Shown: one piece after another, positions 1 to 64,000 of the stretch
How the letters are laid out: each line of letters begins with the position of its first letter
Numbering within the stretch: the stretch's first letter is position 1
Assembly (NCBI GenBank): GCA_003854985.1
Contig: RQOG01000006.1
Location: 1-64,000 of the forward strand
DNA from: Calditrichota bacterium
GTDB taxonomy: Bacteria > Calditrichota > Calditrichia > Calditrichales > Calditrichaceae
Reading direction: 5' to 3'
DNA: 64,000 nt
The notes under the pieces: model-generated
Databases searched by the model: none
Seen by the model: the letters and a program-made list of their open reading frames with translations, nothing else
Told to the model about the DNA's origin: nothing
Translations under genes and position numbers: made by a program

Positions 1-56
1 GGACTGAAGTCCATTTTATTGGAGCTGTCCTAATCCACGATCTAAAGATCGTGGCA
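1..56. repeat. REP-like double hairpin
   Basis: A small hairpin (GGACT-GA-AGTCC, 1-12) is followed by a larger one at 35-54 (CCACGATCT-AA-AGATCGTGG). The large hairpin has 9-bp perfect arms and a 2-nt loop. That is the same geometry as the three elements at 35.45-36.05 kb (9-bp arms, 2-nt loop, small GGCTCA/TGAGCC hairpin before two of them), although the sequence differs. I read it as one member of a dispersed REP-like family. It may continue left of the window. Confidence 0.5.
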
Positions 57-254
57 AGTTAGAATATTTATTTAGGACAGATGTGATAATCCAATAAATA
101 ACAGATACTTAAAAAAAATTATTTTTTATAAAAACTTCAATCGTAATTTTGTCGAACTCAGATTAACCTAATAAAATTTTATTTCTTAATTTCCATAAGA
201 GTCTGTTAATATTTACTATAGCCTTTTTTTTCTAAAAAAAATATCATTTTTTGC

Positions 255-282
255 TTGACTTTTTTAATAAATATTTTATACA
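255..282 (+). promoter_or_regulatory. Possible sigma-70-type promoter
   Basis: TTGACT at 255-260 and TATACA at 277-282 are separated by 16 nt. Background AT content is high, so chance matches are expected. The adjacent palindrome at 284-297 raises its plausibility. It would drive the TonB receptor and the beta-helix protein gene after it. Confidence 0.35.
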
Positions 283-283
283 T

Positions 284-297
284 TTGAACCAGTTCAA
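284..297. promoter_or_regulatory. Operator-like palindrome TTGAAC-CA-GTTCAA
   Basis: A perfect 6-bp inverted repeat with a 2-nt centre starts right after the candidate -10 box, where a repressor would block transcription start. The form resembles LacI-family operators, which usually have a CG centre; here it is CA. No LacI-type regulator is encoded in the window, so the binding protein is unknown. Confidence 0.35.
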
Positions 298-589
298 AAG
301 TATAAGAAAGAATTCAATAACCCGGATATATATTAAATTGACAGAAATGTGTAAGAAATGCAGAAATTGGAGTTGTAAGTAATAAGAAATTTATTTTTTA
401 TCAATATTCTAAAGTAGCAACTTTCAATTTTAATTGTTTATTTTTAAAGGGTTTAGATTTCATATTTTTGAGGTTCTGCTCATAATGCCTTTTTTTAAGT
501 TTCAAAAAAAGACTTTAAATTTAGAAAAAACTATCCTATATTACAGATACTGTTTTTATAAATAAAAATTAATACTATGGAGGGATTTT

Positions 590-3589
590 ATGTTTAAAGA
601 AAAATTTTACCTTTTAATTCTGATAGTAGCTTTTGCCAGCTTCTCATCTATTTTCGCCCAGGAATCCGGCCGCATTGTGGGAGTAGTTACCGATAAGTCC
701 ACCGGCGACGTTTTGGTTGGCGCCAATGTTTACCTGGATGGAACTAGTATGGGCGCGTCAACAGATTTTGATGGAATGTATATGATTAATAAAGTGCCTG
801 CGGGTTCTTATAAGATTATTGCCCGCTACGTAGGTTACCAGGTCAAAGAGACCGATATTACCGTTTCCGGCGGCGAAACCCTTGAACATAATGTAGAGCT
901 TGTTTTCCAGGTTATAGAGGGTGAGGAAATTGAGGTAACCGCCCAGGCCGAAGGCCAGATCCAGGCGATAAATGAGCAGATTTCTGCACAGACAATAAAA
1001 AATGTTGTCGCCGCTGAAAAAATCCGGGAATTGCCGGATGAGAGTGCCGCTGCTGCGCTAAGCAGATTACCAGGCATTTCGCTTATGCATGGAGATAAGA
1101 TAGTAATCAGGGGTATGCAGGCAAAATTTAATACAGTAATGATAAATGGAGTTGCGATTCCTTCTACCGATTTGAATGACCGTTCAACAAACTTAGGCTT
1201 TATATCCTCAAACCTTCTTTCCGGTATTGAGGTCATTAAAGCGATTACTCCTGATATGGATGCCAATTCAATTGGCGGGGTCGTTAATTTAAGGTTAAGA
1301 GAAGCGCCTGCAGAATTTCACTTTGATGTATTTACACAAGGTAATTATAATACTCAGGATGGAACTACGGATAACTATAAATTATGGACAAGTCTTAGCA
1401 ACAGGTTTTTTGATGGCAAGCTTGGCGTCTTTCTTCAGGGAAACGCAAATCGTTCGAATGGCGGACAGGATGTGGCTTCTGTTGGATATGCGAGTATAGG
1501 TGATGGCGCTTACGGGTATGCTCCTTATACTATGAACAGTTTTACTCTTACGGATCAGTGGAATGAAAATGAAAATACAGGTGGAAGCCTTATTCTGGAT
1601 TATATATTGCCTAAGGGTAAAATAATGCTTCAGAACACTTATACTCATCTTCATAGTAATAACACATCTTTCAGGAATACTTATGATCTGGCTGGCACCG
1701 TTGCAGATTATGCTGTTAGCAGGGATAATCATCAAAAAGATGTGATATTGAATGCCTTACAAACAGAATACAAATTTGGTGACCTGAAGATGGAGCTTAC
1801 GTTATCCCATTCTTATTCTCAAAAATATACAACCCAAAGATATGGAGATGTCGGACAACCCATGTATTTTAGAAATCCATCTCCGCATCCGTTTGGTAAC
1901 ACCCCAGGTGGGCAGCCTATAGATTTATCGCTTGAAAGAAATAACTTTGATCTGGATGATGCATTGGATATACCTATTGATTATGATGATGCTATGGATG
2001 CCGAGATTACTGGCTGGGTAGTTGCCCGTGATGAAAATTTTGATCAGCATCAGTATAATTCCAGTCTTGATTTTACTTATCCGATAACTTTTTCTGAATC
2101 TATTACTTCCAAATTTAAGTTTGGTGGTAAATTTTTAAGATCAACGCGTGAGAACGGAATTGATGGTTTTTTTAATGGTTCATATGATACAGACAATTAT
2201 ACTACTACCAGTAATTTTTTCCCATGGCCGGGACGTCAGGAACTCTCGCCAAACAAGCCGGTAAAGTATTCAGATCTCTGGGATGCTGATTATAGAAATG
2301 AAAGAGGAAGATACTATTTAGGGGGGGATTACGACTTTATCTATGCTTATGACAGAGATTTAATGGATAAATATATGACAGTAAATATGGCTGGATGGAT
2401 GCCCGCATCGCATTGGGTTAATTCAAAAAGAGATGACTTTGATGGCGCGGAAATTTTTTCTGCGGGGTATTTAATGGCGGATTTTAATATCGGCACGAAG
2501 TTGACCTTGTTGGGTGGTTTAAGGTACGAGCACTATAGCAGCAAATATAATGCAAATTTTCTTTATGTTACGCACAGCGTATATGGGTATGGAATAAGTC
2601 CCGATACTTTGAATACGAGCAATATTATTGATGATAATTTTTTCCCCAATGCGCAGCTTCGTTATAAAATTACGGATTGGGCTGATTTGAGGCTTGCCTA
2701 TACGAGATCAATTTCCCGACCTGATTATCGGGCAATTATGCCAAATATTTATTTTGAACCGGGTTCTTCGGGACAGGCTGGAAATACAAAACTAAAACCG
2801 GCAACATCAACCAACTATGACGCCTATTTATCTTTTTATAATAATGAAATAGGGTTATTTACGGTTGGCGGTTTCTATAAAAAAATTGATAACATATTCT
2901 TTTCAACCAGCATTTATTATCAAAATATAGGATTATATGATGTCTCGTTTCCGAGTCAGGATGTATGGGATGCATTAAATTTACAACACCCTGATAGGTC
3001 GACATCAATTTCGTCCTATATCAATAATCCAAATCCTGCCTATGTAAAAGGTCTTGAGTTTGAATGGCAGACAAATTTCTGGTATCTGCCAAAACCGTTC
3101 AACACTATGGTGCTTAATGTGAACTATACAAGAGCATGGTCGGAAATGGATTACAGGCAGATTAGAAATTATTCTGTAACGACGCCTGGCAGACCTCCTG
3201 TTACAGAATATTTCACTACAGATACTTTGCGAACCGCCAGACTGATACATCAGGGAGATCATGTTATAAATGTTGCCTATGGTATTGATTACAAAGGTTT
3301 TTCCGGAAGATTATCGTTCAATATGATGGGCGATGTGATTACAAGCGTTGGTAATAGGCCTGAACAGGATCAATTCACCGGAAATATTTACAAATGGGAT
3401 TTAACCATGAAACAGAACTTGCCGATAAAAGGAGTGAGTATTCAATTTAACGCTGTTAATCTATTCCATAATAAGATTCTAACCTATCAGAAATTCAGAC
3501 GACTGGACAGCGAGACTATAAATGATAATAAACAGTCGGTCTCATATTCTCCGAGAGTATTTGAATTAAGCTTACGATATAGTTATTAA
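590..3589 (+). CDS. TonB-dependent receptor with carboxypeptidase-regulatory-like N-terminus
   Basis: A 999-aa outer-membrane receptor. A signal peptide (residues 1-23, cleavage before Gln24) is followed by a carboxypeptidase D regulatory-like beta-sandwich at about 28-115 (GRIVGVVTDKSTGDVLVGAN). The plug lies at about 125-235 (LPGISLMHGDKIVIRGMQ, GGVVNLRLRE) and a long 22-strand-type barrel ends in an aromatic residue (LSLRYSY). Such receptors import ligands, often oligosaccharides or metal complexes, with TonB energy. The next gene, a secreted beta-helix protein, suggests a carbohydrate ligand, but no SusD partner is present. The ATG is preceded by GGAGGG. The substrate cannot be read from the sequence. 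Confidence 0.9.
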   Translation: MFKEKFYLLILIVAFASFSSIFAQESGRIVGVVTDKSTGDVLVGANVYLDGTSMGASTDFDGMYMINKVPAGSYKIIARYVGYQVKETDITVSGGETLEHNVELVFQVIEGEEIEVTAQAEGQIQAINEQISAQTIKNVVAAEKIRELPDESAAAALSRLPGISLMHGDKIVIRGMQAKFNTVMINGVAIPSTDLNDRSTNLGFISSNLLSGIEVIKAITPDMDANSIGGVVNLRLREAPAEFHFDVFTQGNYNTQDGTTDNYKLWTSLSNRFFDGKLGVFLQGNANRSNGGQDVASVGYASIGDGAYGYAPYTMNSFTLTDQWNENENTGGSLILDYILPKGKIMLQNTYTHLHSNNTSFRNTYDLAGTVADYAVSRDNHQKDVILNALQTEYKFGDLKMELTLSHSYSQKYTTQRYGDVGQPMYFRNPSPHPFGNTPGGQPIDLSLERNNFDLDDALDIPIDYDDAMDAEITGWVVARDENFDQHQYNSSLDFTYPITFSESITSKFKFGGKFLRSTRENGIDGFFNGSYDTDNYTTTSNFFPWPGRQELSPNKPVKYSDLWDADYRNERGRYYLGGDYDFIYAYDRDLMDKYMTVNMAGWMPASHWVNSKRDDFDGAEIFSAGYLMADFNIGTKLTLLGGLRYEHYSSKYNANFLYVTHSVYGYGISPDTLNTSNIIDDNFFPNAQLRYKITDWADLRLAYTRSISRPDYRAIMPNIYFEPGSSGQAGNTKLKPATSTNYDAYLSFYNNEIGLFTVGGFYKKIDNIFFSTSIYYQNIGLYDVSFPSQDVWDALNLQHPDRSTSISSYINNPNPAYVKGLEFEWQTNFWYLPKPFNTMVLNVNYTRAWSEMDYRQIRNYSVTTPGRPPVTEYFTTDTLRTARLIHQGDHVINVAYGIDYKGFSGRLSFNMMGDVITSVGNRPEQDQFTGNIYKWDLTMKQNLPIKGVSIQFNAVNLFHNKILTYQKFRRLDSETINDNKQSVSYSPRVFELSLRYSY

Positions 3590-3694
3590 TGAAATAATTC
3601 TTAAAAATTTAAGAAAGGAGGGTCAGAAAAAAAGTTAATTTGGTTGATTTAATTAATTGATGTATTAACAAGGATTAAATTTAAGGAGAACGGT

Positions 3695-5440
3695 ATGAAG
3701 AAGTTGTTATTATTTATTACTTTAATTACATTATTATCAATATCCGGATTATTTTCACAGGGAATGATGGATTATGTTGATGAAGTACGCGGTGACACTC
3801 TGGTTATTAAAGATTTCTTTGATATGGGAAGTGCGGATAATTCATTATATCAGGTAATCACAGCGGATACGACTGATGTTCCTGACGGCCGTGTTTATAT
3901 GCTAAAAGCATCCGGATGGTATCCGAACAGGAATAACCCGTCCACCAGAAGACCTACCGTAGTCGTCGGTGATCTTAAAGGCAGTATTGTACAATATGAT
4001 GGAGAAGAAGCTCTCCCATTGCTCAGCGGCTATAACTGGGGAGATGGGAGCAATACCGGATCGTTTAATTTCAGGCATAATACGGTAATTAAACATGTCA
4101 ATGTTGTTCCTGCGCATCAATCAGGATTGGGTTGGAGCTTTTTCGGCAGCGGTAATTCTAAAATAAGTTTAACCTGGGAAAATTGTTTGTTTGAACGTAC
4201 ACGCTGGGTATTTACGAATGCTGGTAATGACAGTATTTCCTGGTATATGAGAGATTGTTATTTTGTAAATATGGTTGGTCAGGAATGCCGGCGTAATGGC
4301 GGTGTACTTGATGTATTTGCCAGACAGGATACTCTGTGGGTAGAAAACTGTACTCATGTTATAGCGCAAGGTTTAGTTTATAAATTAAGAGCAAATCCGT
4401 TTAACAGAGTGATGTTCAACCATAACACATTCGTTAATATGTCCAATCTGTGGCTTCTGGATTTAGGATCACAGAGTAATATAAGCGTAACAAACAACAT
4501 ATTTGTGAATTGTAATGTTCAACCTTACGGGCCAGTCAATTTAGATGTTGGTGAAGAAGACATTGATAAACTACCGATTGGTATTGTTAATGTGAGGGTT
4601 GACACTTCCGTGCACAAGGATAGAAAATATCTGGTTGATAACAATGTTATTTATTGGGATGAAAGTCTCGCTGATTTACCTGATATTTTGAATACAAATG
4701 AGATTAATGGATCGACTGACTGGGTTTCACAGATGATCACCATGAATACCAGAACCAAGGGAATGTTTGAAAATGATGCGGAATACCCCTATTTGGTCGA
4801 AGGATTGTGGATTGAAGAAATGCCTACTTTCACCGGTCCGCAGGATCTTTTTACCGATCAGCTTGTTGAATTAAAGGATTTTTCTGAAGCTACCTGCGAT
4901 ACGAATAGCGTCGATATCTATCCGCTATGGCGTTTAATTTATGATGAAGAAGGCCAAGAGCTGTATACCGATTTCCCGATTCCTGTTGATCTTTCTTATA
5001 CTAACGCGGGTTTACTAACAGGCGCTTTAGATTTCCCATTTGGAGATTTAAACTGGTTTCCGACTCAAAAAGCAGTATGGGAAGCTCAAAAAGATGCTGA
5101 ATATGCTTTAATTGAAAATGCCCTGGCTACAGGAACTACGATTACAAGTATAGCGGTAAAAAATGGTCCAAAACCGGAATCATTCAAGCTTGAACAGAAT
5201 TATCCTAATCCGTTTAACCCAAGCACGGTTATAAACTTTAGTATCCCGAAAGCCGGGAATGTAACATTAAAAGTTTATAATACTTTAGGTCAGGAAGTTG
5301 CTACATTAATAAATGGATACACAGCTGCAAAAGCATATAATGTTAATTTTAATGGCGCTGGACTGGCAAGTGGTGTTTATATTTATTCTCTTAAATATAA
5401 TAATCAGGTGGTTACTAAGAAGATGATGTTAGTAAAGTAA
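3695..5440 (+). CDS. Secreted right-handed beta-helix protein with T9SS sorting domain
   Basis: A 581-aa exported protein. It has a signal peptide (about 1-22). The middle region (about 85-360) is rich in repeated short strands with Asn/Val ladders (NNTFVNMSNLWLLD, VTNNIFVNC), typical of parallel beta-helix folds found in polysaccharide lyases. The C-terminal ~80 residues are a T9SS type A sorting domain (NYPNPFNPSTVINFSIP ... VYNTLGQEVATL ... GVYIYSLKYNNQVVTKKMMLVK). It lies 105 nt after the TonB receptor with its own ribosome binding site (AAGGAGA), and a strong terminator follows, so the two genes probably form one unit. A polysaccharide-binding or lyase role is inferred; no catalytic residues were identified. 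Confidence 0.8.
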   Translation: MKKLLLFITLITLLSISGLFSQGMMDYVDEVRGDTLVIKDFFDMGSADNSLYQVITADTTDVPDGRVYMLKASGWYPNRNNPSTRRPTVVVGDLKGSIVQYDGEEALPLLSGYNWGDGSNTGSFNFRHNTVIKHVNVVPAHQSGLGWSFFGSGNSKISLTWENCLFERTRWVFTNAGNDSISWYMRDCYFVNMVGQECRRNGGVLDVFARQDTLWVENCTHVIAQGLVYKLRANPFNRVMFNHNTFVNMSNLWLLDLGSQSNISVTNNIFVNCNVQPYGPVNLDVGEEDIDKLPIGIVNVRVDTSVHKDRKYLVDNNVIYWDESLADLPDILNTNEINGSTDWVSQMITMNTRTKGMFENDAEYPYLVEGLWIEEMPTFTGPQDLFTDQLVELKDFSEATCDTNSVDIYPLWRLIYDEEGQELYTDFPIPVDLSYTNAGLLTGALDFPFGDLNWFPTQKAVWEAQKDAEYALIENALATGTTITSIAVKNGPKPESFKLEQNYPNPFNPSTVINFSIPKAGNVTLKVYNTLGQEVATLINGYTAAKAYNVNFNGAGLASGVYIYSLKYNNQVVTKKMMLVK

Positions 5441-5749
5441 CCAGAATTTATTTGTAGAAAATAATTTAAAAGCCCTGGCAATTTAATTGCCAGGGCTTTT
5501 TATAAATATTGGAGTAGTTGTAGAATCAGGAATATTTCAGATTGTTGTTTATGCTTTTAATTAATATTTTGTATGTATTTTTACTACAATAATCAAGATT
5601 TTATTTTAATTTATAATAATATGCTTATATTTTTTAAATTCGTCTGAAAAGTTAACACATGTATATTATAAAAAATATAAAGTTACACATAATTTAAAAA
5701 TATAATATTTTAGTTCCAAAATTTACAGCTCCGTTAATTGAGGTTAATT
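5441..5749. other. Intergenic region, AT-rich
   Basis: Apart from the terminator at 5471-5501 I see only AT-rich sequence and no conserved element. A promoter for the parvulin lipoprotein gene presumably lies here, but several AT-rich hexamers fit equally well. Confidence 0.5.
5471..5501 (+). terminator. Rho-independent terminator
   Basis: A perfect 12-bp stem (AGCCCTGGCAAT / ATTGCCAGGGCT, 5471-5482 and 5486-5497) with a 3-nt loop is followed by a T run. It lies 30 nt after the beta-helix gene and closes the receptor/beta-helix unit. Confidence 0.9.
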
Positions 5750-7510
5750 ATGCATTTAAATAAAACAATATTCTTTTTCTTTATAATAATTATATATTTA
5801 ATATCTATTAATCTTACAGGTTGTGAAAAGAAAAATAAATCCACTAATAATATTATTGCAATAATCGAAAATAAAGATACTATCACTTTTAAAAATTTGA
5901 AGAAATTTGTTTATGATGGATTTTATGACAGAATATATAAGGATAGATATGAAGCCTATAATAAGGCCTTGGAAGTCATGATAACCAATAGGGTGAAATG
6001 CATCGATTTTTTTGAAAAAGGATTAAATGAAAATTATGATTTAATACAAGGTATCCAACGGATTATTAACGAAGAACTAATTGTCGAATATTTTGAAAGT
6101 CAGTTTTTAAGTAAATATACTAATGATGAGTTTGCCCTTGATACATATAAAAATAAGATAGGCAGACAAGTTAGTTACCGGCAAATTGTGTTATACAAAC
6201 CGGAAAATACATCACCTGAACAGTTAAAATCCATAAGGGAAAAAGCATTAGATATAAAAGAACAAATTGAGGCAGGTAAAGATATGGGAATATTAATTAG
6301 TCAATATTCCCAGCATAAAGAATCTATAAATTCTGATGGTTATATGACTCCTATAGGGTGGGAACAGAGTTTGTCAAATCCAATAGAGAATAGCATCTTT
6401 AATATGAAATTAGACGATATTAGTGTATTAGAAGCAAATGATGCATTTCATATTGTTAAAATTACAAATATTAATAAAATACATGTTCAACCATATGAAA
6501 AGATAAAAGAAGATATAATTGAAAAGCTGAAGAAAAATTATTTAAACGAGAGTATGAGTGAATATGAAAAGGTAAAAAATGAAACTATTGATAAAAAACA
6601 TTTAAAATGGAATGAAGAGGCTTTAAATAAAATTATAAAATGGTCTCAAATTCCAGAATTTTATGACGGAATATATAATGATACTTTGAAAAAAGCTATT
6701 GAGGATAAAAGAAATTACATAATTTTAACAAACTCGACAGATAAGATTGATTTAAAAGAATATTTGCGTTTATTAAATAATATTTTAATTCCAAAAGATA
6801 CAAAAAATATAACTAAAAATGATTTAAAAGATTTTATTATAGAGGCTTTGCGTACAGATAAAATGGTAAAAAAGGCAAAGGAACTGAATCTGGGAAAAAA
6901 GATATTCAATTCAAAAACGAATAATCAAATATTACAGTTTCAAATCGCATATCTTTACGATAAGGCAATGATAGAATTAAAAACACCAGCAATTACCAAT
7001 GAAGTCCTTCATAAATTTTATGAAGAACAAAAAGATTCTATATATTATCACTTACATAAGGTAAATGCTTATGTAATGGAATTTGCAAAGAAGAAAGAGG
7101 CTGAGGATGCTATGCAAAAAATAAGGGATGGAATTCCTTTTGAAAAAATAACCGGAAGATATAAAGTAAAAACATATATTATTGACCGTGATGGCAAAAT
7201 AAAATTATTCAGGAGTAAAGAAATACCTGTTTTAGGTGAAGAGGCGATTAAATTGAAACTGAATGAGTCGACAGGTCCTATTGAATATGACGATCCTATA
7301 AAAGGTAAACAATATGCAATTATTAAATCAGCCGATATAAGACCAGAAAAACAATTGCTTTATGAAGATGTTAAAAGCTCAATTGACCAGGATTTAATAG
7401 AATATTATAGGGAAAAGGTAATAAAAGAAAACAAAGAAGCGCTTTGGAAAAAATACAAGATAGAAATTAATGAAGATGTTTTGAAAAGAAGATTATCATT
7501 GTTAAAATAA
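5750..7510 (+). CDS. Parvulin-type peptidyl-prolyl isomerase lipoprotein
   Basis: A 586-aa lipoprotein. The signal peptide ends in a lipobox (INLTGC, Cys25), so it is membrane-anchored on the periplasmic side. Residues about 140-235 form a PpiC/parvulin domain (VSYRQIVLYKP ... LISQYSQHKESINSDGYMTPIGWEQSL ... ANDAFHIVKITNINK). A second, degenerate parvulin-like segment lies at about 435-545. This is the layout of SurA/PrsA-like chaperones that help fold exported and outer-membrane proteins. I place the start at the ATG at 5750 because GAGG precedes it by 6 nt; the TTG at 5738 lies ahead of that site. The gene is notably Lys/Asn- and AT-rich, and it is followed 56 nt later by the spermidine-synthase-like gene. 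Confidence 0.8.
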   Translation: MHLNKTIFFFFIIIIYLISINLTGCEKKNKSTNNIIAIIENKDTITFKNLKKFVYDGFYDRIYKDRYEAYNKALEVMITNRVKCIDFFEKGLNENYDLIQGIQRIINEELIVEYFESQFLSKYTNDEFALDTYKNKIGRQVSYRQIVLYKPENTSPEQLKSIREKALDIKEQIEAGKDMGILISQYSQHKESINSDGYMTPIGWEQSLSNPIENSIFNMKLDDISVLEANDAFHIVKITNINKIHVQPYEKIKEDIIEKLKKNYLNESMSEYEKVKNETIDKKHLKWNEEALNKIIKWSQIPEFYDGIYNDTLKKAIEDKRNYIILTNSTDKIDLKEYLRLLNNILIPKDTKNITKNDLKDFIIEALRTDKMVKKAKELNLGKKIFNSKTNNQILQFQIAYLYDKAMIELKTPAITNEVLHKFYEEQKDSIYYHLHKVNAYVMEFAKKKEAEDAMQKIRDGIPFEKITGRYKVKTYIIDRDGKIKLFRSKEIPVLGEEAIKLKLNESTGPIEYDDPIKGKQYAIIKSADIRPEKQLLYEDVKSSIDQDLIEYYREKVIKENKEALWKKYKIEINEDVLKRRLSLLK

Positions 7511-7566
7511 TATAATTTTTGAATATATGTCATTTTTAAAAATACTTTTTATCCTATACGGAACAG

Positions 7567-9915
7567 ATGAAAGAGATAGTGAAAAATATCAGACTTATCT
7601 ATTTAAATTTAGTAATTGTTTCCACGGTAATAATATGTTTTGAAATAATTTCCACAAGAATTTCATCGGTTATTTTCGTTAACAATTATGCTTTTATAAT
7701 TCTGTCTTTGGCTATTTTAGGCTTAGGTTGCGGGGGTATATTTACATACCTGAAATATAAATCTCAAAATCAGGATGAACATATTAAATTAATCCCAATT
7801 GTAATATTACTTTTAGGATTTTCTTTATTGCTTTTTACCCTGTCCGTTACAAATCTGGGAATTGCCAAAGAGCCCTATTTTTATTTTTTATTATTATTTA
7901 TCCCTTTTTTTATCGCCGGTATTTTTTATTCACTGGTTTTTAAAACATTTGCTTCTTCAAGTTTTTCAATATATGCCGCAGACTTAACAGGCGCAGCCCT
8001 TGGTTCAATAGGTTCAATATTAGCGATAAATTTGCTGGGCGGCATAAATAGCATTCTTTTATTAAGCATTATTATTTTTCTATCCGCTCTAACTTTCCAG
8101 ATCAAGAAGCAAAATAAATACCTGATTCTATTTTTTTATATTTTTTTGTTTGTTTCCATGTTTACCATATTAATACAAGGCAGTAGAAGTCTGCTTGGTA
8201 AAATTCCTATCGGCAATTATCCTGAAAAAGATTTTCATCATACCTATCAGAATCCGGATATAACCAGTCAAATCGTCGACAGCCGGTGGAGCATCCACGG
8301 AAGATCTGACTTAGTGGAATACAGCCATCAGGATTTAATTAAAAGTATTTTCATAGATGGTGCAGCAGGATCACCGATGTATAAGTTCAGCGCCGATCGT
8401 AATCGATTAAATCAAATGATTTATAACATTCTAATTCGTTTTTCTACTTCTATTCCATTTTTGTGGCTTGAAAATTATGAAAAAAACAATATGCTGGTAT
8501 TAGGTCCCGGTGGAGGCAGGGAAGTTTTGATTGGTTTACTCGTCGGAATTGAAGAAATAACAGGTGTGGAAGTCAATCCCGATTTTGTCGATATTGTAAA
8601 AGATTACAGTTTTTTTAATGGCGGTATTTATACCGATTTTCCTAATGTTTCAATAGAAATTCAGGAAGGCAGACACTATATAAAACGAACAGAGAATAAC
8701 TATGATTTGATTGTAATGGCGCTGCCGTCTACTGAACAATTACAAAACATCGATAATTTTGCTGCAAGCGAGAATTTTTTAATTACTGTAGAAGCAATCA
8801 AGGATTATCTGGATATTTTAACTTACGAAGGGCAGTTAATTTTTACCTTGCATAACAACTGGGAATTGATGAGGTTGCTGGTGTCTGTCTTTTATGCATT
8901 TGAAGATTTGGGAATAAACAGGACCCAGGCTCTAAATCACTTTATAATCATAGAAGATGAGGGAATTCCTACTATTGTAATTAAAAAACAACCTTATTCA
9001 AAAACAGAGGTTAGCGTCATAAAAAAGAAAATTTCAGACTTTCCGGAAGGATTACCGGAAATTTCTTTTTTGCCTTACCAAAAAAATAATTATAAAAACT
9101 CAAATATCAACAAGTTTCTTCTGCAGTTTAAATCCCCGAATTTTAACCTGGAAAACTTAATTGCCAGTTATAAATATGATATTTCGCCAAGTTTTGATGA
9201 CAGTCCCTATTTCTACAAAATCAGAAGGGGAATTCCACAATACCTGATAAGACTGTTCATTGGTGTATTAGTATTTGTTATTATCTTAGTTTTATGGCCC
9301 TACTATCATGTTAGCAAAAAAATAAAAATTAATGATTTGCGCACAATTCAATTATCCCTGATGATTTTCAGCGCTATTGGAGCGGGATTTATGATTATTG
9401 AAATTGCGCTTTTCCAAAAATTTATTCTTTATCTCGGATCGCCGACCGTTTCACTGGCAATTCTCCTGTGCTCATTACTAACGGGAATGGGACTAGGCAG
9501 TTATTTTGGGAAAAGTATTTTACAAAACAATATTCTTAAAAAAATACAGACTGCCTGTTTGCTAATCATATTACTTGGTATTTTGTTCTATACTTTTATC
9601 CCTGCGCTTTTTGATATGTTGCTGGCATATCATCTAATCTACCGTGTAGTGATTAGTATTCTGGTATTAATTCCATTGGGTTTCTTTTTAGGCATACCGT
9701 TTCCAACGGCCATTCAATTATTGGATAAGAATAATCTTAAAAAGTATATACCGTGGATGTATGGAATAAACGGCGTTATGACCGTATTGGGTTCGGTTCT
9801 GGCTGCTATAATTTCGATGGTTTCAGGATTTACAACGGGCTTTTTTGTGGGATTGGGTTTTTATTTATTTATTCTGGTTTTTCTTCATTTAAAGAGGAAA
9901 TATGTGAGTATTTAA
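7567..9915 (+). CDS. Multi-pass membrane protein with spermidine-synthase-like domain
   Basis: A 782-aa protein with about six N-terminal transmembrane helices (residues 8-210). A soluble Rossmann domain of the polyamine aminopropyltransferase/SAM type follows at about 250-520 (LVLGPGGGREVLIGLL near 311, then GVEVNPDFVDIV with the acidic residue that binds the nucleoside ribose). About six more helices lie at 555-775. The DDSPYF motif near 545 is common in this membrane family. Soluble spermidine synthases are about 290 aa, so this is the long membrane-embedded type whose reaction is not settled. It lies between a chaperone lipoprotein and a GH9 glucanase with short gaps, which suggests cotranscription but not a pathway. 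Confidence 0.75.
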   Translation: MKEIVKNIRLIYLNLVIVSTVIICFEIISTRISSVIFVNNYAFIILSLAILGLGCGGIFTYLKYKSQNQDEHIKLIPIVILLLGFSLLLFTLSVTNLGIAKEPYFYFLLLFIPFFIAGIFYSLVFKTFASSSFSIYAADLTGAALGSIGSILAINLLGGINSILLLSIIIFLSALTFQIKKQNKYLILFFYIFLFVSMFTILIQGSRSLLGKIPIGNYPEKDFHHTYQNPDITSQIVDSRWSIHGRSDLVEYSHQDLIKSIFIDGAAGSPMYKFSADRNRLNQMIYNILIRFSTSIPFLWLENYEKNNMLVLGPGGGREVLIGLLVGIEEITGVEVNPDFVDIVKDYSFFNGGIYTDFPNVSIEIQEGRHYIKRTENNYDLIVMALPSTEQLQNIDNFAASENFLITVEAIKDYLDILTYEGQLIFTLHNNWELMRLLVSVFYAFEDLGINRTQALNHFIIIEDEGIPTIVIKKQPYSKTEVSVIKKKISDFPEGLPEISFLPYQKNNYKNSNINKFLLQFKSPNFNLENLIASYKYDISPSFDDSPYFYKIRRGIPQYLIRLFIGVLVFVIILVLWPYYHVSKKIKINDLRTIQLSLMIFSAIGAGFMIIEIALFQKFILYLGSPTVSLAILLCSLLTGMGLGSYFGKSILQNNILKKIQTACLLIILLGILFYTFIPALFDMLLAYHLIYRVVISILVLIPLGFFLGIPFPTAIQLLDKNNLKKYIPWMYGINGVMTVLGSVLAAIISMVSGFTTGFFVGLGFYLFILVFLHLKRKYVSI

Positions 9916-9977
9916 GCTAAATTGATTTAGAATAAAATTAATTCAATAACATTTAATATTTTATTTAGGAGTAAAAG

Positions 9978-12602
9978 ATGAATAATGTCAAATTAATAAT
10001 GAGAAAAAAATTGATAACCTGGATTACCCCGATTATTACGCTGGGGTTCTTATTTTCATTTGCATCCGGCGCTTATTCTCAGGATGTCAGATTAAAAATC
10101 AATGAACAGGAATATTTTGAAACCCAGGGTGTTAATGTGCTTGTATTCAGCAATCAATATACGGGAGTGTTCTTTGATGAAAAAACGGCCGGCATCGAGC
10201 TGATTCATCATGGGGTACGCACGGCAACGGGTGGCGCTATACGGCTTAGTCATACGCCCGAACAATGGGATTTGATACCCGCAGTTGTTGACAGAAAAGT
10301 TGACAAAAAGAATAATAGTATTTCGGTCACACTCCGATATGTTAATTATGATTTTAATTCAAGAATTAACGTCACTGCGAAAGATAATGGCGTTTTAATT
10401 GATGTATATCTTGACAAACCAGTTCCGGAAAAACTGATCGGCAATGCGGGTTTAAATCTGGAATTTTTACCTCCGGCCTATTTTGAGAATACCTATATGA
10501 TGGATGGAAAACCGGCTAATTTTCTAAGATATCCGGCATGCGATACTAAAATGGAACCAGTAACAAAAAGAACGCCTCAATATGCCGGTCATACCACCTT
10601 TGATGACAGAGGCTTGGGTGAATTTATCGTTCCGCTTCCAGTAGCAAGCGGTAAAACGCTTATATTGGCGCCTGAAAATCCGGAACGATTAGTTAAAATT
10701 CAAAGCATGGATGCGGATCTGATGCTTTTTGATGGCCGCAATCTGGCCCAGAACGGCTGGTTTATTGTTCGCAGCTTGTTGCCGGAAAATAAAACCGGAA
10801 AAGTATTAACCTGGTATCTGGAACCCCATGCGGTTCAAAACTGGATCAGAGAGCCTAATATCGGTTTTTCCCAGGTTGGTTATACGCCGGATCAGGAGAA
10901 AATTGCAGTTATCGAATTAGATCAGAATAATAAACCATTAAAAACCGCTTCGCTTTTTCAGGTAAATCAGGATGGTAAATCAGTTGAAAAATTGAAGGGT
11001 GAAATAAAAGGGTGGGGGAAATACCTGCGCTATAATTATGTAAAATTTGATTTCAGTCCGGTGAAAGAACCTGGTATATACTACATAAAGTATGGCGACC
11101 AAAAAACCAACGCCTTTAAAATAAGTCCGGATGTATATGCCGATGTCTGGCATCCGACTCTCGATGTCTGGTTTCCCGTTCAAATGGATCATATGACCGT
11201 CAATGAAGCTTATCGGATTTGGCATGGTGCTCCTTTTATGGATGATTGTCTGCAGGCGCCCACTAATCTGGAATTTTATGATGGCTATAGAATGGGCAAA
11301 ACCACAGATACAAAATACAAGCCATTGGAACGTATTCCCAATATGGCTGTGGGAGGGTGGTTTGACGCCGGTGATTTTGACATTCAGACGGGTTCCCATA
11401 ATGCTGTTGTATCGACTTTTGTAGATGTGTGGGAAAATTTTAAAGTTGACAGGGATCAGACTTTCATTGATCAGAAAACCCGTTATGTTGATATTCATCG
11501 CCCGGACGGGAAGCCGGATATTTTACAGCAAATTGAGCATGGTACATTAAACCTGGTTGCGCAATGTGAAAACATTGGTCATCCGGTTCGGGGAATTATT
11601 GTACCCAATCTGCATCAGTACCATCATCTTGGCGATGCTGTTACGGAGACCGACAATCTTCCTTATAATCCTGCTCTTAAACCATACGAAACAGACGGCC
11701 AGTCAAGCGGCACATTGGATGATCGCTGGGCATTTACAAATCGTATGTCGTTTATGGATTATCAAACGGTAGCAACCCTGGCAGCCGCAAACCGCGTCCT
11801 TAAAGGTTTTAATGATGACCTGGCGGAAAGAAGCCTGAAGCAGGCTAATAGATTATTGGCGGAAGCCGATGAATTAGTAAATAAACCGAATGATTCCATT
11901 GATCCCTGGATGCAGACGTTCGCAAGAGGTGCAGATATTACTGCCGTCCTGGAATTATATATTACTACCGGAGATCAAAAATATGCTGACCGGTTCCAGG
12001 AAAGAATATGGCAGATGCTTGAACCGCCTAAGATGAATATGCCTGACCGGAATTTTGATATTGGATTTATCATTGGACGAATTCTCCAGCCTGCTTTAAA
12101 AGCGGTGCCCTATATGAATGATGAATATAAAATTAAACTGAAAGAATATGTCCTCAAATATAAAGAATCCATAGAAAAGAATGAGAAAGAAAATCCCTAT
12201 GGAATACCGATATCGGGTCGTGGCTGGGGAGGAAGCGGCACGGTTGTTAACACAGCAATTACCAATTATTATGTTTATAAAGTATTCCCAGATATTCTTG
12301 GTAAAGAATATATTTTAAAAGGCTTAAACTATATTTTTGGCTGTCACCCCTATTCTAATATATCATTTGTAAATGCGGTTGGCACCCGTTCCAAAAAAGT
12401 GGCTTATGGTAATAACCGGGCTGACTTCACAACGATTGCCGGAGGCATTGTCCCTGGCGTAATGCTGTTAAAACCGGATTTTCTCGAGAACAAAGATGAT
12501 TGGCCATTTCTATGGGGTGAAAATGAAGTTACCATTGGGGGCAGCGCCGATTATATTTTTCTTGCTAATGCGGTAAATCATCTGTTGAAAGAGACCAAAT
12601 AA
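9978..12602 (+). CDS. Glycoside hydrolase family 9 endoglucanase-like enzyme
   Basis: An 874-aa secreted enzyme. It has a signal peptide (about 1-35), an N-terminal beta-rich region (about 36-290), a cellulase N-terminal Ig-like domain (about 295-385, IGFSQVGYTPDQEKIAVIEL) and a GH9 (alpha/alpha)6 catalytic domain (about 390-870). GH9 residues are in place: the GGWFDAGDFD motif gives Asp463 and Asp466 (nucleophile-activating base region), FGCHPYSNISFVNAVG matches the GH9 signature with Cys for Asn, and the ENEV motif supplies the acid Glu850. It hydrolyses beta-1,4-glucans or related beta-glucosides. No T9SS tail is present, so it is probably periplasmic or surface-attached in another way. 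Start: GGAG lies 7 nt before the ATG. Confidence 0.88.
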   Translation: MNNVKLIMRKKLITWITPIITLGFLFSFASGAYSQDVRLKINEQEYFETQGVNVLVFSNQYTGVFFDEKTAGIELIHHGVRTATGGAIRLSHTPEQWDLIPAVVDRKVDKKNNSISVTLRYVNYDFNSRINVTAKDNGVLIDVYLDKPVPEKLIGNAGLNLEFLPPAYFENTYMMDGKPANFLRYPACDTKMEPVTKRTPQYAGHTTFDDRGLGEFIVPLPVASGKTLILAPENPERLVKIQSMDADLMLFDGRNLAQNGWFIVRSLLPENKTGKVLTWYLEPHAVQNWIREPNIGFSQVGYTPDQEKIAVIELDQNNKPLKTASLFQVNQDGKSVEKLKGEIKGWGKYLRYNYVKFDFSPVKEPGIYYIKYGDQKTNAFKISPDVYADVWHPTLDVWFPVQMDHMTVNEAYRIWHGAPFMDDCLQAPTNLEFYDGYRMGKTTDTKYKPLERIPNMAVGGWFDAGDFDIQTGSHNAVVSTFVDVWENFKVDRDQTFIDQKTRYVDIHRPDGKPDILQQIEHGTLNLVAQCENIGHPVRGIIVPNLHQYHHLGDAVTETDNLPYNPALKPYETDGQSSGTLDDRWAFTNRMSFMDYQTVATLAAANRVLKGFNDDLAERSLKQANRLLAEADELVNKPNDSIDPWMQTFARGADITAVLELYITTGDQKYADRFQERIWQMLEPPKMNMPDRNFDIGFIIGRILQPALKAVPYMNDEYKIKLKEYVLKYKESIEKNEKENPYGIPISGRGWGGSGTVVNTAITNYYVYKVFPDILGKEYILKGLNYIFGCHPYSNISFVNAVGTRSKKVAYGNNRADFTTIAGGIVPGVMLLKPDFLENKDDWPFLWGENEVTIGGSADYIFLANAVNHLLKETK

Positions 12603-12645
12603 AGGCGTTGACTATAATCTTTTAGTTATCATCCCTGTGCAATTT

Positions 12646-12672
12646 CCCTTCCCTAATTCAATTAGGGAAGGG
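12646..12672. terminator. Perfect intergenic hairpin between convergent genes
   Basis: Perfect 13-bp arms (CCCTTCCCTAATT / AATTAGGGAAGGG) with a single-base loop lie between the convergent GH9 and transglutaminase-like genes. No U tract follows on either strand. It may stop transcription from both sides, or it may simply be a repeat, since a related imperfect hairpin recurs near 35.6 kb. Confidence 0.45.
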
Positions 12673-12825
12673 ATTGAGGGATGGATTAAACCAAATGTCT
12701 ATTCATGGAAATTCTATCGCTGTTGAATTTTATTGTTTTCCGGATATATTTTTATTCTGAACAGGCAGCTTCGACAGTTACACCTGTCTATCACTATTAC
12801 TTTTAAAAACAGATTAATGAGAAAA

Positions 12826-14088
12826 TTACTTAGCGACATACCGTAAAATGTAATGATACTGGTTTCCCTCATTTAGTTTTACAGCGATTACGGTTTCGTC
12901 TCCATCGATGGGCAGACTGCCGCTGTATAGCGAACCATTCAATGTCAAAGGGATAATCCGGTCATTTTTAATAAAAACAACCTGGTTTACCTTATCAATA
13001 CGAAGCTGAAAATTGGTAACGGAACCCGGATTTAAAAACCGGTTAAGCGGCTTGTAGACATATCCGTTTAAATCGTCAAACAGGGAATATTTTTCAACAA
13101 ATCCCATGAGTTGTGTGCTTGTTTTCTTAGCATCAATTAAATAATCCATAATCCAGGTGTATGTATGGGAATCTGATTTTCTTTTGGCAAATAAACGTAA
13201 GGTATATTGAGCGGATTCAGGGAAGACGGCTCTTATTTCTGTTTTATTTTTCTGGTTTTGCGTAAAAATAAACATGACGTCCAGTTCTGTCCGGTTATAA
13301 TAAAGCCGTCCGACAATCTGAATATCACCGGGATTTATCAGGATAATCAACAGGGAGTCTTCTGCCGGAACCTGATATTGCTTATGACTTTCAGTCTTTA
13401 TGCCATAGGAAAAAAAGGCGGCTTTTATATAAGCAGATTGCTCGAAGTCGGCGCGGCTCCATTTTTTGTCCAATAACTGCCATTTAACCTCATTAGGGAA
13501 ATGACTTTGTATTAATTGTTCAGGCGGAGTGAGAAAGTAATAGTCATTAAACATGGCGTTAAATTTATTGTGTTCGTCCATATAACCGGCGCCCCAGGTG
13601 ACGTCCAGTAGATACCATTGCCCGTCAATTTTTACGGCATTCCAGGCATGTGAATTCTGCTTGGAAAACAAGCTGCCCGGCTCGTAATTATAACTTTTGG
13701 AATAACCGCCGATAAATTCCGCTTCCATTCCGGCGGTTTTAACCATTTTTTTGAAAAGTCGGGCGTATCCTTCGCATACGGCTTTCCTGCGCTGCAAAAT
13801 GTCTTCCGGATAAACGGCTCCGAATTTTCCGTTCAGAAAAGATTCCGTGTCATAGGCTATATGATGCGTAATCCAGGTGAAAATGGCCCGAACCTTATGC
13901 TTTTGATTCTTAAATGGTTTAATAAGGTAAGCGGTCAATTGTAAAATATCGCGCTCGCTTCTTTCGGGCGCATTAATAGCATATTCATCGGTTTTTTTAA
14001 ATTCATTTCCGTCTGATTCTGAAGGTATCAGCAGCAAAACTGATAATAATGCCGGAAGTATTATCTTTAATAAACCGTTCGGAATCAT
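12826..14088 (-). CDS. Exported transglutaminase-like (papain-fold) protein
   Basis: A 420-aa protein with a signal peptide (about 1-27). A transglutaminase-like domain carries the complete catalytic triad: Cys105 (RKAVCEGYARLF), His147 (NSHAWNAV) and Asp162 (YLLDVTWG). The domain resembles the kyphoscoliosis-peptidase type of bacterial transglutaminase-like proteins, which may act as proteases or protein cross-linkers. The C-terminal half (about 200-420) is beta-rich and unassigned. Its start overlaps the stop of the upstream hybrid kinase by 4 nt (ATGA), so the two are translationally coupled. The substrate is unknown. Confidence 0.8.
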   Translation of the reverse strand: MIPNGLLKIILPALLSVLLLIPSESDGNEFKKTDEYAINAPERSERDILQLTAYLIKPFKNQKHKVRAIFTWITHHIAYDTESFLNGKFGAVYPEDILQRRKAVCEGYARLFKKMVKTAGMEAEFIGGYSKSYNYEPGSLFSKQNSHAWNAVKIDGQWYLLDVTWGAGYMDEHNKFNAMFNDYYFLTPPEQLIQSHFPNEVKWQLLDKKWSRADFEQSAYIKAAFFSYGIKTESHKQYQVPAEDSLLIILINPGDIQIVGRLYYNRTELDVMFIFTQNQKNKTEIRAVFPESAQYTLRLFAKRKSDSHTYTWIMDYLIDAKKTSTQLMGFVEKYSLFDDLNGYVYKPLNRFLNPGSVTNFQLRIDKVNQVVFIKNDRIIPLTLNGSLYSGSLPIDGDETVIAVKLNEGNQYHYILRYVAK

Positions 14089-16277
14089 AGTTTCATTCCA
14101 TTATTTTTAAGAATAGTTTTTATTTTTTTTGCCAGTTCAAAATTAGAATATGGTTTTTGTATGAAATTCATGTTTTTTTTCGTTATTTCATTTCCGGTGG
14201 TTAAATCATCGGCATAACCGGAGAAAAATAACACTTTCAACGAAGAATTTATTTTTCGTAAATTATCCGCTAATTCCTTTCCACTCATCAATGGCATGAT
14301 GACATCGGTTAATAATAAATTGATGCTGTCTTTCTGCCTGTTGAAAATCTTTAGCGCTTCCTCACTGTCAGCCGCTGTTATTACCTGGTAACCATAGTTT
14401 TCCAGAGTAATTTTAGTTACGTTTCTGACGGCTTCATTGTCTTCCACGAGCAGAATTGTGCCGGTTCCATTTAATCCTGATTCTTCCTTTTTAGGGGCGC
14501 TTTGGTCCCTGACTTTTTCATCATTTGAAGGAAAATAAATCTCAAAGGTCGATCCCTTTTTTAATTCACTGTATACTTTAATAAATCCATTATTCTGTTT
14601 AACAATTCCATAAACCGTAGCTAATCCCAGTCCGGTGCCTTTATCGCGGGCTTTTGTGGTGTAAAAGGGTTCAAAAATATGCGAACGGGTGATGTCATCC
14701 ATTCCAACGCCTGTATCACTGATAGATAACAAGGCATACCTGCGGTTCTTTGTTCCCTGCTGATTCTGGAAAATGTCATTGTCAAATTCTGCATTTTTTG
14801 TTTTGATAATCAAATTGCCGCCCAGAGGCATGGCATCTTTGGCATTTATGACAATATTCATAATGACTTGCTCTATGTGGCTTAAATCGGCTTTTATTGT
14901 TCGTAATTCAGGATCAAGGGCTGTGGATATTCTGATATTTTCTCCCAATAACCGGTGAAGCATTCTCAATTGATCCAGAATCACCTGGTTCAGATTAAGC
15001 AGAACAGGCTGGGCGATTTGTTTACGGCTGAAGGCTAAAAGCTGGCTTGTTAAACGGGCGGCGCGCTCACTCGCATCCTGAATTTCAATAACCGGATTAA
15101 TCAACTCTGACGGCAGATTTTTGTTCAATAATAATTCGGAATAACCATTTATTACCGTTAACATATTATTAAAATCATGGGCAACGCCTCCGGCGAGCAA
15201 TCCGATGGCTTCCATTTTCTGCGATTGCCTTAATTGTTCTTCCAAACGTTTACGCTCGGCCACGTCCCGTATAATACCTTGAATGGCCGTTCCATCTTTA
15301 TTATGGATAAAGTTGACAGAAGAATCTACTTCTACTTCCTCGCCTTTGGCGTTTAATATCGTGAATTCATAATTAGCATCCAGGTTTCTTCTTTTCTTTA
15401 TCCGTGTTTTTAGTTTATTAAAAATCTGCCGGCTGTCGGGTGCGATAAAGCGGCTAAAATCAAAATCCGGTTGATTGATATCATTAATAGTTAATCCGAA
15501 CATTTCTTCAAATTTTTTATTTATTAATTCGCAGTGATTATTGTGAAAAAGGAAAATAGCGTCGCTGGAGTTTTGAATAAGCAGTTTGTATTTTTCCTCG
15601 CTTTCCCGCAAAGCATTTTCAGCTTCTTTCCGGAGCGTGATATCAAGAAAGATGCCGTCAAATATCAATCGATCGTCTTCTGTGGTTGGCGAAGAAAAAC
15701 CGGCAAACCATTTCAGACTGCCATCATACATCATTATCCGGCCTTCCTGATGCCATATTTTTTTTTGATTTATTGATTCGGCAATTGAATTTATAATGCG
15801 TTCTCTGTCTTCGGAATATATTCTGGTGTTTATAATCGTATCAATATCCGATTGATCATCTGTAAAACCATACAGTTCTTTTCCGCGTGTATTAATAAAG
15901 GAAAAATAGTTTTTTCCATTCTCATTAACATGCAGACGGAAAACAACTCCTGGTAAATTATTAGCAATGTTTCTGTATTTTCGCTCGCTGTTCTGCAGCT
16001 CATTTTTAGCGATCACTTGTAAGAAAGTATAAAAGATAAAGGCCCAGAGCATAGGAATCATTGCCCCGATAAGATCTTCAGTTTTATCAAGGGAAGTTGA
16101 AATACCGGCCCATTCAATAAACATAAAAAGGTAATAACAACCTGATAGACTAAAAAGTCCCAGAAAAAGGTAACGGATTTCCGTATAAATAAAACGCCGC
16201 CAGTTTTTTAGCAGCAAAAAAACCGCAATTGTCGTAATAACTAATGAGATAAAATCGAAGGCGGCAACTATCCGCAT
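14085..16277 (-). CDS. Membrane hybrid PAS histidine kinase with receiver domain
   Basis: A 730-aa sensor. Three transmembrane helices (about residues 8-90) precede two PAS domains (about 97-220 and 222-345). A HisKA domain follows, with the phospho-accepting His near 366 (LAGGVAHDFNNMLTVINGY). A HATPase_c domain (about 470-590: IVINAKDAM, DTGVGM, GTGLGLATVYGIV) leads into a receiver domain at about 605-725 (LLVEDNEAVRN, LLLTDVIMPLMSG). It autophosphorylates and passes phosphate to its own receiver; the final output protein is not encoded next to it. The C-terminal modules are close to those of the 890-aa kinase upstream. It overlaps the small membrane gene before it by one base (TAATG) and the transglutaminase gene after it by four. 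Confidence 0.9.
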   Translation of the reverse strand: MRIVAAFDFISLVITTIAVFLLLKNWRRFIYTEIRYLFLGLFSLSGCYYLFMFIEWAGISTSLDKTEDLIGAMIPMLWAFIFYTFLQVIAKNELQNSERKYRNIANNLPGVVFRLHVNENGKNYFSFINTRGKELYGFTDDQSDIDTIINTRIYSEDRERIINSIAESINQKKIWHQEGRIMMYDGSLKWFAGFSSPTTEDDRLIFDGIFLDITLRKEAENALRESEEKYKLLIQNSSDAIFLFHNNHCELINKKFEEMFGLTINDINQPDFDFSRFIAPDSRQIFNKLKTRIKKRRNLDANYEFTILNAKGEEVEVDSSVNFIHNKDGTAIQGIIRDVAERKRLEEQLRQSQKMEAIGLLAGGVAHDFNNMLTVINGYSELLLNKNLPSELINPVIEIQDASERAARLTSQLLAFSRKQIAQPVLLNLNQVILDQLRMLHRLLGENIRISTALDPELRTIKADLSHIEQVIMNIVINAKDAMPLGGNLIIKTKNAEFDNDIFQNQQGTKNRRYALLSISDTGVGMDDITRSHIFEPFYTTKARDKGTGLGLATVYGIVKQNNGFIKVYSELKKGSTFEIYFPSNDEKVRDQSAPKKEESGLNGTGTILLVEDNEAVRNVTKITLENYGYQVITAADSEEALKIFNRQKDSINLLLTDVIMPLMSGKELADNLRKINSSLKVLFFSGYADDLTTGNEITKKNMNFIQKPYSNFELAKKIKTILKNNGMKL

Positions 16278-16552
16278 TATTTTACCTCAATTTTAACCCC
16301 GGATATTTTATAAATCCAATAAGCTAAAAGAAGCGAACCGATCAGGTAGCAAATATGTTCGGAAATATTTAACAGGCTTTCCCAGAAAAAGCCTTCAAGC
16401 GAGCTGAATAACCAGCCGGCAAGAAAAAAATAAAATCCGGCTGACAAAATTTTGAAAAACCTGATATTTTTCAACCGGTCATATTTTAACCAAATTAAAA
16501 TAGTCACCAGGAATCCGAAAATGAGCATTATTATTTCATTTTCATAAAACAC
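16277..16552 (-). CDS. Small three-helix membrane protein coupled to the hybrid kinase
   Basis: A 91-aa protein that is nearly all hydrophobic, with helices at about 7-24, 32-51 and 62-82. I do not recognise a family. Its TAA stop overlaps the ATG of the hybrid kinase by one base, so the two are translated together. It could be a membrane partner or input module for the kinase, whose own N-terminus is also a short three-helix bundle. That role is inferred from position only. Confidence 0.6.
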   Translation of the reverse strand: MFYENEIIMLIFGFLVTILIWLKYDRLKNIRFFKILSAGFYFFLAGWLFSSLEGFFWESLLNISEHICYLIGSLLLAYWIYKISGVKIEVK

Positions 16553-16639
16553 ACGATTACTCCAGAATAGTAATTAATGTATTCTCATTGAATACTTTTG
16601 ATAACCCATAGAAGATCTTAATTATTGCATAACATCATT

Positions 16640-19312
16640 CTATTTATTTAATACTATTTTTACTTTTTTAACCAGTTCGATATAGGAATAAGGTTTCTGG
16701 ATGAACTCCATGCCTTCATCCAGTACACCATGATGTGCTATGCTATTATCGGTGTATCCGGAAAAATAAAGTACTTTTAATGTAGAGTCTTTTTTATGGA
16801 GTTTTTCGGCTAACTCCTTGCCGCTCATCAAAGGCATAATTACATCGGTGAGTAATAAATTAATTTTGTTTTTATGTTTTCTGAATACCTGAAGCGCTTC
16901 TTTACCATCAGCTGCCGTTAATATATTATATCCGAAACCGGCTAAAGCGGAACTGGTTACTTCGCGTACGGCGGGATTATCTTCGACCAGCAGGATGGTT
17001 TCCTTACCCGAAAAAGATAATTCATCCGGCGCGGGTTTGTCATCATTAAAAAGTTTTTGGTCGATGGTCGGCAGGTATATTTTGAATAATGAGCCTTTCT
17101 GCGGTTCGCTTGACACCTGAATGAATCCGTTATTTTGTCTTACAATTCCATACACGGTAGCTAATCCCAAACCCGTGCCTCTATCTCGGCCTTTTGTCGT
17201 AAAGAACGGCTCAAATATACGTAAACGGGTGGCTTCGTCCATACCAACGCCGGTGTCGCCGATAGCCATCATTATAAATTCCAGCTGATCGGTTCCGGTT
17301 TGCATTTTGGCATAATCCTCTTCCAAAATGATATTTGTCGTTTCAATGGTAAGTGTACCGCCAAAGGGCATGGCATCTCTGGCGTTAATGATGATATTCA
17401 ATATACATTGTTCAACCTGGCTGGTGTCGGCTTTTATATTCTTTAAATCAGTATCCAGGCTGGTTTTGATTTTAATATCTTCGCCTAATATTCTGCCAAG
17501 CATATTTAACTGCTCAACAATCAGATGATTTAGATTTAATACTTTGGGTTGAATGATCTGTTTACGGCTAAAGGCTAATAATTGAGCGGTTAATCGTGTA
17601 GCCCGGTTGGCAGCGCTTTGAATCTGTTCCAGCGGAGCTCTCAGTTCGGGGGGCGGCTCCCGGAATAGTATCATATCGCAATACCCGTTTATCACCGTTA
17701 ACATGTTATTAAAATCATGCGCCACGCCGCCGGCTAATTGTCCCACGGCTTCCATTTTCTGGGATTGTCGCAATTGCAGCTCCAATTGTTTACGTTCGCT
17801 TACATCGCGAATAAAAGAAAAGGAAACCAAACGATTTTCAAATTCAAAATTACTTACGGCTATTTCCACCGGGAATTGCCCGCCATCCTTTTTATCATAA
17901 ACTGTTTCGAAGTTTAGAAATTCACGTTTTGCAGCCAGAATTTTTCTGTTTTTCCAGGTTTCTTCCGTAACAAGCGGATCAATATTCATAATCCTTAGTT
18001 TTATTAATTCTTCATGGGTATAACCTAGTTTTTTACAGATGTATTCGTTAGCGTAATGGATTTCACCATCTTCACCTATTTGCAGAATACCTATTTGGGA
18101 TTGGTCAAGACAGAACCTGGCTAACCGCAGTTCTTCTTCCACTTTCCTTCGTTCGGTAATATCCCGTATCACAATCTGGCGGTGAACCTCGCCATTCATA
18201 GCGATATCATTGGCTCTTGTTTCCAGATGAATTATGCTTCCGTCTTTTTTAATTCCTCTATGCTCGATTGGCCCGGAATCATTCCTTTTCATCTTGATAT
18301 TAACCATATTAAGATCATCCGGATGAAATAAATTTTTAAATTGTATGGCTTTAAATTCCTTAGAGGTATATCCGAAAATATTCAAAATCTGGTTATTGTT
18401 TAAAACGATTTTTCCCTCTTTTGTTATTACAACCCCTTCAAAGGAAGCTTCGGCTAACCGCTTGTATATTTCCTTACTTTCCAGTAAGGCTATTTCCGAT
18501 TTTTTACGCTCGGTAATGTCACGGACAACGGCAAGAATATACTTTTTGTCCTTTATCTGAATAATATTTGAACTGATTTCAACGGGAAAGCTTTCACCCG
18601 ATTTTTTTATATGCTCGGTTTCAAATATAAGGTGCTTTTGCATATGCAGTTTTTTGCGAAAATCCGTTTTTCCGTGTTCTCTGACATCTTCTTTTTTAGT
18701 GATATTGACTGCGGTCAGTTTTGTGAATTCTTCTCTTGTATAACCGTAACGTTCGCAGGCAACATCATTTACTTCCGTAAAACAGGTAAAACCCTGGCTT
18801 TTCAAGGGATGTAAAAATACAGCATCATTTTGACTGTTCAGAAGAACTCTGAATTTATCTTCACTATCGCGTAACGCCCGTTCGGTTAAGATGCGTTCCG
18901 TAATGTCATGTGTGAAAGCTATAATTAGTTTTTTATTATTTAGTTTTACCTGCACTATCCGGACTTCCACGGGGAATGTTGATCCGTCTTTACGTTTATG
19001 CGCGCTTATAAAAGTAAACAGCTGACCGGAAGCTTTATTTTGCAGGATTTTTCTTTTATTCTTAATGTTTATAAAACTATTATCCAGATCGGCTAAATTT
19101 AGTTTTAGCAATTCTTTTGTGGTATAGCCCAGGTTTTGACAGGCTCTGTCATTTACTTCCAGTATTTTACCATTATAATCAATCACAAATATCGCATCAG
19201 CGGCCTGCTGAAAGATTACACCGTATTTTATCCCGGATAATGATAAAGTATATTGTTTTAATTTATAAATTTCATCAATCAACTGCGATTTGGTCATTGA
19301 TGAATATTTCAA
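16640..19312 (-). CDS. Soluble hybrid histidine kinase with four PAS domains
   Basis: An 890-aa cytoplasmic protein with no signal peptide or transmembrane segment. Four PAS/PAC units (about 25-145, 147-270, 272-390 and 392-515) each end in a DITERK-like PAC tail. HisKA follows, with His near 532 (LAGGVAHDFNNMLTVINGY), then HATPase_c (DTGVGM, GTGLGLATVYGIV) and a receiver (LLVEDNPAVRE, LLLTDVIMPLMSG). The start appears to be TTG, preceded by a G-rich ribosome binding site; the next ATG, 15 nt downstream, has none. It lies 87 nt upstream of the 91-aa gene on the same strand. It is a paralogue of the 730-aa kinase, with PAS number and membrane anchoring changed. Confidence 0.9.
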   Translation of the reverse strand: MKYSSMTKSQLIDEIYKLKQYTLSLSGIKYGVIFQQAADAIFVIDYNGKILEVNDRACQNLGYTTKELLKLNLADLDNSFINIKNKRKILQNKASGQLFTFISAHKRKDGSTFPVEVRIVQVKLNNKKLIIAFTHDITERILTERALRDSEDKFRVLLNSQNDAVFLHPLKSQGFTCFTEVNDVACERYGYTREEFTKLTAVNITKKEDVREHGKTDFRKKLHMQKHLIFETEHIKKSGESFPVEISSNIIQIKDKKYILAVVRDITERKKSEIALLESKEIYKRLAEASFEGVVITKEGKIVLNNNQILNIFGYTSKEFKAIQFKNLFHPDDLNMVNIKMKRNDSGPIEHRGIKKDGSIIHLETRANDIAMNGEVHRQIVIRDITERRKVEEELRLARFCLDQSQIGILQIGEDGEIHYANEYICKKLGYTHEELIKLRIMNIDPLVTEETWKNRKILAAKREFLNFETVYDKKDGGQFPVEIAVSNFEFENRLVSFSFIRDVSERKQLELQLRQSQKMEAVGQLAGGVAHDFNNMLTVINGYCDMILFREPPPELRAPLEQIQSAANRATRLTAQLLAFSRKQIIQPKVLNLNHLIVEQLNMLGRILGEDIKIKTSLDTDLKNIKADTSQVEQCILNIIINARDAMPFGGTLTIETTNIILEEDYAKMQTGTDQLEFIMMAIGDTGVGMDEATRLRIFEPFFTTKGRDRGTGLGLATVYGIVRQNNGFIQVSSEPQKGSLFKIYLPTIDQKLFNDDKPAPDELSFSGKETILLVEDNPAVREVTSSALAGFGYNILTAADGKEALQVFRKHKNKINLLLTDVIMPLMSGKELAEKLHKKDSTLKVLYFSGYTDNSIAHHGVLDEGMEFIQKPYSYIELVKKVKIVLNK

Positions 19313-19695
19313 TAGATCCCCCGTAAAAAGCTGATAAAGAACAAACAGAGTATAATCAAAATAAAAATAAAAGGCAATCGAACGGATGCCAAAATATAAA
19401 TTTATCAGAGTAATATAAACGCCATTTTAACCCAATAAAATCTGATTCAGGTTTATCTTTGGTAGTTGTTAAGAAAGCCTGACTTATTATTATACAGCTT
19501 AATGAATAATAGGCATACAGGAAGTCGATTGCCGGGTATAATGTTTGGATAGAATCCTTTATTTATTGATTCGCCTGTTTCATTTGAATCAGATAGTCAG
19601 GCTGTGAATTTTTATATTTAATTATTTTTACTGCATGTTAGAATCTATATTTATTGTTTATTATATTGTTACCATAAAACTATTTTGGATAAAAT
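19313..19695. other. Divergent intergenic region
   Basis: This stretch separates the leftward kinase cluster from the rightward genes, so it should hold promoters for both directions. It is AT-rich. I see no clear operator, RNA gene or repeat. Confidence 0.5.
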
Positions 19696-20136
19696 ATGCT
19701 TGACCGGATTGATTATCAGATTGCTGAGGAATTGGCTGAACATCATAATTATCCTTATGCGCAGAATATCTATTCGGATATATTCAAAGCATTCAGCTAT
19801 TTCCCGATCAGTTTGAGTAAACTGAATATTGAATCGGAAAGTGAATCGATTGTTTTTATTGCATTGGTGATAAGAGATTGTTTGAAACGGCATGGCAGAA
19901 ATGATGATTTTGAACTGTTATTCCGGAAAATACTATCCGAAATGAATTACAAAGCGGCCGAACACATGCCGCAGGATATTACAGTGGAAACCTTTCTGGG
20001 CTGCGCTCTTTATTATTTTCATCCTCTTGATCTCAGAAGTTCGCTGTTTACGATAGACTTAAAGAGATTTTTCAACAATAAACAACTTCATGAATACGAA
20101 ATAAAAAAGAAAACGGTTTTCTTGTTTGTGGTTTAG
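19696..20136 (+). CDS. Hypothetical protein, 146 aa
   Basis: I do not recognise this protein. It has no signal peptide and no membrane helix. The predicted character is mostly alpha-helical, with mixed charges and a hydrophobic C-terminus (TVFLFVV). It precedes the SDR fusion gene by 82 nt on the same strand, so the two may be cotranscribed. The ribosome binding site is weak (GGATAAA). Coding is supported by an uninterrupted frame of normal composition, but confidence is moderate. Confidence 0.55.
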   Translation: MLDRIDYQIAEELAEHHNYPYAQNIYSDIFKAFSYFPISLSKLNIESESESIVFIALVIRDCLKRHGRNDDFELLFRKILSEMNYKAAEHMPQDITVETFLGCALYYFHPLDLRSSLFTIDLKRFFNNKQLHEYEIKKKTVFLFVV

Positions 20137-20218
20137 CGGAATATTGATATGCGTTTGAGAAATATTGAGTATTTTATGTTAGAATTATTAAATTAGGTTC
20201 AAAATCAGGGCATAATAA

Positions 20219-21832
20219 ATGGATGTGAAAATACCTTCGATCATTATAACCGGCGCTTCGGGATTTGTGGGTAAAGCCCTGTTAGATGAATTTAAAAATG
20301 AATTTCGTATCTTTGCCATCGCCCGCCGCTCCCAGTTGGAGAGTGGTGCGCCCGTTCATGAAAACATTGCCTGGATCCGGGCTGATGTTTCGGATGTTAA
20401 CAGTGTATCCAAAGCCTTCAGAGAAATCAAAACAGCGGGAGGCGCAGATTATCTGATTCATCTGGCGGCTTATTATGATTTTACCGGGGAAGATAAACCG
20501 CAATACCAGAACACAAATGTAGATGGAACGCGCAATGTCCTTAATTTATTTAAAGAATTGAATCTCAGGCTTTTTATATTCGTCAGTTCAACGGCGGCAT
20601 CTGATTTTCCAGGCCCGGGTCAGTATCTGAATGAAGATTCACCACCCGACTCGGATTTTAATTATGCCCGCAGTAAACGTCTCGGCGAAAAAATGATGGA
20701 AGAAAATGCTTCTCAGATTCCTAATTGCATTGTCCGTTTTGGCGCGGTATACAGCGACTGGTGCGAATATCCTCCTTTGTATATGTTTTTAAATACCTGG
20801 CTTGGAAAATCCTGGCGTAAAAATATTCTTTCGGGAAAGGGCCAGTCTGCCGTTCCTTACATTCATATCAGAGATATCGCCGCTTTTTTCAGTAAGCTTT
20901 TATCCAACTACAAAAAATTAAAGCCGGCGCAAATTGTAATCGCTTCAACCAGCGGTTCTACGACACATGAGCAGTTATTCAGACTTGCCACAAGATATTA
21001 TAAAGGAAGCAGTGATAAACCTTTTTATATGCCGGTAATTTTATGCGGCGTTGGTTTGTATTCAATGTATTTTTTTGGAAAACTTATCAATAAATTGCCT
21101 TTCGAAAGGCCCTGGATGTACCGGTATATCGATTTGCAATTGAATATTGAAAACAAAAAAACCTGTGAACTGATTGATTGGTATCCCCAGGAAAGATATT
21201 ATATCGAAAAACGAATGCCTTTTCTGGTCGAGAGGCTGAAAAGCGATCCGAATGCCTGGCATTTGCGTAACCAGGCGGTTTTGATCTCAAGACAGGACCG
21301 GCCTGATTTACAAATACATACCGCTCTGGTTAATGCAGAGATCGAAATAATGGAATCGTTATTGGATTTTATCTTTCTTGCTGAAAACAATGTCAGGTTT
21401 ACATTTTTTCAGAAACTTGGTCAGGAAGAAGTAAAATGGTTTATTAAACTATTATTTCAATTATTGCTGACTTCTATATATGCAGGCAATAAGCTGTTAT
21501 TGCTCAACTACTTTGAAGTTTCGTCATTCGGGCGTTTTAAAGCCGGCTACAAACTGTCCGAAATCAGCAACGTGTTAAGAAAATTAAATGAACTGACGGT
21601 GGATAAAATCTCCGCAACCGCAGGATTTGAAAAATATCAGCAGTTGTTTTATGATTATATAACGCTTCCTATCGAATTTGGAATCGATGAAGTTGAACAT
21701 CAATACCCGTTGTATCAGGTAACGGAGAAGCCGGCTGAAGCTGAAAATATTACCATACCGGATAAAAATCAGAATCCGGCGCGCGTTCAATTGGAAGAAA
21801 CGATTTGGAAATGTCTGGTAAACCGTAAATAA
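20219..21832 (+). CDS. Extended SDR (NAD-dependent epimerase/dehydratase) fused to a helical C-terminal domain
   Basis: A 537-aa protein. Residues about 5-320 are an extended short-chain dehydrogenase. The nucleotide-binding motif is TGASGFVG, a catalytic Ser lies in FVSSTAA, and YARSK matches YxxxK. Such enzymes act on nucleotide sugars, sterols or flavonoid-like substrates; the substrate here is not evident. Residues about 355-500 form a separate helical domain. Its segment GRFKAGYKLSEISNVLRKL loosely resembles RsbRD-type N-terminal regulatory domains; that match is a guess. The gene is followed 34 nt later by a Cache histidine kinase, which would fit a signalling role for the extra domain. 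Confidence 0.75.
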   Translation: MDVKIPSIIITGASGFVGKALLDEFKNEFRIFAIARRSQLESGAPVHENIAWIRADVSDVNSVSKAFREIKTAGGADYLIHLAAYYDFTGEDKPQYQNTNVDGTRNVLNLFKELNLRLFIFVSSTAASDFPGPGQYLNEDSPPDSDFNYARSKRLGEKMMEENASQIPNCIVRFGAVYSDWCEYPPLYMFLNTWLGKSWRKNILSGKGQSAVPYIHIRDIAAFFSKLLSNYKKLKPAQIVIASTSGSTTHEQLFRLATRYYKGSSDKPFYMPVILCGVGLYSMYFFGKLINKLPFERPWMYRYIDLQLNIENKKTCELIDWYPQERYYIEKRMPFLVERLKSDPNAWHLRNQAVLISRQDRPDLQIHTALVNAEIEIMESLLDFIFLAENNVRFTFFQKLGQEEVKWFIKLLFQLLLTSIYAGNKLLLLNYFEVSSFGRFKAGYKLSEISNVLRKLNELTVDKISATAGFEKYQQLFYDYITLPIEFGIDEVEHQYPLYQVTEKPAEAENITIPDKNQNPARVQLEETIWKCLVNRK

Positions 21833-21866
21833 TTCACTCAATCATGTCGTAACGCAGAGAGGTTAG

Positions 21867-23816
21867 ATGAAACTTAGTTACAGAATGACACAAATGTTCG
21901 GTTACTCGATTGTTATTACTTTAATGGCGCTATTTACCATCTTTACAGGGTATTCATTCATCTCCAATACCATCGTGGAAGAAGCAAAACTCCGCGTTCA
22001 GATGGATTTGAATTCAGCATGGTTTGCGCTTAATGAAGAAATCATTTCTATAAAAATGACCCTGGCCTCCGCCGCTCAGTATCATATGTTCCACGATGCC
22101 TTATCAACCGGAAATATTGATGTTCATGTGTTACAGGAGTGTAAAAATATCATGGAGCAAGCCGGATTGGATTACTGTACTCTGATTACCTCTGAAATGA
22201 AATCAGTTACAGATTCAAATTTATCCCGCTATGATAATTCTGTGATAAGAAAAGCCTTTGCTGGTAACGCTTCCGCAGGTATCCTGGCGCTTAGTTGCGC
22301 CGAACTAAAACAATTAAATCCGGCGCTGGCCGAACAAGCGGCAATTCCCTTAATAAAAACAGAGCATTCCAGATCAACGGATAAAGAATTGGAAGATCGG
22401 GGAATGGTTATTGGCGCAGCCGTGCCAATTTTTGGGCCGGGCGGTAAAATTCAGGGTGTTATTTATGGCGGTTTTTTATTAAATCGGAAATATGAAATAG
22501 TCGATAAAATCCGTAATGCTGTTTTCGGAAACGAAGTTTACAATAACAAACCGTTGGGTACGGTTACTCTTTTTCTCTGGGATGTCCGCGTTGCCACTAA
22601 TGTGATCAAAGCCGATGCCGGCAGAGCCATAGGCACCAGGGTCTCGGACGAAGTATATGAAAAGGTACTGGTAAAAGGGGAGCATTTCGGTAACCGCGCT
22701 TTTGTGGTAAACGATTGGTATCTTTCCGCCTATGATCCGATACGGGATATTAATGGTGAGATTATCGGCATTCTTTATGTGGGATTATTAGAAGAAAAGT
22801 ACCTAGACTATCGGTCAAATCTGATTATTCAGTTTTTAGGTATTAGTTTTTTTGCTCTCATTCTGGTAGTTGGATTGTCTTTTTATTTGTCAGGATCGAT
22901 ACGCCGACCGGTTTATAACTTAGTGGAAGCTACAAGGAAATTGGCGCGCGGGGAACTGAGCGCCCGTGTGAAAGAAGGTCTTGGCAGCAGGGAAATGAAA
23001 GAGCTGGCGCATTCTTTTAATGTGATGGCCGGGCACCTGGAAAAGGATACCATAGAGTTGAATAAAACATCGCTTGCTTTGAAAAAAACATTGTCTGAGG
23101 CGGATGAAAAAAATCGCGCTTATATGGAAATGCTGGGATTTGTAACACATGAATTAAAATCGCCCTTAGCTTCTATCGTTTTTACCATAGGCGCATTAAG
23201 AGATAAAATATTAGGTCCATTGACGGAACAGCAGGAAACAACCTTAAAATCGGCGGCCAACAGCGCGGATTATTTGTATTTTACCATCGAAAATTATTTA
23301 AATCTCAACCGGATCGAAGAAGGGCAGTTCAAGATTAAAGTTTGTTTTGGTAATTTATGTAAAGATGTGGTGGAACCGGTTTTAAACCGTCTGAGTGAAA
23401 TGGCCCTTGAGAAAAAAATGGAAATATGCTGCGAACTCCCTAAGAATATACAGCTGGAATGCGATTTGGGACTGCTCGGTTCCGTTTTCCAGAATCTTCT
23501 GTCCAATGCTATTAAATACGGTAAAACAGGCGGCAAAATCTTTATCAAATTTGAAGATAAAAAGAATTCCAAATATTATAAATTCAGTATCTATAATGAA
23601 GGCAAAGGTTTTGATAAAAAAGACGCCAGAAACCTGTTCAGTAAGTTTTATCATTTTCATAAAGGAGGCGTTGAATCGAATACCGGCACCGGCCTGGGGC
23701 TTTTTGTGACAAAGAAAATCATATTGGCGCATGGGGGTAAAATCTGGGCGGAATCCAAACCGGAGCAATGGGCGGAATTTACTTTTACTCTGCCTAAAAA
23801 AATAATAAACCAATAA
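21867..23816 (+). CDS. Cache-HAMP sensor histidine kinase
   Basis: A 649-aa membrane kinase. Transmembrane helices at about 12-34 and 317-340 flank a periplasmic Cache region (sCache_3-like: GVIYGGFLLNRKYEIVDKI, and later FLWDVRVATNVIKADAGR with VNDWYLSAYDPI). A HAMP linker (about 340-392), a short coiled coil, HisKA (FVTHELKSPLAS, His near 429) and HATPase_c (about 530-645: NLLSNAIKYG, GTGLGLFVTKKI) follow. It senses a small extracytoplasmic ligand and has no receiver of its own. The convergent single-domain response regulator at 23854-24264 is a candidate partner. It probably forms a unit with the SDR gene before it. Confidence 0.9.
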   Translation: MKLSYRMTQMFGYSIVITLMALFTIFTGYSFISNTIVEEAKLRVQMDLNSAWFALNEEIISIKMTLASAAQYHMFHDALSTGNIDVHVLQECKNIMEQAGLDYCTLITSEMKSVTDSNLSRYDNSVIRKAFAGNASAGILALSCAELKQLNPALAEQAAIPLIKTEHSRSTDKELEDRGMVIGAAVPIFGPGGKIQGVIYGGFLLNRKYEIVDKIRNAVFGNEVYNNKPLGTVTLFLWDVRVATNVIKADAGRAIGTRVSDEVYEKVLVKGEHFGNRAFVVNDWYLSAYDPIRDINGEIIGILYVGLLEEKYLDYRSNLIIQFLGISFFALILVVGLSFYLSGSIRRPVYNLVEATRKLARGELSARVKEGLGSREMKELAHSFNVMAGHLEKDTIELNKTSLALKKTLSEADEKNRAYMEMLGFVTHELKSPLASIVFTIGALRDKILGPLTEQQETTLKSAANSADYLYFTIENYLNLNRIEEGQFKIKVCFGNLCKDVVEPVLNRLSEMALEKKMEICCELPKNIQLECDLGLLGSVFQNLLSNAIKYGKTGGKIFIKFEDKKNSKYYKFSIYNEGKGFDKKDARNLFSKFYHFHKGGVESNTGTGLGLFVTKKIILAHGGKIWAESKPEQWAEFTFTLPKKIINQ

Positions 23817-23853
23817 GTATTTTTAAACTAAGATGATGCCTGATGTCTGAAAC

Positions 23854-24264
23854 TTATTTTTTAAGAATGCTCTCAACCTTACTTAGAAGCTCGGCTGGCT
23901 TCACGGGTTTTTCTAAAAACGCATCCACCGGCAAAAGAGCCGTGCCGATCCGTTCACCAAAATTGAGCCGGGTTTTAGACGTTACACTGGTAAGCATGAG
24001 GATAGGCACTTTTGAATAAGCACTGAAAGCGGAATTTTTATCTCCGGTGCGAAGCTCGGAAACCACCCGGAATCCGGCTACAAAATCTTCCATAATAACA
24101 TCCAATATAATTAAATCCGGTTCCACTTCCTTGATTCGTTCAAGGCCTTCCGTCGCGGAATAAGCGCCGTAAAATTCATATCCTTTAACTTCAAATACGG
24201 TTTTAATAACATTTACCAGATTCGTATCATCATCAATCATCAGGATTTTCTTTTTATCAGCCAT
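23854..24264 (-). CDS. Single-domain response regulator
   Basis: A protein of about 136 aa made up of a receiver domain only. The acidic pair lies in ILMIDDD, the phospho-acceptor Asp in LIILDVIMED, the switch Thr in LMLTSVT and the conserved Lys in FLEKPVKP. There is no output domain, so it works through protein contacts or as a phosphorelay intermediate. I start it at the ATG at 24264 because TTGAGGT lies 10 nt upstream; the reading frame is open further upstream without such a site. It converges on the Cache kinase gene with a 37-nt gap. Confidence 0.85.
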   Translation of the reverse strand: MADKKKILMIDDDTNLVNVIKTVFEVKGYEFYGAYSATEGLERIKEVEPDLIILDVIMEDFVAGFRVVSELRTGDKNSAFSAYSKVPILMLTSVTSKTRLNFGERIGTALLPVDAFLEKPVKPAELLSKVESILKK

Positions 24265-24396
24265 AACGATAGACCTCAATTTTCTTATGGAAAATAGAAT
24301 TAATCCCATATCATGTCAAGAAAGAAAATCTGCACTACAAGGAAATAAATTAGTGATTTTAATTGTTATTTAAACAAAAACTAAAAGGAGCGTCAA

Positions 24397-24897
24397 ATGG
24401 CTGAAATAACTTTAAAAGGCAATAAAATTTATACGATAGGAAATTTACCCGAAGTGGGGTCGAAGGCCCCCGATTTTGTATTAACCAAAACCGATCTTTC
24501 TGATTTTAGCCTGAAAGATTTAAGAGGTAAACGAGTGGTTTTAAATATCTTTCCCAGCCTTGATACCAGCGTTTGCGCCATGTCAGTAAGGCGGTTTAAT
24601 GATGAAGCGCAAAAACTGGAAAATACGGTTGTGGTATGCGCTTCCATGGATCTGCCTTATGCCCATAAACGATTCTGCGCCACGGAAGGACTGGAAAATG
24701 TTCTGTCGGCATCCGAATTAAGAGATAAAAACTTTGGAAATCTTTACGGCGTGCGTATTGTGGACGGACCTATGGCGGGTCTTTTGTCCAGGGCGGTGGT
24801 TATACTTGATGAACAGGGGAAAGTAGTTTATACCGAACAGGTTCCCGAAATCGGTCAGGAACCGGATTATCAAAAAGCCATTAATGCCTTAAAATAA
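24397..24897 (+). CDS. tpx: Thiol peroxidase (Tpx, atypical 2-Cys peroxiredoxin)
   Basis: A 166-aa protein of the usual Tpx length. The peroxidatic Cys60 lies in the family motif DTSVCAMSVRRF, and the resolving Cys94 in KRFCATEGLENV. It reduces hydrogen peroxide and organic hydroperoxides using thioredoxin. It is cytoplasmic or periplasmic depending on lineage; no signal peptide is seen here. The ribosome binding site is AAGGAG. It is transcribed away from the response regulator, and the 132-nt gap must hold both promoters. Confidence 0.95.
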   Translation: MAEITLKGNKIYTIGNLPEVGSKAPDFVLTKTDLSDFSLKDLRGKRVVLNIFPSLDTSVCAMSVRRFNDEAQKLENTVVVCASMDLPYAHKRFCATEGLENVLSASELRDKNFGNLYGVRIVDGPMAGLLSRAVVILDEQGKVVYTEQVPEIGQEPDYQKAINALK

Positions 24898-25206
24898 TCA
24901 ATACTTTAGGATCTAATCTGTTTCTCATTTAAATCAGTGCGGGACATTTAATTGTTTCAATTAAATAGCCTTTGATGATTTTTGCAAAGTATTTTTTACA
25001 TTTTAATTCCGTTCTACGCCATACTATAACGCCTGTCCGGTGTGATTATTTTATGGCAATTAAATAAAATCTGTTTTATATATAATTTTTAGCGTTATTT
25101 TGTAATAAATTTAAAATATCAATATCTAAAAGAATAAAAACGGTTTGAACCGGCCGGCAGAGGAAGAAGAAGGAACTTAAAACCATTTTGGAATATCTGG
25201 AAATCG
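24898..25206. other. Intergenic region with an AT hairpin
   Basis: A perfect 9-bp inverted repeat with a 3-nt loop (ATTTAATTG / CAATTAAAT, 24946-24966) lies 48 nt after tpx. No U run follows, so it is at best a weak terminator. No sigma-factor recognition pair stands out upstream of the ECF gene. Confidence 0.4.
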
Positions 25207-25713
25207 ATGAACAGCGTTGAAAAAGAAGCATTGTTTTTTAAAATTTTTGAGAACAATAAGGATAAGATATACCGTCTTTGTCTTGGATACCTCAAAAATG
25301 CCAATGAAGTGCAGGATCTGTTTCAGGAAGTGATGATCAATATCTGGAAAGGATTAGAAGGTTTCAGAGTGGAATCGAAAGTCAGCACCTGGGTTTACCG
25401 GATTGCGGTAAACACATCGCTCTTATATCTGAAAAAAACAAACCGGAGAAATAGTATGACTGAATTTATGGAAATGGAAATGATTGTGGATGAAAACAGC
25501 GCTGATTCTGAAATAAAAAACAAAGCCGATCAATTACGGTTGTGTATTGCTTCGCTGAGGAAACAGGAGCGGCTTATTATGACCTTGTTATTGGAAGGTA
25601 TGAGCTATGAAGAGATTTCAGAGATCACCGGCATCACCATAAACTATGTGGGCGTTAAAATCAACCGAATTAAAAAAGAGTTGGAAAGAAAGTTGAAACT
25701 GGCGTATGAATAA
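25207..25713 (+). CDS. ECF-type RNA polymerase sigma factor
   Basis: A 168-aa sigma-70 family protein with regions 2 (about 10-80: NEVQDLFQEVMINIWKGLEGF, STWVYRIAVNTSL) and 4 (about 110-165: LRKQERLIMTLLLEGMSYEEISEITG). It directs RNA polymerase to an unknown regulon. Its stop overlaps the start of the next gene by 8 nt, so the membrane protein there is coupled and may be involved in its control. No classical anti-sigma zinc motif is visible in the neighbours. Confidence 0.9.
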   Translation: MNSVEKEALFFKIFENNKDKIYRLCLGYLKNANEVQDLFQEVMINIWKGLEGFRVESKVSTWVYRIAVNTSLLYLKKTNRRNSMTEFMEMEMIVDENSADSEIKNKADQLRLCIASLRKQERLIMTLLLEGMSYEEISEITGITINYVGVKINRIKKELERKLKLAYE

Positions 25714-26323
25714 TCTGAAACAATTGGAAGAAATCTGGCAGAGTCAGAAAGCCGTTTCCGGAAACGATGAACAAAGGTTGGGTGTAACTATAGAATTAAT
25801 GGCTGATAAACTACTGGCATTTGAAAAAAAACAAAAAAGAATTACTTTATTTAAAGTTATCGCAATTTCAATAATTCTGAGTATTTTTTCATGGCAATTA
25901 TTTACTTTTAGTGATTTATCTTTGATTGTTGTGGTTGGTTTGGGCTGGATCGTTTTTTGTACAATTCTGTTTATTGTTTTGTACTGGAAACAACGATCTC
26001 AATTGGAAAACATGAATATAGCGGCTTCCAGCACGGATTTTATTGAAACGGCTTTGTGTAAAATGAAGCAGCAAATTCATTTTTTCAGGATTTATTTTCC
26101 GTTTTTCGTACTTGCGCTTGTTGCGGGAGTGAATCTTTTATACTATGAGATGCTTAACGGGCAAGATTTAAAGACGAGGCTAATATTTCATTTATCCGTT
26201 TCGATTACGCTTATTATTATGATACCAATAGGTTTAAAGATCCGCGGATATAAATTTAAAAAAGATAATCAGCCGCTTATTGATGAGTTGGAATCTATTA
26301 TGCATGAATTCAGGGAGTCCTGA
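25706..26323 (+). CDS. Four-helix membrane protein downstream of the ECF sigma factor
   Basis: A 205-aa protein. A soluble N-terminal ~45 residues precede four transmembrane helices (about 47-65, 70-92, 130-147 and 155-173). Overlap with the ECF gene and a cytoplasmic N-terminus followed by membrane helices are the pattern of many anti-sigma factors, but no zinc-binding or anti-sigma motif is recognisable. A role in restraining the sigma factor is inferred from position. Confidence 0.65.
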   Translation: MNNLKQLEEIWQSQKAVSGNDEQRLGVTIELMADKLLAFEKKQKRITLFKVIAISIILSIFSWQLFTFSDLSLIVVVGLGWIVFCTILFIVLYWKQRSQLENMNIAASSTDFIETALCKMKQQIHFFRIYFPFFVLALVAGVNLLYYEMLNGQDLKTRLIFHLSVSITLIIMIPIGLKIRGYKFKKDNQPLIDELESIMHEFRES

Positions 26324-26324
26324 A

Positions 26325-26711
26325 ATGAAAATAAAAATAGTATTGCTCATTGCTGTTATTATTATTTTTATGGCAGCGTTTTATGTTTACTCAGGGAATA
26401 CAATGAATAATCACACCTTGTTTTTAGATGGATTCGTTCATGGTTTTTTCGGCATATTGATTATTGTATGGCTTACTGCGCTTCTGATTTGTTCTTACCG
26501 TTCATGGAAGAAAAGTAAACGATTTCAATTACCATTCGATTCGGGTCCTGTTATGTTAAGTATTAGTATGATCGCCCTGTTCAGCGGAATACTATTGGGA
26601 TTCCATTACCGGCAGGACTGGATTATTACTGCGGTCATTATACCATTAGTGATTATTTCAATGGTATTTAATGTGATTTATATGAGAAAGATCATAAGTT
26701 TGAATAGTTAA
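26325..26711 (+). CDS. Small membrane protein, third gene of the ECF unit
   Basis: A 128-aa protein with four predicted helices (about 4-22, 34-55, 72-92 and 98-117). I start it at the ATG at 26325, one base after the stop of the previous gene, because AGGGAG lies at the right distance. It belongs to the same unit as the ECF sigma factor. Family unknown. Confidence 0.6.
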   Translation: MKIKIVLLIAVIIIFMAAFYVYSGNTMNNHTLFLDGFVHGFFGILIIVWLTALLICSYRSWKKSKRFQLPFDSGPVMLSISMIALFSGILLGFHYRQDWIITAVIIPLVIISMVFNVIYMRKIISLNS

Positions 26712-27037
26712 TGGTGTTATCATCATAAAAGTAGTTTTATAATAGTATTTTTTGTTCTTTTCATTTGATTTTTTCCATATAAATAAATAGGCAGGGATTA
26801 ATTATGGCCTGATCTTTCATACAGTAGATCGAAAATGATGTATTACAAAGGATTTTACCGCTTTGGTATATAATTTACGAAATTTTCTATCACGTGTCCC
26901 TATCGTTTAGTCGACGTTGGGTTGGCCGGTAAAAAGACATCCCCCTTCAAAGGGGAGAACAAAACTACCCTTGAGTCCCCCTTCAAAGGGGGAAGCAAAA
27001 CTGCCCTTAATCCTCATTCAAAGGAAAAATTCCCCCT
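26712..27037. other. Intergenic region ending in palindromic repeats
   Basis: The first ~190 nt show no feature. From 26905 onward the sequence is repeat material that borders the DUF559 gene (separate entry). The repeat leaves an open frame that I do not regard as coding. Confidence 0.5.
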
Positions 27038-27050
27038 TTATAAGGGGGTA
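26905..27050. repeat. Left flanking repeat of the DUF559 gene, with CCCCCTTCAAAGGGGG palindromes
   Basis: It begins with about 50 nt (GTTTAGT.GA.GT.GGG..GGC.GGTAAAA.GACATCCCCC) that recur in direct orientation at 27468. Three or four CCCCCTTCAAAGGGGG-type palindromes separated by AGCAAAACT-like spacers follow. The last one (CCCCCTTTATAAGGGGG) supplies the stop codon and final residues of the DUF559 protein on the minus strand. Confidence 0.7.
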
Positions 27051-27436
27051 GGGGGATTTAAATTCCGTGATTGTCCACAATTATCAATCCAGTCTTTCAG
27101 AGCTTCCAATACGCCATCCAGATTTTTATGAACATCCTGGTCGTAAAAACGCAGAACATGAATGCCCAGATCATTAAATTGTATGTCCCTTCTTCTGTCA
27201 TATTCCTCTTTATTATTATGAGAAATACCATCTATTTCAATGGCCAGCATAAGTTCGTAACAAAAGAAATCTGCTATATAATTATCAATTGGTTTCTGAC
27301 GATAAAACTGGTATCCTTTAATCTGCTTCCGCCTTATGTATTTCCATAGAATTATTTCTGCTTTGGTACATCGTTTCCGAAGTTCGCGGGATTTATCTTT
27401 CAAATCCGGTCTGTAATGTATGATTGCTCTGCTCAT
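27038..27436 (-). CDS. DUF559 / Vsr-like endonuclease-domain protein
   Basis: A 132-aa protein of the DUF559 family, whose fold is that of very-short-patch-repair and other restriction-like nucleases. Family landmarks are SRELRKRCTKAEIILWKYIR, GYQFYRQKPIDNYIADFFC and AIEIDGISHNNKEEYDRRR, ending in VLRFYDQDV. The candidate catalytic acids are Asp in YIADFF and Glu/Asp in AIEIDG. No DNA methyltransferase or repair partner is adjacent. The last residues (NPPTPL) and stop codon come from the flanking palindromic repeat, and near-identical direct repeats lie on both sides, which points to movement as a unit. Confidence 0.8.
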   Translation of the reverse strand: MSRAIIHYRPDLKDKSRELRKRCTKAEIILWKYIRRKQIKGYQFYRQKPIDNYIADFFCYELMLAIEIDGISHNNKEEYDRRRDIQFNDLGIHVLRFYDQDVHKNLDGVLEALKDWIDNCGQSRNLNPPTPL

Positions 27437-27467
27437 TATACTTATTTATCTCTTATTTTTCTTTATT

Positions 27468-27533
27468 GTTTAGTTGATGTAGGGCAGGCTGGTAAAATGA
27501 CATCCCCCTTCATCCCCCTTCAAAGGGGGAAGC
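27468..27533. repeat. Right flanking repeat of the DUF559 gene
   Basis: A direct-orientation copy of the sequence at 26905, with about one mismatch in six positions over the first 50 nt. It ends in CCCCCTTCATCCCCCTTCAAAGGGGG. The DUF559 gene lies cleanly between the two copies. Confidence 0.7.
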
Positions 27534-27618
27534 AAAATTCCTCTCTTAAATGGAATTAACGAAATTCTATTTGCTTATTAACAACCGTTCTGTATTTCTT
27601 TGCCTGCCGGTAGATAGA

Positions 27619-28374
27619 CTAATCCTTAACACAGCGGACCGAAAATCCATAAGCATATAATGCTATTTTTCTTTCAACACTAACCGATTTGAAGCTTAAT
27701 TCCCGAATCCAAGCAGTAAACATTATTTCTGAGCTTGATGATGTCCATAGCCGGGTATAATTTCCCATTTCAAAATCAATACCATTATATCCCCTGTAAC
27801 CGGCGGGCAGTAATGAAAATCCCGTTTTATTCCGATATTCAGGGAAATCAGTATTGCCCACGGATCCGGTTGTATCCGAATTGTTCCAGCCGCTATCGGA
27901 AGCAAGAGACTTTGCTATCTTATTTTCGGTGGTTGTACCGTCAAAATTATAGCCATTCGTAATCAGGTAATCCTCAAGAATTGTCCAATCATCATCCGTT
28001 GGCACGTGCCAGCCTTCAGGCGCTAATTTTCCGGAATTAACAGCATACCAGTTATAGAGCAGGCCATAAATTGCGGCATTGGTTTCGCTGTTGTTATAGT
28101 TACAATAAGCGCCTGAAGTGTCTGCACTCCACTCTCCGGCATTTGTGATCAGGTTTATTTCTAATCCATCATTATACTTTGTGGTTTTAAGGTTTTCAGC
28201 CATCCACACCTGAGTGCCTATGGTTACCGTTTTGTAAACATTGCCGTCATAATCGGTAACGGTGTTTTCCTGATTATTATCTGCCGGATCGGTTGAGCTG
28301 TCACTGCATGATAATATAACTATCATACAAAATAATCCACTTATGATAAACGCCAAAAATTGTTGTTTATACAT
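27619..28374 (-). CDS. FISUMP-domain lipoprotein
   Basis: A 251-aa lipoprotein with a signal peptide and lipobox (VILSCSDSS). The rest is a Fib_succ_major (FISUMP) domain: TVTIGTQVWMAENLKTTKYNDG, LYNWYAV, GWHVPTDDDWTILEDYL, GFSLLPAGYRG and the end motif GFSVRCVKD. The family is common in Fibrobacter and Bacteroidetes surface proteins; a binding role is usually assumed and no reaction is known. The ribosome binding site is AAAGGAG. A paralogue lies directly upstream on the same strand. Confidence 0.88.
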   Translation of the reverse strand: MYKQQFLAFIISGLFCMIVILSCSDSSTDPADNNQENTVTDYDGNVYKTVTIGTQVWMAENLKTTKYNDGLEINLITNAGEWSADTSGAYCNYNNSETNAAIYGLLYNWYAVNSGKLAPEGWHVPTDDDWTILEDYLITNGYNFDGTTTENKIAKSLASDSGWNNSDTTGSVGNTDFPEYRNKTGFSLLPAGYRGYNGIDFEMGNYTRLWTSSSSEIMFTAWIRELSFKSVSVERKIALYAYGFSVRCVKD

Positions 28375-28467
28375 TTCAACTCCTTTGTAACTGTTATTAT
28401 ATAGTTATTCATAAATTAGTTTGAATACACTTTCTGTAAATTGTTTATTTGCACACACTTGGATAGA

Positions 28468-29169
28468 CTAATCCTTAACACAGCGGACCGAGAATCCCCA
28501 TTTAAACTGATCGCTTGCTTTTGTAATGCCTGCACTATTATGATTAAGACAAATGGTGTATGCACGATCAGAGCTGAATAATGATGATGTCCAAAAATAA
28601 GCTTTCTCTCTGATGAATACAGATGGACAGGGGGAATTACCTGAACGATAGCCTGCCGCCAATGCTAAAAATCCACTGCTGTTATCAGCATTTGTATTCG
28701 GGCTTTTCCAGTGAACTGTGTCTGCTTCTTTCATTTTACCGCCGGCAATAGTAATGCCGCCGAGATAGTCTATTAAAATCTGCCAATCCTCTTCGGTAGG
28801 CATATGCCAGCCCTTAGGGGTAAGATTTGTATCGGTTATCGCATAACCATTGTATAAAGCGCCGTAAAGATCAGCATAGCCTGATGAATCATTATCATAA
28901 TAACATCTGCCGCCGGTCTGAAGATTCGTCCATGCAACGTTATCAGTGACATTTGGAATTCTACTGCCATCGCGGTAGTGAGTTGCCCGCAGGTTTTCCG
29001 CCATCCATACCTGAGTGCCTATGGTTACCGTTTTGTAAACATTGCAATCATAATCGGTTATGGTGTTTTCCTGATTATTATCTGCCGGATCGGTTGAACT
29101 GTCACTGCATGAAAATAACAATACCAGGCAAAATAAGCCTATGATGGTCTTAATTAGAAAGAGTTTCAT
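28468..29169 (-). CDS. FISUMP-domain lipoprotein (paralogue)
   Basis: A 233-aa lipoprotein with lipobox (LLFSCSDSS) and a FISUMP domain (TVTIGTQVWMAENLRATHYRDG, LYNGYAITD, GWHMPTEEDWQILIDYLGG, GFSVRCVKD). The first ~65 residues after the lipobox and the final motif are almost identical to those of the next gene, while the centres differ in length and sequence. Recent tandem duplication is the simple reading. Ribosome binding site AGGAGAAG. Confidence 0.88.
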   Translation of the reverse strand: MKLFLIKTIIGLFCLVLLFSCSDSSTDPADNNQENTITDYDCNVYKTVTIGTQVWMAENLRATHYRDGSRIPNVTDNVAWTNLQTGGRCYYDNDSSGYADLYGALYNGYAITDTNLTPKGWHMPTEEDWQILIDYLGGITIAGGKMKEADTVHWKSPNTNADNSSGFLALAAGYRSGNSPCPSVFIREKAYFWTSSLFSSDRAYTICLNHNSAGITKASDQFKWGFSVRCVKD

Positions 29170-29448
29170 GTTTATGTTCTTCTCCTGTTCTATGGTTAAT
29201 GTTTATGAATGTCGAAATTTTGGAATTAATTATTTTGATTGATATGACATTCGTCAAATTTAACACTGAAATTAGCGCCCGGATAATTTTTCTCAAACTA
29301 AAAAATCAGGATGTTCAACATAGATATGTTTTAATTTATTCATCTTTAAAATATATTCTGTTGTTGCTGATTCAGGATGAAATTCTTTTTAATTTCCGTT
29401 CCATTACCTATATTTTGTTAATTAAACATGAATTTAAGTGGAGAGATC

Positions 29449-32031
29449 ATGTCCAAAAAATACGGCTATGCCTTTATGATGATATTTTTATTCATGCAAA
29501 TACCATTTGCCCAGCAAATTTCCGTTTTAAAAGATAATATTTCCATACACCAGTTGGATAACGGATTACAGGTTCTATTAATCGAAAATCAGGCCCTTCC
29601 CATGACCGGCGTAAATGTGGTGGTTAAAACCGGTTCGGCTTACGAAACCTTTGCCAACAGCGGTATGAGTCACATGCTGGAACACCTGCTTTTTAACGGA
29701 ACTGTAACCCGCACGCAAAAAGAGCTCTATGACCAGGTGGATGAAATCGGGGGATACAACAACGCCAATACCGGAGAATACTTTACCAATTTTATGATGG
29801 TTACGCCGGCGGAGTATATCAGACAGGGCATGGAAATTCAGGCGGATATGCTGTTTAATTCTACTTTGCCGGAAGAAAATTTTAAGAAAGAAAAAGGTAT
29901 TGTAATGGAGGAAATAGCCGCCAGCCTGGTCAAACCGGAAGAACAGATGGAACGAAACATTCAGGGCGTGCTATATGCCGGGCACGCGCTGTCGCTGCCG
30001 GTGCTTGGAACTTACAGCGCTATTGAGCATATGAATCGCGATCAGGTTTATAGGTTTTATAAAAATAACTATACGCCAAATAATATGATTATGAGCGTTA
30101 TCGGCTGCTTCAACAAGGATGAGATGCTCCGCCTTATCCATGATATTTACGGGAAGTATGCGCCGGGCGAGGTACTTCGGCCGGAAAACCCTAAAATGAG
30201 GATTGGTTTTGATAAAATACCGGCAGTCGAAAACAACAAAAATCAAATATTCCATCGCTTTTATGATGGAGAAAACGCCCATATACAACTATTTTTCAAA
30301 TTGCCCGAAGATATGCTTTCTTCATTTTTTGACCTGTTGAACCTTTATTTTGAATCGGCGATTATTACGCTTGAAAATGAATTGAAAAACCGGTTTCCGG
30401 AGATCGTAAATTCGGCCAGAGCAAATATCCGGCAGAACCCCGTCATCAATTATCTGGAACTGGATTTGTCGCTCAGAAATATGAATCGTATTTCCGATAT
30501 GTCCGATTATGCCGTTCAATTGATGCGGCAATTAACAATTCAATTTTCTGCTGAAACATTAAATGATGAAATCAGCAGACGCAAAACCGAATTTCTTAAA
30601 AATCTTGAGAAACCGCATATGTTCGGTATTTATAACGCTCAGCGCATGGCCGAAGGCGGAATAGAGGAGGTCTTGAATTCCTATCAGGCAGAGAGCGTTA
30701 TGCAAAGCGCCGCCCGGCTTTCAGGTTTTCAAATTACCCAACCTGAATATGTTGTTATTCATTATCCGCAGGCGGTGGATACGGCTATTGCGGGTAAAGC
30801 AGGCAAAGTTGAAACTATGCTTTATAATGAGTCTCCGGATATGCCCGCTCTGATAGTCCGAAAAAATCCATCCGGTTCTCTGCTGGCAATTCATTATATG
30901 ATCACCCATAAAGCGCCGTTGGAATCAAAATATGGGAAAGACGCGGCTAAAATTCTGCATGAATGTATCGGACTGCGTTTGAATTCCGCGGAGAATAAGA
31001 AAAAAAGCAGCCGCTTCGGTCTGACGTATGTGGTCAATGATAATCCTGCGATACCGATGGATAATATTTATCTGCATGCGGATTTCGGATATTTGCGTGC
31101 GGAAGGTTTGGCCGAAGAGACTGATCAGGCCGTTGCATTTTTGAATGAAACCCTGCTGAATTTTATGCCGACCCGGGAAGAATATGAAAAGGCGTTGTCC
31201 GCAATCGTCCGTTCGTCGCCTATGATGGGTATGGGAAACAAGGCTAAGGATTTGTTTGATAAACTTGTGGAAGAAAATATTTATCACGCGACGCCTTTTT
31301 CCCAAAATACCGAAACGCCTGCTTTTGAAAAGTTAGTTGAATTTTCGCGGGAATACTGGCGTCCGGATAATATGATTATCGCGGTTGTTTCTCCCTTTGA
31401 TCCGATTATTGTAAAAGAGTGGTATTCGGGATTTAGGTCAGAGAAAAACCGTCGGGAGTTTTATAAGCGGTATGATCTTCATTATAAAATAAATGAACAG
31501 CCCGTAGTCGTGGAAAAGCAAGCCGGGGGAGAACAATCCTATCTTTACTGGGGTTTTATCAAACCTATCAAGGAAGAAGATAAACCGGCTTTACATGCGC
31601 TTTCTCTTGTGCTTGCCGACCGGATTGTGTTTGATATACGCGAGAAGCAGGGTATGGCTTACCGGATGACCGCCGACATCGATATCCATGGCGATTATGC
31701 TGCGTTTGCCATTGATATGGGCACACGGCCTGCTAACGTGGATATTCTGCTGCCACAGTTCCCGGGTTTATTCACGGCAAAATTAATAGAAGACCTTACT
31801 GAAGATGAATTGCGAAAATCAATCAATATGTATTTAGGCAGAATGATGTTTCGCCGACTGTCTTCCATTAACCAGGGATATTATCTGTCGCACTCGCTTT
31901 ACTTTTATGACGATATGAAATATGATGAAGACTCTTTGGATAAACTGAAAAATATCCGGCTGGAACAGGTCAAAGCGGCGGCGGTTAAATATCTGCAACC
32001 GGAAAACCCGGTTAAAATTGTTGTGCGCTGA
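29449..32031 (+). CDS. M16 family zinc metallopeptidase
   Basis: An 860-aa exported protease with a signal peptide (about 1-21). It is a pitrilysin-type M16 peptidase of two halves. The first half has the inverted zinc motif HMLEHLLFNGT (His75, Glu78, His79), with the third zinc ligand in the KKEKGIVMEEI segment. The second half (about 470-855) is the non-catalytic M16 C-terminal half. I use the ATG at 29449, preceded by GGAGAG; the ATG 21 nt upstream lacks a site. It is followed 19 nt later by the M1/M28 peptidase gene, so the two form a peptide-degrading unit in the periplasm. Confidence 0.88.
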   Translation: MSKKYGYAFMMIFLFMQIPFAQQISVLKDNISIHQLDNGLQVLLIENQALPMTGVNVVVKTGSAYETFANSGMSHMLEHLLFNGTVTRTQKELYDQVDEIGGYNNANTGEYFTNFMMVTPAEYIRQGMEIQADMLFNSTLPEENFKKEKGIVMEEIAASLVKPEEQMERNIQGVLYAGHALSLPVLGTYSAIEHMNRDQVYRFYKNNYTPNNMIMSVIGCFNKDEMLRLIHDIYGKYAPGEVLRPENPKMRIGFDKIPAVENNKNQIFHRFYDGENAHIQLFFKLPEDMLSSFFDLLNLYFESAIITLENELKNRFPEIVNSARANIRQNPVINYLELDLSLRNMNRISDMSDYAVQLMRQLTIQFSAETLNDEISRRKTEFLKNLEKPHMFGIYNAQRMAEGGIEEVLNSYQAESVMQSAARLSGFQITQPEYVVIHYPQAVDTAIAGKAGKVETMLYNESPDMPALIVRKNPSGSLLAIHYMITHKAPLESKYGKDAAKILHECIGLRLNSAENKKKSSRFGLTYVVNDNPAIPMDNIYLHADFGYLRAEGLAEETDQAVAFLNETLLNFMPTREEYEKALSAIVRSSPMMGMGNKAKDLFDKLVEENIYHATPFSQNTETPAFEKLVEFSREYWRPDNMIIAVVSPFDPIIVKEWYSGFRSEKNRREFYKRYDLHYKINEQPVVVEKQAGGEQSYLYWGFIKPIKEEDKPALHALSLVLADRIVFDIREKQGMAYRMTADIDIHGDYAAFAIDMGTRPANVDILLPQFPGLFTAKLIEDLTEDELRKSINMYLGRMMFRRLSSINQGYYLSHSLYFYDDMKYDEDSLDKLKNIRLEQVKAAAVKYLQPENPVKIVVR

Positions 32032-32050
32032 TAGTCCGTAGGAGGAATGA

Positions 32051-35000
32051 ATGTTTAAAAATATATCTTTTTTTGTTTTACTCGCCTTTTGTTTTCTTCA
32101 GGCGGCTGATAAATATATTCAGCATGATCTGAAGGTATCTCTTTATCCGGATAAAAATTCAATAGAAGTGACCGACCGGATTACCTTTCCCGATGCGGAA
32201 AGAAATAAGGAATTTATTTTTATCATTCATCAGGGTCTGAAAATTGAGGCAGTCACAAACGGATTAAAGGCCGAAAAAATAGCTTCGGGTCTTGCGGCAA
32301 AGGATATGGGAATGGATCGGGAAGACGCGGAAAGAGTTTTGGAACTTTTGGTGGATAAATATAAAATTGTTTTTTCGGAAGACAAAGAGCCATTATCTCA
32401 ACTGGAAATAAAATACTCCGGGATTATTCATCATCCTGTGCGCCAATCGTCGCAGGAATATGCCCGGGGATTCAGTGAGTCGGCGGGAATTATTGATACG
32501 CAGGGCGTTTATCTGGCCGGTTCATCATACTGGATTCCTTATTTTAATGAAGAATTGATTACGTTTAATATGGAAGTCACGGTTCCGCAAGGATGGTCGG
32601 CGGTTAGTCAGGGGAAAAGGACGAAACATGACAAATCAGATAGCCTTTCATTTGTGCGCTGGGAATCGCCCGAACCGATGGAAGAGGTATTCCTGATTGC
32701 AGGACCGTTTTTTGAATTTGCTTCGTCTGCCGGCGCTGTGAATGTCATGGCGTTTTTACGTTCGGATGATCCGGACCTGGCGAATAAATACTTAGAAACC
32801 ACCGCGCAGTATCTGGAAATGTACCGTCAACTGATCGGACCGTTTCCGTTTTCCAAATTTGCCCTCGTCGAAAACTTTTTGGAAACCGGTTACGGTATGC
32901 CCTCTTTTACATTACTCGGACCTCAGGTTATCCGTTTTCCTTTTATCCTGCATTCTTCTTATCCGCATGAACTTCTGCATAACTGGTGGGGCAACAGCGG
33001 CTTTGTGAATTTTTCGGGAGGAAACTGGTGCGAAGGTATAACCGTTTACTTAGCCGATCATTTAATCAAGGAACAGCGCGGGCAGGGCGCTGAATACCGG
33101 CGGTCCGCTTTACAACGTTTTACGGATTATGTTAATAAAACCAATGATTTTCCATTGACTCATTTTAATTCCAGATATGACGCGGCCAGCGAAGCCGTCG
33201 GTTACGGAAAGGGTATGATGCTGTGGGAAATGCTGCGCAATAAGATCGGCGATGAAGCGTTTAAAAAGACGATGCGCTCGTTTTACCGGGGGTATAAGTT
33301 TAAGCGGGTTTCTTTTGACGATATCCGTCTGGAGGCGGAAAAAGCTTCGGGGGTATCATTAAATACTTTTTTTGACCAATGGCTGGCCCGAACCGGCGCT
33401 CCGGAATTAGAGTTAAAAGACGCGCAGGTGAAAAGAAACGATAAAAACCATGAATTAAGAATTACCATAAATCAGATACAGCAGGAAGATGTCTTCAATA
33501 TAAATATACCTATCAGAATAACTTGTAAACATAAGGAAACGGCGCATTCTGTATTCATGGAAAAGCGGGAACAGACTTTTGTCATACCCATGGAAAATGA
33601 GCCTTTGAAAGTATCCATTGATCCGGGTTTTAACCTGTTCAGGAAGTTGAATTATAATGAAATTCCTCCGGCGTTATCCATGCTCTTCGGCGCTAAGAAA
33701 GTATTAATTATCCTGCCGTCAGCTATGGAACCGTTTGAAGCGGAAGGTTATAAAACGCTGGCTGAAAAATGGGCGTCCGATAAAAGCAGGGACATCCGGA
33801 TAATAAAAGACTCGGCCATAGAAACTTTTCCTGCAGATCGTGCGGTTTGGATTTTCGGAGCGAACAACCGTTTTATCCGGGTGATTTCAGAAGGGCTTAA
33901 AACTCAAAATGCGGAGTTGGGCAGGGATGAAATCCGCTTAGAAAATATGGTTTTAAATCGTAAGCATAACAGTTTTATCATTGCTGTGCGGCATCCTGAA
34001 AATGTAAAAATGGCTGCGGCTTTGCTGACGATCCATGATGAGGCGGCGGTTGACGGATTGGCCCGTAAACTTCCGCACTACGGTAAATACAGCTATTTGG
34101 CTTTTGAAGGAGAAGAACCGGTTAATGTCGCCAAGGGGCAGTGGACAGCGGCCGGATCGCTTTTGGTCCGATTATTATCCGATAATCCCGTTGGCGCTGA
34201 TTTTAAGCCGCTGCCTGAACGGCAGGCGCTGGCCGGCCTGGCTCCTGTTTTTTCCGAACAGCGCATGATGGATCATGTCCGGTTTCTGGCAGATTCATCG
34301 CTTGAAGGCAGAGGAGTGGGAACAAAAGGAGCGGAGAAGGCGGCTGAATATATCGCCGGTTATTTTAAAAAAACCGGTCTTCAGCCCATTGAGGAAAACA
34401 ACGGGTATTTTCAGATATGGGAAGACGTGATTGACGGCCAGGGTAACAAAGGCGAATTGAAAAACGTAATCGGCATTATTCCGGGTAAGAAAGAAATCTA
34501 TGCGGAACAATCCGTGGTGGTCTGCGCCCATTATGATCATTTGGGAAAAGGCTGGCCTGATGTGCGCAAAGGAAATGAAGGGAAAATCCATCCCGGCGCC
34601 GACGATAACGCCAGCGGCGTGGCGGTGATGCTGGAACTGGCGGAATTGCTATCCGGGGACGTCAGACCGGATCGCACCATTGTATTTATCGCTTTTACCG
34701 CAGAAGAAAGCGGATTAAGAGGTTCAAAACGCTATCTGCAGTATACAAAGGAATTCCCCAAGGAAAAGATTATGGGCGCTATCAACTTAGATACGGTAGG
34801 CCGGTTGTTTAATAAAAAAGCGCTGGCGCTGAACACAGATTCAGCCAGGGAATGGAAATTTATATTTATGGGCGCTAGTTATGTTACCGGGGTAGAGACA
34901 GAGATGGTTACACAGGAACTTGACGCCAGCGATCAAACCAGTTTTATAAAAGCCGGTATTCCTGCGGTGCAGATTTTTTCAGGCCCTCATGCGGATTATC

Positions 35001-35431
35001 ATCGCCCGAGCGATACCATAGATAAAATCGATCCATCAGGATTGGTTAAAATTGCTGCGTTGACCCGCGAGGCGGTTATTCATCTGGCCGAAAGAGAAAA
35101 TCCTTTGACGTTTGAAGGCGGCGGGATAACCGCCGGACATCCGGACATGAAAACAGATAACGGAAGCCGGAAAGTATCCACCGGGATTATGCCGGATTTT
35201 GCATACTCCGGCGAAGGCGTTCGCATTCAAAGTATTGCTTCGGGATCGCCTGCAGAAAAAGCCGGCCTGCGAGCGGGCGATGTGATTATTAAAGTGAATT
35301 CGGAAATAGTGGGCAATCTGAAAGCTTATGCGGATCAGCTGAAAAAATACAAGCCTGGGGATGAAATAGAAATCGGTTATCTAAGGGAAAATATGGAATA
35401 TCAAACGAAGCTGGTCTTGCAGGAACGGTAG
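32051..35431 (+). CDS. Exported M1-like / M28 / PDZ fusion peptidase
   Basis: A 1126-aa protein with a signal peptide (about 1-18). Residues about 20-460 are an M1 gluzincin domain with HELLHNWWGN (His306, Glu307, His310) and Glu328 in NWCEGITVYL. The GAMEN exopeptidase motif of classic M1 aminopeptidases is replaced by GYGMPSF. Residues about 740-1030 are an M28 co-catalytic zinc domain (CAHYDHLG, HPGADDNASG, AFTAEESGLRG, DYHRPSDT). Residues about 1045-1126 are a PDZ domain (IASGSPAEKAGLRAGDVIIKVN). Two different zinc peptidases on one chain suggest stepwise peptide breakdown. The ribosome binding site GGAGG lies just after the M16 gene. Confidence 0.88.
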   Translation: MFKNISFFVLLAFCFLQAADKYIQHDLKVSLYPDKNSIEVTDRITFPDAERNKEFIFIIHQGLKIEAVTNGLKAEKIASGLAAKDMGMDREDAERVLELLVDKYKIVFSEDKEPLSQLEIKYSGIIHHPVRQSSQEYARGFSESAGIIDTQGVYLAGSSYWIPYFNEELITFNMEVTVPQGWSAVSQGKRTKHDKSDSLSFVRWESPEPMEEVFLIAGPFFEFASSAGAVNVMAFLRSDDPDLANKYLETTAQYLEMYRQLIGPFPFSKFALVENFLETGYGMPSFTLLGPQVIRFPFILHSSYPHELLHNWWGNSGFVNFSGGNWCEGITVYLADHLIKEQRGQGAEYRRSALQRFTDYVNKTNDFPLTHFNSRYDAASEAVGYGKGMMLWEMLRNKIGDEAFKKTMRSFYRGYKFKRVSFDDIRLEAEKASGVSLNTFFDQWLARTGAPELELKDAQVKRNDKNHELRITINQIQQEDVFNINIPIRITCKHKETAHSVFMEKREQTFVIPMENEPLKVSIDPGFNLFRKLNYNEIPPALSMLFGAKKVLIILPSAMEPFEAEGYKTLAEKWASDKSRDIRIIKDSAIETFPADRAVWIFGANNRFIRVISEGLKTQNAELGRDEIRLENMVLNRKHNSFIIAVRHPENVKMAAALLTIHDEAAVDGLARKLPHYGKYSYLAFEGEEPVNVAKGQWTAAGSLLVRLLSDNPVGADFKPLPERQALAGLAPVFSEQRMMDHVRFLADSSLEGRGVGTKGAEKAAEYIAGYFKKTGLQPIEENNGYFQIWEDVIDGQGNKGELKNVIGIIPGKKEIYAEQSVVVCAHYDHLGKGWPDVRKGNEGKIHPGADDNASGVAVMLELAELLSGDVRPDRTIVFIAFTAEESGLRGSKRYLQYTKEFPKEKIMGAINLDTVGRLFNKKALALNTDSAREWKFIFMGASYVTGVETEMVTQELDASDQTSFIKAGIPAVQIFSGPHADYHRPSDTIDKIDPSGLVKIAALTREAVIHLAERENPLTFEGGGITAGHPDMKTDNGSRKVSTGIMPDFAYSGEGVRIQSIASGSPAEKAGLRAGDVIIKVNSEIVGNLKAYADQLKKYKPGDEIEIGYLRENMEYQTKLVLQER

Positions 35432-35450
35432 CTTTCCGGCGGCGCAGTTA

Positions 35451-35502
35451 ACCGGCTCATTGAGCCCCATGATTGAAATCATGGGTTACCCCATCGTTGA
35501 AC
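35451..35502. repeat. REP-like element, copy 1
   Basis: A small hairpin GGCTCA/TGAGCC precedes the main hairpin CCCATGATT-GA-AATCATGGG (35466-35485) and the tail TTACCCCATCGTTGAACG. ATCGT-type repeats follow to about 35528. Confidence 0.75.
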
Positions 35503-35741
35503 GCTGATCGTCATCGTTATCGTGATCGGCTTAGGTTAATAATGTTCTTTGACACAACAGGCGGCCATACAGTCCCGGATAGTCAATGAACGACGATTTT
35601 TCCCCTGCCCTAAAAATTAGGGAAGGGGATTAAGGGGTAGGGTTATTTCTCGCTATTCTCAGATCAATTGTTGTTAATCATCAATCATGATTGTACTTCC
35701 GCAATAAAACACTAAAATCGTTAAAACGATTAGAAAAAGGT

Positions 35742-35794
35742 GCCGGCTCATTGAGCCCCATGATTGAAATCATGGGTTACCCCATCGTTGAACG
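35742..35794. repeat. REP-like element, copy 2
   Basis: Nearly identical to copy 1 (main hairpin 35757-35776), same orientation, preceded by AAAATCGTTAAAACGATT and followed by TCATCGT-type repeats to about 35840. Confidence 0.75.
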
Positions 35795-36006
35795 TTTATT
35801 GTCATCGTGATCGTCATCGTCATCGTTATCGATATCGCGATTGTTTATCCTTAGCCAATCGGAATTCGGCATTCGGCATTGGAAATTAAAAATTCAGATA
35901 AAAGAATGTTCTTAAAGTACGGCTCACGCCACGAATGCAGCGAATCAATATCCCGCCGGTTAAGAAGAAAAAAAATCGTTAAAACGATTAGAATTAATTG
36001 GATTGT

Positions 36007-36053
36007 TCATCCAGCCCCATGATTGAAATCATGGGTTAATCCACCGTTGAACG
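36007..36053. repeat. REP-like element, copy 3
   Basis: The main hairpin is the same (36016-36035), but the small leading hairpin has decayed (TTCATCCAGCC) and the tail reads TTAATCCACCGTTGAACG. Preceded by AAAATCGTTAAAACGATT like copy 2. Confidence 0.7.
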
Positions 36054-36241
36054 TTGCTCATCATCGTTATCGTAATCGAAAATCCGAATGAGGCAAAGGA
36101 TGGGTCCGATCATAATTATTATCCGCATGACTGCAGGAAACATTTTTTATCATCTTTTTATGATATTGATTATATTTAAAACTAAAATATTGCCAGCAGT
36201 TAATTCTAAGAAGTATCGTATCAAATGAATCAGGCGGCTCT

Positions 36242-38152
36242 ATGAAATTATTTCTTACAATTACTATTTTATTCTCATTGATCAGCCTGCCGGCTGCGGC
36301 TCAGGTTACATTGGAGTCTTCGAATCTGCCTATCGTTATTATTAATACCAACGGACAGAATATCCCCGGAGATCACAAAATAACGGCGGATATGGGTATT
36401 ATCTATAACGGCGCCGGACAAATAAATCATATGACGGATTCTCTTAATAATTATAACGGAAAAATCGGCATCGAAATACGAGGCTCCAGTTCGCAGATGT
36501 TTCCCAAAAAACAGTACGCGGTTGAAACACGGGATGAGTATGGGGAAAATCTAAACGTTTCATTGCTTGATCTGCCTGAAGAAAATGACTGGATTTTATA
36601 TGCGCCTTACAGCGATAAAAGCCTGATGCGTAATGTTTTGTTATACCATTTGTCAAATCAGATCGGTCTCTATGCCAGCAGGTCTAAGTTCTGTGAACTT
36701 GTATTAAACGGAGATTACAAGGGCGTTTATGTTCTTTTCGAAAAGCTTAAACGGGATAAAAACAGGGTGGATATTTCCAAACTGGATTCCACCGAAATTT
36801 CCGGAGACGACCTGACCGGCGGTTATATCATCAAGATTGATAAGACAGATGGCGAAGAAGTCAGCGGCTGGTATTCGGAATACAAACCCGTTGAAGGTAG
36901 TTCAGCGCGAATTTTTTATCAATATCATTATCCAAAGCCGGATGAAATCGTTCAGGAACAAAAGGATTATATCAGGGAATTTATCGATCATTTTGAAGAT
37001 GCAATGTATGAATGGGATTATACCGATCCGGTTAGCGGATATCAAAATTTGATTGACGCGGCCTCATTTGTGGATTTTCTCCTGTTAAATGAGATCGGGA
37101 AAAATGTTGACGGATACCGGCTCAGTGCCTTTTTTAATAAAGATAAAGACAGCAAAAATTCCCTTTTATTTGCCGGTCCGGTATGGGATTTTAACCTGGC
37201 TTTTGGCAACGCTAATTATTATGACGGATGGTTAAGCAACGGCTGGCAGTATGAAATTAACCGGCTTGCTTCGTTTCAATACGATACATATAAAATTCCT
37301 TTTTACTGGGAGAGACTGACCAATGACAGTGCCTTTGTAACGCATATTGTTAACAGGTGGAAGGAATTACGAAGCGCATGTTTTAATCCTGATACAATTT
37401 ACTCATTTATAGACGAAACCATTATATATCTGTCAGAAGCGCAGGAAAGGAATTTTTTGCAATGGCCGATATTGGATGAATATGTCTGGCCTAATTATTA
37501 TGTCGGCGGATCCTACGCTAATGAGATCAGTTATTTAAAGAACTGGATTGAAGACCGGATAAACTGGATGGACGATATGCTGCTGGATATGATTCCTCCG
37601 GATACGGTCAGAAATTTAAGCATAACGGAAGTTACCAATTCATCGGTATCCATCGTCTGGGATGAGGTCAGCGATAATCAGGCTGTCTGCGGCTATGATA
37701 TTTTTATAAACGGTAGTAAAAACCGTTATGCGCTTGAATTAAATTGTACCATAGATGGTCTGAATAAGGCGGGAGAATACGAAATAGAAGTTAAAGCCCG
37801 GGATTATGCCGGCAATTATTCTCAGGGTAATACAAAAGTTACGGCAGTAATAACAGATATTCCCGGTGAAAGGGAAAGTATAGCGGGGCAATCGCAGTTA
37901 TATCAGAATTATCCGAATCCTTTCAACTCCCAAACCACAATCGGGTTTTATTTATGCCGGAATTGTGAGGCACGCATTGATCTATATGATCTGGCCGGGA
38001 GAAAAGTTGAAACGATAGCGCGCGGGGAATTCGGTCAGGGAGAAAACCGGGTTCAGTTTAATTCAAACCGTTTATCCAGCGGCGTTTATTTTTACAGATT
38101 GATAACCGCTGACGGGTTCAGCCAGGCCGGAAAGTTGTGTGTTATCCGGTAG
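36242..38152 (+). CDS. CotH-kinase family secreted protein with FN3 and T9SS domains
   Basis: A 636-aa exported protein. A signal peptide (about 1-20) precedes a CotH kinase domain at about 75-420 (IEIRGSSSQMFPKKQYAVETRD, LYAPYSDKSLMRNVLLYHL, GVYVLFEKLKRDKNRVDI, GPVWDFNLAFGN). A fibronectin type III-like module lies at about 455-540, and a T9SS sorting domain at about 555-636 (NYPNPFNSQTTIGFYL ... GVYFYRL). CotH proteins of spore-formers are protein kinases; the role of exported CotH proteins in Gram-negative bacteria is unclear, with surface protein or polymer phosphorylation suggested. The window's Rhs island begins 11 nt after its stop. Confidence 0.88.
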   Translation: MKLFLTITILFSLISLPAAAQVTLESSNLPIVIINTNGQNIPGDHKITADMGIIYNGAGQINHMTDSLNNYNGKIGIEIRGSSSQMFPKKQYAVETRDEYGENLNVSLLDLPEENDWILYAPYSDKSLMRNVLLYHLSNQIGLYASRSKFCELVLNGDYKGVYVLFEKLKRDKNRVDISKLDSTEISGDDLTGGYIIKIDKTDGEEVSGWYSEYKPVEGSSARIFYQYHYPKPDEIVQEQKDYIREFIDHFEDAMYEWDYTDPVSGYQNLIDAASFVDFLLLNEIGKNVDGYRLSAFFNKDKDSKNSLLFAGPVWDFNLAFGNANYYDGWLSNGWQYEINRLASFQYDTYKIPFYWERLTNDSAFVTHIVNRWKELRSACFNPDTIYSFIDETIIYLSEAQERNFLQWPILDEYVWPNYYVGGSYANEISYLKNWIEDRINWMDDMLLDMIPPDTVRNLSITEVTNSSVSIVWDEVSDNQAVCGYDIFINGSKNRYALELNCTIDGLNKAGEYEIEVKARDYAGNYSQGNTKVTAVITDIPGERESIAGQSQLYQNYPNPFNSQTTIGFYLCRNCEARIDLYDLAGRKVETIARGEFGQGENRVQFNSNRLSSGVYFYRLITADGFSQAGKLCVIR

Positions 38153-38163
38153 GGGAAAAGACA

Positions 38164-39024
38164 ATGAATAAAGATGTATTTTCCGGCGGTAATTTGGAAT
38201 GCCTGTCCCTTGTTGGGATTTATGCCTTGGGGATCTGCCCCTTTTGGGGGTATTATTTTGGCGCAAGGTACTATCCCGAAAGGGACGACTGTCGGCGTGA
38301 CCCGGAGATTGCCAGGTGGCATGTAGTTGATCCATTAACCCATAAAAGTCCTTCACTAAGTCCTTATGTATATTGTTCAAACAGCCCATTGAATAGATTT
38401 GATCGGGATGGTAAGGAAGACTGGCCTACAGTAATTAGATCAGCAGGAGAATTAAGTTTAGCAATTATAGGCTTTGTTGGAGGTGTCTCAGGAATGATTA
38501 CTGCAATACCAGAAGAGGTTGGATCATTTGGTGCTACTACACCTTGGGCTATAGCACAATTTTGGATTTCGTACTCTGGAATGATGATTAGTGGTGTAAT
38601 GGCAGCAGAAGCAACAGGAAATTTGATAGAAGCCTTTAAAACACCAGATGGAATGACTGCTAAAAACTATAAGATTATAAAATCATTTATCGGTGGACTT
38701 GGGGGTAATAGATTAACGCAAGAAGGAACACAATTAATATATGAACTTACTAGATTAAGAGGTATTTCGCGGATAACTGAAGAAAGTTTAATTTTCTTGT
38801 TACAAAGATTATGGAGTGTTTATGCATCGGAAGAACAGTTAATCCTTTTTTTGCAGGAACTTGAATATTATATTGAACAAGAAAACAATAATTCAAGCAA
38901 TGATGAGTCTAATAATGAACAGAATGATCAAAATGAGGCAGAAGAGGAAGAAGAGGAAGAAGAAATTTTAAATCCATGGTATGACCCCACTATATGGAGA
39001 GAATGTGATCCTTCGTTATATTAA
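38164..39024 (+). CDS. Orphan Rhs C-terminal cassette A with unknown tip
   Basis: A 286-aa reading frame that starts inside an Rhs core. It has GYYFGARYY (38248-38274), then IARWHVVDPLTHKSPSLSPYVYCSNSPLNRFDRDG, the end of the Rhs-associated core. There is no upstream Rhs shell. After DRDG comes a tip of about 200 aa with hydrophobic stretches and an acidic, Asn-rich tail ending in eight Glu residues and NPWYDPTIWRE; I do not recognise it. Two in-frame insertions disturb the core (separate entries). Base composition turns strongly AT-rich after DRDG. It is an orphan toxin cassette or a remnant; immunity is probably the next gene. Start: ATG after AGGGGA. Confidence 0.7.
   Translation: MNKDVFSGGNLECLSLVGIYALGICPFWGYYFGARYYPERDDCRRDPEIARWHVVDPLTHKSPSLSPYVYCSNSPLNRFDRDGKEDWPTVIRSAGELSLAIIGFVGGVSGMITAIPEEVGSFGATTPWAIAQFWISYSGMMISGVMAAEATGNLIEAFKTPDGMTAKNYKIIKSFIGGLGGNRLTQEGTQLIYELTRLRGISRITEESLIFLLQRLWSVYASEEQLILFLQELEYYIEQENNNSSNDESNNEQNDQNEAEEEEEEEEILNPWYDPTIWRECDPSLY
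38183..38250. repeat. In-frame palindromic insertion in the Rhs core of cassette A
   Basis: Between the decayed KELDQE position and YYFGARYY lies GGTAATTTGGAATGCCTGTCCC, followed by GGGATTTATGCCTTGGGG and CCCCTTTTGGGG, nested short palindromes that no normal Rhs core carries. Cassettes B and C have the same insertion at the same place in shorter form. Confidence 0.6.
38275..38298. repeat. 24-nt in-frame insertion splitting RYY from DPEIARW
   Basis: CCCGAAAGGGACGACTGTCG plus GCGT adds eight residues (PERDDCRR) inside the otherwise invariant GARYYDPEIGRW segment. It contains the short hairpin CCCGAAAGGG. Cassettes B and C lack it. Confidence 0.65.
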
Positions 39025-39057
39025 ATTACTATTTTTATAAAATTGAGGTAATACTGT

Positions 39058-39537
39058 ATGTACATGCATAAAAATGAGAATTTATATCGACGTTTAATTT
39101 CTGAAACTATTGATCTGATTTTATGTATGATTTTAGCAATTCTATCATATTATTTTTCTACGATTAAATCAGAAATTCTAAATTTAAACATAGTTCATCT
39201 TTTATCATTTTTCTATTTTTTATATGGAATTAGTTTGACATTTTTGAGTAATGGAATGAGCATTGGTGATAAAATAACTCGAATTGAATTAATAAGGACA
39301 AAAACAGGAGAAAGATCAAAGTTAATTTTTTTATTTAGAGTAATAGTTAAAGCTATTTCAATTTATTTAATAGCTGATATTCAATATATTAACTACATAA
39401 CCATATTAATTATACTTTTTTTATTTTTTCCAATTAAATTAAAATCTGGAAAAAACATATACTATTCTAATTTAAGTTTACTTACAAAAGCAGATTTTAG
39501 AAGGCAAAATATATCAGCAAACAGGCTTTTTGGTTAA
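39058..39537 (+). CDS. RDD-like small membrane protein, candidate immunity gene of cassette A
   Basis: A 159-aa protein with four to five hydrophobic helices. It resembles RDD family membrane proteins: an N-terminal RRLISETIDLILCM, then LSNGMSIGDKITRIELIRTKTGERSK, then an Arg-containing helix. It lies 33 nt after cassette A, is strongly AT-rich like the tip, and sits where rhsI immunity genes sit. A membrane immunity protein would suit a tip that acts on the inner membrane. That assignment is inferred. Confidence 0.6.
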   Translation: MYMHKNENLYRRLISETIDLILCMILAILSYYFSTIKSEILNLNIVHLLSFFYFLYGISLTFLSNGMSIGDKITRIELIRTKTGERSKLIFLFRVIVKAISIYLIADIQYINYITILIILFLFFPIKLKSGKNIYYSNLSLLTKADFRRQNISANRLFG

Positions 39538-39647
39538 TATATTCTTATGGAATATAAATATAGTCTTTTGGCGAAGCCATTCCTGTGGAGGAAAATACGT
39601 TCTTTGAAATAAATTAATTACAACAATAGCCCTTTGGCATGACCATG

Positions 39648-39822
39648 ACTAACCGCAGTTACAATAGAGGCAATACCGATGCGCTGTATAAATGTAGCGG
39701 GAAGGAACTGGACCAGGAAGTTTTAGCCGTCGGGAATTTGGAGTGCCTGCCCCTTTTGGGGGTATTACTTCGGCGCCAGGTACTACGACCCGGAAATCGC
39801 GAGGTGGCTCACAATCGATCCT
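39648..39822 (+). pseudogene. 5' fragment of Rhs cassette B, out of frame with its tip
   Basis: The frame from ATG 39648 reads NTDALYKCSGKELDQEV, then the inserted LAVGNLECLPLLGV. The downstream YYFGARYYDPEIARWLTIDPM (39763 onward) lies in the +1 frame. The shift falls in CCCCTTTTGGGGG of the palindromic insertion. In cassette C the same junction stays in frame. Either a recent length change in the G or C run broke the gene or the tip is expressed from an internal start. Confidence 0.6.
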
Positions 39823-40509
39823 ATGACTAATAAAGCGCCAGATATGACTCCATATCATTATACTCATAACAATCCTATTAATAGAATTGATCCGGATGGA
39901 AAAAATGATCCTTGGGCAATGGCAATTGCAAACAGATACCGTATGGCTGAAGAAGGAACAATGAGTTATGAAACACTGGAAGCAGTAACTGAAGGTGAAA
40001 CCGAAGCTGCTAGGACTATTATAGAAGTAGGAGCAGATACTTACGGTGATGCTTGCGAAGTGGCTACTGGATATACTATAACAGGCCAAGAAGGAAGTAG
40101 AGCAACAGCAGCAGTGGCTTTAGCTGTACCATTTGTAAGTTCAGCAGTAGTAAAAATGGTAGGTGGATTCCTTAAGAGTCTGTTTAAAGGAGCGGAGAAG
40201 ACAGAAACAGTTCAAAGAGTTATGTCTAAGGCTGAGGCCGTTGCAACTAAGGAAACAGGACTGGTTAGGGGTGGTCGTGAAGGCACACATTTTGTGACAG
40301 ATGCTGCAAACTCAAATGCGAATAGAGCTAGACAAAGATTAGCTTTACCTAGTAAGCCTGAAGTTAAAGCTACTATGGAGGTACCAGCAGGGAGTTTTTC
40401 CAAACCTACAAAAGTCCAACCAGCCAATAATATGCCTGGGGGAGGTACAGAAAGGACAGCAACAGGAAATATACCGGCAAAAATTGTAAAAGAAGAAGAA
40501 TTAAAATAA
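39823..40509 (+). CDS. Rhs cassette B: TreTu-like ADP-ribosyltransferase toxin tip
   Basis: A 228-aa frame covering the Rhs core end (TPYHYTHNNPINRIDPDG) and a tip. Its last ~95 residues carry RVMSKAEAVATKETGLVRGG, GTHFVTDAANSNANRARQRL and MPGGGTERTATGNIP. That pattern matches the TreTu family, Rhs-borne ADP-ribosyltransferases that modify elongation factor Tu and stop translation (known from Salmonella and relatives). A linker with a hydrophobic patch (AVALAVPFVSSAVVKMVGGF) precedes it. The ATG at 39823 has no good ribosome binding site; the original gene ran in from the frameshifted fragment upstream. The tip itself is uninterrupted. The next gene is the likely immunity protein. Confidence 0.75.
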   Translation: MTNKAPDMTPYHYTHNNPINRIDPDGKNDPWAMAIANRYRMAEEGTMSYETLEAVTEGETEAARTIIEVGADTYGDACEVATGYTITGQEGSRATAAVALAVPFVSSAVVKMVGGFLKSLFKGAEKTETVQRVMSKAEAVATKETGLVRGGREGTHFVTDAANSNANRARQRLALPSKPEVKATMEVPAGSFSKPTKVQPANNMPGGGTERTATGNIPAKIVKEEELK

Positions 40510-40529
40510 TAAAATAGGTTAAACACTTT

Positions 40530-40883
40530 ATGGAAAAACTTATAAACAAAGAAGTTTATATAATGATTAGCGACCCATGGGAATTTGGTTCACATTTTGG
40601 TTGTGGACCATTTAAATGCATAATCAAATCGACTAAGGACAACAAAATCTTATTACAATTATTCGAAGCAATAGAGTATAATAAAACCACTATAGAATTT
40701 TTAATTGCACAATCAAGATACGGTTTTGATATATATGATGAATTGATAAAAGAAAAAAATCCTGTTACATCTTTTACTAGAATAAGTAAATCTGCTTATG
40801 AAAGTAGTAATCCGTTTGATTTATCTTCATGGCGAGGAGGATTAGCATTTTTAGGTACATTGCATTTAAAAAAACCAAAATAG
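40530..40883 (+). CDS. Candidate immunity protein for the TreTu-like tip
   Basis: A 117-aa soluble protein, mixed alpha/beta in appearance, 20 nt after the toxin tip on the same strand. I cannot name its family. Position, size, lack of a signal peptide and AT-rich composition fit a cytoplasmic immunity protein that would block the tip's ADP-ribosyltransferase. Confidence 0.6.
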   Translation: MEKLINKEVYIMISDPWEFGSHFGCGPFKCIIKSTKDNKILLQLFEAIEYNKTTIEFLIAQSRYGFDIYDELIKEKNPVTSFTRISKSAYESSNPFDLSSWRGGLAFLGTLHLKKPK

Positions 40884-41533
40884 ATACAAAGTATAAAAAT
40901 TACGATTTTATGATCTGTTACTAATGAGTCAGTTTAAATAAATATTTTATATAGCAATTTACTGGGTTGAAAATAAGCCCACTAGCTTGTATTTAAAATA
41001 AGCAAAAGCCCTTTGCCCCTTTTCTCGAAAGGGACAAGTAGATAACATTTTTTATATGTTTATATCCCCCTGTCATATAAAAAAGAGTTATTAAAACTAC
41101 TCTACAAGTTTGCTGGTATTTTATTCAACAACGTAGCCGGCGGTTTTCCACAATTCTGTTTTTCTGCTTAACGTGCGTGTATCGGGTTATAGCCGGGATT
41201 ATCTGATCCATCCGTCAGCCTGCCGGCTGACACCTTCCCTTAATCAAAAGGGAAGGGTTTTCTTGTACAAGTTTTTTCTTAGCGCTCTTCGTGTCCTTCG
41301 TAGTTTTCTTAATCTTTGTATATCACGTAAGTGTAAATTCCTCAGCGGCAGGCAGTTTAAAATGTCTCAGGGCTTTATCTTTACTTTAAACCAGCCGACG
41401 GTTTGGTTTATTATTTTCACTGCTGGTTCATGCAATTCACTTATTTATCCAGTTTTTATTCAAAACATTTATAATAAAATAGTGGAATTTTAAAACATAA
41501 AATTATATTTTTACTTATTAATGGAGGTCATAA
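40884..41533. other. Intergenic region with hairpin and repeat unit R1
   Basis: 650 bases without a convincing gene. A hairpin-like CCCCTTTTCTCGAAAGGGAC lies near 41017-41036, and repeat unit R1 fills 41131-41394. An open frame within R1 is repeat-derived. Confidence 0.6.
41131..41394. repeat. ~240-bp repeat, copy R1
   Basis: Landmarks in order: CCGGCGGTTTTCCACA, CTGCTTAACGTGCGTGTATC, the hairpin GTCAGCCTGCCGGCTGAC, the hairpin CTTCCCTTAATCAAAAGGGAAG, TTCGTGTCCTTCGTAGTTTTC and GGGCTTTATCTTTAC. The same order is seen in R2 to R5. Confidence 0.8.
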
Positions 41534-41725
41534 ATGGCAGATACAATCAAAGATAAAGTAAGAGATGTTTTAAACCGTTTACCGGATAACTCTACATTGG
41601 ATGATATAATCCATGCTCTATATGTACAGGCCAAATTTGAGCATGGGGATAGAGAAATTGAAGCCGGAAAAGGTATACCGCACGAAGAAGTAAAAAAAAG
41701 ACTGTTCGATAAATGGGTAAAATAA
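41534..41725 (+). CDS. Antitoxin of a ParE/RelE-type toxin-antitoxin pair
   Basis: A 63-aa protein (MADTIKDKVRDVLNRLPDNS ... GIPHEEVKKRLFDKW). The helix TLDDIIHALYVQAKFEHGDREIEAGKGIPHEE is typical of short antitoxins that partner RelE/ParE toxins; no DNA-binding domain is evident. Strong ribosome binding site (TGGAGGTC). It overlaps the toxin gene by 13 nt, the usual coupling in type II pairs. Confidence 0.8.
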   Translation: MADTIKDKVRDVLNRLPDNSTLDDIIHALYVQAKFEHGDREIEAGKGIPHEEVKKRLFDKWVK

Positions 41726-42003
41726 TCTGGTCTCCAACAGCATCCGAAGACCTTGATTTAATCGCTTTGTATATTTCACGCGATTCCGTTGACAGAGCTG
41801 CGCTTTTTATAACTAAAGTAATACACCAGGTAGAGAAATTGCATGATTTTCCGGGTACGGGCAGAGTGATACCGGAAATGTCTGATGAAAATTGCCGGGA
41901 ACTTATTTATGGTAATTACCGGATTATGTATCGGATAATGCCTAATAAGGATATAAGAATAACCGGCGTTATTCATGGCGCCAGGAACTGGCAACCGGAG
42001 TAG
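41713..42003 (+). CDS. ParE/RelE-superfamily toxin
   Basis: A 96-aa protein with the ParE pattern: IIWSPTASEDLDLIALYISRDS at the start, then FPGTGRVIPE, CRELIYGNYRIMYRI and VIHGARNW at the end. Members inhibit gyrase (ParE) or cut mRNA on ribosomes (RelE); the long helical N-terminal hairpin favours ParE. It sits between Rhs cassettes B and C and between repeat units R1 and R2, so it may travel with the island and stabilise it. Confidence 0.85.
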   Translation: MGKIIWSPTASEDLDLIALYISRDSVDRAALFITKVIHQVEKLHDFPGTGRVIPEMSDENCRELIYGNYRIMYRIMPNKDIRITGVIHGARNWQPE

Positions 42004-42360
42004 ATTTCATCACTAAAAATTATAATCACCGGCTTAAGCCATTTAAAATAGCCCCAAGGCTTTATCATTACTGTGTCTCTTTTCCATAAATCTTTTTTTT
42101 GGGATAATGCGCATATATCGAGTTATAACATAGATTGTTTGACCCATCCGTTCAGTCAGCCGGCTGACCCCTTCCCTTAATCAAAAGAGAAGGACTTTCT
42201 TGTGCAGGTTTTTTCTTCGCACTCTTCGTGTTCTTCGCAGTTTCCTCAGCATGTCAAACAGAAATGCCGCGGCAGGCGGTTTAAAAAGCCACGGGCTTTA
42301 TCTTTAATACGGCGTTGGTTATATTTACAAAAAAACGATCTTTGACAAAAGTATTCTCCC
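42004..42360. other. Intergenic region with repeat unit R2
   Basis: Outside the repeat unit (42081-42308) nothing is recognisable. The last ~50 nt (TTTGACAAAAGTATTCTCCC) lead directly into Rhs cassette C. Confidence 0.55.
42081..42308. repeat. ~240-bp repeat, copy R2
   Basis: A more diverged copy: TTTCCATAAATC, then TCAGCCGGCTGACCCCTTCC, TTAATCAAAAGAGAAGG, TTTTTTCTTCGCACTCTTCG and CGGGCTTTATCTTTAA in the same order as R1. It lies just upstream of cassette C. Confidence 0.7.
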
Positions 42361-43227
42361 ATGGTTCAAACAACACGGTCAACCCGGGTGATTTATAAAA
42401 GTACTCTCCGCAAGGACTCCTTTCGGAGCGGCAAGGAACTTGACCAGGAAGTTATGGCCGGCGGGAATTTGGAGTGCCTGTCCCTTTTTTGGGAGTACTA
42501 TTTTGGCGCCAGGTACTATGATGCTGAAATTGGAAGGTGGATGTGCGTGGATCCTATGGCTCACAAAGCTCCTACCTTAAGTCCTTATGTTTATTGTTCA
42601 AACAGCCCTTTAAACAGAATTGATCCAGATGGTAGAGGTGATTTTTGGAATGATCTTTCGATTGCAGTTCGTACATTAATTTTAGAAGTTAGTTCAACGA
42701 CAACTACAGCTCTTCAGTTGGCAACTCAAGTTAATGTACAAGTTGGTAGTGCGAGTTTTGAAGGCAATGGTAGAGAGTTTGTACAGATGACGCAGCAAGC
42801 TCTTGATGATGAAATTAGATCAAATTTACCATCAGAAGAACAGGCTGTAAATTTCCTTGATGACGTTTCACAAGCGGCAGATGATGGAAATATGGTTGCA
42901 GGACCTATAGCTGTCACTACAGGTGCAATAACTATTGTGGGTGAAATAACGGGCGGCGTTTCCGTCGGATTAAGTGCAGTTTCAGTTGTAGCTGATGCTA
43001 CAAAAGCTGTAATTACTGGTAAATCCGAGGACTATATAAAAGCTGGTACTAATGCAATAATCAATAGTATATGTAATACTGGTTCAAAAATAGTTACTAA
43101 TTTGGAAAAAGGTGCTGATAAAAAAATATTAAAACCGATAATGGATGGGATTTCAAATACTTTATCAACAGGTGTAAATAAAGTAACTAACGAAGCCTTG
43201 AAAAAAGATAATGCTGAAAAAAAATAA
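42361..43227 (+). CDS. Orphan Rhs C-terminal cassette C with unknown tip
   Basis: A 288-aa frame with the best-kept Rhs core of the three: SGKELDQE, the inserted VMAGGNLECLSLFW, YYFGARYYDAEIGRWMCVDP, then PYVYCSNSPLNRIDPDG. The tip of about 210 aa that follows is rich in Ser, Thr, Ala and Val. A Gly-rich hydrophobic stretch (GPIAVTTGAITIVGEITGG) could enter membranes, and the end is Lys-rich (NEALKKDNAEKK). I know no family for it. It is open throughout. Two insertions lie in the core (the shared palindrome and the hairpin at 42406-42428). It lacks any shell, so delivery would depend on recombination into a full Rhs gene elsewhere. Confidence 0.7.
   Translation: MVQTTRSTRVIYKSTLRKDSFRSGKELDQEVMAGGNLECLSLFWEYYFGARYYDAEIGRWMCVDPMAHKAPTLSPYVYCSNSPLNRIDPDGRGDFWNDLSIAVRTLILEVSSTTTTALQLATQVNVQVGSASFEGNGREFVQMTQQALDDEIRSNLPSEEQAVNFLDDVSQAADDGNMVAGPIAVTTGAITIVGEITGGVSVGLSAVSVVADATKAVITGKSEDYIKAGTNAIINSICNTGSKIVTNLEKGADKKILKPIMDGISNTLSTGVNKVTNEALKKDNAEKK
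42406..42428. repeat. In-frame hairpin insertion before SGKELD
   Basis: CTCCGCAAGGA-C-TCCTTTCGGAG forms an 11-bp stem with one mismatch and a 1-nt loop. With its edges (42400-42426) it adds nine residues (STLRKDSFR) between YK and SGKELD without breaking the frame. Confidence 0.65.
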
Positions 43228-43238
43228 ATTAGTGTAAT

Positions 43239-43442
43239 ATGGAATCAAAAATAATCGCATATATTTTATTCATCGTAGGTGGTTTTTTTGCACTATTACA
43301 TGAGTATTATTACAGAAAATCTATAAAAATTGATAAAAGTGAAAAAAGCATAGGTAGAAATATGTTATCGTGGGCTATTTATTTATATTTAATTTTTACA
43401 TTTTATGTTATTATTAAACTTTTTCTTTTGTTATTATCATAG
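43239..43442 (+). CDS. Small two-helix membrane protein after Rhs cassette C
   Basis: A 67-aa protein with hydrophobic helices at about 4-20 and 43-65 and a Lys-rich loop. It begins 11 nt after cassette C. The ribosome binding site is weak. It may be an immunity protein against a membrane-active tip; family unknown. Confidence 0.5.
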   Translation: MESKIIAYILFIVGGFFALLHEYYYRKSIKIDKSEKSIGRNMLSWAIYLYLIFTFYVIIKLFLLLLS

Positions 43443-43459
43443 ATATAGAGGAATATATA

Positions 43460-44215
43460 TTGTTTAATATTGTATTCAATATATTTTTTATTGTGGGCCT
43501 AGTATATTTCTTTATTTATTACTCAGAACTCAAGATGTTTTTATCTAAACTTTTTGAAATATTAGGCATTGTTTTCATTATTTATGGAATAGATTGGTTT
43601 TGGAAAATATTTTATTTTGGTGTTGATGTAGAAATTAGAAAATTTATAATAGACATATTAATTTTTGGGAGAAATTTAATTCTAGGAAGTGTTGGTATCT
43701 TTTTTTTGAATAAAAAAGGATACTTAACATTGCCCCTGTATCTAAATTTTAAATATGAAAAAGAAAATTTATCTTCTTATGTCTTTCCTATTTTCATTTC
43801 AATTTTCTTACTATTTTTAATAACAATAGCATTATTGATTTTAAGTTCTTCACCAATTTTAAATGCAAATGATATTAATTTTTCTATTATTATTGATAGC
43901 ATTAATCGATCGATAATTGTTGCAACTGGAGAAGAAGTTTATTTTCGGTTATTTCTACAATCGCTTTTAATTTATTGGTTTTCTTATTTAAAGATTGGCA
44001 ATTTTTTTTCAATAATAGTCGTTTCATTACTATGGGCTTTAACCCACGCTGGTATAATAGAATCGGGAGGATTGAAATTTATACAAATATTTCTATTTGG
44101 TATCATATTGGGAATTCTAATGTATAAACGTGGTTTTGAAAGCTGTCTTTTTGTGCATTTCATTTTTAATCTCTTAAGCTACTTGTTTTTAGGTAGTTTT
44201 AGGGTAATTTCATAA
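43460..44215 (+). CDS. CPBP-family intramembrane metalloprotease
   Basis: A 251-aa protein with about seven transmembrane helices and the CPBP (Abi, CAAX protease and bacteriocin-processing) motifs. EEVYFR near 155 supplies the glutamates and arginine, and two His occur later (ALTHAG and FVHFIFN). Members process or confer self-immunity to bacteriocins. Its place behind an orphan Rhs toxin tip fits immunity. The start is TTG with GAGGA before it. It is very AT-rich, like the other cassette genes. Confidence 0.8.
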   Translation: MFNIVFNIFFIVGLVYFFIYYSELKMFLSKLFEILGIVFIIYGIDWFWKIFYFGVDVEIRKFIIDILIFGRNLILGSVGIFFLNKKGYLTLPLYLNFKYEKENLSSYVFPIFISIFLLFLITIALLILSSSPILNANDINFSIIIDSINRSIIVATGEEVYFRLFLQSLLIYWFSYLKIGNFFSIIVVSLLWALTHAGIIESGGLKFIQIFLFGIILGILMYKRGFESCLFVHFIFNLLSYLFLGSFRVIS

Positions 44216-44511
44216 AACTAATATGAGTAAATGTTGTTATAGTGATTCGATTACAACTCTGTGCAAGTTTGTATGAAGAGCAATATTTAATACAAAGAAG
44301 GGCATTTCCAAAGAATAGAAATTGGGATTGTAATCCCTAATATACTCGTTAGTTGTCAAAATAAAGCATAAAATATATTTTATGAGACTATGTTTTAAAT
44401 CTGAATAAATACTTATTCTTTTAACGAATTTATCAAACAGAATTGAAATTTCCTTTAATGCCTCACCGTGAGATCAGCCCTGGGCACCGCGAATAACTAT
44501 TACACATAATC

Positions 44512-44838
44512 AGCGACGTATCCGGTGTTTTTTCACAAATCTGTTTTCCTGTTTAACTTGCGTGTATCGGGTTGTAGTTGTCTGACCCATCCGTCAGTCT
44601 GCCGCCTGCCATCTTCCCTTAATCAAAAGGGAAGGTTGTTGTACTATTTTTTTCTTCGCGCCCTTCGTGTCCTTAGTGGTTTCCTTTGCATTTTTAAATG
44701 TATCCCTCCGGTGAAGTACATCTTTTTTAATGAGAAGAAGATGCGTAACGTTTCCTTAAAAATCAAAAGGAGGTTTTTACACTTAACTTGTAACTGGGTG
44801 TTAAAAAGAAATGAAAATTCACCTGGCTTTATCTTTAC
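44512..44838. repeat. ~240-bp repeat, copy R3 (interrupted)
   Basis: It starts CCGGTGTTTTTTCACAAATC and keeps CTTCCCTTAATCAAAAGGGAAG and CGCCCTTCGTGTCC. About 130 nt of unrelated sequence lie before the final GGCTTTATCTTTAC. It therefore looks like a unit with an insertion. Confidence 0.65.
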
Positions 44839-45074
44839 ACTGGTGGTTTTCTAAAATTCTGTTTTTCTGCTTAACGTGCGTGTAGCGGGTTGTAGACGGG
44901 GTTGTCTAACCCATCCATTCAGTCAGCCGACTGGCACCTTCCCTTAATCAAAAAGGAAGGCGTTTCTTGTGCAAGTTTTTTCTTCGCGCCCTTCGTGTCC
45001 TTCGTGGTTTCCTTGGCATATCAAACAAAAATACGGCGGCAGACGGTCTAAAAAAAATCCGGGCTTTATCTTTA
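44839..45074. repeat. ~240-bp repeat, copy R4
   Basis: A complete unit from GGTGGTTTTCTAAAATTCTG to GGGCTTTATCTTTAA with all landmarks. It directly follows R3 and is directly followed by R5. Confidence 0.8.
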
Positions 45075-45075
45075 A

Positions 45076-45328
45076 GTTTGCACTTTTCCACAAATTTATT
45101 TTTCTGGTTAACATACGTGCATCGGGTTGTAGCCGGGATTATCTGACCCGTCCGTCAGCCTGCCGGCTGACACCTTCCCTTAATCAAAAGGGAAGGTATT
45201 GCTTGTGCAAGTTTTTTCTTCGCGCCCTTCGTGGTTTTCTTAGCATTGGTATATCACGTAAGTATAAATCCCCGGCGGCAGGCAATTTAAAATGCTCCGT
45301 GCTTTATCTTCACGCCGGCGGTTTTCCA
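45076..45328. repeat. ~240-bp repeat, copy R5 and start of R6
   Basis: R5 spans about 45076-45312 with all landmarks. It is followed without a gap by CCGGCGGTTTTCCAC, the head of another unit, showing a tandem head-to-tail layout. Confidence 0.8.
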
Positions 45329-45334
45329 CTACAC

Positions 45335-45362
45335 GTCATTCCGTGCTTGATACGGAATCCAG
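45335..45362. repeat. GTCATTCCG...CGGAATCC palindromic repeat
   Basis: GTCATTCCGTGCTTGATACG, then GAATCCAG, is a hairpin (ATTCCGT / ACGGAAT) of a type common between genes in many bacteria. It interrupts repeat unit R6. Confidence 0.7.
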
Positions 45363-45628
45363 TCAAAAAGGAAAGTAGATTCCTTCTTTGCGCTGGTAAA
45401 CGCATCCGACCTTTGGCATGATCGAAAAAATGACAGTATAATCGGTGAAACGAAGATTAGGTCATCTCTTGCTTTACCGTATGGGGAGATACGTAATCCA
45501 ACCGCCTGTTGGCATCATATAATAAAATTGGTTTGAGGTGGCAATACATATTCTCTTTTTTATATATTACTGGAAATTGGAAAAATCGATATAACAAAAA
45601 CGGTTTATTCCTATAGGGAGGTGAAAGC

Positions 45629-46948
45629 TTGAAACGCTGGCGGCATATTCTTTTCTGGCTGATCGCGGTCATCATCGCGATTCTTGCTTTTTTTCTGTTC
45701 GTGCTCACACCATTGGATGATCAGTTTTCTCTTGGCCGGAGTGTCACGCAAATCTATTATGCGGATAATATTTCCGACGCTCACCAGAAAATGGTAGATG
45801 TCTTTAATCAGGAATATGCCGGAGAAATTGAGGTTATACCCGTTAATCTGCCGTTCAGCAAGTTTACAACAAACGAACGAAAAGAAATTTTAGCCCGCTC
45901 CCTGCGAAGTCAGAGCGAACATATTGATGTGTTTGCTGTGGATTTAATTTGGAGTCCCCGTTTTGCCAAATGGAGCGTTCCTCTTGATGACCATATTGGC
46001 AAAAACGTTTTAGATAATATTCATGAAAAAGCGTTAAAATCCTGTTATTTCAATGAAAAACTAGTGGCCATGCCTTTGTATCTGGATTTTGGCAACCTGT
46101 ATTATCGCAGGGATTTTATCCGCGAATTAAAAAACGGAGAAGAGATTGAACAAAAAATTCTGAACTCCATTACCTGGGAAGAACTGCTGAAATTAGGAGA
46201 AAAATTCCGGAACAAGGATATTCCGGTATATCTTTTTGCCGGCGATAAATTCGAAGGCCTGGTATGTAGTTTTCATGAAATGCTGTCCGACAGCGAAAGC
46301 GCAGAAATGTTTGACGGAGAGCAGGTTAATCTAAATACGCCGGCCGCCCGCAGAGGTCTGCAATTATTAGTTGATTTAATCTATAAATATAAACTAACGC
46401 CGCCCATCGTCACCGAATTTGACGAGTATAACAGTTATATCTATTCCAATATACACGATGCCCTGTTTCTGCGGGGATGGACGGGATTTCATAAACACTA
46501 TTTTAACGTAGTGCCCGATACGTCTAAGCTCAAAAACTTTCTCCTGGCGCCGCTGCCTCATTTTAAGGGGAATACGACTTCCAGTGTTTATGGCGGATGG
46601 AATCTGATGATATCGAAAAATTCGACGAAACAGGATGCGTGTCTGAAATTTTTGAAGTTTGCTTTCAGAAAAGACATTCAGCAGATTCTGTATGCTTTGG
46701 GCGGGTATATTCCCGTTAATAAAGAAGTCTATAATGACCATGAGTATATGGATAAGCATCAGGGATTAGCCTATATTCTAAAATTGTTTGAATGGGGCAG
46801 GCATCGCCCGTATAAGGAAAGCTATACCAAGATATCCGATATCATGTCCATCTACCTGCATAAGGCTCTTAAAAACGAGATGGGCGTTGAAGAAGCTTTA
46901 ATAACGGCATCTCAGGCCATTAATTCCCAGCGGGCATTTATCAAGTAG
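45629..46948 (+). CDS. Membrane-anchored extracellular solute-binding protein (sugar type)
   Basis: A 439-aa protein of the family 1 sugar-binding type (MalE/UgpB-like). Supporting segments are ADNISDAHQKMVDVFNQEY, DVFAVDLIWSPRFAKW, AMPLYLDFGNLYYRRD, DALFLRGWTG and VYGGWNLMISKNS. The N-terminal hydrophobic segment (about 8-29) has no clear lipobox or cleavage site, so it probably stays as a membrane anchor. No ABC permease or ATPase is near. Instead a histidine kinase starts 10 nt later, so I infer that it feeds ligand occupancy to that kinase. The start is TTG with a very strong ribosome binding site (GGGAGGTG). Confidence 0.85.
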   Translation: MKRWRHILFWLIAVIIAILAFFLFVLTPLDDQFSLGRSVTQIYYADNISDAHQKMVDVFNQEYAGEIEVIPVNLPFSKFTTNERKEILARSLRSQSEHIDVFAVDLIWSPRFAKWSVPLDDHIGKNVLDNIHEKALKSCYFNEKLVAMPLYLDFGNLYYRRDFIRELKNGEEIEQKILNSITWEELLKLGEKFRNKDIPVYLFAGDKFEGLVCSFHEMLSDSESAEMFDGEQVNLNTPAARRGLQLLVDLIYKYKLTPPIVTEFDEYNSYIYSNIHDALFLRGWTGFHKHYFNVVPDTSKLKNFLLAPLPHFKGNTTSSVYGGWNLMISKNSTKQDACLKFLKFAFRKDIQQILYALGGYIPVNKEVYNDHEYMDKHQGLAYILKLFEWGRHRPYKESYTKISDIMSIYLHKALKNEMGVEEALITASQAINSQRAFIK

Positions 46949-46958
46949 CGGTTGGATT

Positions 46959-48425
46959 ATGAACTTAAAAAAAACATTCGGTAAAGCTCATTTTCAATGG
47001 AAACATGTCATGGTGTTGTTCATAATCCTGATCGTTTTTCAACTGATCGTTTCCTATATTAATAAAGCATCGCTCGAAAATCTGATGATCGAAACCCAGG
47101 AGTGGTATAAAAGGGAATCCGCCGAACAATTGGCCAATCTGACTACTACTTCAGTTGAACTTATCCTGGAAACCAACAGTCTCAGCCGCACGGATTTTCG
47201 TGAAAATGAACAAACACTTATTCAGGCCTTTAATATTGTTCTTAATCAGCCTCTTCTGCAAAGAAATGTAGAAGATATGTGCGTGCTTCTTTCGTATCAG
47301 AATCAGGTTTATGCGATCGATAACGGAGCGGATTTATTCGAATATTTTTATAATAACCGTTTAACGCTTACCGACAGGATTTCGGCCCATGAACAAGCGG
47401 TTGAAAATTTTATCAAGGTTAAATCCCGTGTTTCAGGCGGAGAGGAGATCGTAAGTGTAAGTGAAGATCAGAAAATATTCCATGTTTACGTGCCGCTGGC
47501 CCCTTATGGCGAATATGTCGGAGCGGTATACCTAAGGGTAAAGCCCGATTTCACCTTCATTACCAATCAGGTTATTGTCAGCTATGAACAGACGGCTATT
47601 ATTTTTTCTGCATTGATACTTTTTGGTCTGATGGCCATGTTTTATATATCGTCCTTTACAATTCGTGAGAGAGACGAAACGCAGCAGCTTCTTTTTAAGG
47701 AAAGAGAAAACTATTTAAAGGACTCCATAAACCGCCAGAAGGAATCGCTTTTTACCAAAAGAATTTATCATACACACCATAAAGCTGAAAAAATTATGGG
47801 TTTTATTAAGGAGGATTTACGTTCGTTATCTAAAGACAACATTGAGGATATTAAATTCAGGACAACTCAGTATGCTAATTTTATATCCCGCGTTATTTAC
47901 GATATGAAATGGTATGATCCTCCTCTACAAACGATAAGAAACCCGTTGTTCAAAACCAATTTAAATAAAGTATTACGATTTATTGTTGATGCTATTTTTC
48001 TGCGGACTTCAAAAGCTGTTCAGGGAATTAATTTTTCAATGGATCTGGATGAGACCATTCCATCTATACAAATCAATGAATTTGTTATCTGGGAAATTAT
48101 TGAGCCTTTAATCCAGAATGCCATCGATCATAGCGGAACGAATAATATTACCATAAGCATAGGGACAAAACACAATGAAGAAGAAAACCGGTCTGTATTG
48201 ACCATTACGGATAATGGTAACGGCATTATCCCGGAATTATTACAGAGCAATGAAGATGGTTTAAAGAAGATGTTTCTCGAGAATATATCCACAAAATCGG
48301 AAGATAAAAATTCGGGCTACGGCTGTTATCTTTCTTATGAAATTGCCAAAAGGTGCGGCTGGACAATGGATGCGGAAAACACGGCTGAAGGCGGCGCGCG
48401 GATTACGTTATATATTCCGCATTAA
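46959..48425 (+). CDS. Sensor histidine kinase paired with the solute-binding protein
   Basis: A 488-aa membrane kinase with transmembrane helices at about 18-36 and 210-231 and a periplasmic domain of about 170 aa between them. A dimerisation helix carries the probable phospho-His in RIYHTHHKAEKIMGF (near 272-275). The ATPase domain has IQNAIDHS, DNGNGI and GYGCYLSYEIAKR as N, G1 and G2 boxes. The H-box is unlike the usual HExxP form. It lies between the solute-binding protein and a sigma-54 response regulator, giving a compact ligand-to-promoter path. Contact between its periplasmic domain and the binding protein is inferred. Confidence 0.87.
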   Translation: MNLKKTFGKAHFQWKHVMVLFIILIVFQLIVSYINKASLENLMIETQEWYKRESAEQLANLTTTSVELILETNSLSRTDFRENEQTLIQAFNIVLNQPLLQRNVEDMCVLLSYQNQVYAIDNGADLFEYFYNNRLTLTDRISAHEQAVENFIKVKSRVSGGEEIVSVSEDQKIFHVYVPLAPYGEYVGAVYLRVKPDFTFITNQVIVSYEQTAIIFSALILFGLMAMFYISSFTIRERDETQQLLFKERENYLKDSINRQKESLFTKRIYHTHHKAEKIMGFIKEDLRSLSKDNIEDIKFRTTQYANFISRVIYDMKWYDPPLQTIRNPLFKTNLNKVLRFIVDAIFLRTSKAVQGINFSMDLDETIPSIQINEFVIWEIIEPLIQNAIDHSGTNNITISIGTKHNEEENRSVLTITDNGNGIIPELLQSNEDGLKKMFLENISTKSEDKNSGYGCYLSYEIAKRCGWTMDAENTAEGGARITLYIPH

Positions 48426-48498
48426 GGACAGGTATGTTTATTATGAATAAACTGATATAATCTAAAAAATTACAAAAATAACATCACGCAGGGTTTTT

Positions 48499-49944
48499 AT
48501 GATCTTTTCTAAAAATATAAATTTATTGGTGATAGAAGATGAGGATTATGACGTTCATCGAATAAGGAAAACGATTGAACCGTTTAAAGGACAGATTTTA
48601 ATTCAGGATGTGGTAGCGGATGGCAATGCCGCTTTGGAACTGCTGGAAAAGAAGAAAAGGAAATATGATGTTATCATAATGGATTATCAAATTGTCGGCG
48701 GTCTTTCCGGTGAACGTTTAATTACCAGAATAAAAGAAATATACCCGAGTATTCAGATTATTGTAGTGACCAAAAAAACCGTCAACATATCCGATTTTGA
48801 TTTTGCCAACCGTTTGATCGAAGCGGGAGCAATGTGGTATTGCACCAAATATCCCGGGGATATTGATGAATATATCTACCAGCCTACCGATTTTATTTTA
48901 TCGATCTTCAATGCCTATGAAAAAAAACAATTGGCGGAAGAATCCCTAAAAACTAGTCATAAATTAAAACTTTCCATCGAAGATATTTTAAAAGAAAAAC
49001 AAATAGTCGGCTGCTCTGATACCATCCAAAAAATGCGGATGCAGATAGAAAAGGCGGCTAAACAGGACGCTACGGTTATAATTTACGGGGCTTCCGGAAC
49101 AGGAAAGGAATTAGTCGCTACACATATTCACTATCTCAGTAAACGTAAATTTGAAAAATTTGTGGTTATTAACGGCGGCAGTCTGCCGGACGATTTAATT
49201 GAAAGTGAGTTGTTCGGTTTTGAAAGGGGCTCTTTTACCGGTGCCAATTCCACAAAAGCCGGTTTGTTCGAAGTGGCGGACCATGGCACGATTTTTTTAG
49301 ACGAAGTGGGTGAATTGCCGCCCTCTGCACAGGTTAAGTTATTAAGAGTTCTGCAGGAAGGAGAATTGGACAAAATCGGAAGGATTGATAAAGTTAAAGT
49401 GGATGTACGTATTATTGCCGCAACAAACAGAGATTTACATCAGGCTATTGAAGAAAAATCATTTAGAGAAGATCTTTTTTACCGGTTGAATGTAGTTAAT
49501 ATTCATGTACCTACGCTTAAGGAAAGAAGAGAAGATATTCCCTTGCTGCTCGATTATTTTTTACAGCAATTCTGCCGGAAAATGAACTTTCCTGTTCCCG
49601 AAATCGATAAAAAAGCTTTGGAATATCTTGTACAGTATGACTGGCCCGGAAATGTGCGACAGCTTCAGAATGTAATTCAGCGATTACTCTTTTTGTCTGA
49701 AGGCAAAATAAAACCTGCTGATGTTGAAAATGCATTCGGGCCTAAAAACGCTAAACCGCAAAAAATGACGGAACTATGGGATGAAAATAACCTGCTGCCC
49801 TGGAAAGAAATAGAGAAAGAGATGAAGCGGCGTTATTTTTCCGTTGTCAGGGAAAAATCTAAATCCGATGCCGATGCCGCCAGAATTCTAGGCCTGGCTC
49901 CGCCCAATTTTTACAGAATGTGCAAAGAACTGGGACTGAAATGA
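48499..49944 (+). CDS. Sigma-54-dependent response regulator (NtrC family)
   Basis: A 481-aa protein with the classic three parts. The receiver (about 5-130) has acidic IEDED, phospho-Asp in VIIMDYQ, Thr in VVTKKT and Lys in CTKYPG. The AAA+ domain (about 170-400) has Walker A GASGTGKE, Walker B GTIFLDEVGE and the sigma-54 contact loop GSFTGA (Ser for the usual Ala). The Fis-type helix-turn-helix (about 445-481) reads DADAARILGLAPPNFYRMC. It should activate sigma-54 RNA polymerase at promoters with -24/-12 boxes; two strong matches lie 270 and 1920 nt downstream of its stop. Confidence 0.93.
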   Translation: MIFSKNINLLVIEDEDYDVHRIRKTIEPFKGQILIQDVVADGNAALELLEKKKRKYDVIIMDYQIVGGLSGERLITRIKEIYPSIQIIVVTKKTVNISDFDFANRLIEAGAMWYCTKYPGDIDEYIYQPTDFILSIFNAYEKKQLAEESLKTSHKLKLSIEDILKEKQIVGCSDTIQKMRMQIEKAAKQDATVIIYGASGTGKELVATHIHYLSKRKFEKFVVINGGSLPDDLIESELFGFERGSFTGANSTKAGLFEVADHGTIFLDEVGELPPSAQVKLLRVLQEGELDKIGRIDKVKVDVRIIAATNRDLHQAIEEKSFREDLFYRLNVVNIHVPTLKERREDIPLLLDYFLQQFCRKMNFPVPEIDKKALEYLVQYDWPGNVRQLQNVIQRLLFLSEGKIKPADVENAFGPKNAKPQKMTELWDENNLLPWKEIEKEMKRRYFSVVREKSKSDADAARILGLAPPNFYRMCKELGLK

Positions 49945-50037
49945 AAGTTTTTAAACGTTTATTTACTCTACTCGTTTATCTGTAAATCCCATTGCCCTGT
50001 TTTTATCAGGTCATTTCTTATTATTTTAATAATGTGA

Positions 50038-50056
50038 TTTTATCAGAATGATAAAA
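50038..50056. promoter_or_regulatory. Candidate enhancer site for the sigma-54 activator
   Basis: TTTTATCA-GAA-TGATAAAA is a perfect 8-bp inverted repeat about 160 nt before the -24 box, the usual distance for NtrC-type binding sites. The core TTATCA/TGATAA also appears before the second sigma-54 promoter. Confidence 0.45.
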
Positions 50057-50212
50057 AAACTGCAATCTGTTTTATTTATTAAAGCAATCCGGTTTATCAT
50101 TACAAAAATTTTTTAGTGTATCATTTTAAATAAAAAATATGAGTTGGCTATTATCCCTTAATAGTTATTAATACTCTAACTGATATGAACAATTCTGCAT
50201 TGTGTCTCCTGC

Positions 50213-50228
50213 TGGCATATAATATGCT
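50213..50228 (+). promoter_or_regulatory. Sigma-54 (-24/-12) promoter before the symporter
   Basis: TGGCATATAATATGCT has GG at 50214-50215 and GC at 50226-50227 with exactly 10 nt between. It keeps TGGCA and TGC of the consensus, with one change (ATGC for TTGC). Transcription should begin near 50238, about 25 nt before the likely start of translation. Confidence 0.75.
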
Positions 50229-50263
50229 TTTATCTCTAAAAAAATTACGATCACTGGAGAAGG

Positions 50264-51718
50264 ATTACGGGTAATTTTGCTATAGATATTGGTATAATCG
50301 GGCTGTTTATTGCCGTTCTTTTTGGGGCAATCTTTTTTTGGGGTTCACGTGATGATTCGACGACTCATAGTTATTTTTTAGCCGGGCAAAATTCCGGTTG
50401 GATAAAATCCGGTCTCGCAATCTTTAACAGTGGATTTATTAATTATATTGTCGGATTGCTCTTAGCGGGTGTACTTTTTAAGATCGATTTGGTATTAATC
50501 ATCGTTTACTCTTTTTGTTATTTTGTTTGTTTTTATATATATCTGAGATCTCTTAATTCCTTTGATGATAAAAGCAGCAAAATAAAAAAAATATTAGCCG
50601 CAACCGATCAGCGGAAAAAAATAAACAGTATTCTATTTGCCTGGAATTCTGTTATCCGCCTTGTAATTATCATATCTGCTGTCCAGGTTTTTCTGCATCA
50701 GATCATTACTATTAATTTATTTGCGCTTGTAGTATTTGTAACCGTTTTCACAGGATTGTATGTAATTATTGGCGGAATGAATACGGTCATCGCTTCACAA
50801 GCGGTGCAAGGCTTTATTATAGTATTAACGATAGCCACAGGTTTGTTTTTATCGGTCTTTCTGGATTCCGGTAACTATGGGATTTATATCAATGAGGTGT
50901 TTTCTGCCGGTCAGTTTGATATATTATTTCATAAAGTCCTTTATTTTGTCACGCTTGTTTTATTTCTGTTGATTATAAGTATATGGAATTTGGCTGCTGA
51001 TCTAAGCATGGTACAGAAAGTTATAAGCGGTAGAAATTCCGGAAAAAGCGGGTATTTAAATTCGAGTCTTCTGGCCGTAATCCTGCTTTTAATATACATA
51101 GTTACCATGATTATTGCTTATTATAATACCGGATTTAATATGCAGGTTTTGGAAAAAATTTTAATATTAAATAATGGAATATTAGGTTTAATTACCATCT
51201 TGTGTATGTCGTTGATGATGATAGTAATCGCAGACGCTTTGATAGGCAGCGGAACGCTTTTCATATCTCATTTGAACCGAATGCAGGTTGAATTTCACAG
51301 CGAAAACAGAGCCATTTTATCTGGCAGATTAATCATGCTGTTACTGGTGGTTATAACAATGACCCTTGCGCCATTTTATCTTTTACTGTATAAAAATGGT
51401 TTAGTGTATATAGCTATGCTTGTTTTATATATCGGCTGGCCTGCTCTTATTTCAACGCTGATGATAAAACAACAGAAGTTTCAATTGCTTATTGTGGGCG
51501 TTGGTACCATTCTGGTAATAATTAGAATTGCTTTAGAGATTGTTGCCGGTTACCAGAATGAATTTGCCAGGTATATCTATCTGGTAAATCTTTTTGATGT
51601 ACTGTTTCCCTCTTTAGTAGTAATTATTACTTCTCTACTTATTCATAAAACCAGAGAATATAAAACTGCTTCAAAAATTCTTATCGGGCATCAGCCTGCC
51701 GACGGGATTAAAGCCTGA
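50264..51718 (+). CDS. Sodium:solute symporter family protein, no canonical start codon
   Basis: About 484 aa with roughly 12-13 transmembrane helices. SSS features are AIDIGIIGLFIAVLFGAIFF (helix 1), YFLAGQNSGW, GGMNTVIASQAVQGFIIVL and DLSMVQKVISGRN. It imports a sugar or other small solute with sodium. The frame is open from 50236. Helix 1 is coded before any ATG, GTG or TTG; the first of these, TTG at 50456, would remove helix 1 and the conserved YFLAG motif. ATT at 50264, 4 nt after GGAG, is the best-placed start. A sequencing error or frameshift is the alternative. Confidence 0.75.
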   Translation: MTGNFAIDIGIIGLFIAVLFGAIFFWGSRDDSTTHSYFLAGQNSGWIKSGLAIFNSGFINYIVGLLLAGVLFKIDLVLIIVYSFCYFVCFYIYLRSLNSFDDKSSKIKKILAATDQRKKINSILFAWNSVIRLVIIISAVQVFLHQIITINLFALVVFVTVFTGLYVIIGGMNTVIASQAVQGFIIVLTIATGLFLSVFLDSGNYGIYINEVFSAGQFDILFHKVLYFVTLVLFLLIISIWNLAADLSMVQKVISGRNSGKSGYLNSSLLAVILLLIYIVTMIIAYYNTGFNMQVLEKILILNNGILGLITILCMSLMMIVIADALIGSGTLFISHLNRMQVEFHSENRAILSGRLIMLLLVVITMTLAPFYLLLYKNGLVYIAMLVLYIGWPALISTLMIKQQKFQLLIVGVGTILVIIRIALEIVAGYQNEFARYIYLVNLFDVLFPSLVVIITSLLIHKTREYKTASKILIGHQPADGIKA

Positions 51719-51774
51719 TGAGATTAGAAAATCGTGTTCATATTGTCTGAAAATGATTATTAAAATAATAATAT

Positions 51775-51822
51775 GTTATCAAAATAATAATTTGTATTGA
51801 TTGTTTTTATAATAATGATAAC
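51775..51822. promoter_or_regulatory. Paired half-sites GTTATCA ... TGATAAC before the receptor promoter
   Basis: GTTATCA (51775-51781) and its exact complement TGATAAC (51816-51822) lie about 87 and 46 nt before the -24 box. The centre-to-centre distance of 41 nt is near four helical turns. The core matches the inverted repeat at 50038-50056, so both may bind the sigma-54 activator. AT-rich context makes chance matches possible. Confidence 0.4.
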
Positions 51823-51866
51823 TGTCAAGTAAGGAGAATCCCGCATATTAATGCAAATAAAGCCAT

Positions 51867-51882
51867 TGGTATGCAAATTGCA
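51867..51882 (+). promoter_or_regulatory. Sigma-54 (-24/-12) promoter before the TonB-receptor operon
   Basis: TTGGTATGCAAATTGCA has GG at 51868-51869 and GC at 51880-51881, exactly 10 nt apart, with TTGCA intact at -12. The predicted transcription start near 51893 leaves a leader of about 55 nt. Confidence 0.75.
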
Positions 51883-51947
51883 AAATGCTCTCCGATAAAA
51901 TATAGAATAGACTTAATAATGATATATAAAAAACTGGAGAATTATTT

Positions 51948-54900
51948 ATGATCAAAAATAATTACCGTCTTTTATTAAGCATCTCTCTTCTCCTCCTGAT
52001 ATGTGTGGGGTTTTTACTGGCCGGAACGACGGGGAAAATTTCCGGGCGCATTGTTGACAAGCAGACCGGAGAACCGATCCCCGGAGCTAATGTCATTATT
52101 CCCGGGACATTTTTAGGTGCTGCAACAGATTTGGATGGCTATTATACCATTCTTCGCGTATCGCCAGGTCTTCATATAGTTGAAGCGTCTATGGTGGGAT
52201 ATAAAAAGATAACCATTACCGACGTCCGTGTGCAGATTGATCAAACGGCTACTGTAAACTTTGAATTTGAGTCGGAAATCATGGCGGGAGAAGAAATTGT
52301 TATCGTTGCAGAACGGGATAGGATTAAAGATGATGTTGCCACAAGCGTATCCGCTATTACACCGCAGGAAATAAATGCGCTACCGATGACAGATATTACC
52401 AGCGTAATCAGCCTGGAAGCCGGTATTGAAGACGGACTGGTTATAAGAGGCGCTGACCCGAATCAATCGCTTTTTCAGATTGACGGTATTACCATGCGCG
52501 ATCCCAGAAACAATAAACCCATTACCAGCATAGCTATAAGTGGTATCCAGGAAGTCTCCGTGGAGAGAGGCGGTTTTAATGCGGAATACGGACAGGTTAG
52601 AGCCGGCATTGTTAACACCGTAACCAAAGATGGCAGTAAGGATAAGTATTATCTGAATCTGATTGGGCGTCACAGCCCGCCGACGCCAAAGCATTTTGGT
52701 ATCTCAGTTTACGATCCGAATTCAATGTGGAACAGGCCGTATCTGGATCCCGATGTATGCTGGGTCGGGACCAGGAATGGTGCCTGGGATGAATATACGC
52801 AAAGGCAGTATCCTGATTTTGTAGGTTGGAATGAAATTTCCAAGAAGACATTGGAAGACGGCGATCCGAATAATGATTTAAGTCCTGCGGCCGCCCAAGA
52901 GGTATGGAAATGGGAGAGACGCCGGCAGCCGGTTACGGATGAACCCGATTATAATATCGATATGGGATTTGGCGGTCCCGTTCCGTTGATTGGCGAACAA
53001 CTTGGAGATCTCAGGTTTTTTGCCACCTATAAAAAAGAACGTGAGATGCTGTTAATCCCATTGAGCAGGGACGATTATGTGGATCAGTTCTTCAGCCTGA
53101 AATTTAATTCTGATATTAATAGTAAAATGCGTTTAATGGTATCCGGAATGTATGGGCTGATTAACACAGTAGCGGTAAATGAAGCGGATAAACAGTTTAC
53201 CGGACCAGGCTGGGGAATTTCTGCGGCCGCTGTTCCCTGGAGTCCGACAGAATTTTTACGTTACCCTTTTGATATTGCCAGAATTACTGCGGAGACAAGA
53301 CCGGGGCGTATCTATGGAGACGGCTGGTATTCGGTTTCAGAAATCGGTCATTATGTGTTTGCCGCCAAGTTATCGCATACATTAAGCAGCAGCACCTATT
53401 ATGATGCGCAGATTGAGCATGTTTACCGGGATTATAATACTGGTCCCATCAGAATCAGAGATTATGCAGAAAATTATGAAGTTGTACCCGGATATTATGT
53501 TGATGAAGCGCCATTTGGCTTCAGCCCGGCCATGGATGGCGGTATTACGGGGATGTTTTTTGGCGGCCACACATCCACGGCGCGTGATAAAAGCAAAATA
53601 TCCTCAACAACCTTTAAAGTCGATTTAAATTCACAGTTTAACCGAGAGAATTTATTGAAAGCTGGCGTGGAATTCGTTTATTATAACCTGGGTTTTGATT
53701 TTGGCTATGTTCACGAGGGCTTGAACGATATAAGTTATACCAAAACTTCCAAATTTCCATATCGCGGCGCTTTATACGTTCAGGATAAATTTGAAGCCCT
53801 GGGTTTTATCTTAAATGCCGGCGTGAGACTGGATTTTACAAATTCAAATACCAAATGGATAGAACCGGAAGACATATATGATAAAAATTTTTATTCAGTC
53901 AACTATGATCCTGAGGGCGAGTACCGAATTATAGATTCAAAATTTGATTATTCATTAAGTCCGCGTCTGGGCATTTCCCATCCGATTACAGAAAAGTCAA
54001 AATTATTTTTCAATTACGGGCATTTTAAACAAATGCCGGTGTATGAGGAATTGCTTCGTATCAGCCGGACCGGTTCCGGGCAGATTGCAAATATTGGCGA
54101 TCCTAATTTACTTCAGGCAAAAACGGTGGCCTACGAACTTGGCTATGATCATGTTATTGCAGAAAACTTCCTGTTGCAATTGGCGGCTTATTACAGGGAT
54201 ATAAGCGGGCAGCAGAGTTATACGTCAATTTTAAATCAAAGAGGAGATGTTTCTTACCGAAAAGCTAATAATAATTCTTATGAAGATGTGCGCGGCGCTG
54301 AAATAACGATCCGGAGAAACACAGGACGATGGGTGCGTGGTTTTGTGAATTATACTTACCAGGTGGGAACAAGTGGATTTTTTGGTTTGAACCAGATTTA
54401 TGAAGACCGTTCGGAACAAAATCTATATAACCGTCAGACGGGCAATCAGTATCAAAGAAAACCCACGCCTCAGCCTTATGCCAGATTGGTTTTGACGTTT
54501 TTTACTCCATCCGATTTTGGCCCGGAAGTTGGTTCGATTAACATTTTTAGCGATATATCGCTGAATGTATTAGGCGATTATAAGGCGGGTGAACATCTCA
54601 CGTATAATCCTCTTTCTGCGCCGGGAATTCAAAATAATGTGGAGGTAACGGATTATTATAAATTGGATTTCAGATTTAGCAAAACCTTTGATTTTGATAA
54701 GATCAAGGCGGCTTTTTTTGTGGATTTGTACAATGCCTTGGATTTGAAGAGGCTGTCCGGCGCCAGTTTTTATAGTATCCATGATCAGAACTATTACCTG
54801 GAATCTTTACATCTTCCTGCCAGTCCGGCCTATAAGAATATTCCCGGAGATGACAGGATAGGCGATTACCGGGCGACCGGCGTGGTTTTTCAGCCTATTG

Positions 54901-55133
54901 AACAATTAGGTATGATCGATCCTGCTCAGATGAAAGCGGGGGTAATATATTATTCAGCCGGCAACTATTTCGAACTGGATGATACCGGTTTAAATGCTGT
55001 GCAAGTCAATCACAATAAAATGCAGAAAATACTGGATGATAAAGCCTATATCGATATGCCGAATAATACTTCATTTAGTTTTTTAGATCCCAGACAAATC
55101 TTTTTTGGGATAAAGCTGACATTTGATTTTTAG
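51948..55133 (+). CDS. TonB-dependent receptor, first gene of the sigma-54-driven operon
   Basis: A 1061-aa outer-membrane receptor. A signal peptide (about 1-25) is followed by a carboxypeptidase-regulatory-like domain at about 28-115 (GKISGRIVDKQTGEPIPGAN). The plug lies at about 125-230 (TSVISLEAGIEDGLVIRGAD, FQIDGITMRDP, GGFNAEYGQVRAGIVN). A long barrel ends in FFGIKLTFDF. The plug sequence is of the type common in Calditrichota and Ignavibacteria. There is no SusD gene; the four genes after it probably supply surface partners. Start: CTGGAGAA before the ATG. Confidence 0.9.
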   Translation: MIKNNYRLLLSISLLLLICVGFLLAGTTGKISGRIVDKQTGEPIPGANVIIPGTFLGAATDLDGYYTILRVSPGLHIVEASMVGYKKITITDVRVQIDQTATVNFEFESEIMAGEEIVIVAERDRIKDDVATSVSAITPQEINALPMTDITSVISLEAGIEDGLVIRGADPNQSLFQIDGITMRDPRNNKPITSIAISGIQEVSVERGGFNAEYGQVRAGIVNTVTKDGSKDKYYLNLIGRHSPPTPKHFGISVYDPNSMWNRPYLDPDVCWVGTRNGAWDEYTQRQYPDFVGWNEISKKTLEDGDPNNDLSPAAAQEVWKWERRRQPVTDEPDYNIDMGFGGPVPLIGEQLGDLRFFATYKKEREMLLIPLSRDDYVDQFFSLKFNSDINSKMRLMVSGMYGLINTVAVNEADKQFTGPGWGISAAAVPWSPTEFLRYPFDIARITAETRPGRIYGDGWYSVSEIGHYVFAAKLSHTLSSSTYYDAQIEHVYRDYNTGPIRIRDYAENYEVVPGYYVDEAPFGFSPAMDGGITGMFFGGHTSTARDKSKISSTTFKVDLNSQFNRENLLKAGVEFVYYNLGFDFGYVHEGLNDISYTKTSKFPYRGALYVQDKFEALGFILNAGVRLDFTNSNTKWIEPEDIYDKNFYSVNYDPEGEYRIIDSKFDYSLSPRLGISHPITEKSKLFFNYGHFKQMPVYEELLRISRTGSGQIANIGDPNLLQAKTVAYELGYDHVIAENFLLQLAAYYRDISGQQSYTSILNQRGDVSYRKANNNSYEDVRGAEITIRRNTGRWVRGFVNYTYQVGTSGFFGLNQIYEDRSEQNLYNRQTGNQYQRKPTPQPYARLVLTFFTPSDFGPEVGSINIFSDISLNVLGDYKAGEHLTYNPLSAPGIQNNVEVTDYYKLDFRFSKTFDFDKIKAAFFVDLYNALDLKRLSGASFYSIHDQNYYLESLHLPASPAYKNIPGDDRIGDYRATGVVFQPIEQLGMIDPAQMKAGVIYYSAGNYFELDDTGLNAVQVNHNKMQKILDDKAYIDMPNNTSFSFLDPRQIFFGIKLTFDF

Positions 55134-55154
55134 ATAATATTTAAGAGAGGCGCT

Positions 55155-57296
55155 ATGTTAGAAAATAAAAAGTATATTTATCATTATTTATTCTTAGTTC
55201 TTTTATCACTTGCTTTTATATTCCTGGAAACTCAGCCTGTCCAGGCTCAGACTTATGGAAAACATGATATCAAATGGCTTAGCGTTGGTTCTTTGCGCCA
55301 TTGGTTTTCCAGCACAGGGGTTGAAGTTGAATATGGACGGCGTGGCCGGGTCGGAGATTTTCTCGCTACGGATCAAAATGACGGATTGAGATGGCCTGCC
55401 GAGTTTCAGTTACGAGATCATAGTGTGGGTAAGGGATTGTGGATTGGAACAACGGAATATACAAATCCCGTCACAGGTAATTTTTCTGCTTATGAGGTTG
55501 TTCCTCTGGGAAGAGATATTGTTTATTCCGGTAATCATGTTTTCCCGCAAGAGTTTTACCTGATAGCGCGCGAGCCCAGAACCCGTGTATATGTGGATAA
55601 TGCCGGGGCAAGCGATCTTGATGTTTTTGATGAAATCGATGAAATTGATCCGAATATTGACTGCGATCGTCTTTTATATAATGTCGCTCATACGGATATT
55701 GGCATCACAATTAAAAGAAAAATCAAAGCCTACAGTCATCCGGATCATGACAATTATTATATCTATGAATATGTTTTTACGAATACCGGAATTCGGGATG
55801 ATGCGGGAACAACCTATTCTCAAACGCTTACCGATGTCGTGTTCTTTTTCCAGTATCGTTACGGTTTTGCTTATGATCTGTTTCAGTTAGGAAAAGGTTG
55901 CACCGGTGTTAGCTGGGGGTTAAATACCTTAAACGATGTGGTAGGTCAGGATCCAAATGCGCCGGGTTTTGAATTCAGGGCGATATTTGCCTGGTACGGA
56001 TCTCATTCTGAATCAGATGCGGGTTATTTAGGCGATATCGGCGCCCCGGATACAAAAGAAGGACAACTTTTGGGAGGCGCTGATTATGCCGGAACCGTTG
56101 TTATCCATGCCGATCGTTCCGTAAGCGATAAGAGCGATGATGTATATCAGCCTAGTACCACGAATTTTATGGGTTCTGACCGCGATGCACAAAAATGTAC
56201 GCGTGATAAAACGATAATGGCCAATAAATACGGGTATATGACCTTTGGACATCCACTAAAAAATCACGCAGAAGATGTTGGAACCAGTTTTGCTGATAAG
56301 TATGGAGGCGATCCCGGAGGGTATTCATATTCCCAGGGCTTTGGCCCTTATACCATGGCTCCCGGGGATAGTATTCGTATCGTGCTGGCTGAAGGTATTG
56401 ACGGTCTTAGCCGTGAAAAAAATAAAGAAGTGATATACAACTGGTTTAACCAGAACAGTCCTTATACCATGCCGGGTGGTTCATCGACGACAGACGACAG
56501 GAATGAATATAAAAACGCTTATGTTAATTCATGTAAAGATTCTCTTTTCCAGACTTTCCGCCGGGCCATAGATATGCACGAAAACGGTTATGTTGTCAAA
56601 CCACCGCCGGCACCGGAAGAGTTCGCAATCACATCAGGAGGTAATAAAATTTCCATAACATGGACCGGCGTAAATGCGGAAAAATGGTCCAATTTTAATG
56701 GTTACAGATTATACAGAGCCATCGACCGACCGGATACGACTTATGAGTTAATTTTTTCATGCGATAAAAATAATGTAGTCAATTCTTATGATGATAAGAC
56801 GCCGAGAAGAGGGTTTAATTATTACTATTATATTCAGACGGTAGATGACGGCAGTACAAATGATATTAATCCCGGTGTGCCGCTTACAAGCAGTAAATAT
56901 TTAACGATGACCAATCAACCGGCCAGGTTGACCCGCCCGCCCGGAAAATCGCTTAGCGAGATCAGGGTAGTTCCAAATCCGTACAATATCAGAGCCATGA
57001 ACTTACAATTTGGATCCGGAGCAGATGTAAAAGATCAGATTGCTTTCTATAATATACCGGCTTACTGTAAAATCAGGATATTTACGGAGCGGGGTGATCT
57101 GATAAGGACTTTGGAACATACGGATGAAAGCGGCGATGAGCACTGGAATATGCTGACGGATTCCAGACAGGTGGTCGTCAGCGGCCTGTATATCGCTTAT
57201 TTTGAAGTAACTCAGGATTATCCTGATCCTGAAACCGGCATTCTTTTGTATAAAAAGGGTGAGAATACAATTAAAAAATTTGTAATTATTAGATAA
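55155..57296 (+). CDS. Secreted protein with FN3-like and FlgD-like C-terminal domains
   Basis: A 713-aa exported protein with a signal peptide (about 1-31). The first ~480 residues are a beta-rich region I cannot assign; it has Asp/Gly-rich loops (DNAGASDLDVFDEIDEIDPN). A fibronectin type III-like module lies at about 490-590 (PPAPEEFAITSGGNKISITW). The last ~110 residues resemble FlgD-like/T9SS-related domains (EIRVVPNPYNIRA ... IRIFTERGDLIRTL ... NTIKKFVIIR). It follows the receptor by 21 nt with its own site (AGAGAGG). Such proteins often accompany TonB receptors in this group, perhaps as surface ligand binders. Confidence 0.75.
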   Translation: MLENKKYIYHYLFLVLLSLAFIFLETQPVQAQTYGKHDIKWLSVGSLRHWFSSTGVEVEYGRRGRVGDFLATDQNDGLRWPAEFQLRDHSVGKGLWIGTTEYTNPVTGNFSAYEVVPLGRDIVYSGNHVFPQEFYLIAREPRTRVYVDNAGASDLDVFDEIDEIDPNIDCDRLLYNVAHTDIGITIKRKIKAYSHPDHDNYYIYEYVFTNTGIRDDAGTTYSQTLTDVVFFFQYRYGFAYDLFQLGKGCTGVSWGLNTLNDVVGQDPNAPGFEFRAIFAWYGSHSESDAGYLGDIGAPDTKEGQLLGGADYAGTVVIHADRSVSDKSDDVYQPSTTNFMGSDRDAQKCTRDKTIMANKYGYMTFGHPLKNHAEDVGTSFADKYGGDPGGYSYSQGFGPYTMAPGDSIRIVLAEGIDGLSREKNKEVIYNWFNQNSPYTMPGGSSTTDDRNEYKNAYVNSCKDSLFQTFRRAIDMHENGYVVKPPPAPEEFAITSGGNKISITWTGVNAEKWSNFNGYRLYRAIDRPDTTYELIFSCDKNNVVNSYDDKTPRRGFNYYYYIQTVDDGSTNDINPGVPLTSSKYLTMTNQPARLTRPPGKSLSEIRVVPNPYNIRAMNLQFGSGADVKDQIAFYNIPAYCKIRIFTERGDLIRTLEHTDESGDEHWNMLTDSRQVVVSGLYIAYFEVTQDYPDPETGILLYKKGENTIKKFVIIR

Positions 57297-57316
57297 CACA
57301 AATTTTGAGGTTAAAA

Positions 57317-58021
57317 ATGAATTTTAAATTAAGAAAGATGAATGTAACTCTGTTTTTATCCATGCTGTTCATGATGCTAGTGTTAATAAGCTGCGACAGC
57401 ATACTGCCCGATGATTATAAAGAGGAAACATTTTTTATCTCTGCCCTGGACGATAAAGCCTGTCAATTGCTCAGTGATGCTTATGTTTTTGATGTGTCAG
57501 GCGCTATTATTGATTCGAATTTTGTCCGGGTTTCAGCTAAAAAAGTGACGGAAATATATGATACAACCGGTATTGGCGAAAAAGTCACCGAAATATCAAA
57601 ATACATAGATGATTTGGATTTTTTATCGACAAATGCGCTTTATAACAGCCGGTGCCAGGGAGAAAGTCAGCCGGTTGATTTTTATCTTGCCATAAATAAA
57701 AGCGCCGGTATGTCCGGCAGTTTAACTTTTTTTCTCAGTTATGAATTAACGAAAAAAAATAAGAATATAAGTTTCGATATGGCCCTTTATAATGCTGCCG
57801 GCGCGCAGGTCGGATTGAATAATTCAATGCCTGCTGAAACTTATGCTTATTGCAAACAAGTCATTGATACACTGACCAATGAAAGTACATTTAAAATCAG
57901 GGGCAGGTACAGCGCAAGTCTTTCAGACGGCAAATATCTGGTTAAAGTCACTATATCCGAAAGCGCTAAATTGATTTCTGACGCAATAAAAAAACCTGAA
58001 TTCCAGATTGTTGTGCTGTGA
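57317..58021 (+). CDS. Lipoprotein of the receptor operon
   Basis: A 234-aa lipoprotein with signal peptide and lipobox (LVLISCDS). No family is recognised; the body is mixed with several beta segments. I use the ATG at 57317, preceded by GAGG with a 6-nt spacer, and not the TTG 12 nt upstream. It lies 20 nt after the FlgD-tailed gene and 34 nt before the PorV-like gene. Confidence 0.7.
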   Translation: MNFKLRKMNVTLFLSMLFMMLVLISCDSILPDDYKEETFFISALDDKACQLLSDAYVFDVSGAIIDSNFVRVSAKKVTEIYDTTGIGEKVTEISKYIDDLDFLSTNALYNSRCQGESQPVDFYLAINKSAGMSGSLTFFLSYELTKKNKNISFDMALYNAAGAQVGLNNSMPAETYAYCKQVIDTLTNESTFKIRGRYSASLSDGKYLVKVTISESAKLISDAIKKPEFQIVVL

Positions 58022-58055
58022 TATTTTTTATAAAGAAGGTAAGGAGAAAAAAAGC

Positions 58056-59054
58056 GTGAATAAAATTAAATTTGTAATTATTCTTTTGGGAGCCTGCGTT
58101 ATACTATCCAACGGGATATTATATGCACAGGAAATAAAACTGGCCCAAACAGGATTCCAGTTTCTCAGCGTCTCATCGGACGCAAGGGCAAGCGGAATGG
58201 CCGAAGCGGTTAATTCCCGGGAAATCGCTTCATCTTCCATGTTTTTTAATCCGGCTTGTATGGCGACATTGCCCAATATGGTGGAAACCAGCTTTAGTTT
58301 AAATAGTTTTATAGCCGATATCAAATATGTGGCCTTTAGTCTGGCCTACAGGCCTTCTCTCGGCCAATATGGCGTAATAGGATTATCACTGCAATCCGTT
58401 GATTACGGAGACTTAGATCATACCATGATATTCCCAAACACCCAGGGCTTTGTTGATATGGGTACATTTAATCCTTCCGCCTTAGCGATCGGTATTGGCT
58501 ATGCCAAATCTTTATCGGATAAGTTTTCTGTGGGCGGCAATGTGAAGTATGTTTACCAGTATCTGGGGACCAGTGTTATTGAAGAAGGCGTTAATACCTT
58601 AAAGAAAAAGAATATTGCCGATGTGATTGCCTTTGATTTTGGAACTTTATTTGATACGGGTTTCAAGGGTATAAAATTCGGAATGTCGGTCAGGAATTTT
58701 GCCCGCGAGATTAAATATGAAAACGAGAATTTCCAGCTTCCGCTGTTATTTACGTTAGGCGTTTCAACAGATTTAAATAACTTAATCGAACTGGACAAAG
58801 AAATGCATTCGCTAATTGCTTCTGTTGACCTTACACATCCCCGGGCGCATGCGGAACAGTTAAAAATAGGATTTGATTATACCTTGATGAACATGTTGTC
58901 GCTTAGAACCGGATATACGCTGAACAACGATGAAGACGGTCTTACTTTCGGTGTAGGCGTCTCTAAATTTGGCATTGAGTTTGACTATGCTTATGCGCCT
59001 TTTGGAATTTTTGATAATGTACAAAGAATTACCGGCCGTATCGCCATAAAGTAA
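58056..59054 (+). CDS. PorV/PorQ-family outer-membrane beta-barrel protein
   Basis: A 332-aa protein with a signal peptide (about 1-24). The N-terminal motif LAQTGFQFLSVSSDARASGMAEA and FFNPACMA are typical of PorV/PorQ (UPF0164) proteins. The rest is an FadL-like barrel of amphipathic strands. PorV is the shuttle of T9SS that moves cargo to the attachment complex; paralogues inside transport operons are common in this group and may instead serve as channels. Start is GTG at 58056 with AAGGAG before it. Confidence 0.8.
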   Translation: MNKIKFVIILLGACVILSNGILYAQEIKLAQTGFQFLSVSSDARASGMAEAVNSREIASSSMFFNPACMATLPNMVETSFSLNSFIADIKYVAFSLAYRPSLGQYGVIGLSLQSVDYGDLDHTMIFPNTQGFVDMGTFNPSALAIGIGYAKSLSDKFSVGGNVKYVYQYLGTSVIEEGVNTLKKKNIADVIAFDFGTLFDTGFKGIKFGMSVRNFAREIKYENENFQLPLLFTLGVSTDLNNLIELDKEMHSLIASVDLTHPRAHAEQLKIGFDYTLMNMLSLRTGYTLNNDEDGLTFGVGVSKFGIEFDYAYAPFGIFDNVQRITGRIAIK

Positions 59055-59069
59055 GACGAGGATATGATT

Positions 59070-60335
59070 ATGATAAAAAAGTTATCGAACACGTATGCAA
59101 AAAGAATCATCTTAGGTATTTTACTGATCGTTTCTTTTGCTTGTAATGAATTTGAGGATATTCCTAAAATATATGATCCTGATAATAAGGATGCCGTGAA
59201 AGACCCTGTAATTCGCGCAGTTGAACCGGCCGATAGTATTATTGCCGGTATACGTACTGTTATAATCGATGGTGAAAATTTCTCAATTAACCCGGATTCA
59301 GTAGCCGTTTATTTTGATAATTATAGAAGCGTTATAAGCAGTTTTGGCCCTAACCAAATTATTGTTCATCGTCCTGCAATTGCCGGAGATTTAATCACTC
59401 TAAAAGTGATGATCTATGGAGCGTTGGGAATTGCCAGGTATCCTGATTTATATATACAGGAAGCATGGACCAATTATGCAGATTTTACCAGCGTGAATAA
59501 CCTGTTATACACCATAGATATGGATAAAGATGAAAACATGTATGTGGCGATAAGAAGGGCTATTTACAAGGTGAATCCTTTCGGAGAAATAGAAACATCA
59601 TGGTCTACTAACCAGGATCGGCCTTACGATATAAAAGCAGGTCCGGATAACTACCTTTATTTTGTGGCCAATCGAAGAGATTTATACCGTTTAAGCACGG
59701 TAACAGGGGCGCAGGAAACATTCGCTGCTCTCGGGCAAACGGCCATTGTGCTGGATTTTGATCAGAATCTGAATATCTACACAGGCAAAAGGGATATTAT
59801 TGTGCTTGTTAAACCAGACCGGTCCGTTCGGGAAGTCGGCGCAAGTTATAACGATTATGACTTTATTGACTTTAAAGTGTATAACGGATATTTGTATGTT
59901 GCCGCCAGCTATGGCGGTCGCGACGCCGCTGTGCCGGATATGGGCGTATGGAAAAGCGCCATTGATAACGAAACCGGCGATTTAGCTGGAAACGAGCTAG
60001 TGGTGGACTGGGCAAATTCCGAATATGGCCAGCAGATCGGCACCGTGACACCAACCATATCTTCCATGGCGATTTCTGAAGACGGCGATATTCTGTTGAG
60101 TTCAAACGATCATCCGCAATACTCATTATTTATATATGATGAAACTCAAAGTCTTCTGCCTTTTTATGGAGATACGACTATTATGAAGGATGTTCCTAAA
60201 GCAGATGAGATCGTGTGGGGAAGTAGTAAATCACTCTATATTAATCGCAGCAATTCAATGACTGCTGGTAAAGATTCCACTATTCTGAAATTAGGTATTG
60301 GTGAAAATGGGGCAGATTATTACGGCCGGCAATAA
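59070..60335 (+). CDS. IPT/TIG-domain lipoprotein with beta-propeller-like repeats
   Basis: A 421-aa lipoprotein (lipobox VSFACNE). An IPT/TIG immunoglobulin-like domain lies at about 45-130 (PVIRAVEPADSIIAGIRTVIIDGENFS). The remainder looks like an NHL-type propeller: LLYTIDMDKDENMYVAIRRA, YDIKAGPDNYLYFVAN, VLDFDQNLNIYTG and SMAISEDGDILLSSND. In Bacteroidetes sugar loci such TIG lipoproteins (SusE/F-like in position) bind glycan at the cell surface. I prefer the second ATG, 8 nt after GAGG. Last gene of the receptor operon. Confidence 0.75.
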   Translation: MIKKLSNTYAKRIILGILLIVSFACNEFEDIPKIYDPDNKDAVKDPVIRAVEPADSIIAGIRTVIIDGENFSINPDSVAVYFDNYRSVISSFGPNQIIVHRPAIAGDLITLKVMIYGALGIARYPDLYIQEAWTNYADFTSVNNLLYTIDMDKDENMYVAIRRAIYKVNPFGEIETSWSTNQDRPYDIKAGPDNYLYFVANRRDLYRLSTVTGAQETFAALGQTAIVLDFDQNLNIYTGKRDIIVLVKPDRSVREVGASYNDYDFIDFKVYNGYLYVAASYGGRDAAVPDMGVWKSAIDNETGDLAGNELVVDWANSEYGQQIGTVTPTISSMAISEDGDILLSSNDHPQYSLFIYDETQSLLPFYGDTTIMKDVPKADEIVWGSSKSLYINRSNSMTAGKDSTILKLGIGENGADYYGRQ

Positions 60336-60513
60336 GAAAACATTATTAATATTTTAAGTAAGATAAAAAAAGGAGGTGCGCATACCAAAACAATAATAGT
60401 AGGATTTAGTAGTCTTGGTTTACACAAAGTAGGTAAGCTGGACAACAATTGGCTAAGAGTTCTTGGCAATTGTTTTAGTAAACGGAAACTTTTAACAAAA
60501 AATGGAGAGAATA

Positions 60514-62133
60514 ATGCGTAATATGTTTCGAGTGTTACTGATCCTTATGGCTGTTATGACTCTATCATTCAATTGTTTTGCTGGTGAAACGACCGTTACA
60601 GATGATATTTTAATGATTCCTTACACATTTGATGCGCCCACAATTGATGGAGATCTGGATGATATCTGGAAGAATGTAACAGCGGAAAGAATGTTAATTT
60701 TTGAAGCCGGAGCGCCTGATCCTGATCCGCTTTTTGCCGATCACTGGTCAATTTACAGAGTTATGTATGATAGTGATAATTTTTATCTTTTTCTCGAAGT
60801 ACAGGATGACTCTACAGAAGGCCATATCTCCGGCGCTGCACCATGGGAAATGGATAATATGGAATTGTTTATCGATGGCGGTAACGAAAGAGCGGCCGCA
60901 TACGATGGTAACGATGTGCAGTGGCGCTGGGTGTATGATGCAATCGACAGCAATTTAGTCAGCGCTTCACAAGGCCCTGGAGAATTTAGTTTTAAGGATA
61001 CCGATCATGGTTATAATCTGGAAATGGCAATTCCCTATGATTCCTTAACTTTCAGCCTTGATCCAGGTACTGATATAGGTTTCGAAATTTCCTGTAAAGA
61101 CGTTGATTCCGAAATATACCATGTAAATCGCCGCTGGTGGACGGATGATGGAAATGCCTGGAATAATCCGCAGGTATTCGGCACAGCTTCTCTGGATTAC
61201 AGAGAAATCAGCAGTGGTGTTCTTGATATCAGAGAAAACCTGTCGGATATTGAAGTTGACGGAGCTATGAATGATGATGAAGGATGGTATGGATTACCTG
61301 AATTCCCCATGGAAGTTTATGAAAACGGCGATCTGCCGGCTGAAAAGCTATCAACCTGGGATGATTTTCAGGCCAGCTTCTGGGTTTCCTGGGATGCTGA
61401 TAATTTATATGTTTTTGTAAAAGTTATCGATGATTCGCTGGAAGGTCATATTGCCGGCGCTGCCCCATGGGAAATGGATAATACTGAATTGTTTATCGAT
61501 GGCGGATATGAAAGAGCAGCCGCCTATGATGATAATGACGTTCAATGGCGCTGGGTATATGATGCAATCGACAGCAATGTAGTCAGCGCTTCCCAGGGCC
61601 CGGGTGTGTTTGCATTTTTAGATACGGACGAAGGTTACAATTTTGAATTGTCCATTCCTGCAGACAGCCTGACTTTCGACCTGGAAGAAGGCGAGCAAAT
61701 CGGTTTTGAAATTTCCTGTAAAGACGTTGACTCCGAAAAACTCAACATCAATCGTCGCTGGTGGACGGAAGATGGAAATGCCTGGAATAATCCACAGGTA
61801 TTTGGAGCTGCTGAATTAATGGCTCCTGTAGAAGTTGCAATTAAAGATCCGGATCTTGGAAATGAACTTAAGAAATTTGCATTGAATACTAATTATCCGA
61901 ACCCTTTCAACCCGAGTACGACCATTCCTTTTACACTGGACGCCAGGGAACAGGTAACTGTTACGGTGCATAATGTTTTAGGTCAAAAAGTGGCCACACT
62001 TGTTGACGGTATTATGAGTGCCGGCAGTCATAAAGTTAGTTTTAACGGCGCTTCTCTGCCCAGTGGTATATATTTTTACAGATTGCAGACTCAGTCAAAG
62101 TTAGCAACCGGTAAAATGATGCTGCTTAAATAG
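60514..62133 (+). CDS. Secreted protein with two CBM9-like domains and a T9SS tail
   Basis: A 539-aa exported protein with a signal peptide (about 1-23). Two carbohydrate-binding family 9-like domains (about 30-230 and 240-440) are near copies of each other: APWEMDN.ELFIDGG.ERAA, VQWRWVYDAIDSN and IGFEISCKDVDSE occur in both. A T9SS type A sorting domain ends the protein (NYPNPFNPSTTIPFTL ... GIYFYRLQTQSKLATGKMMLLK). It has no catalytic domain, so it probably holds glycan at the surface for the nearby receptor. The ATG at 60514 follows GGAGAGA. A 178-nt gap before it and a strong terminator after it suggest its own transcript. Confidence 0.88.
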   Translation: MRNMFRVLLILMAVMTLSFNCFAGETTVTDDILMIPYTFDAPTIDGDLDDIWKNVTAERMLIFEAGAPDPDPLFADHWSIYRVMYDSDNFYLFLEVQDDSTEGHISGAAPWEMDNMELFIDGGNERAAAYDGNDVQWRWVYDAIDSNLVSASQGPGEFSFKDTDHGYNLEMAIPYDSLTFSLDPGTDIGFEISCKDVDSEIYHVNRRWWTDDGNAWNNPQVFGTASLDYREISSGVLDIRENLSDIEVDGAMNDDEGWYGLPEFPMEVYENGDLPAEKLSTWDDFQASFWVSWDADNLYVFVKVIDDSLEGHIAGAAPWEMDNTELFIDGGYERAAAYDDNDVQWRWVYDAIDSNVVSASQGPGVFAFLDTDEGYNFELSIPADSLTFDLEEGEQIGFEISCKDVDSEKLNINRRWWTEDGNAWNNPQVFGAAELMAPVEVAIKDPDLGNELKKFALNTNYPNPFNPSTTIPFTLDAREQVTVTVHNVLGQKVATLVDGIMSAGSHKVSFNGASLPSGIYFYRLQTQSKLATGKMMLLK

Positions 62134-62152
62134 GATTATCTTTTTTCAAACG

Positions 62153-62189
62153 CGCCTGCGGCCGGTCTGACACCGCAGGCGTTTTTTTT
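62153..62189 (+). terminator. Rho-independent terminator after the CBM9 gene
   Basis: A perfect 9-bp GC-rich stem (CGCCTGCGG / CCGCAGGCG, 62153-62161 and 62173-62181) is followed by eight Ts. Confidence 0.93.
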
Positions 62190-62350
62190 ATATGACACTA
62201 AAAACTAAAAATAGTGATACTGACAGACGCTTGAAGTATAATTAAACGGAATTAAATCATAATTCATAATGTCTAAAAACAATAATCGGTTTACCATTTA
62301 AAATAATCAATGAAGCATAAAAATATTATGACGGAATAAGGATATCTGAC

Positions 62351-64000
62351 GTGGAAATACATAGTATCGATCTTGGGATTATAATACTCTACATTTTGGC
62401 GACGATTTTTATCGGATTCTATATATCGAAAAGAGCCTCAAAAAATCTGGATTCTTACTTTCTTGGAGACAAAAGCATGCCCTGGTATGTTTTAGGCATT
62501 TCCAATGCTTCCGGAATGTTTGACATTACTGGAACAATGTGGCTGGTTTATCTCTGTTTCGTTTATGGAATGAAAAGCGCCTGGATACCATGGGTATGGC
62601 CGACCTTTAACCAGATATTTTTAATGGTCTATCTTTCCATCTGGCTGAGACGTTCCAATGTTTTAACCGGTGCGGAATGGATTACTTTCAGGTTTGGAGA
62701 TGGTAAGGGCGGAAAACTTGCCCATATCAGCGTGGTTCTTTTTGCATTGGTTAGTGTGATCGGTTTTTTAGCTTATGCTTTTGAAGGTATAGGAAAATTT
62801 ACCACCACATTTTTGCCATGGGACTTATCGGCCAATACCTATGCGCTGATCTTTATGGGCATCACTACCATTTATGTGGTTTCCGGAGGTATGTTCAGTG
62901 TGGTTTTTACGGAAGTGCTTCAGTTTACAATCATGACCATCGCTTCAATCGCCGTTGGTATTATTGCCATGAGCAAAGTATCCCCCGAGATGCTTGCCAA
63001 AGTTATTCCAGAGGGCTGGAAAAACATTTTCTTTGGCTGGGAATTAAATCTTGACTGGTCGCGAATTATGAATTCTGTGAATGATAAAATTTTTACCGAT
63101 GAATATTCTCTATTCACCATATTTTTTATGATGGTTTTGTTTAAAGGCATACTGGTCAGCGTTGCAGGCCCGGCGCCTAACTATGATATGCAAAGAATTT
63201 TAGCTACCCGTAATCCCCGGGAAGCTGGATTAATGAGCGCATTTGTTAATGTGGCTCTAATTTTTCCACGTTACTTTTTAATTACGGGATTAACCGTATT
63301 AGCGCTGGTATTCTTTAGTCCTCAGCTTAATGCTATGGGCGCAGATATTGATTTTGAAATGGTCCTGCCCTATGCTATAAAGAATTTTATGCCTGTTGGT
63401 TTAATGGGCATTTTATTAGCTGGATTAATTTCCGCTTTTATGTCCACTTTCGCGGCTACGGTTAATGCTGCGCCAGCTTATATTGTAAACGATATTTATA
63501 AGAAATACATAAATCCGGGCGCCTCAAATAAAAAATATGTAAAAATGAGTTATCTGGCGTCTATTGCGGTTGTTGCGATTGGCATTGGCTTCGGGTTTAT
63601 CGTCGAATCGATTAATGATATTACCTTGTGGATCGTATCTTCCCTTTGGGGCGGATATGCTGCAGCCAATGTCCTGAAGTGGCATTGGTGGCGGTTCAAT
63701 GGGTTTGGTTATTTTTGGGGGATGATCTCAGGCCTGGCGGCTTCGCTCGCCATACCTAAAATATTACCATCATATACTGCGCTGGAAGGATTTCCGATTA
63801 TTCTGATCATATCTTTAATCGGATGTTTTCTGGCTACTCTGCTGACCAAACCTGATGATATGGATGTGCTGAAAGCCTTTTATCAACGGGTGCGTCCCTG
63901 GGGATTCTGGAAACCTGTTCACGATCTGCTACTGGTCGATAATCCGGAATTTAAAAGAAACAAGAATTTTCGCAGAGACTGCTTTAATGTTTTTATTGGT
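62351..64000 (+). CDS. Sodium:solute symporter, 3' end beyond the window
   Basis: An open frame of 550 codons from GTG 62351 that runs off the window. It is a typical SSS/SLC5 transporter: helix 1 LGIIILYILATIFIGFYIS, then SYFLGDKSMPWYVLGISNAS, EWITFRFGDG, VVSGGMFSVVFTEVLQF and GPAPNYDMQRILATRNPREA. The last residues visible (FRRDCFNVFIG) match the conserved C-terminal segment of bacterial sugar symporters, so only a few tens of residues should be missing. It is not closely related to the symporter at 50264. The gap before it shows no sigma-54 promoter. Confidence 0.9.
   Translation, partial: MEIHSIDLGIIILYILATIFIGFYISKRASKNLDSYFLGDKSMPWYVLGISNASGMFDITGTMWLVYLCFVYGMKSAWIPWVWPTFNQIFLMVYLSIWLRRSNVLTGAEWITFRFGDGKGGKLAHISVVLFALVSVIGFLAYAFEGIGKFTTTFLPWDLSANTYALIFMGITTIYVVSGGMFSVVFTEVLQFTIMTIASIAVGIIAMSKVSPEMLAKVIPEGWKNIFFGWELNLDWSRIMNSVNDKIFTDEYSLFTIFFMMVLFKGILVSVAGPAPNYDMQRILATRNPREAGLMSAFVNVALIFPRYFLITGLTVLALVFFSPQLNAMGADIDFEMVLPYAIKNFMPVGLMGILLAGLISAFMSTFAATVNAAPAYIVNDIYKKYINPGASNKKYVKMSYLASIAVVAIGIGFGFIVESINDITLWIVSSLWGGYAAANVLKWHWWRFNGFGYFWGMISGLAASLAIPKILPSYTALEGFPIILIISLIGCFLATLLTKPDDMDVLKAFYQRVRPWGFWKPVHDLLLVDNPEFKRNKNFRRDCFNVFIG

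Follow-up and report, generated by a model that had tools for sequence, protein, structure and literature searches.

Two probable sigma-54 promoters and predicted tandem enhancer palindromes beside a putative carbohydrate-sensing three-component system in a Calditrichota bacterium

Two-component activators of the NtrC/DctD type act on sigma-54 promoters, as exemplified by DctB/DctD, which drives the transporter gene dctA. The locus described here lies in a 64,000-nucleotide stretch of a Calditrichota genome, C143:1-64000, hereafter the window. It shares with these systems a regulator of receiver-AAA+-Fis type, paired palindromic upstream sites and a -24/-12 promoter in front of a transport gene. 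In contrast to the NtrC/DctD type, the cluster includes a gene for a sugar-binding protein and has an enhancer motif of its own (TTATYA-N3-TRATAA), and the predicted targets are sodium:solute symporters (SSS), TonB receptors and glycoside hydrolases (GH). In the comparison with NtrC/DctD-type activators, NCBIfam equivalog cut-offs were not reached.

A second related system is CuaDSR of Ruminiclostridium cellulolyticum, a three-component system in which the binding protein binds the sensor (PMC10384115). Both CuaDSR and the window feature neighbouring genes for a solute-binding protein, a histidine kinase and a response regulator, with a role in controlling sugar uptake that is predicted for the window. 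However, where the window regulator has a sigma-54 activator domain, CuaR has an AraC-type HTH domain; the binding protein CuaD is a lipoprotein, and CuaDSR acts on an ABC transporter (PMC10384115). Comparative genomics has yielded sigma-54 regulons for Desulfovibrio (PMC4641369) and for Clostridiales (PMC6615313), and these also feature activator-specific inverted-repeat enhancers beside -24/-12 sites, although in other phyla and with other targets. The -12 element is tTGCt in Desulfovibrio (PMC4641369), whereas T or A is common at -12 in the genome analysed here. In the literature searched, nothing relevant turned up on sigma-54 in Calditrichaeota/Calditrichota or on its connection with TonB, symporters or PULs, and as far as this literature shows, the regulon around the two promoters is undescribed. 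The promoters themselves are ordinary in mechanism. The locus provides a well-defined sigma-54 regulon (activator, enhancer motif and targets) for a phylum for which none was found in that literature, and would couple sensing by a sugar-binding protein to sigma-54 control of sugar uptake across both the outer and the inner membrane.

The sensor-regulator genes are as follows:

45629-46948, + strand: sugar-type solute-binding protein, the proposed co-sensor (PF01547/PF13416), with a membrane anchor predicted at its N-terminus from the sequence
46959-48425, + strand: membrane sensor histidine kinase (HATPase_c)
48499-49944, + strand: response regulator and sigma-54 enhancer-binding protein (PF00072; PF00158, 1e-66; PF25601)

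The solved structures nearest to the 45629 protein are trehalose/maltose-binding proteins, and no ABC permease gene adjoins its gene. The 48499 regulator is composed of a receiver, an AAA+ domain with a GSFTGA loop and a Fis-type recognition helix. Conservation of the GASGTGKE, LDE and GSFTGA motifs and of D62 identifies it as an NtrC-type activator (bEBP); the Fis-type helix, not reported by Pfam as HTH_8, is readable and conserved, as is the C-terminal sequence APPN(Y/F)(Y/H)RMCKELG among orthologues. Since the best match in an orthologue search for the symporter-like gene downstream was only 27% identical, the comparison with relatives was moved to the regulator. Regulator orthologues, 57-68% identical, occur in 20 of the 40 Calditrichia genomes searched and are clearly separate from paralogues (about 41%). 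The named records of the closest ones are Calditrichaceae, Caldithrix, Calditrichia and KSB1 metagenome genomes. Kinase orthologues (49-61% identical) directly precede the regulator in relatives, and for the binding protein the trio is conserved at 43-51%. The order binding protein-kinase-regulator is the same in most relatives whose contig extends far enough to show it, one locus (L192) being an exception, and the genes located 3' of the trio vary. The three genes are conserved together, as expected of a three-component system with a solute-binding protein. A 62% identical regulator (L227), accompanied only by weak palindromes, was found in a record titled Ignavibacteria bacterium GWC2_36_12, and may reflect either horizontal transfer or a misnamed record.

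The predicted control sites map to the gaps downstream of the regulator gene (palindromes carry no strand):

50018-50032: predicted enhancer palindrome 1a, TTATTATTTTAATAA, an exact match to TTATYA-N3-TRATAA
50040-50054: predicted enhancer palindrome 1b, TTATCAGAATGATAA, an exact match, 22 bp after 1a
50213-50228, + strand: sigma-54 promoter 1, TGGCATATAATATGCT, GG-N10-GC, predicted transcription start at about 50239
51757-51771: predicted enhancer palindrome 2a, TTATTAAAATAATAA, an exact match to TTATYA-N3-TRATAA
51776-51790: predicted enhancer palindrome 2b, TTATCAAAATAATAA, an exact match, 19 bp after 2a
51807-51821: possible third, weaker enhancer site, TTATAATAATGATAA, with one mismatch
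51867-51882, + strand: sigma-54 promoter 2, TGGTATGCAAATTGCA, GG-N10-GC, predicted transcription start at about 51893

An earlier note on this DNA had reported the two GG-N10-GC sites, the second as TTGGTATGCAAATTGCA, and had judged them to be at sensible distances from the genes that follow. Both were found again on the + strand, TTGGTATGCAAATTGCA at 51866-51882, and their -12 elements are separated from the start codons by 38 nt (promoter 1) and 65 nt (promoter 2). By themselves, the -24/-12 matches are no better than chance. The pattern TGGYRYN6TGCW has two matches in the 64 kb, which are the two sites, versus 1.35 expected in shuffles, and the motif alone was rejected as evidence. The promoters rise above chance because of their position and context, not because of the bare motif. 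A relaxed sigma-54 pattern, scanned over the 250 nt before each of the 38 ORFs of at least 120 aa in the window, matched intergenic sequence at the two sites only. The scan agrees with the earlier statement that no comparable match precedes 590, 45629 or 60514, and a stricter scan extends the agreement to the separate canonical SSF gene starting at 62351, as it gives none between 62133 and that start.

The palindromes, unlike the promoter motif, exceed chance on their own: the exact sequence TTATYA-N3-TRATAA occurs four times in the 64-kb window against 0.15 expected, and none of 100 shuffles reaches four. All four copies are in the two gaps under study, one tandem pair before each promoter, and a relaxed tandem search of the whole assembly (4.06 Mb, 180 contigs) found the pair only in these two places. 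Single palindromes occur in 22 places, versus 12 for the reversed control, and were treated as chance; those on contigs C169, C161, C14, C56, C92 and C105 have no sigma-54 site nearby. The enhancer pair lies 158 bp from promoter 1, a spacing resembling that of a relative's locus (L193, 160 bp), and 76 bp from promoter 2, a spacing that falls in the commonest class among relatives (73-77 bp).

The earlier note had made its proposal depend on the presence of rpoN, and a profile search located the gene (PF04552, 1.8e-59, contig C44). In the assembly, rpoN is split over two contig ends (G000:C44:1-1069 and an N-terminal piece at C160:1-62), and may therefore look truncated in annotation.

We propose, with a probability of about 0.88, that a carbohydrate-sensing three-component system drives both sigma-54 promoters, and with them the symporter-like gene and the TonB-receptor operon. 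This reading draws on features present in the sequence, namely the genes, rpoN, the -24/-12 sites, the tandem palindromes, their joint conservation and their co-occurrence with the regulator. Binding of the regulator to these palindromes, phosphorylation, looping and the nature of the ligand are steps that we infer. The membrane-anchored sugar-binding protein 45629 would present the ligand to histidine kinase 46959, which would phosphorylate response regulator 48499. The regulator would bind both enhancer pairs (TTATYA-N3-TRATAA; 50018/50040 and 51757/51776) as dimers, form a hexamer and loop to RNA polymerase-sigma-54 at 50213 and 51867. ATP hydrolysis by the regulator would open both promoters and induce the symporter-like gene and the receptor operon. 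The earlier proposal of two sigma-54 promoters downstream of their activator is supported by the activator domains, by rpoN, by the tandem palindromes shared by the two gaps and by conservation in relatives. The grounds are stronger than those originally available: the enhancers, the sugar-binding protein, the kinase and the weakness of GG-N10-GC as a test were all missing from that reading.

The predicted targets are the following:

50267-51718, + strand: sodium:solute-symporter-like protein, with a probable ACG start and a Shine-Dalgarno GGAG at 50256
51948-55133, + strand: TonB-dependent outer-membrane receptor with a carboxypeptidase-like domain (PF13715, PF07715, PF14905)
55155-60335, + strand: four closely spaced genes (55155, 57305, the PorV-like 58008/58050 and the TIG-domain 59064)

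The most likely start codon of the symporter-like gene is ACG 50267, not TTG 50456 as given by the ORF finder. The frame is open from this ACG, which is preceded seven bases upstream by GGAG, and is intact over 484 codons. The N-terminus read from 50267 aligns with the symporters of relatives, which begin with ATG or GTG at about that point. The product has no Pfam or NCBIfam family match; it lacks both the match to PF00474 and the SSEH-type motif in TM1 expected of a sodium:solute symporter, and is only 22-27% identical to true SSS proteins. In TM1, the motif NISSEHFIGLAG, which is kept by the enhancer-linked symporters of relatives, is replaced by NSGFINYIVGLLLAG. The gene may encode a transporter that has diverged, or a relative that does not transport. 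Its SSS motif is eroded, although its promoter and enhancers are intact.

The ACG start and the lost SSS motif suggest an alternative in which promoter 2 alone is active and promoter 1 is a relic. The lack of any family match for the 50267 product and the long enhancer-promoter distance (158 bp versus the usual 51-77 bp) are consistent with this alternative, but it is rather unlikely, as the frame is undisrupted and the enhancer pair, the promoter, the ribosome site and the spacing to the start have all been kept. Moreover, the 160-bp spacing at L193 is used before a GH16 gene.

The TonB-receptor gene, beginning with ATG, is the first of the second unit, and the genes at 55155-60335 are probably the rest of a receptor operon, as suggested by their common strand and short gaps. 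In most relatives, the tandem palindrome precedes a sodium:solute symporter or a glycoside hydrolase. The regulated position is taken by GH16 in several genomes, and by GH3, GH5 or FBPase, or SSS symporters in others. Because GH16, GH3 and GH5 genes occur at the same position, our guess is that the ligand may consist of beta-glucan fragments.

The shared palindrome was seen in the gaps behind orthologous regulators, mostly as tandem pairs 19-24 bp apart. A search for a relaxed tandem pattern in 40 genomes gave 14 positives, compared with 0/40 for the reversed control. All positives belong to the genomes with a regulator orthologue (14/20 versus 0/20 without; Fisher p 3e-6). As the palindrome had been recognised beside regulator genes, matches there are partly circular. 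This does not apply to at least nine further tandem matches (for instance, G001:C135, G009:C184, G028:C157, G029:C1:2903314, G031:C274, G032:C345, G034:C59 and G038:C538), which lie away from the regulator, on their own contigs or at distant loci, and mostly just upstream of independently found symporters. Four regulator loci (L184, L185, L188 and L191) have no clear enhancer pair beside the regulator.

A sigma-54 site, TGGYRY-N6-TGY, lies within 20-220 bp of 24 of the 33 non-redundant tandem enhancers, compared with 0.7 expected in shuffles; the TGY pattern was chosen after some sites had been seen, and the 33 enhancers, some of which come from related genomes, are not fully independent. Several of the nine pairs lacking a site by this pattern have a TTGA version. 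Enhancer-to-site distances are 51-52, 60-63, 73-77, 158-160 and, once, 196 bp, and the -12 element is mostly 31-50 nt from the start codon. Helical phasing of the distance classes near 52, 62, 75 and 159 bp is not claimed, because the statistics are modest and the loci related. A matrix scan of the gaps around orthologous regulators revealed eight sites of at least 12 bits, versus 0.9 expected and one on the antisense strand; the matrix, whose frequencies are our approximation of the published consensus, was fixed before the palindrome was noticed. The comparison in relatives recommended by the earlier note thus finds regulator, tandem palindrome and -24/-12 site conserved together, and the putative activator-binding palindromes upstream are, by sequence, conserved with the promoter. 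Degenerate tandem palindromes with TTGA-type sigma-54 sites were also observed before another gene near a symporter in two relatives of one genus (L262, 10172-10207; L263, 9653-9688).

These data bear on a second alternative, which explains the -24/-12 matches by chance, assigns the palindromes to some other regulator (a repressor, for example) and has transcription begin at sigma-70-type promoters within the gaps. The -24/-12 pattern alone is indeed at chance level, the AT-rich gaps hold sigma-70-like matches, and site 1 contains TATAAT. However, the sigma-70-like matches are no more, or scarcely more, numerous than in shuffled sequence, and the TATAAT at 50218 is part of none of them, while in relatives sigma-54 sites go together with the tandem palindrome (24/33 versus 0.7 expected) and the palindrome tracks the presence of a 48499 orthologue, which makes this alternative very improbable. 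A third alternative, in which the trio controls something else and another sigma-54 activator of the genome binds the palindromes, is hardly credible: other activators exist, as the genome has about 17 strong PF00158 matches, but the tandem palindrome is absent from 20/20 relatives that lack the orthologue and have many other activators, most loci have it beside the regulator gene, and its conservation goes along with that of the recognition helix.

The base at -12 also deserves attention. In stretches of the window's own genome, TGGCAY-N5-TTG was counted 10 times in upstream non-coding DNA (35.7 kb) versus twice in the coding strand (844 kb). Among the 10 upstream cases, the base that follows is A (5), T (4) or C (1). 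In a genome-wide sample taken in contig order, intergenic sites upstream of a gene have T in 5 cases, A in 4, C in 3 and G in none. The stretches with mostly T or A, and rarely C, at -12 are L103-L122, L254-L258 and L264-L290. Since T or A occupies this position in many sigma-54 promoters of the genome, GG-N10-GC discriminates poorly here. Outside the regulon, sites in relatives were too few for -12 statistics.

The RpoN sequences of the genome and its relatives (L291-L320 and L337-L340) differ at a residue relevant to this element. Genetic data implicate E378 of sigma-54 in recognition of the -12 GC (PMC4496707), and promoter DNA reacts with a crosslinker positioned at this residue (PMC5505868). 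In nearly all Calditrichia RpoN proteins, Ile takes its place: in a set of 30 proteins and in four further Calditrichia ones, the recognition helix reads DISTVSR instead of HESTVSR, with a single DNSTISR among them. Outside the class, E occupies the position in 10 of 13 readable genomes (Fisher 7e-8, uncorrected for relatedness). We lean slightly towards the view that Calditrichia sigma-54 has changed its -12 specificity, with Ile for E378 and promoters of the form TGGCAY-N5-TTG followed by T, A or C, and that the three-component regulon is one built on such promoters; the Ile residue and the -12 base usage may be linked. If C at -12 is not obligatory, standard GG-N10-GC searches would miss most Calditrichia sigma-54 promoters. 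The -12 pattern, should it hold, would connect a natural substitution in a DNA-reading residue of sigma-54 with a shift in promoter sequence, and would correct promoter prediction in the phylum.

A further strong sigma-54 site, TGGCATATAGTTTGCA, is present elsewhere in the genome (L110, 6159; G000:C126:23158), some 0.6 kb past the AAA+ domain of another sigma-54 activator. The layout of this site and its neighbouring activator is the same as at the promoters of the window.
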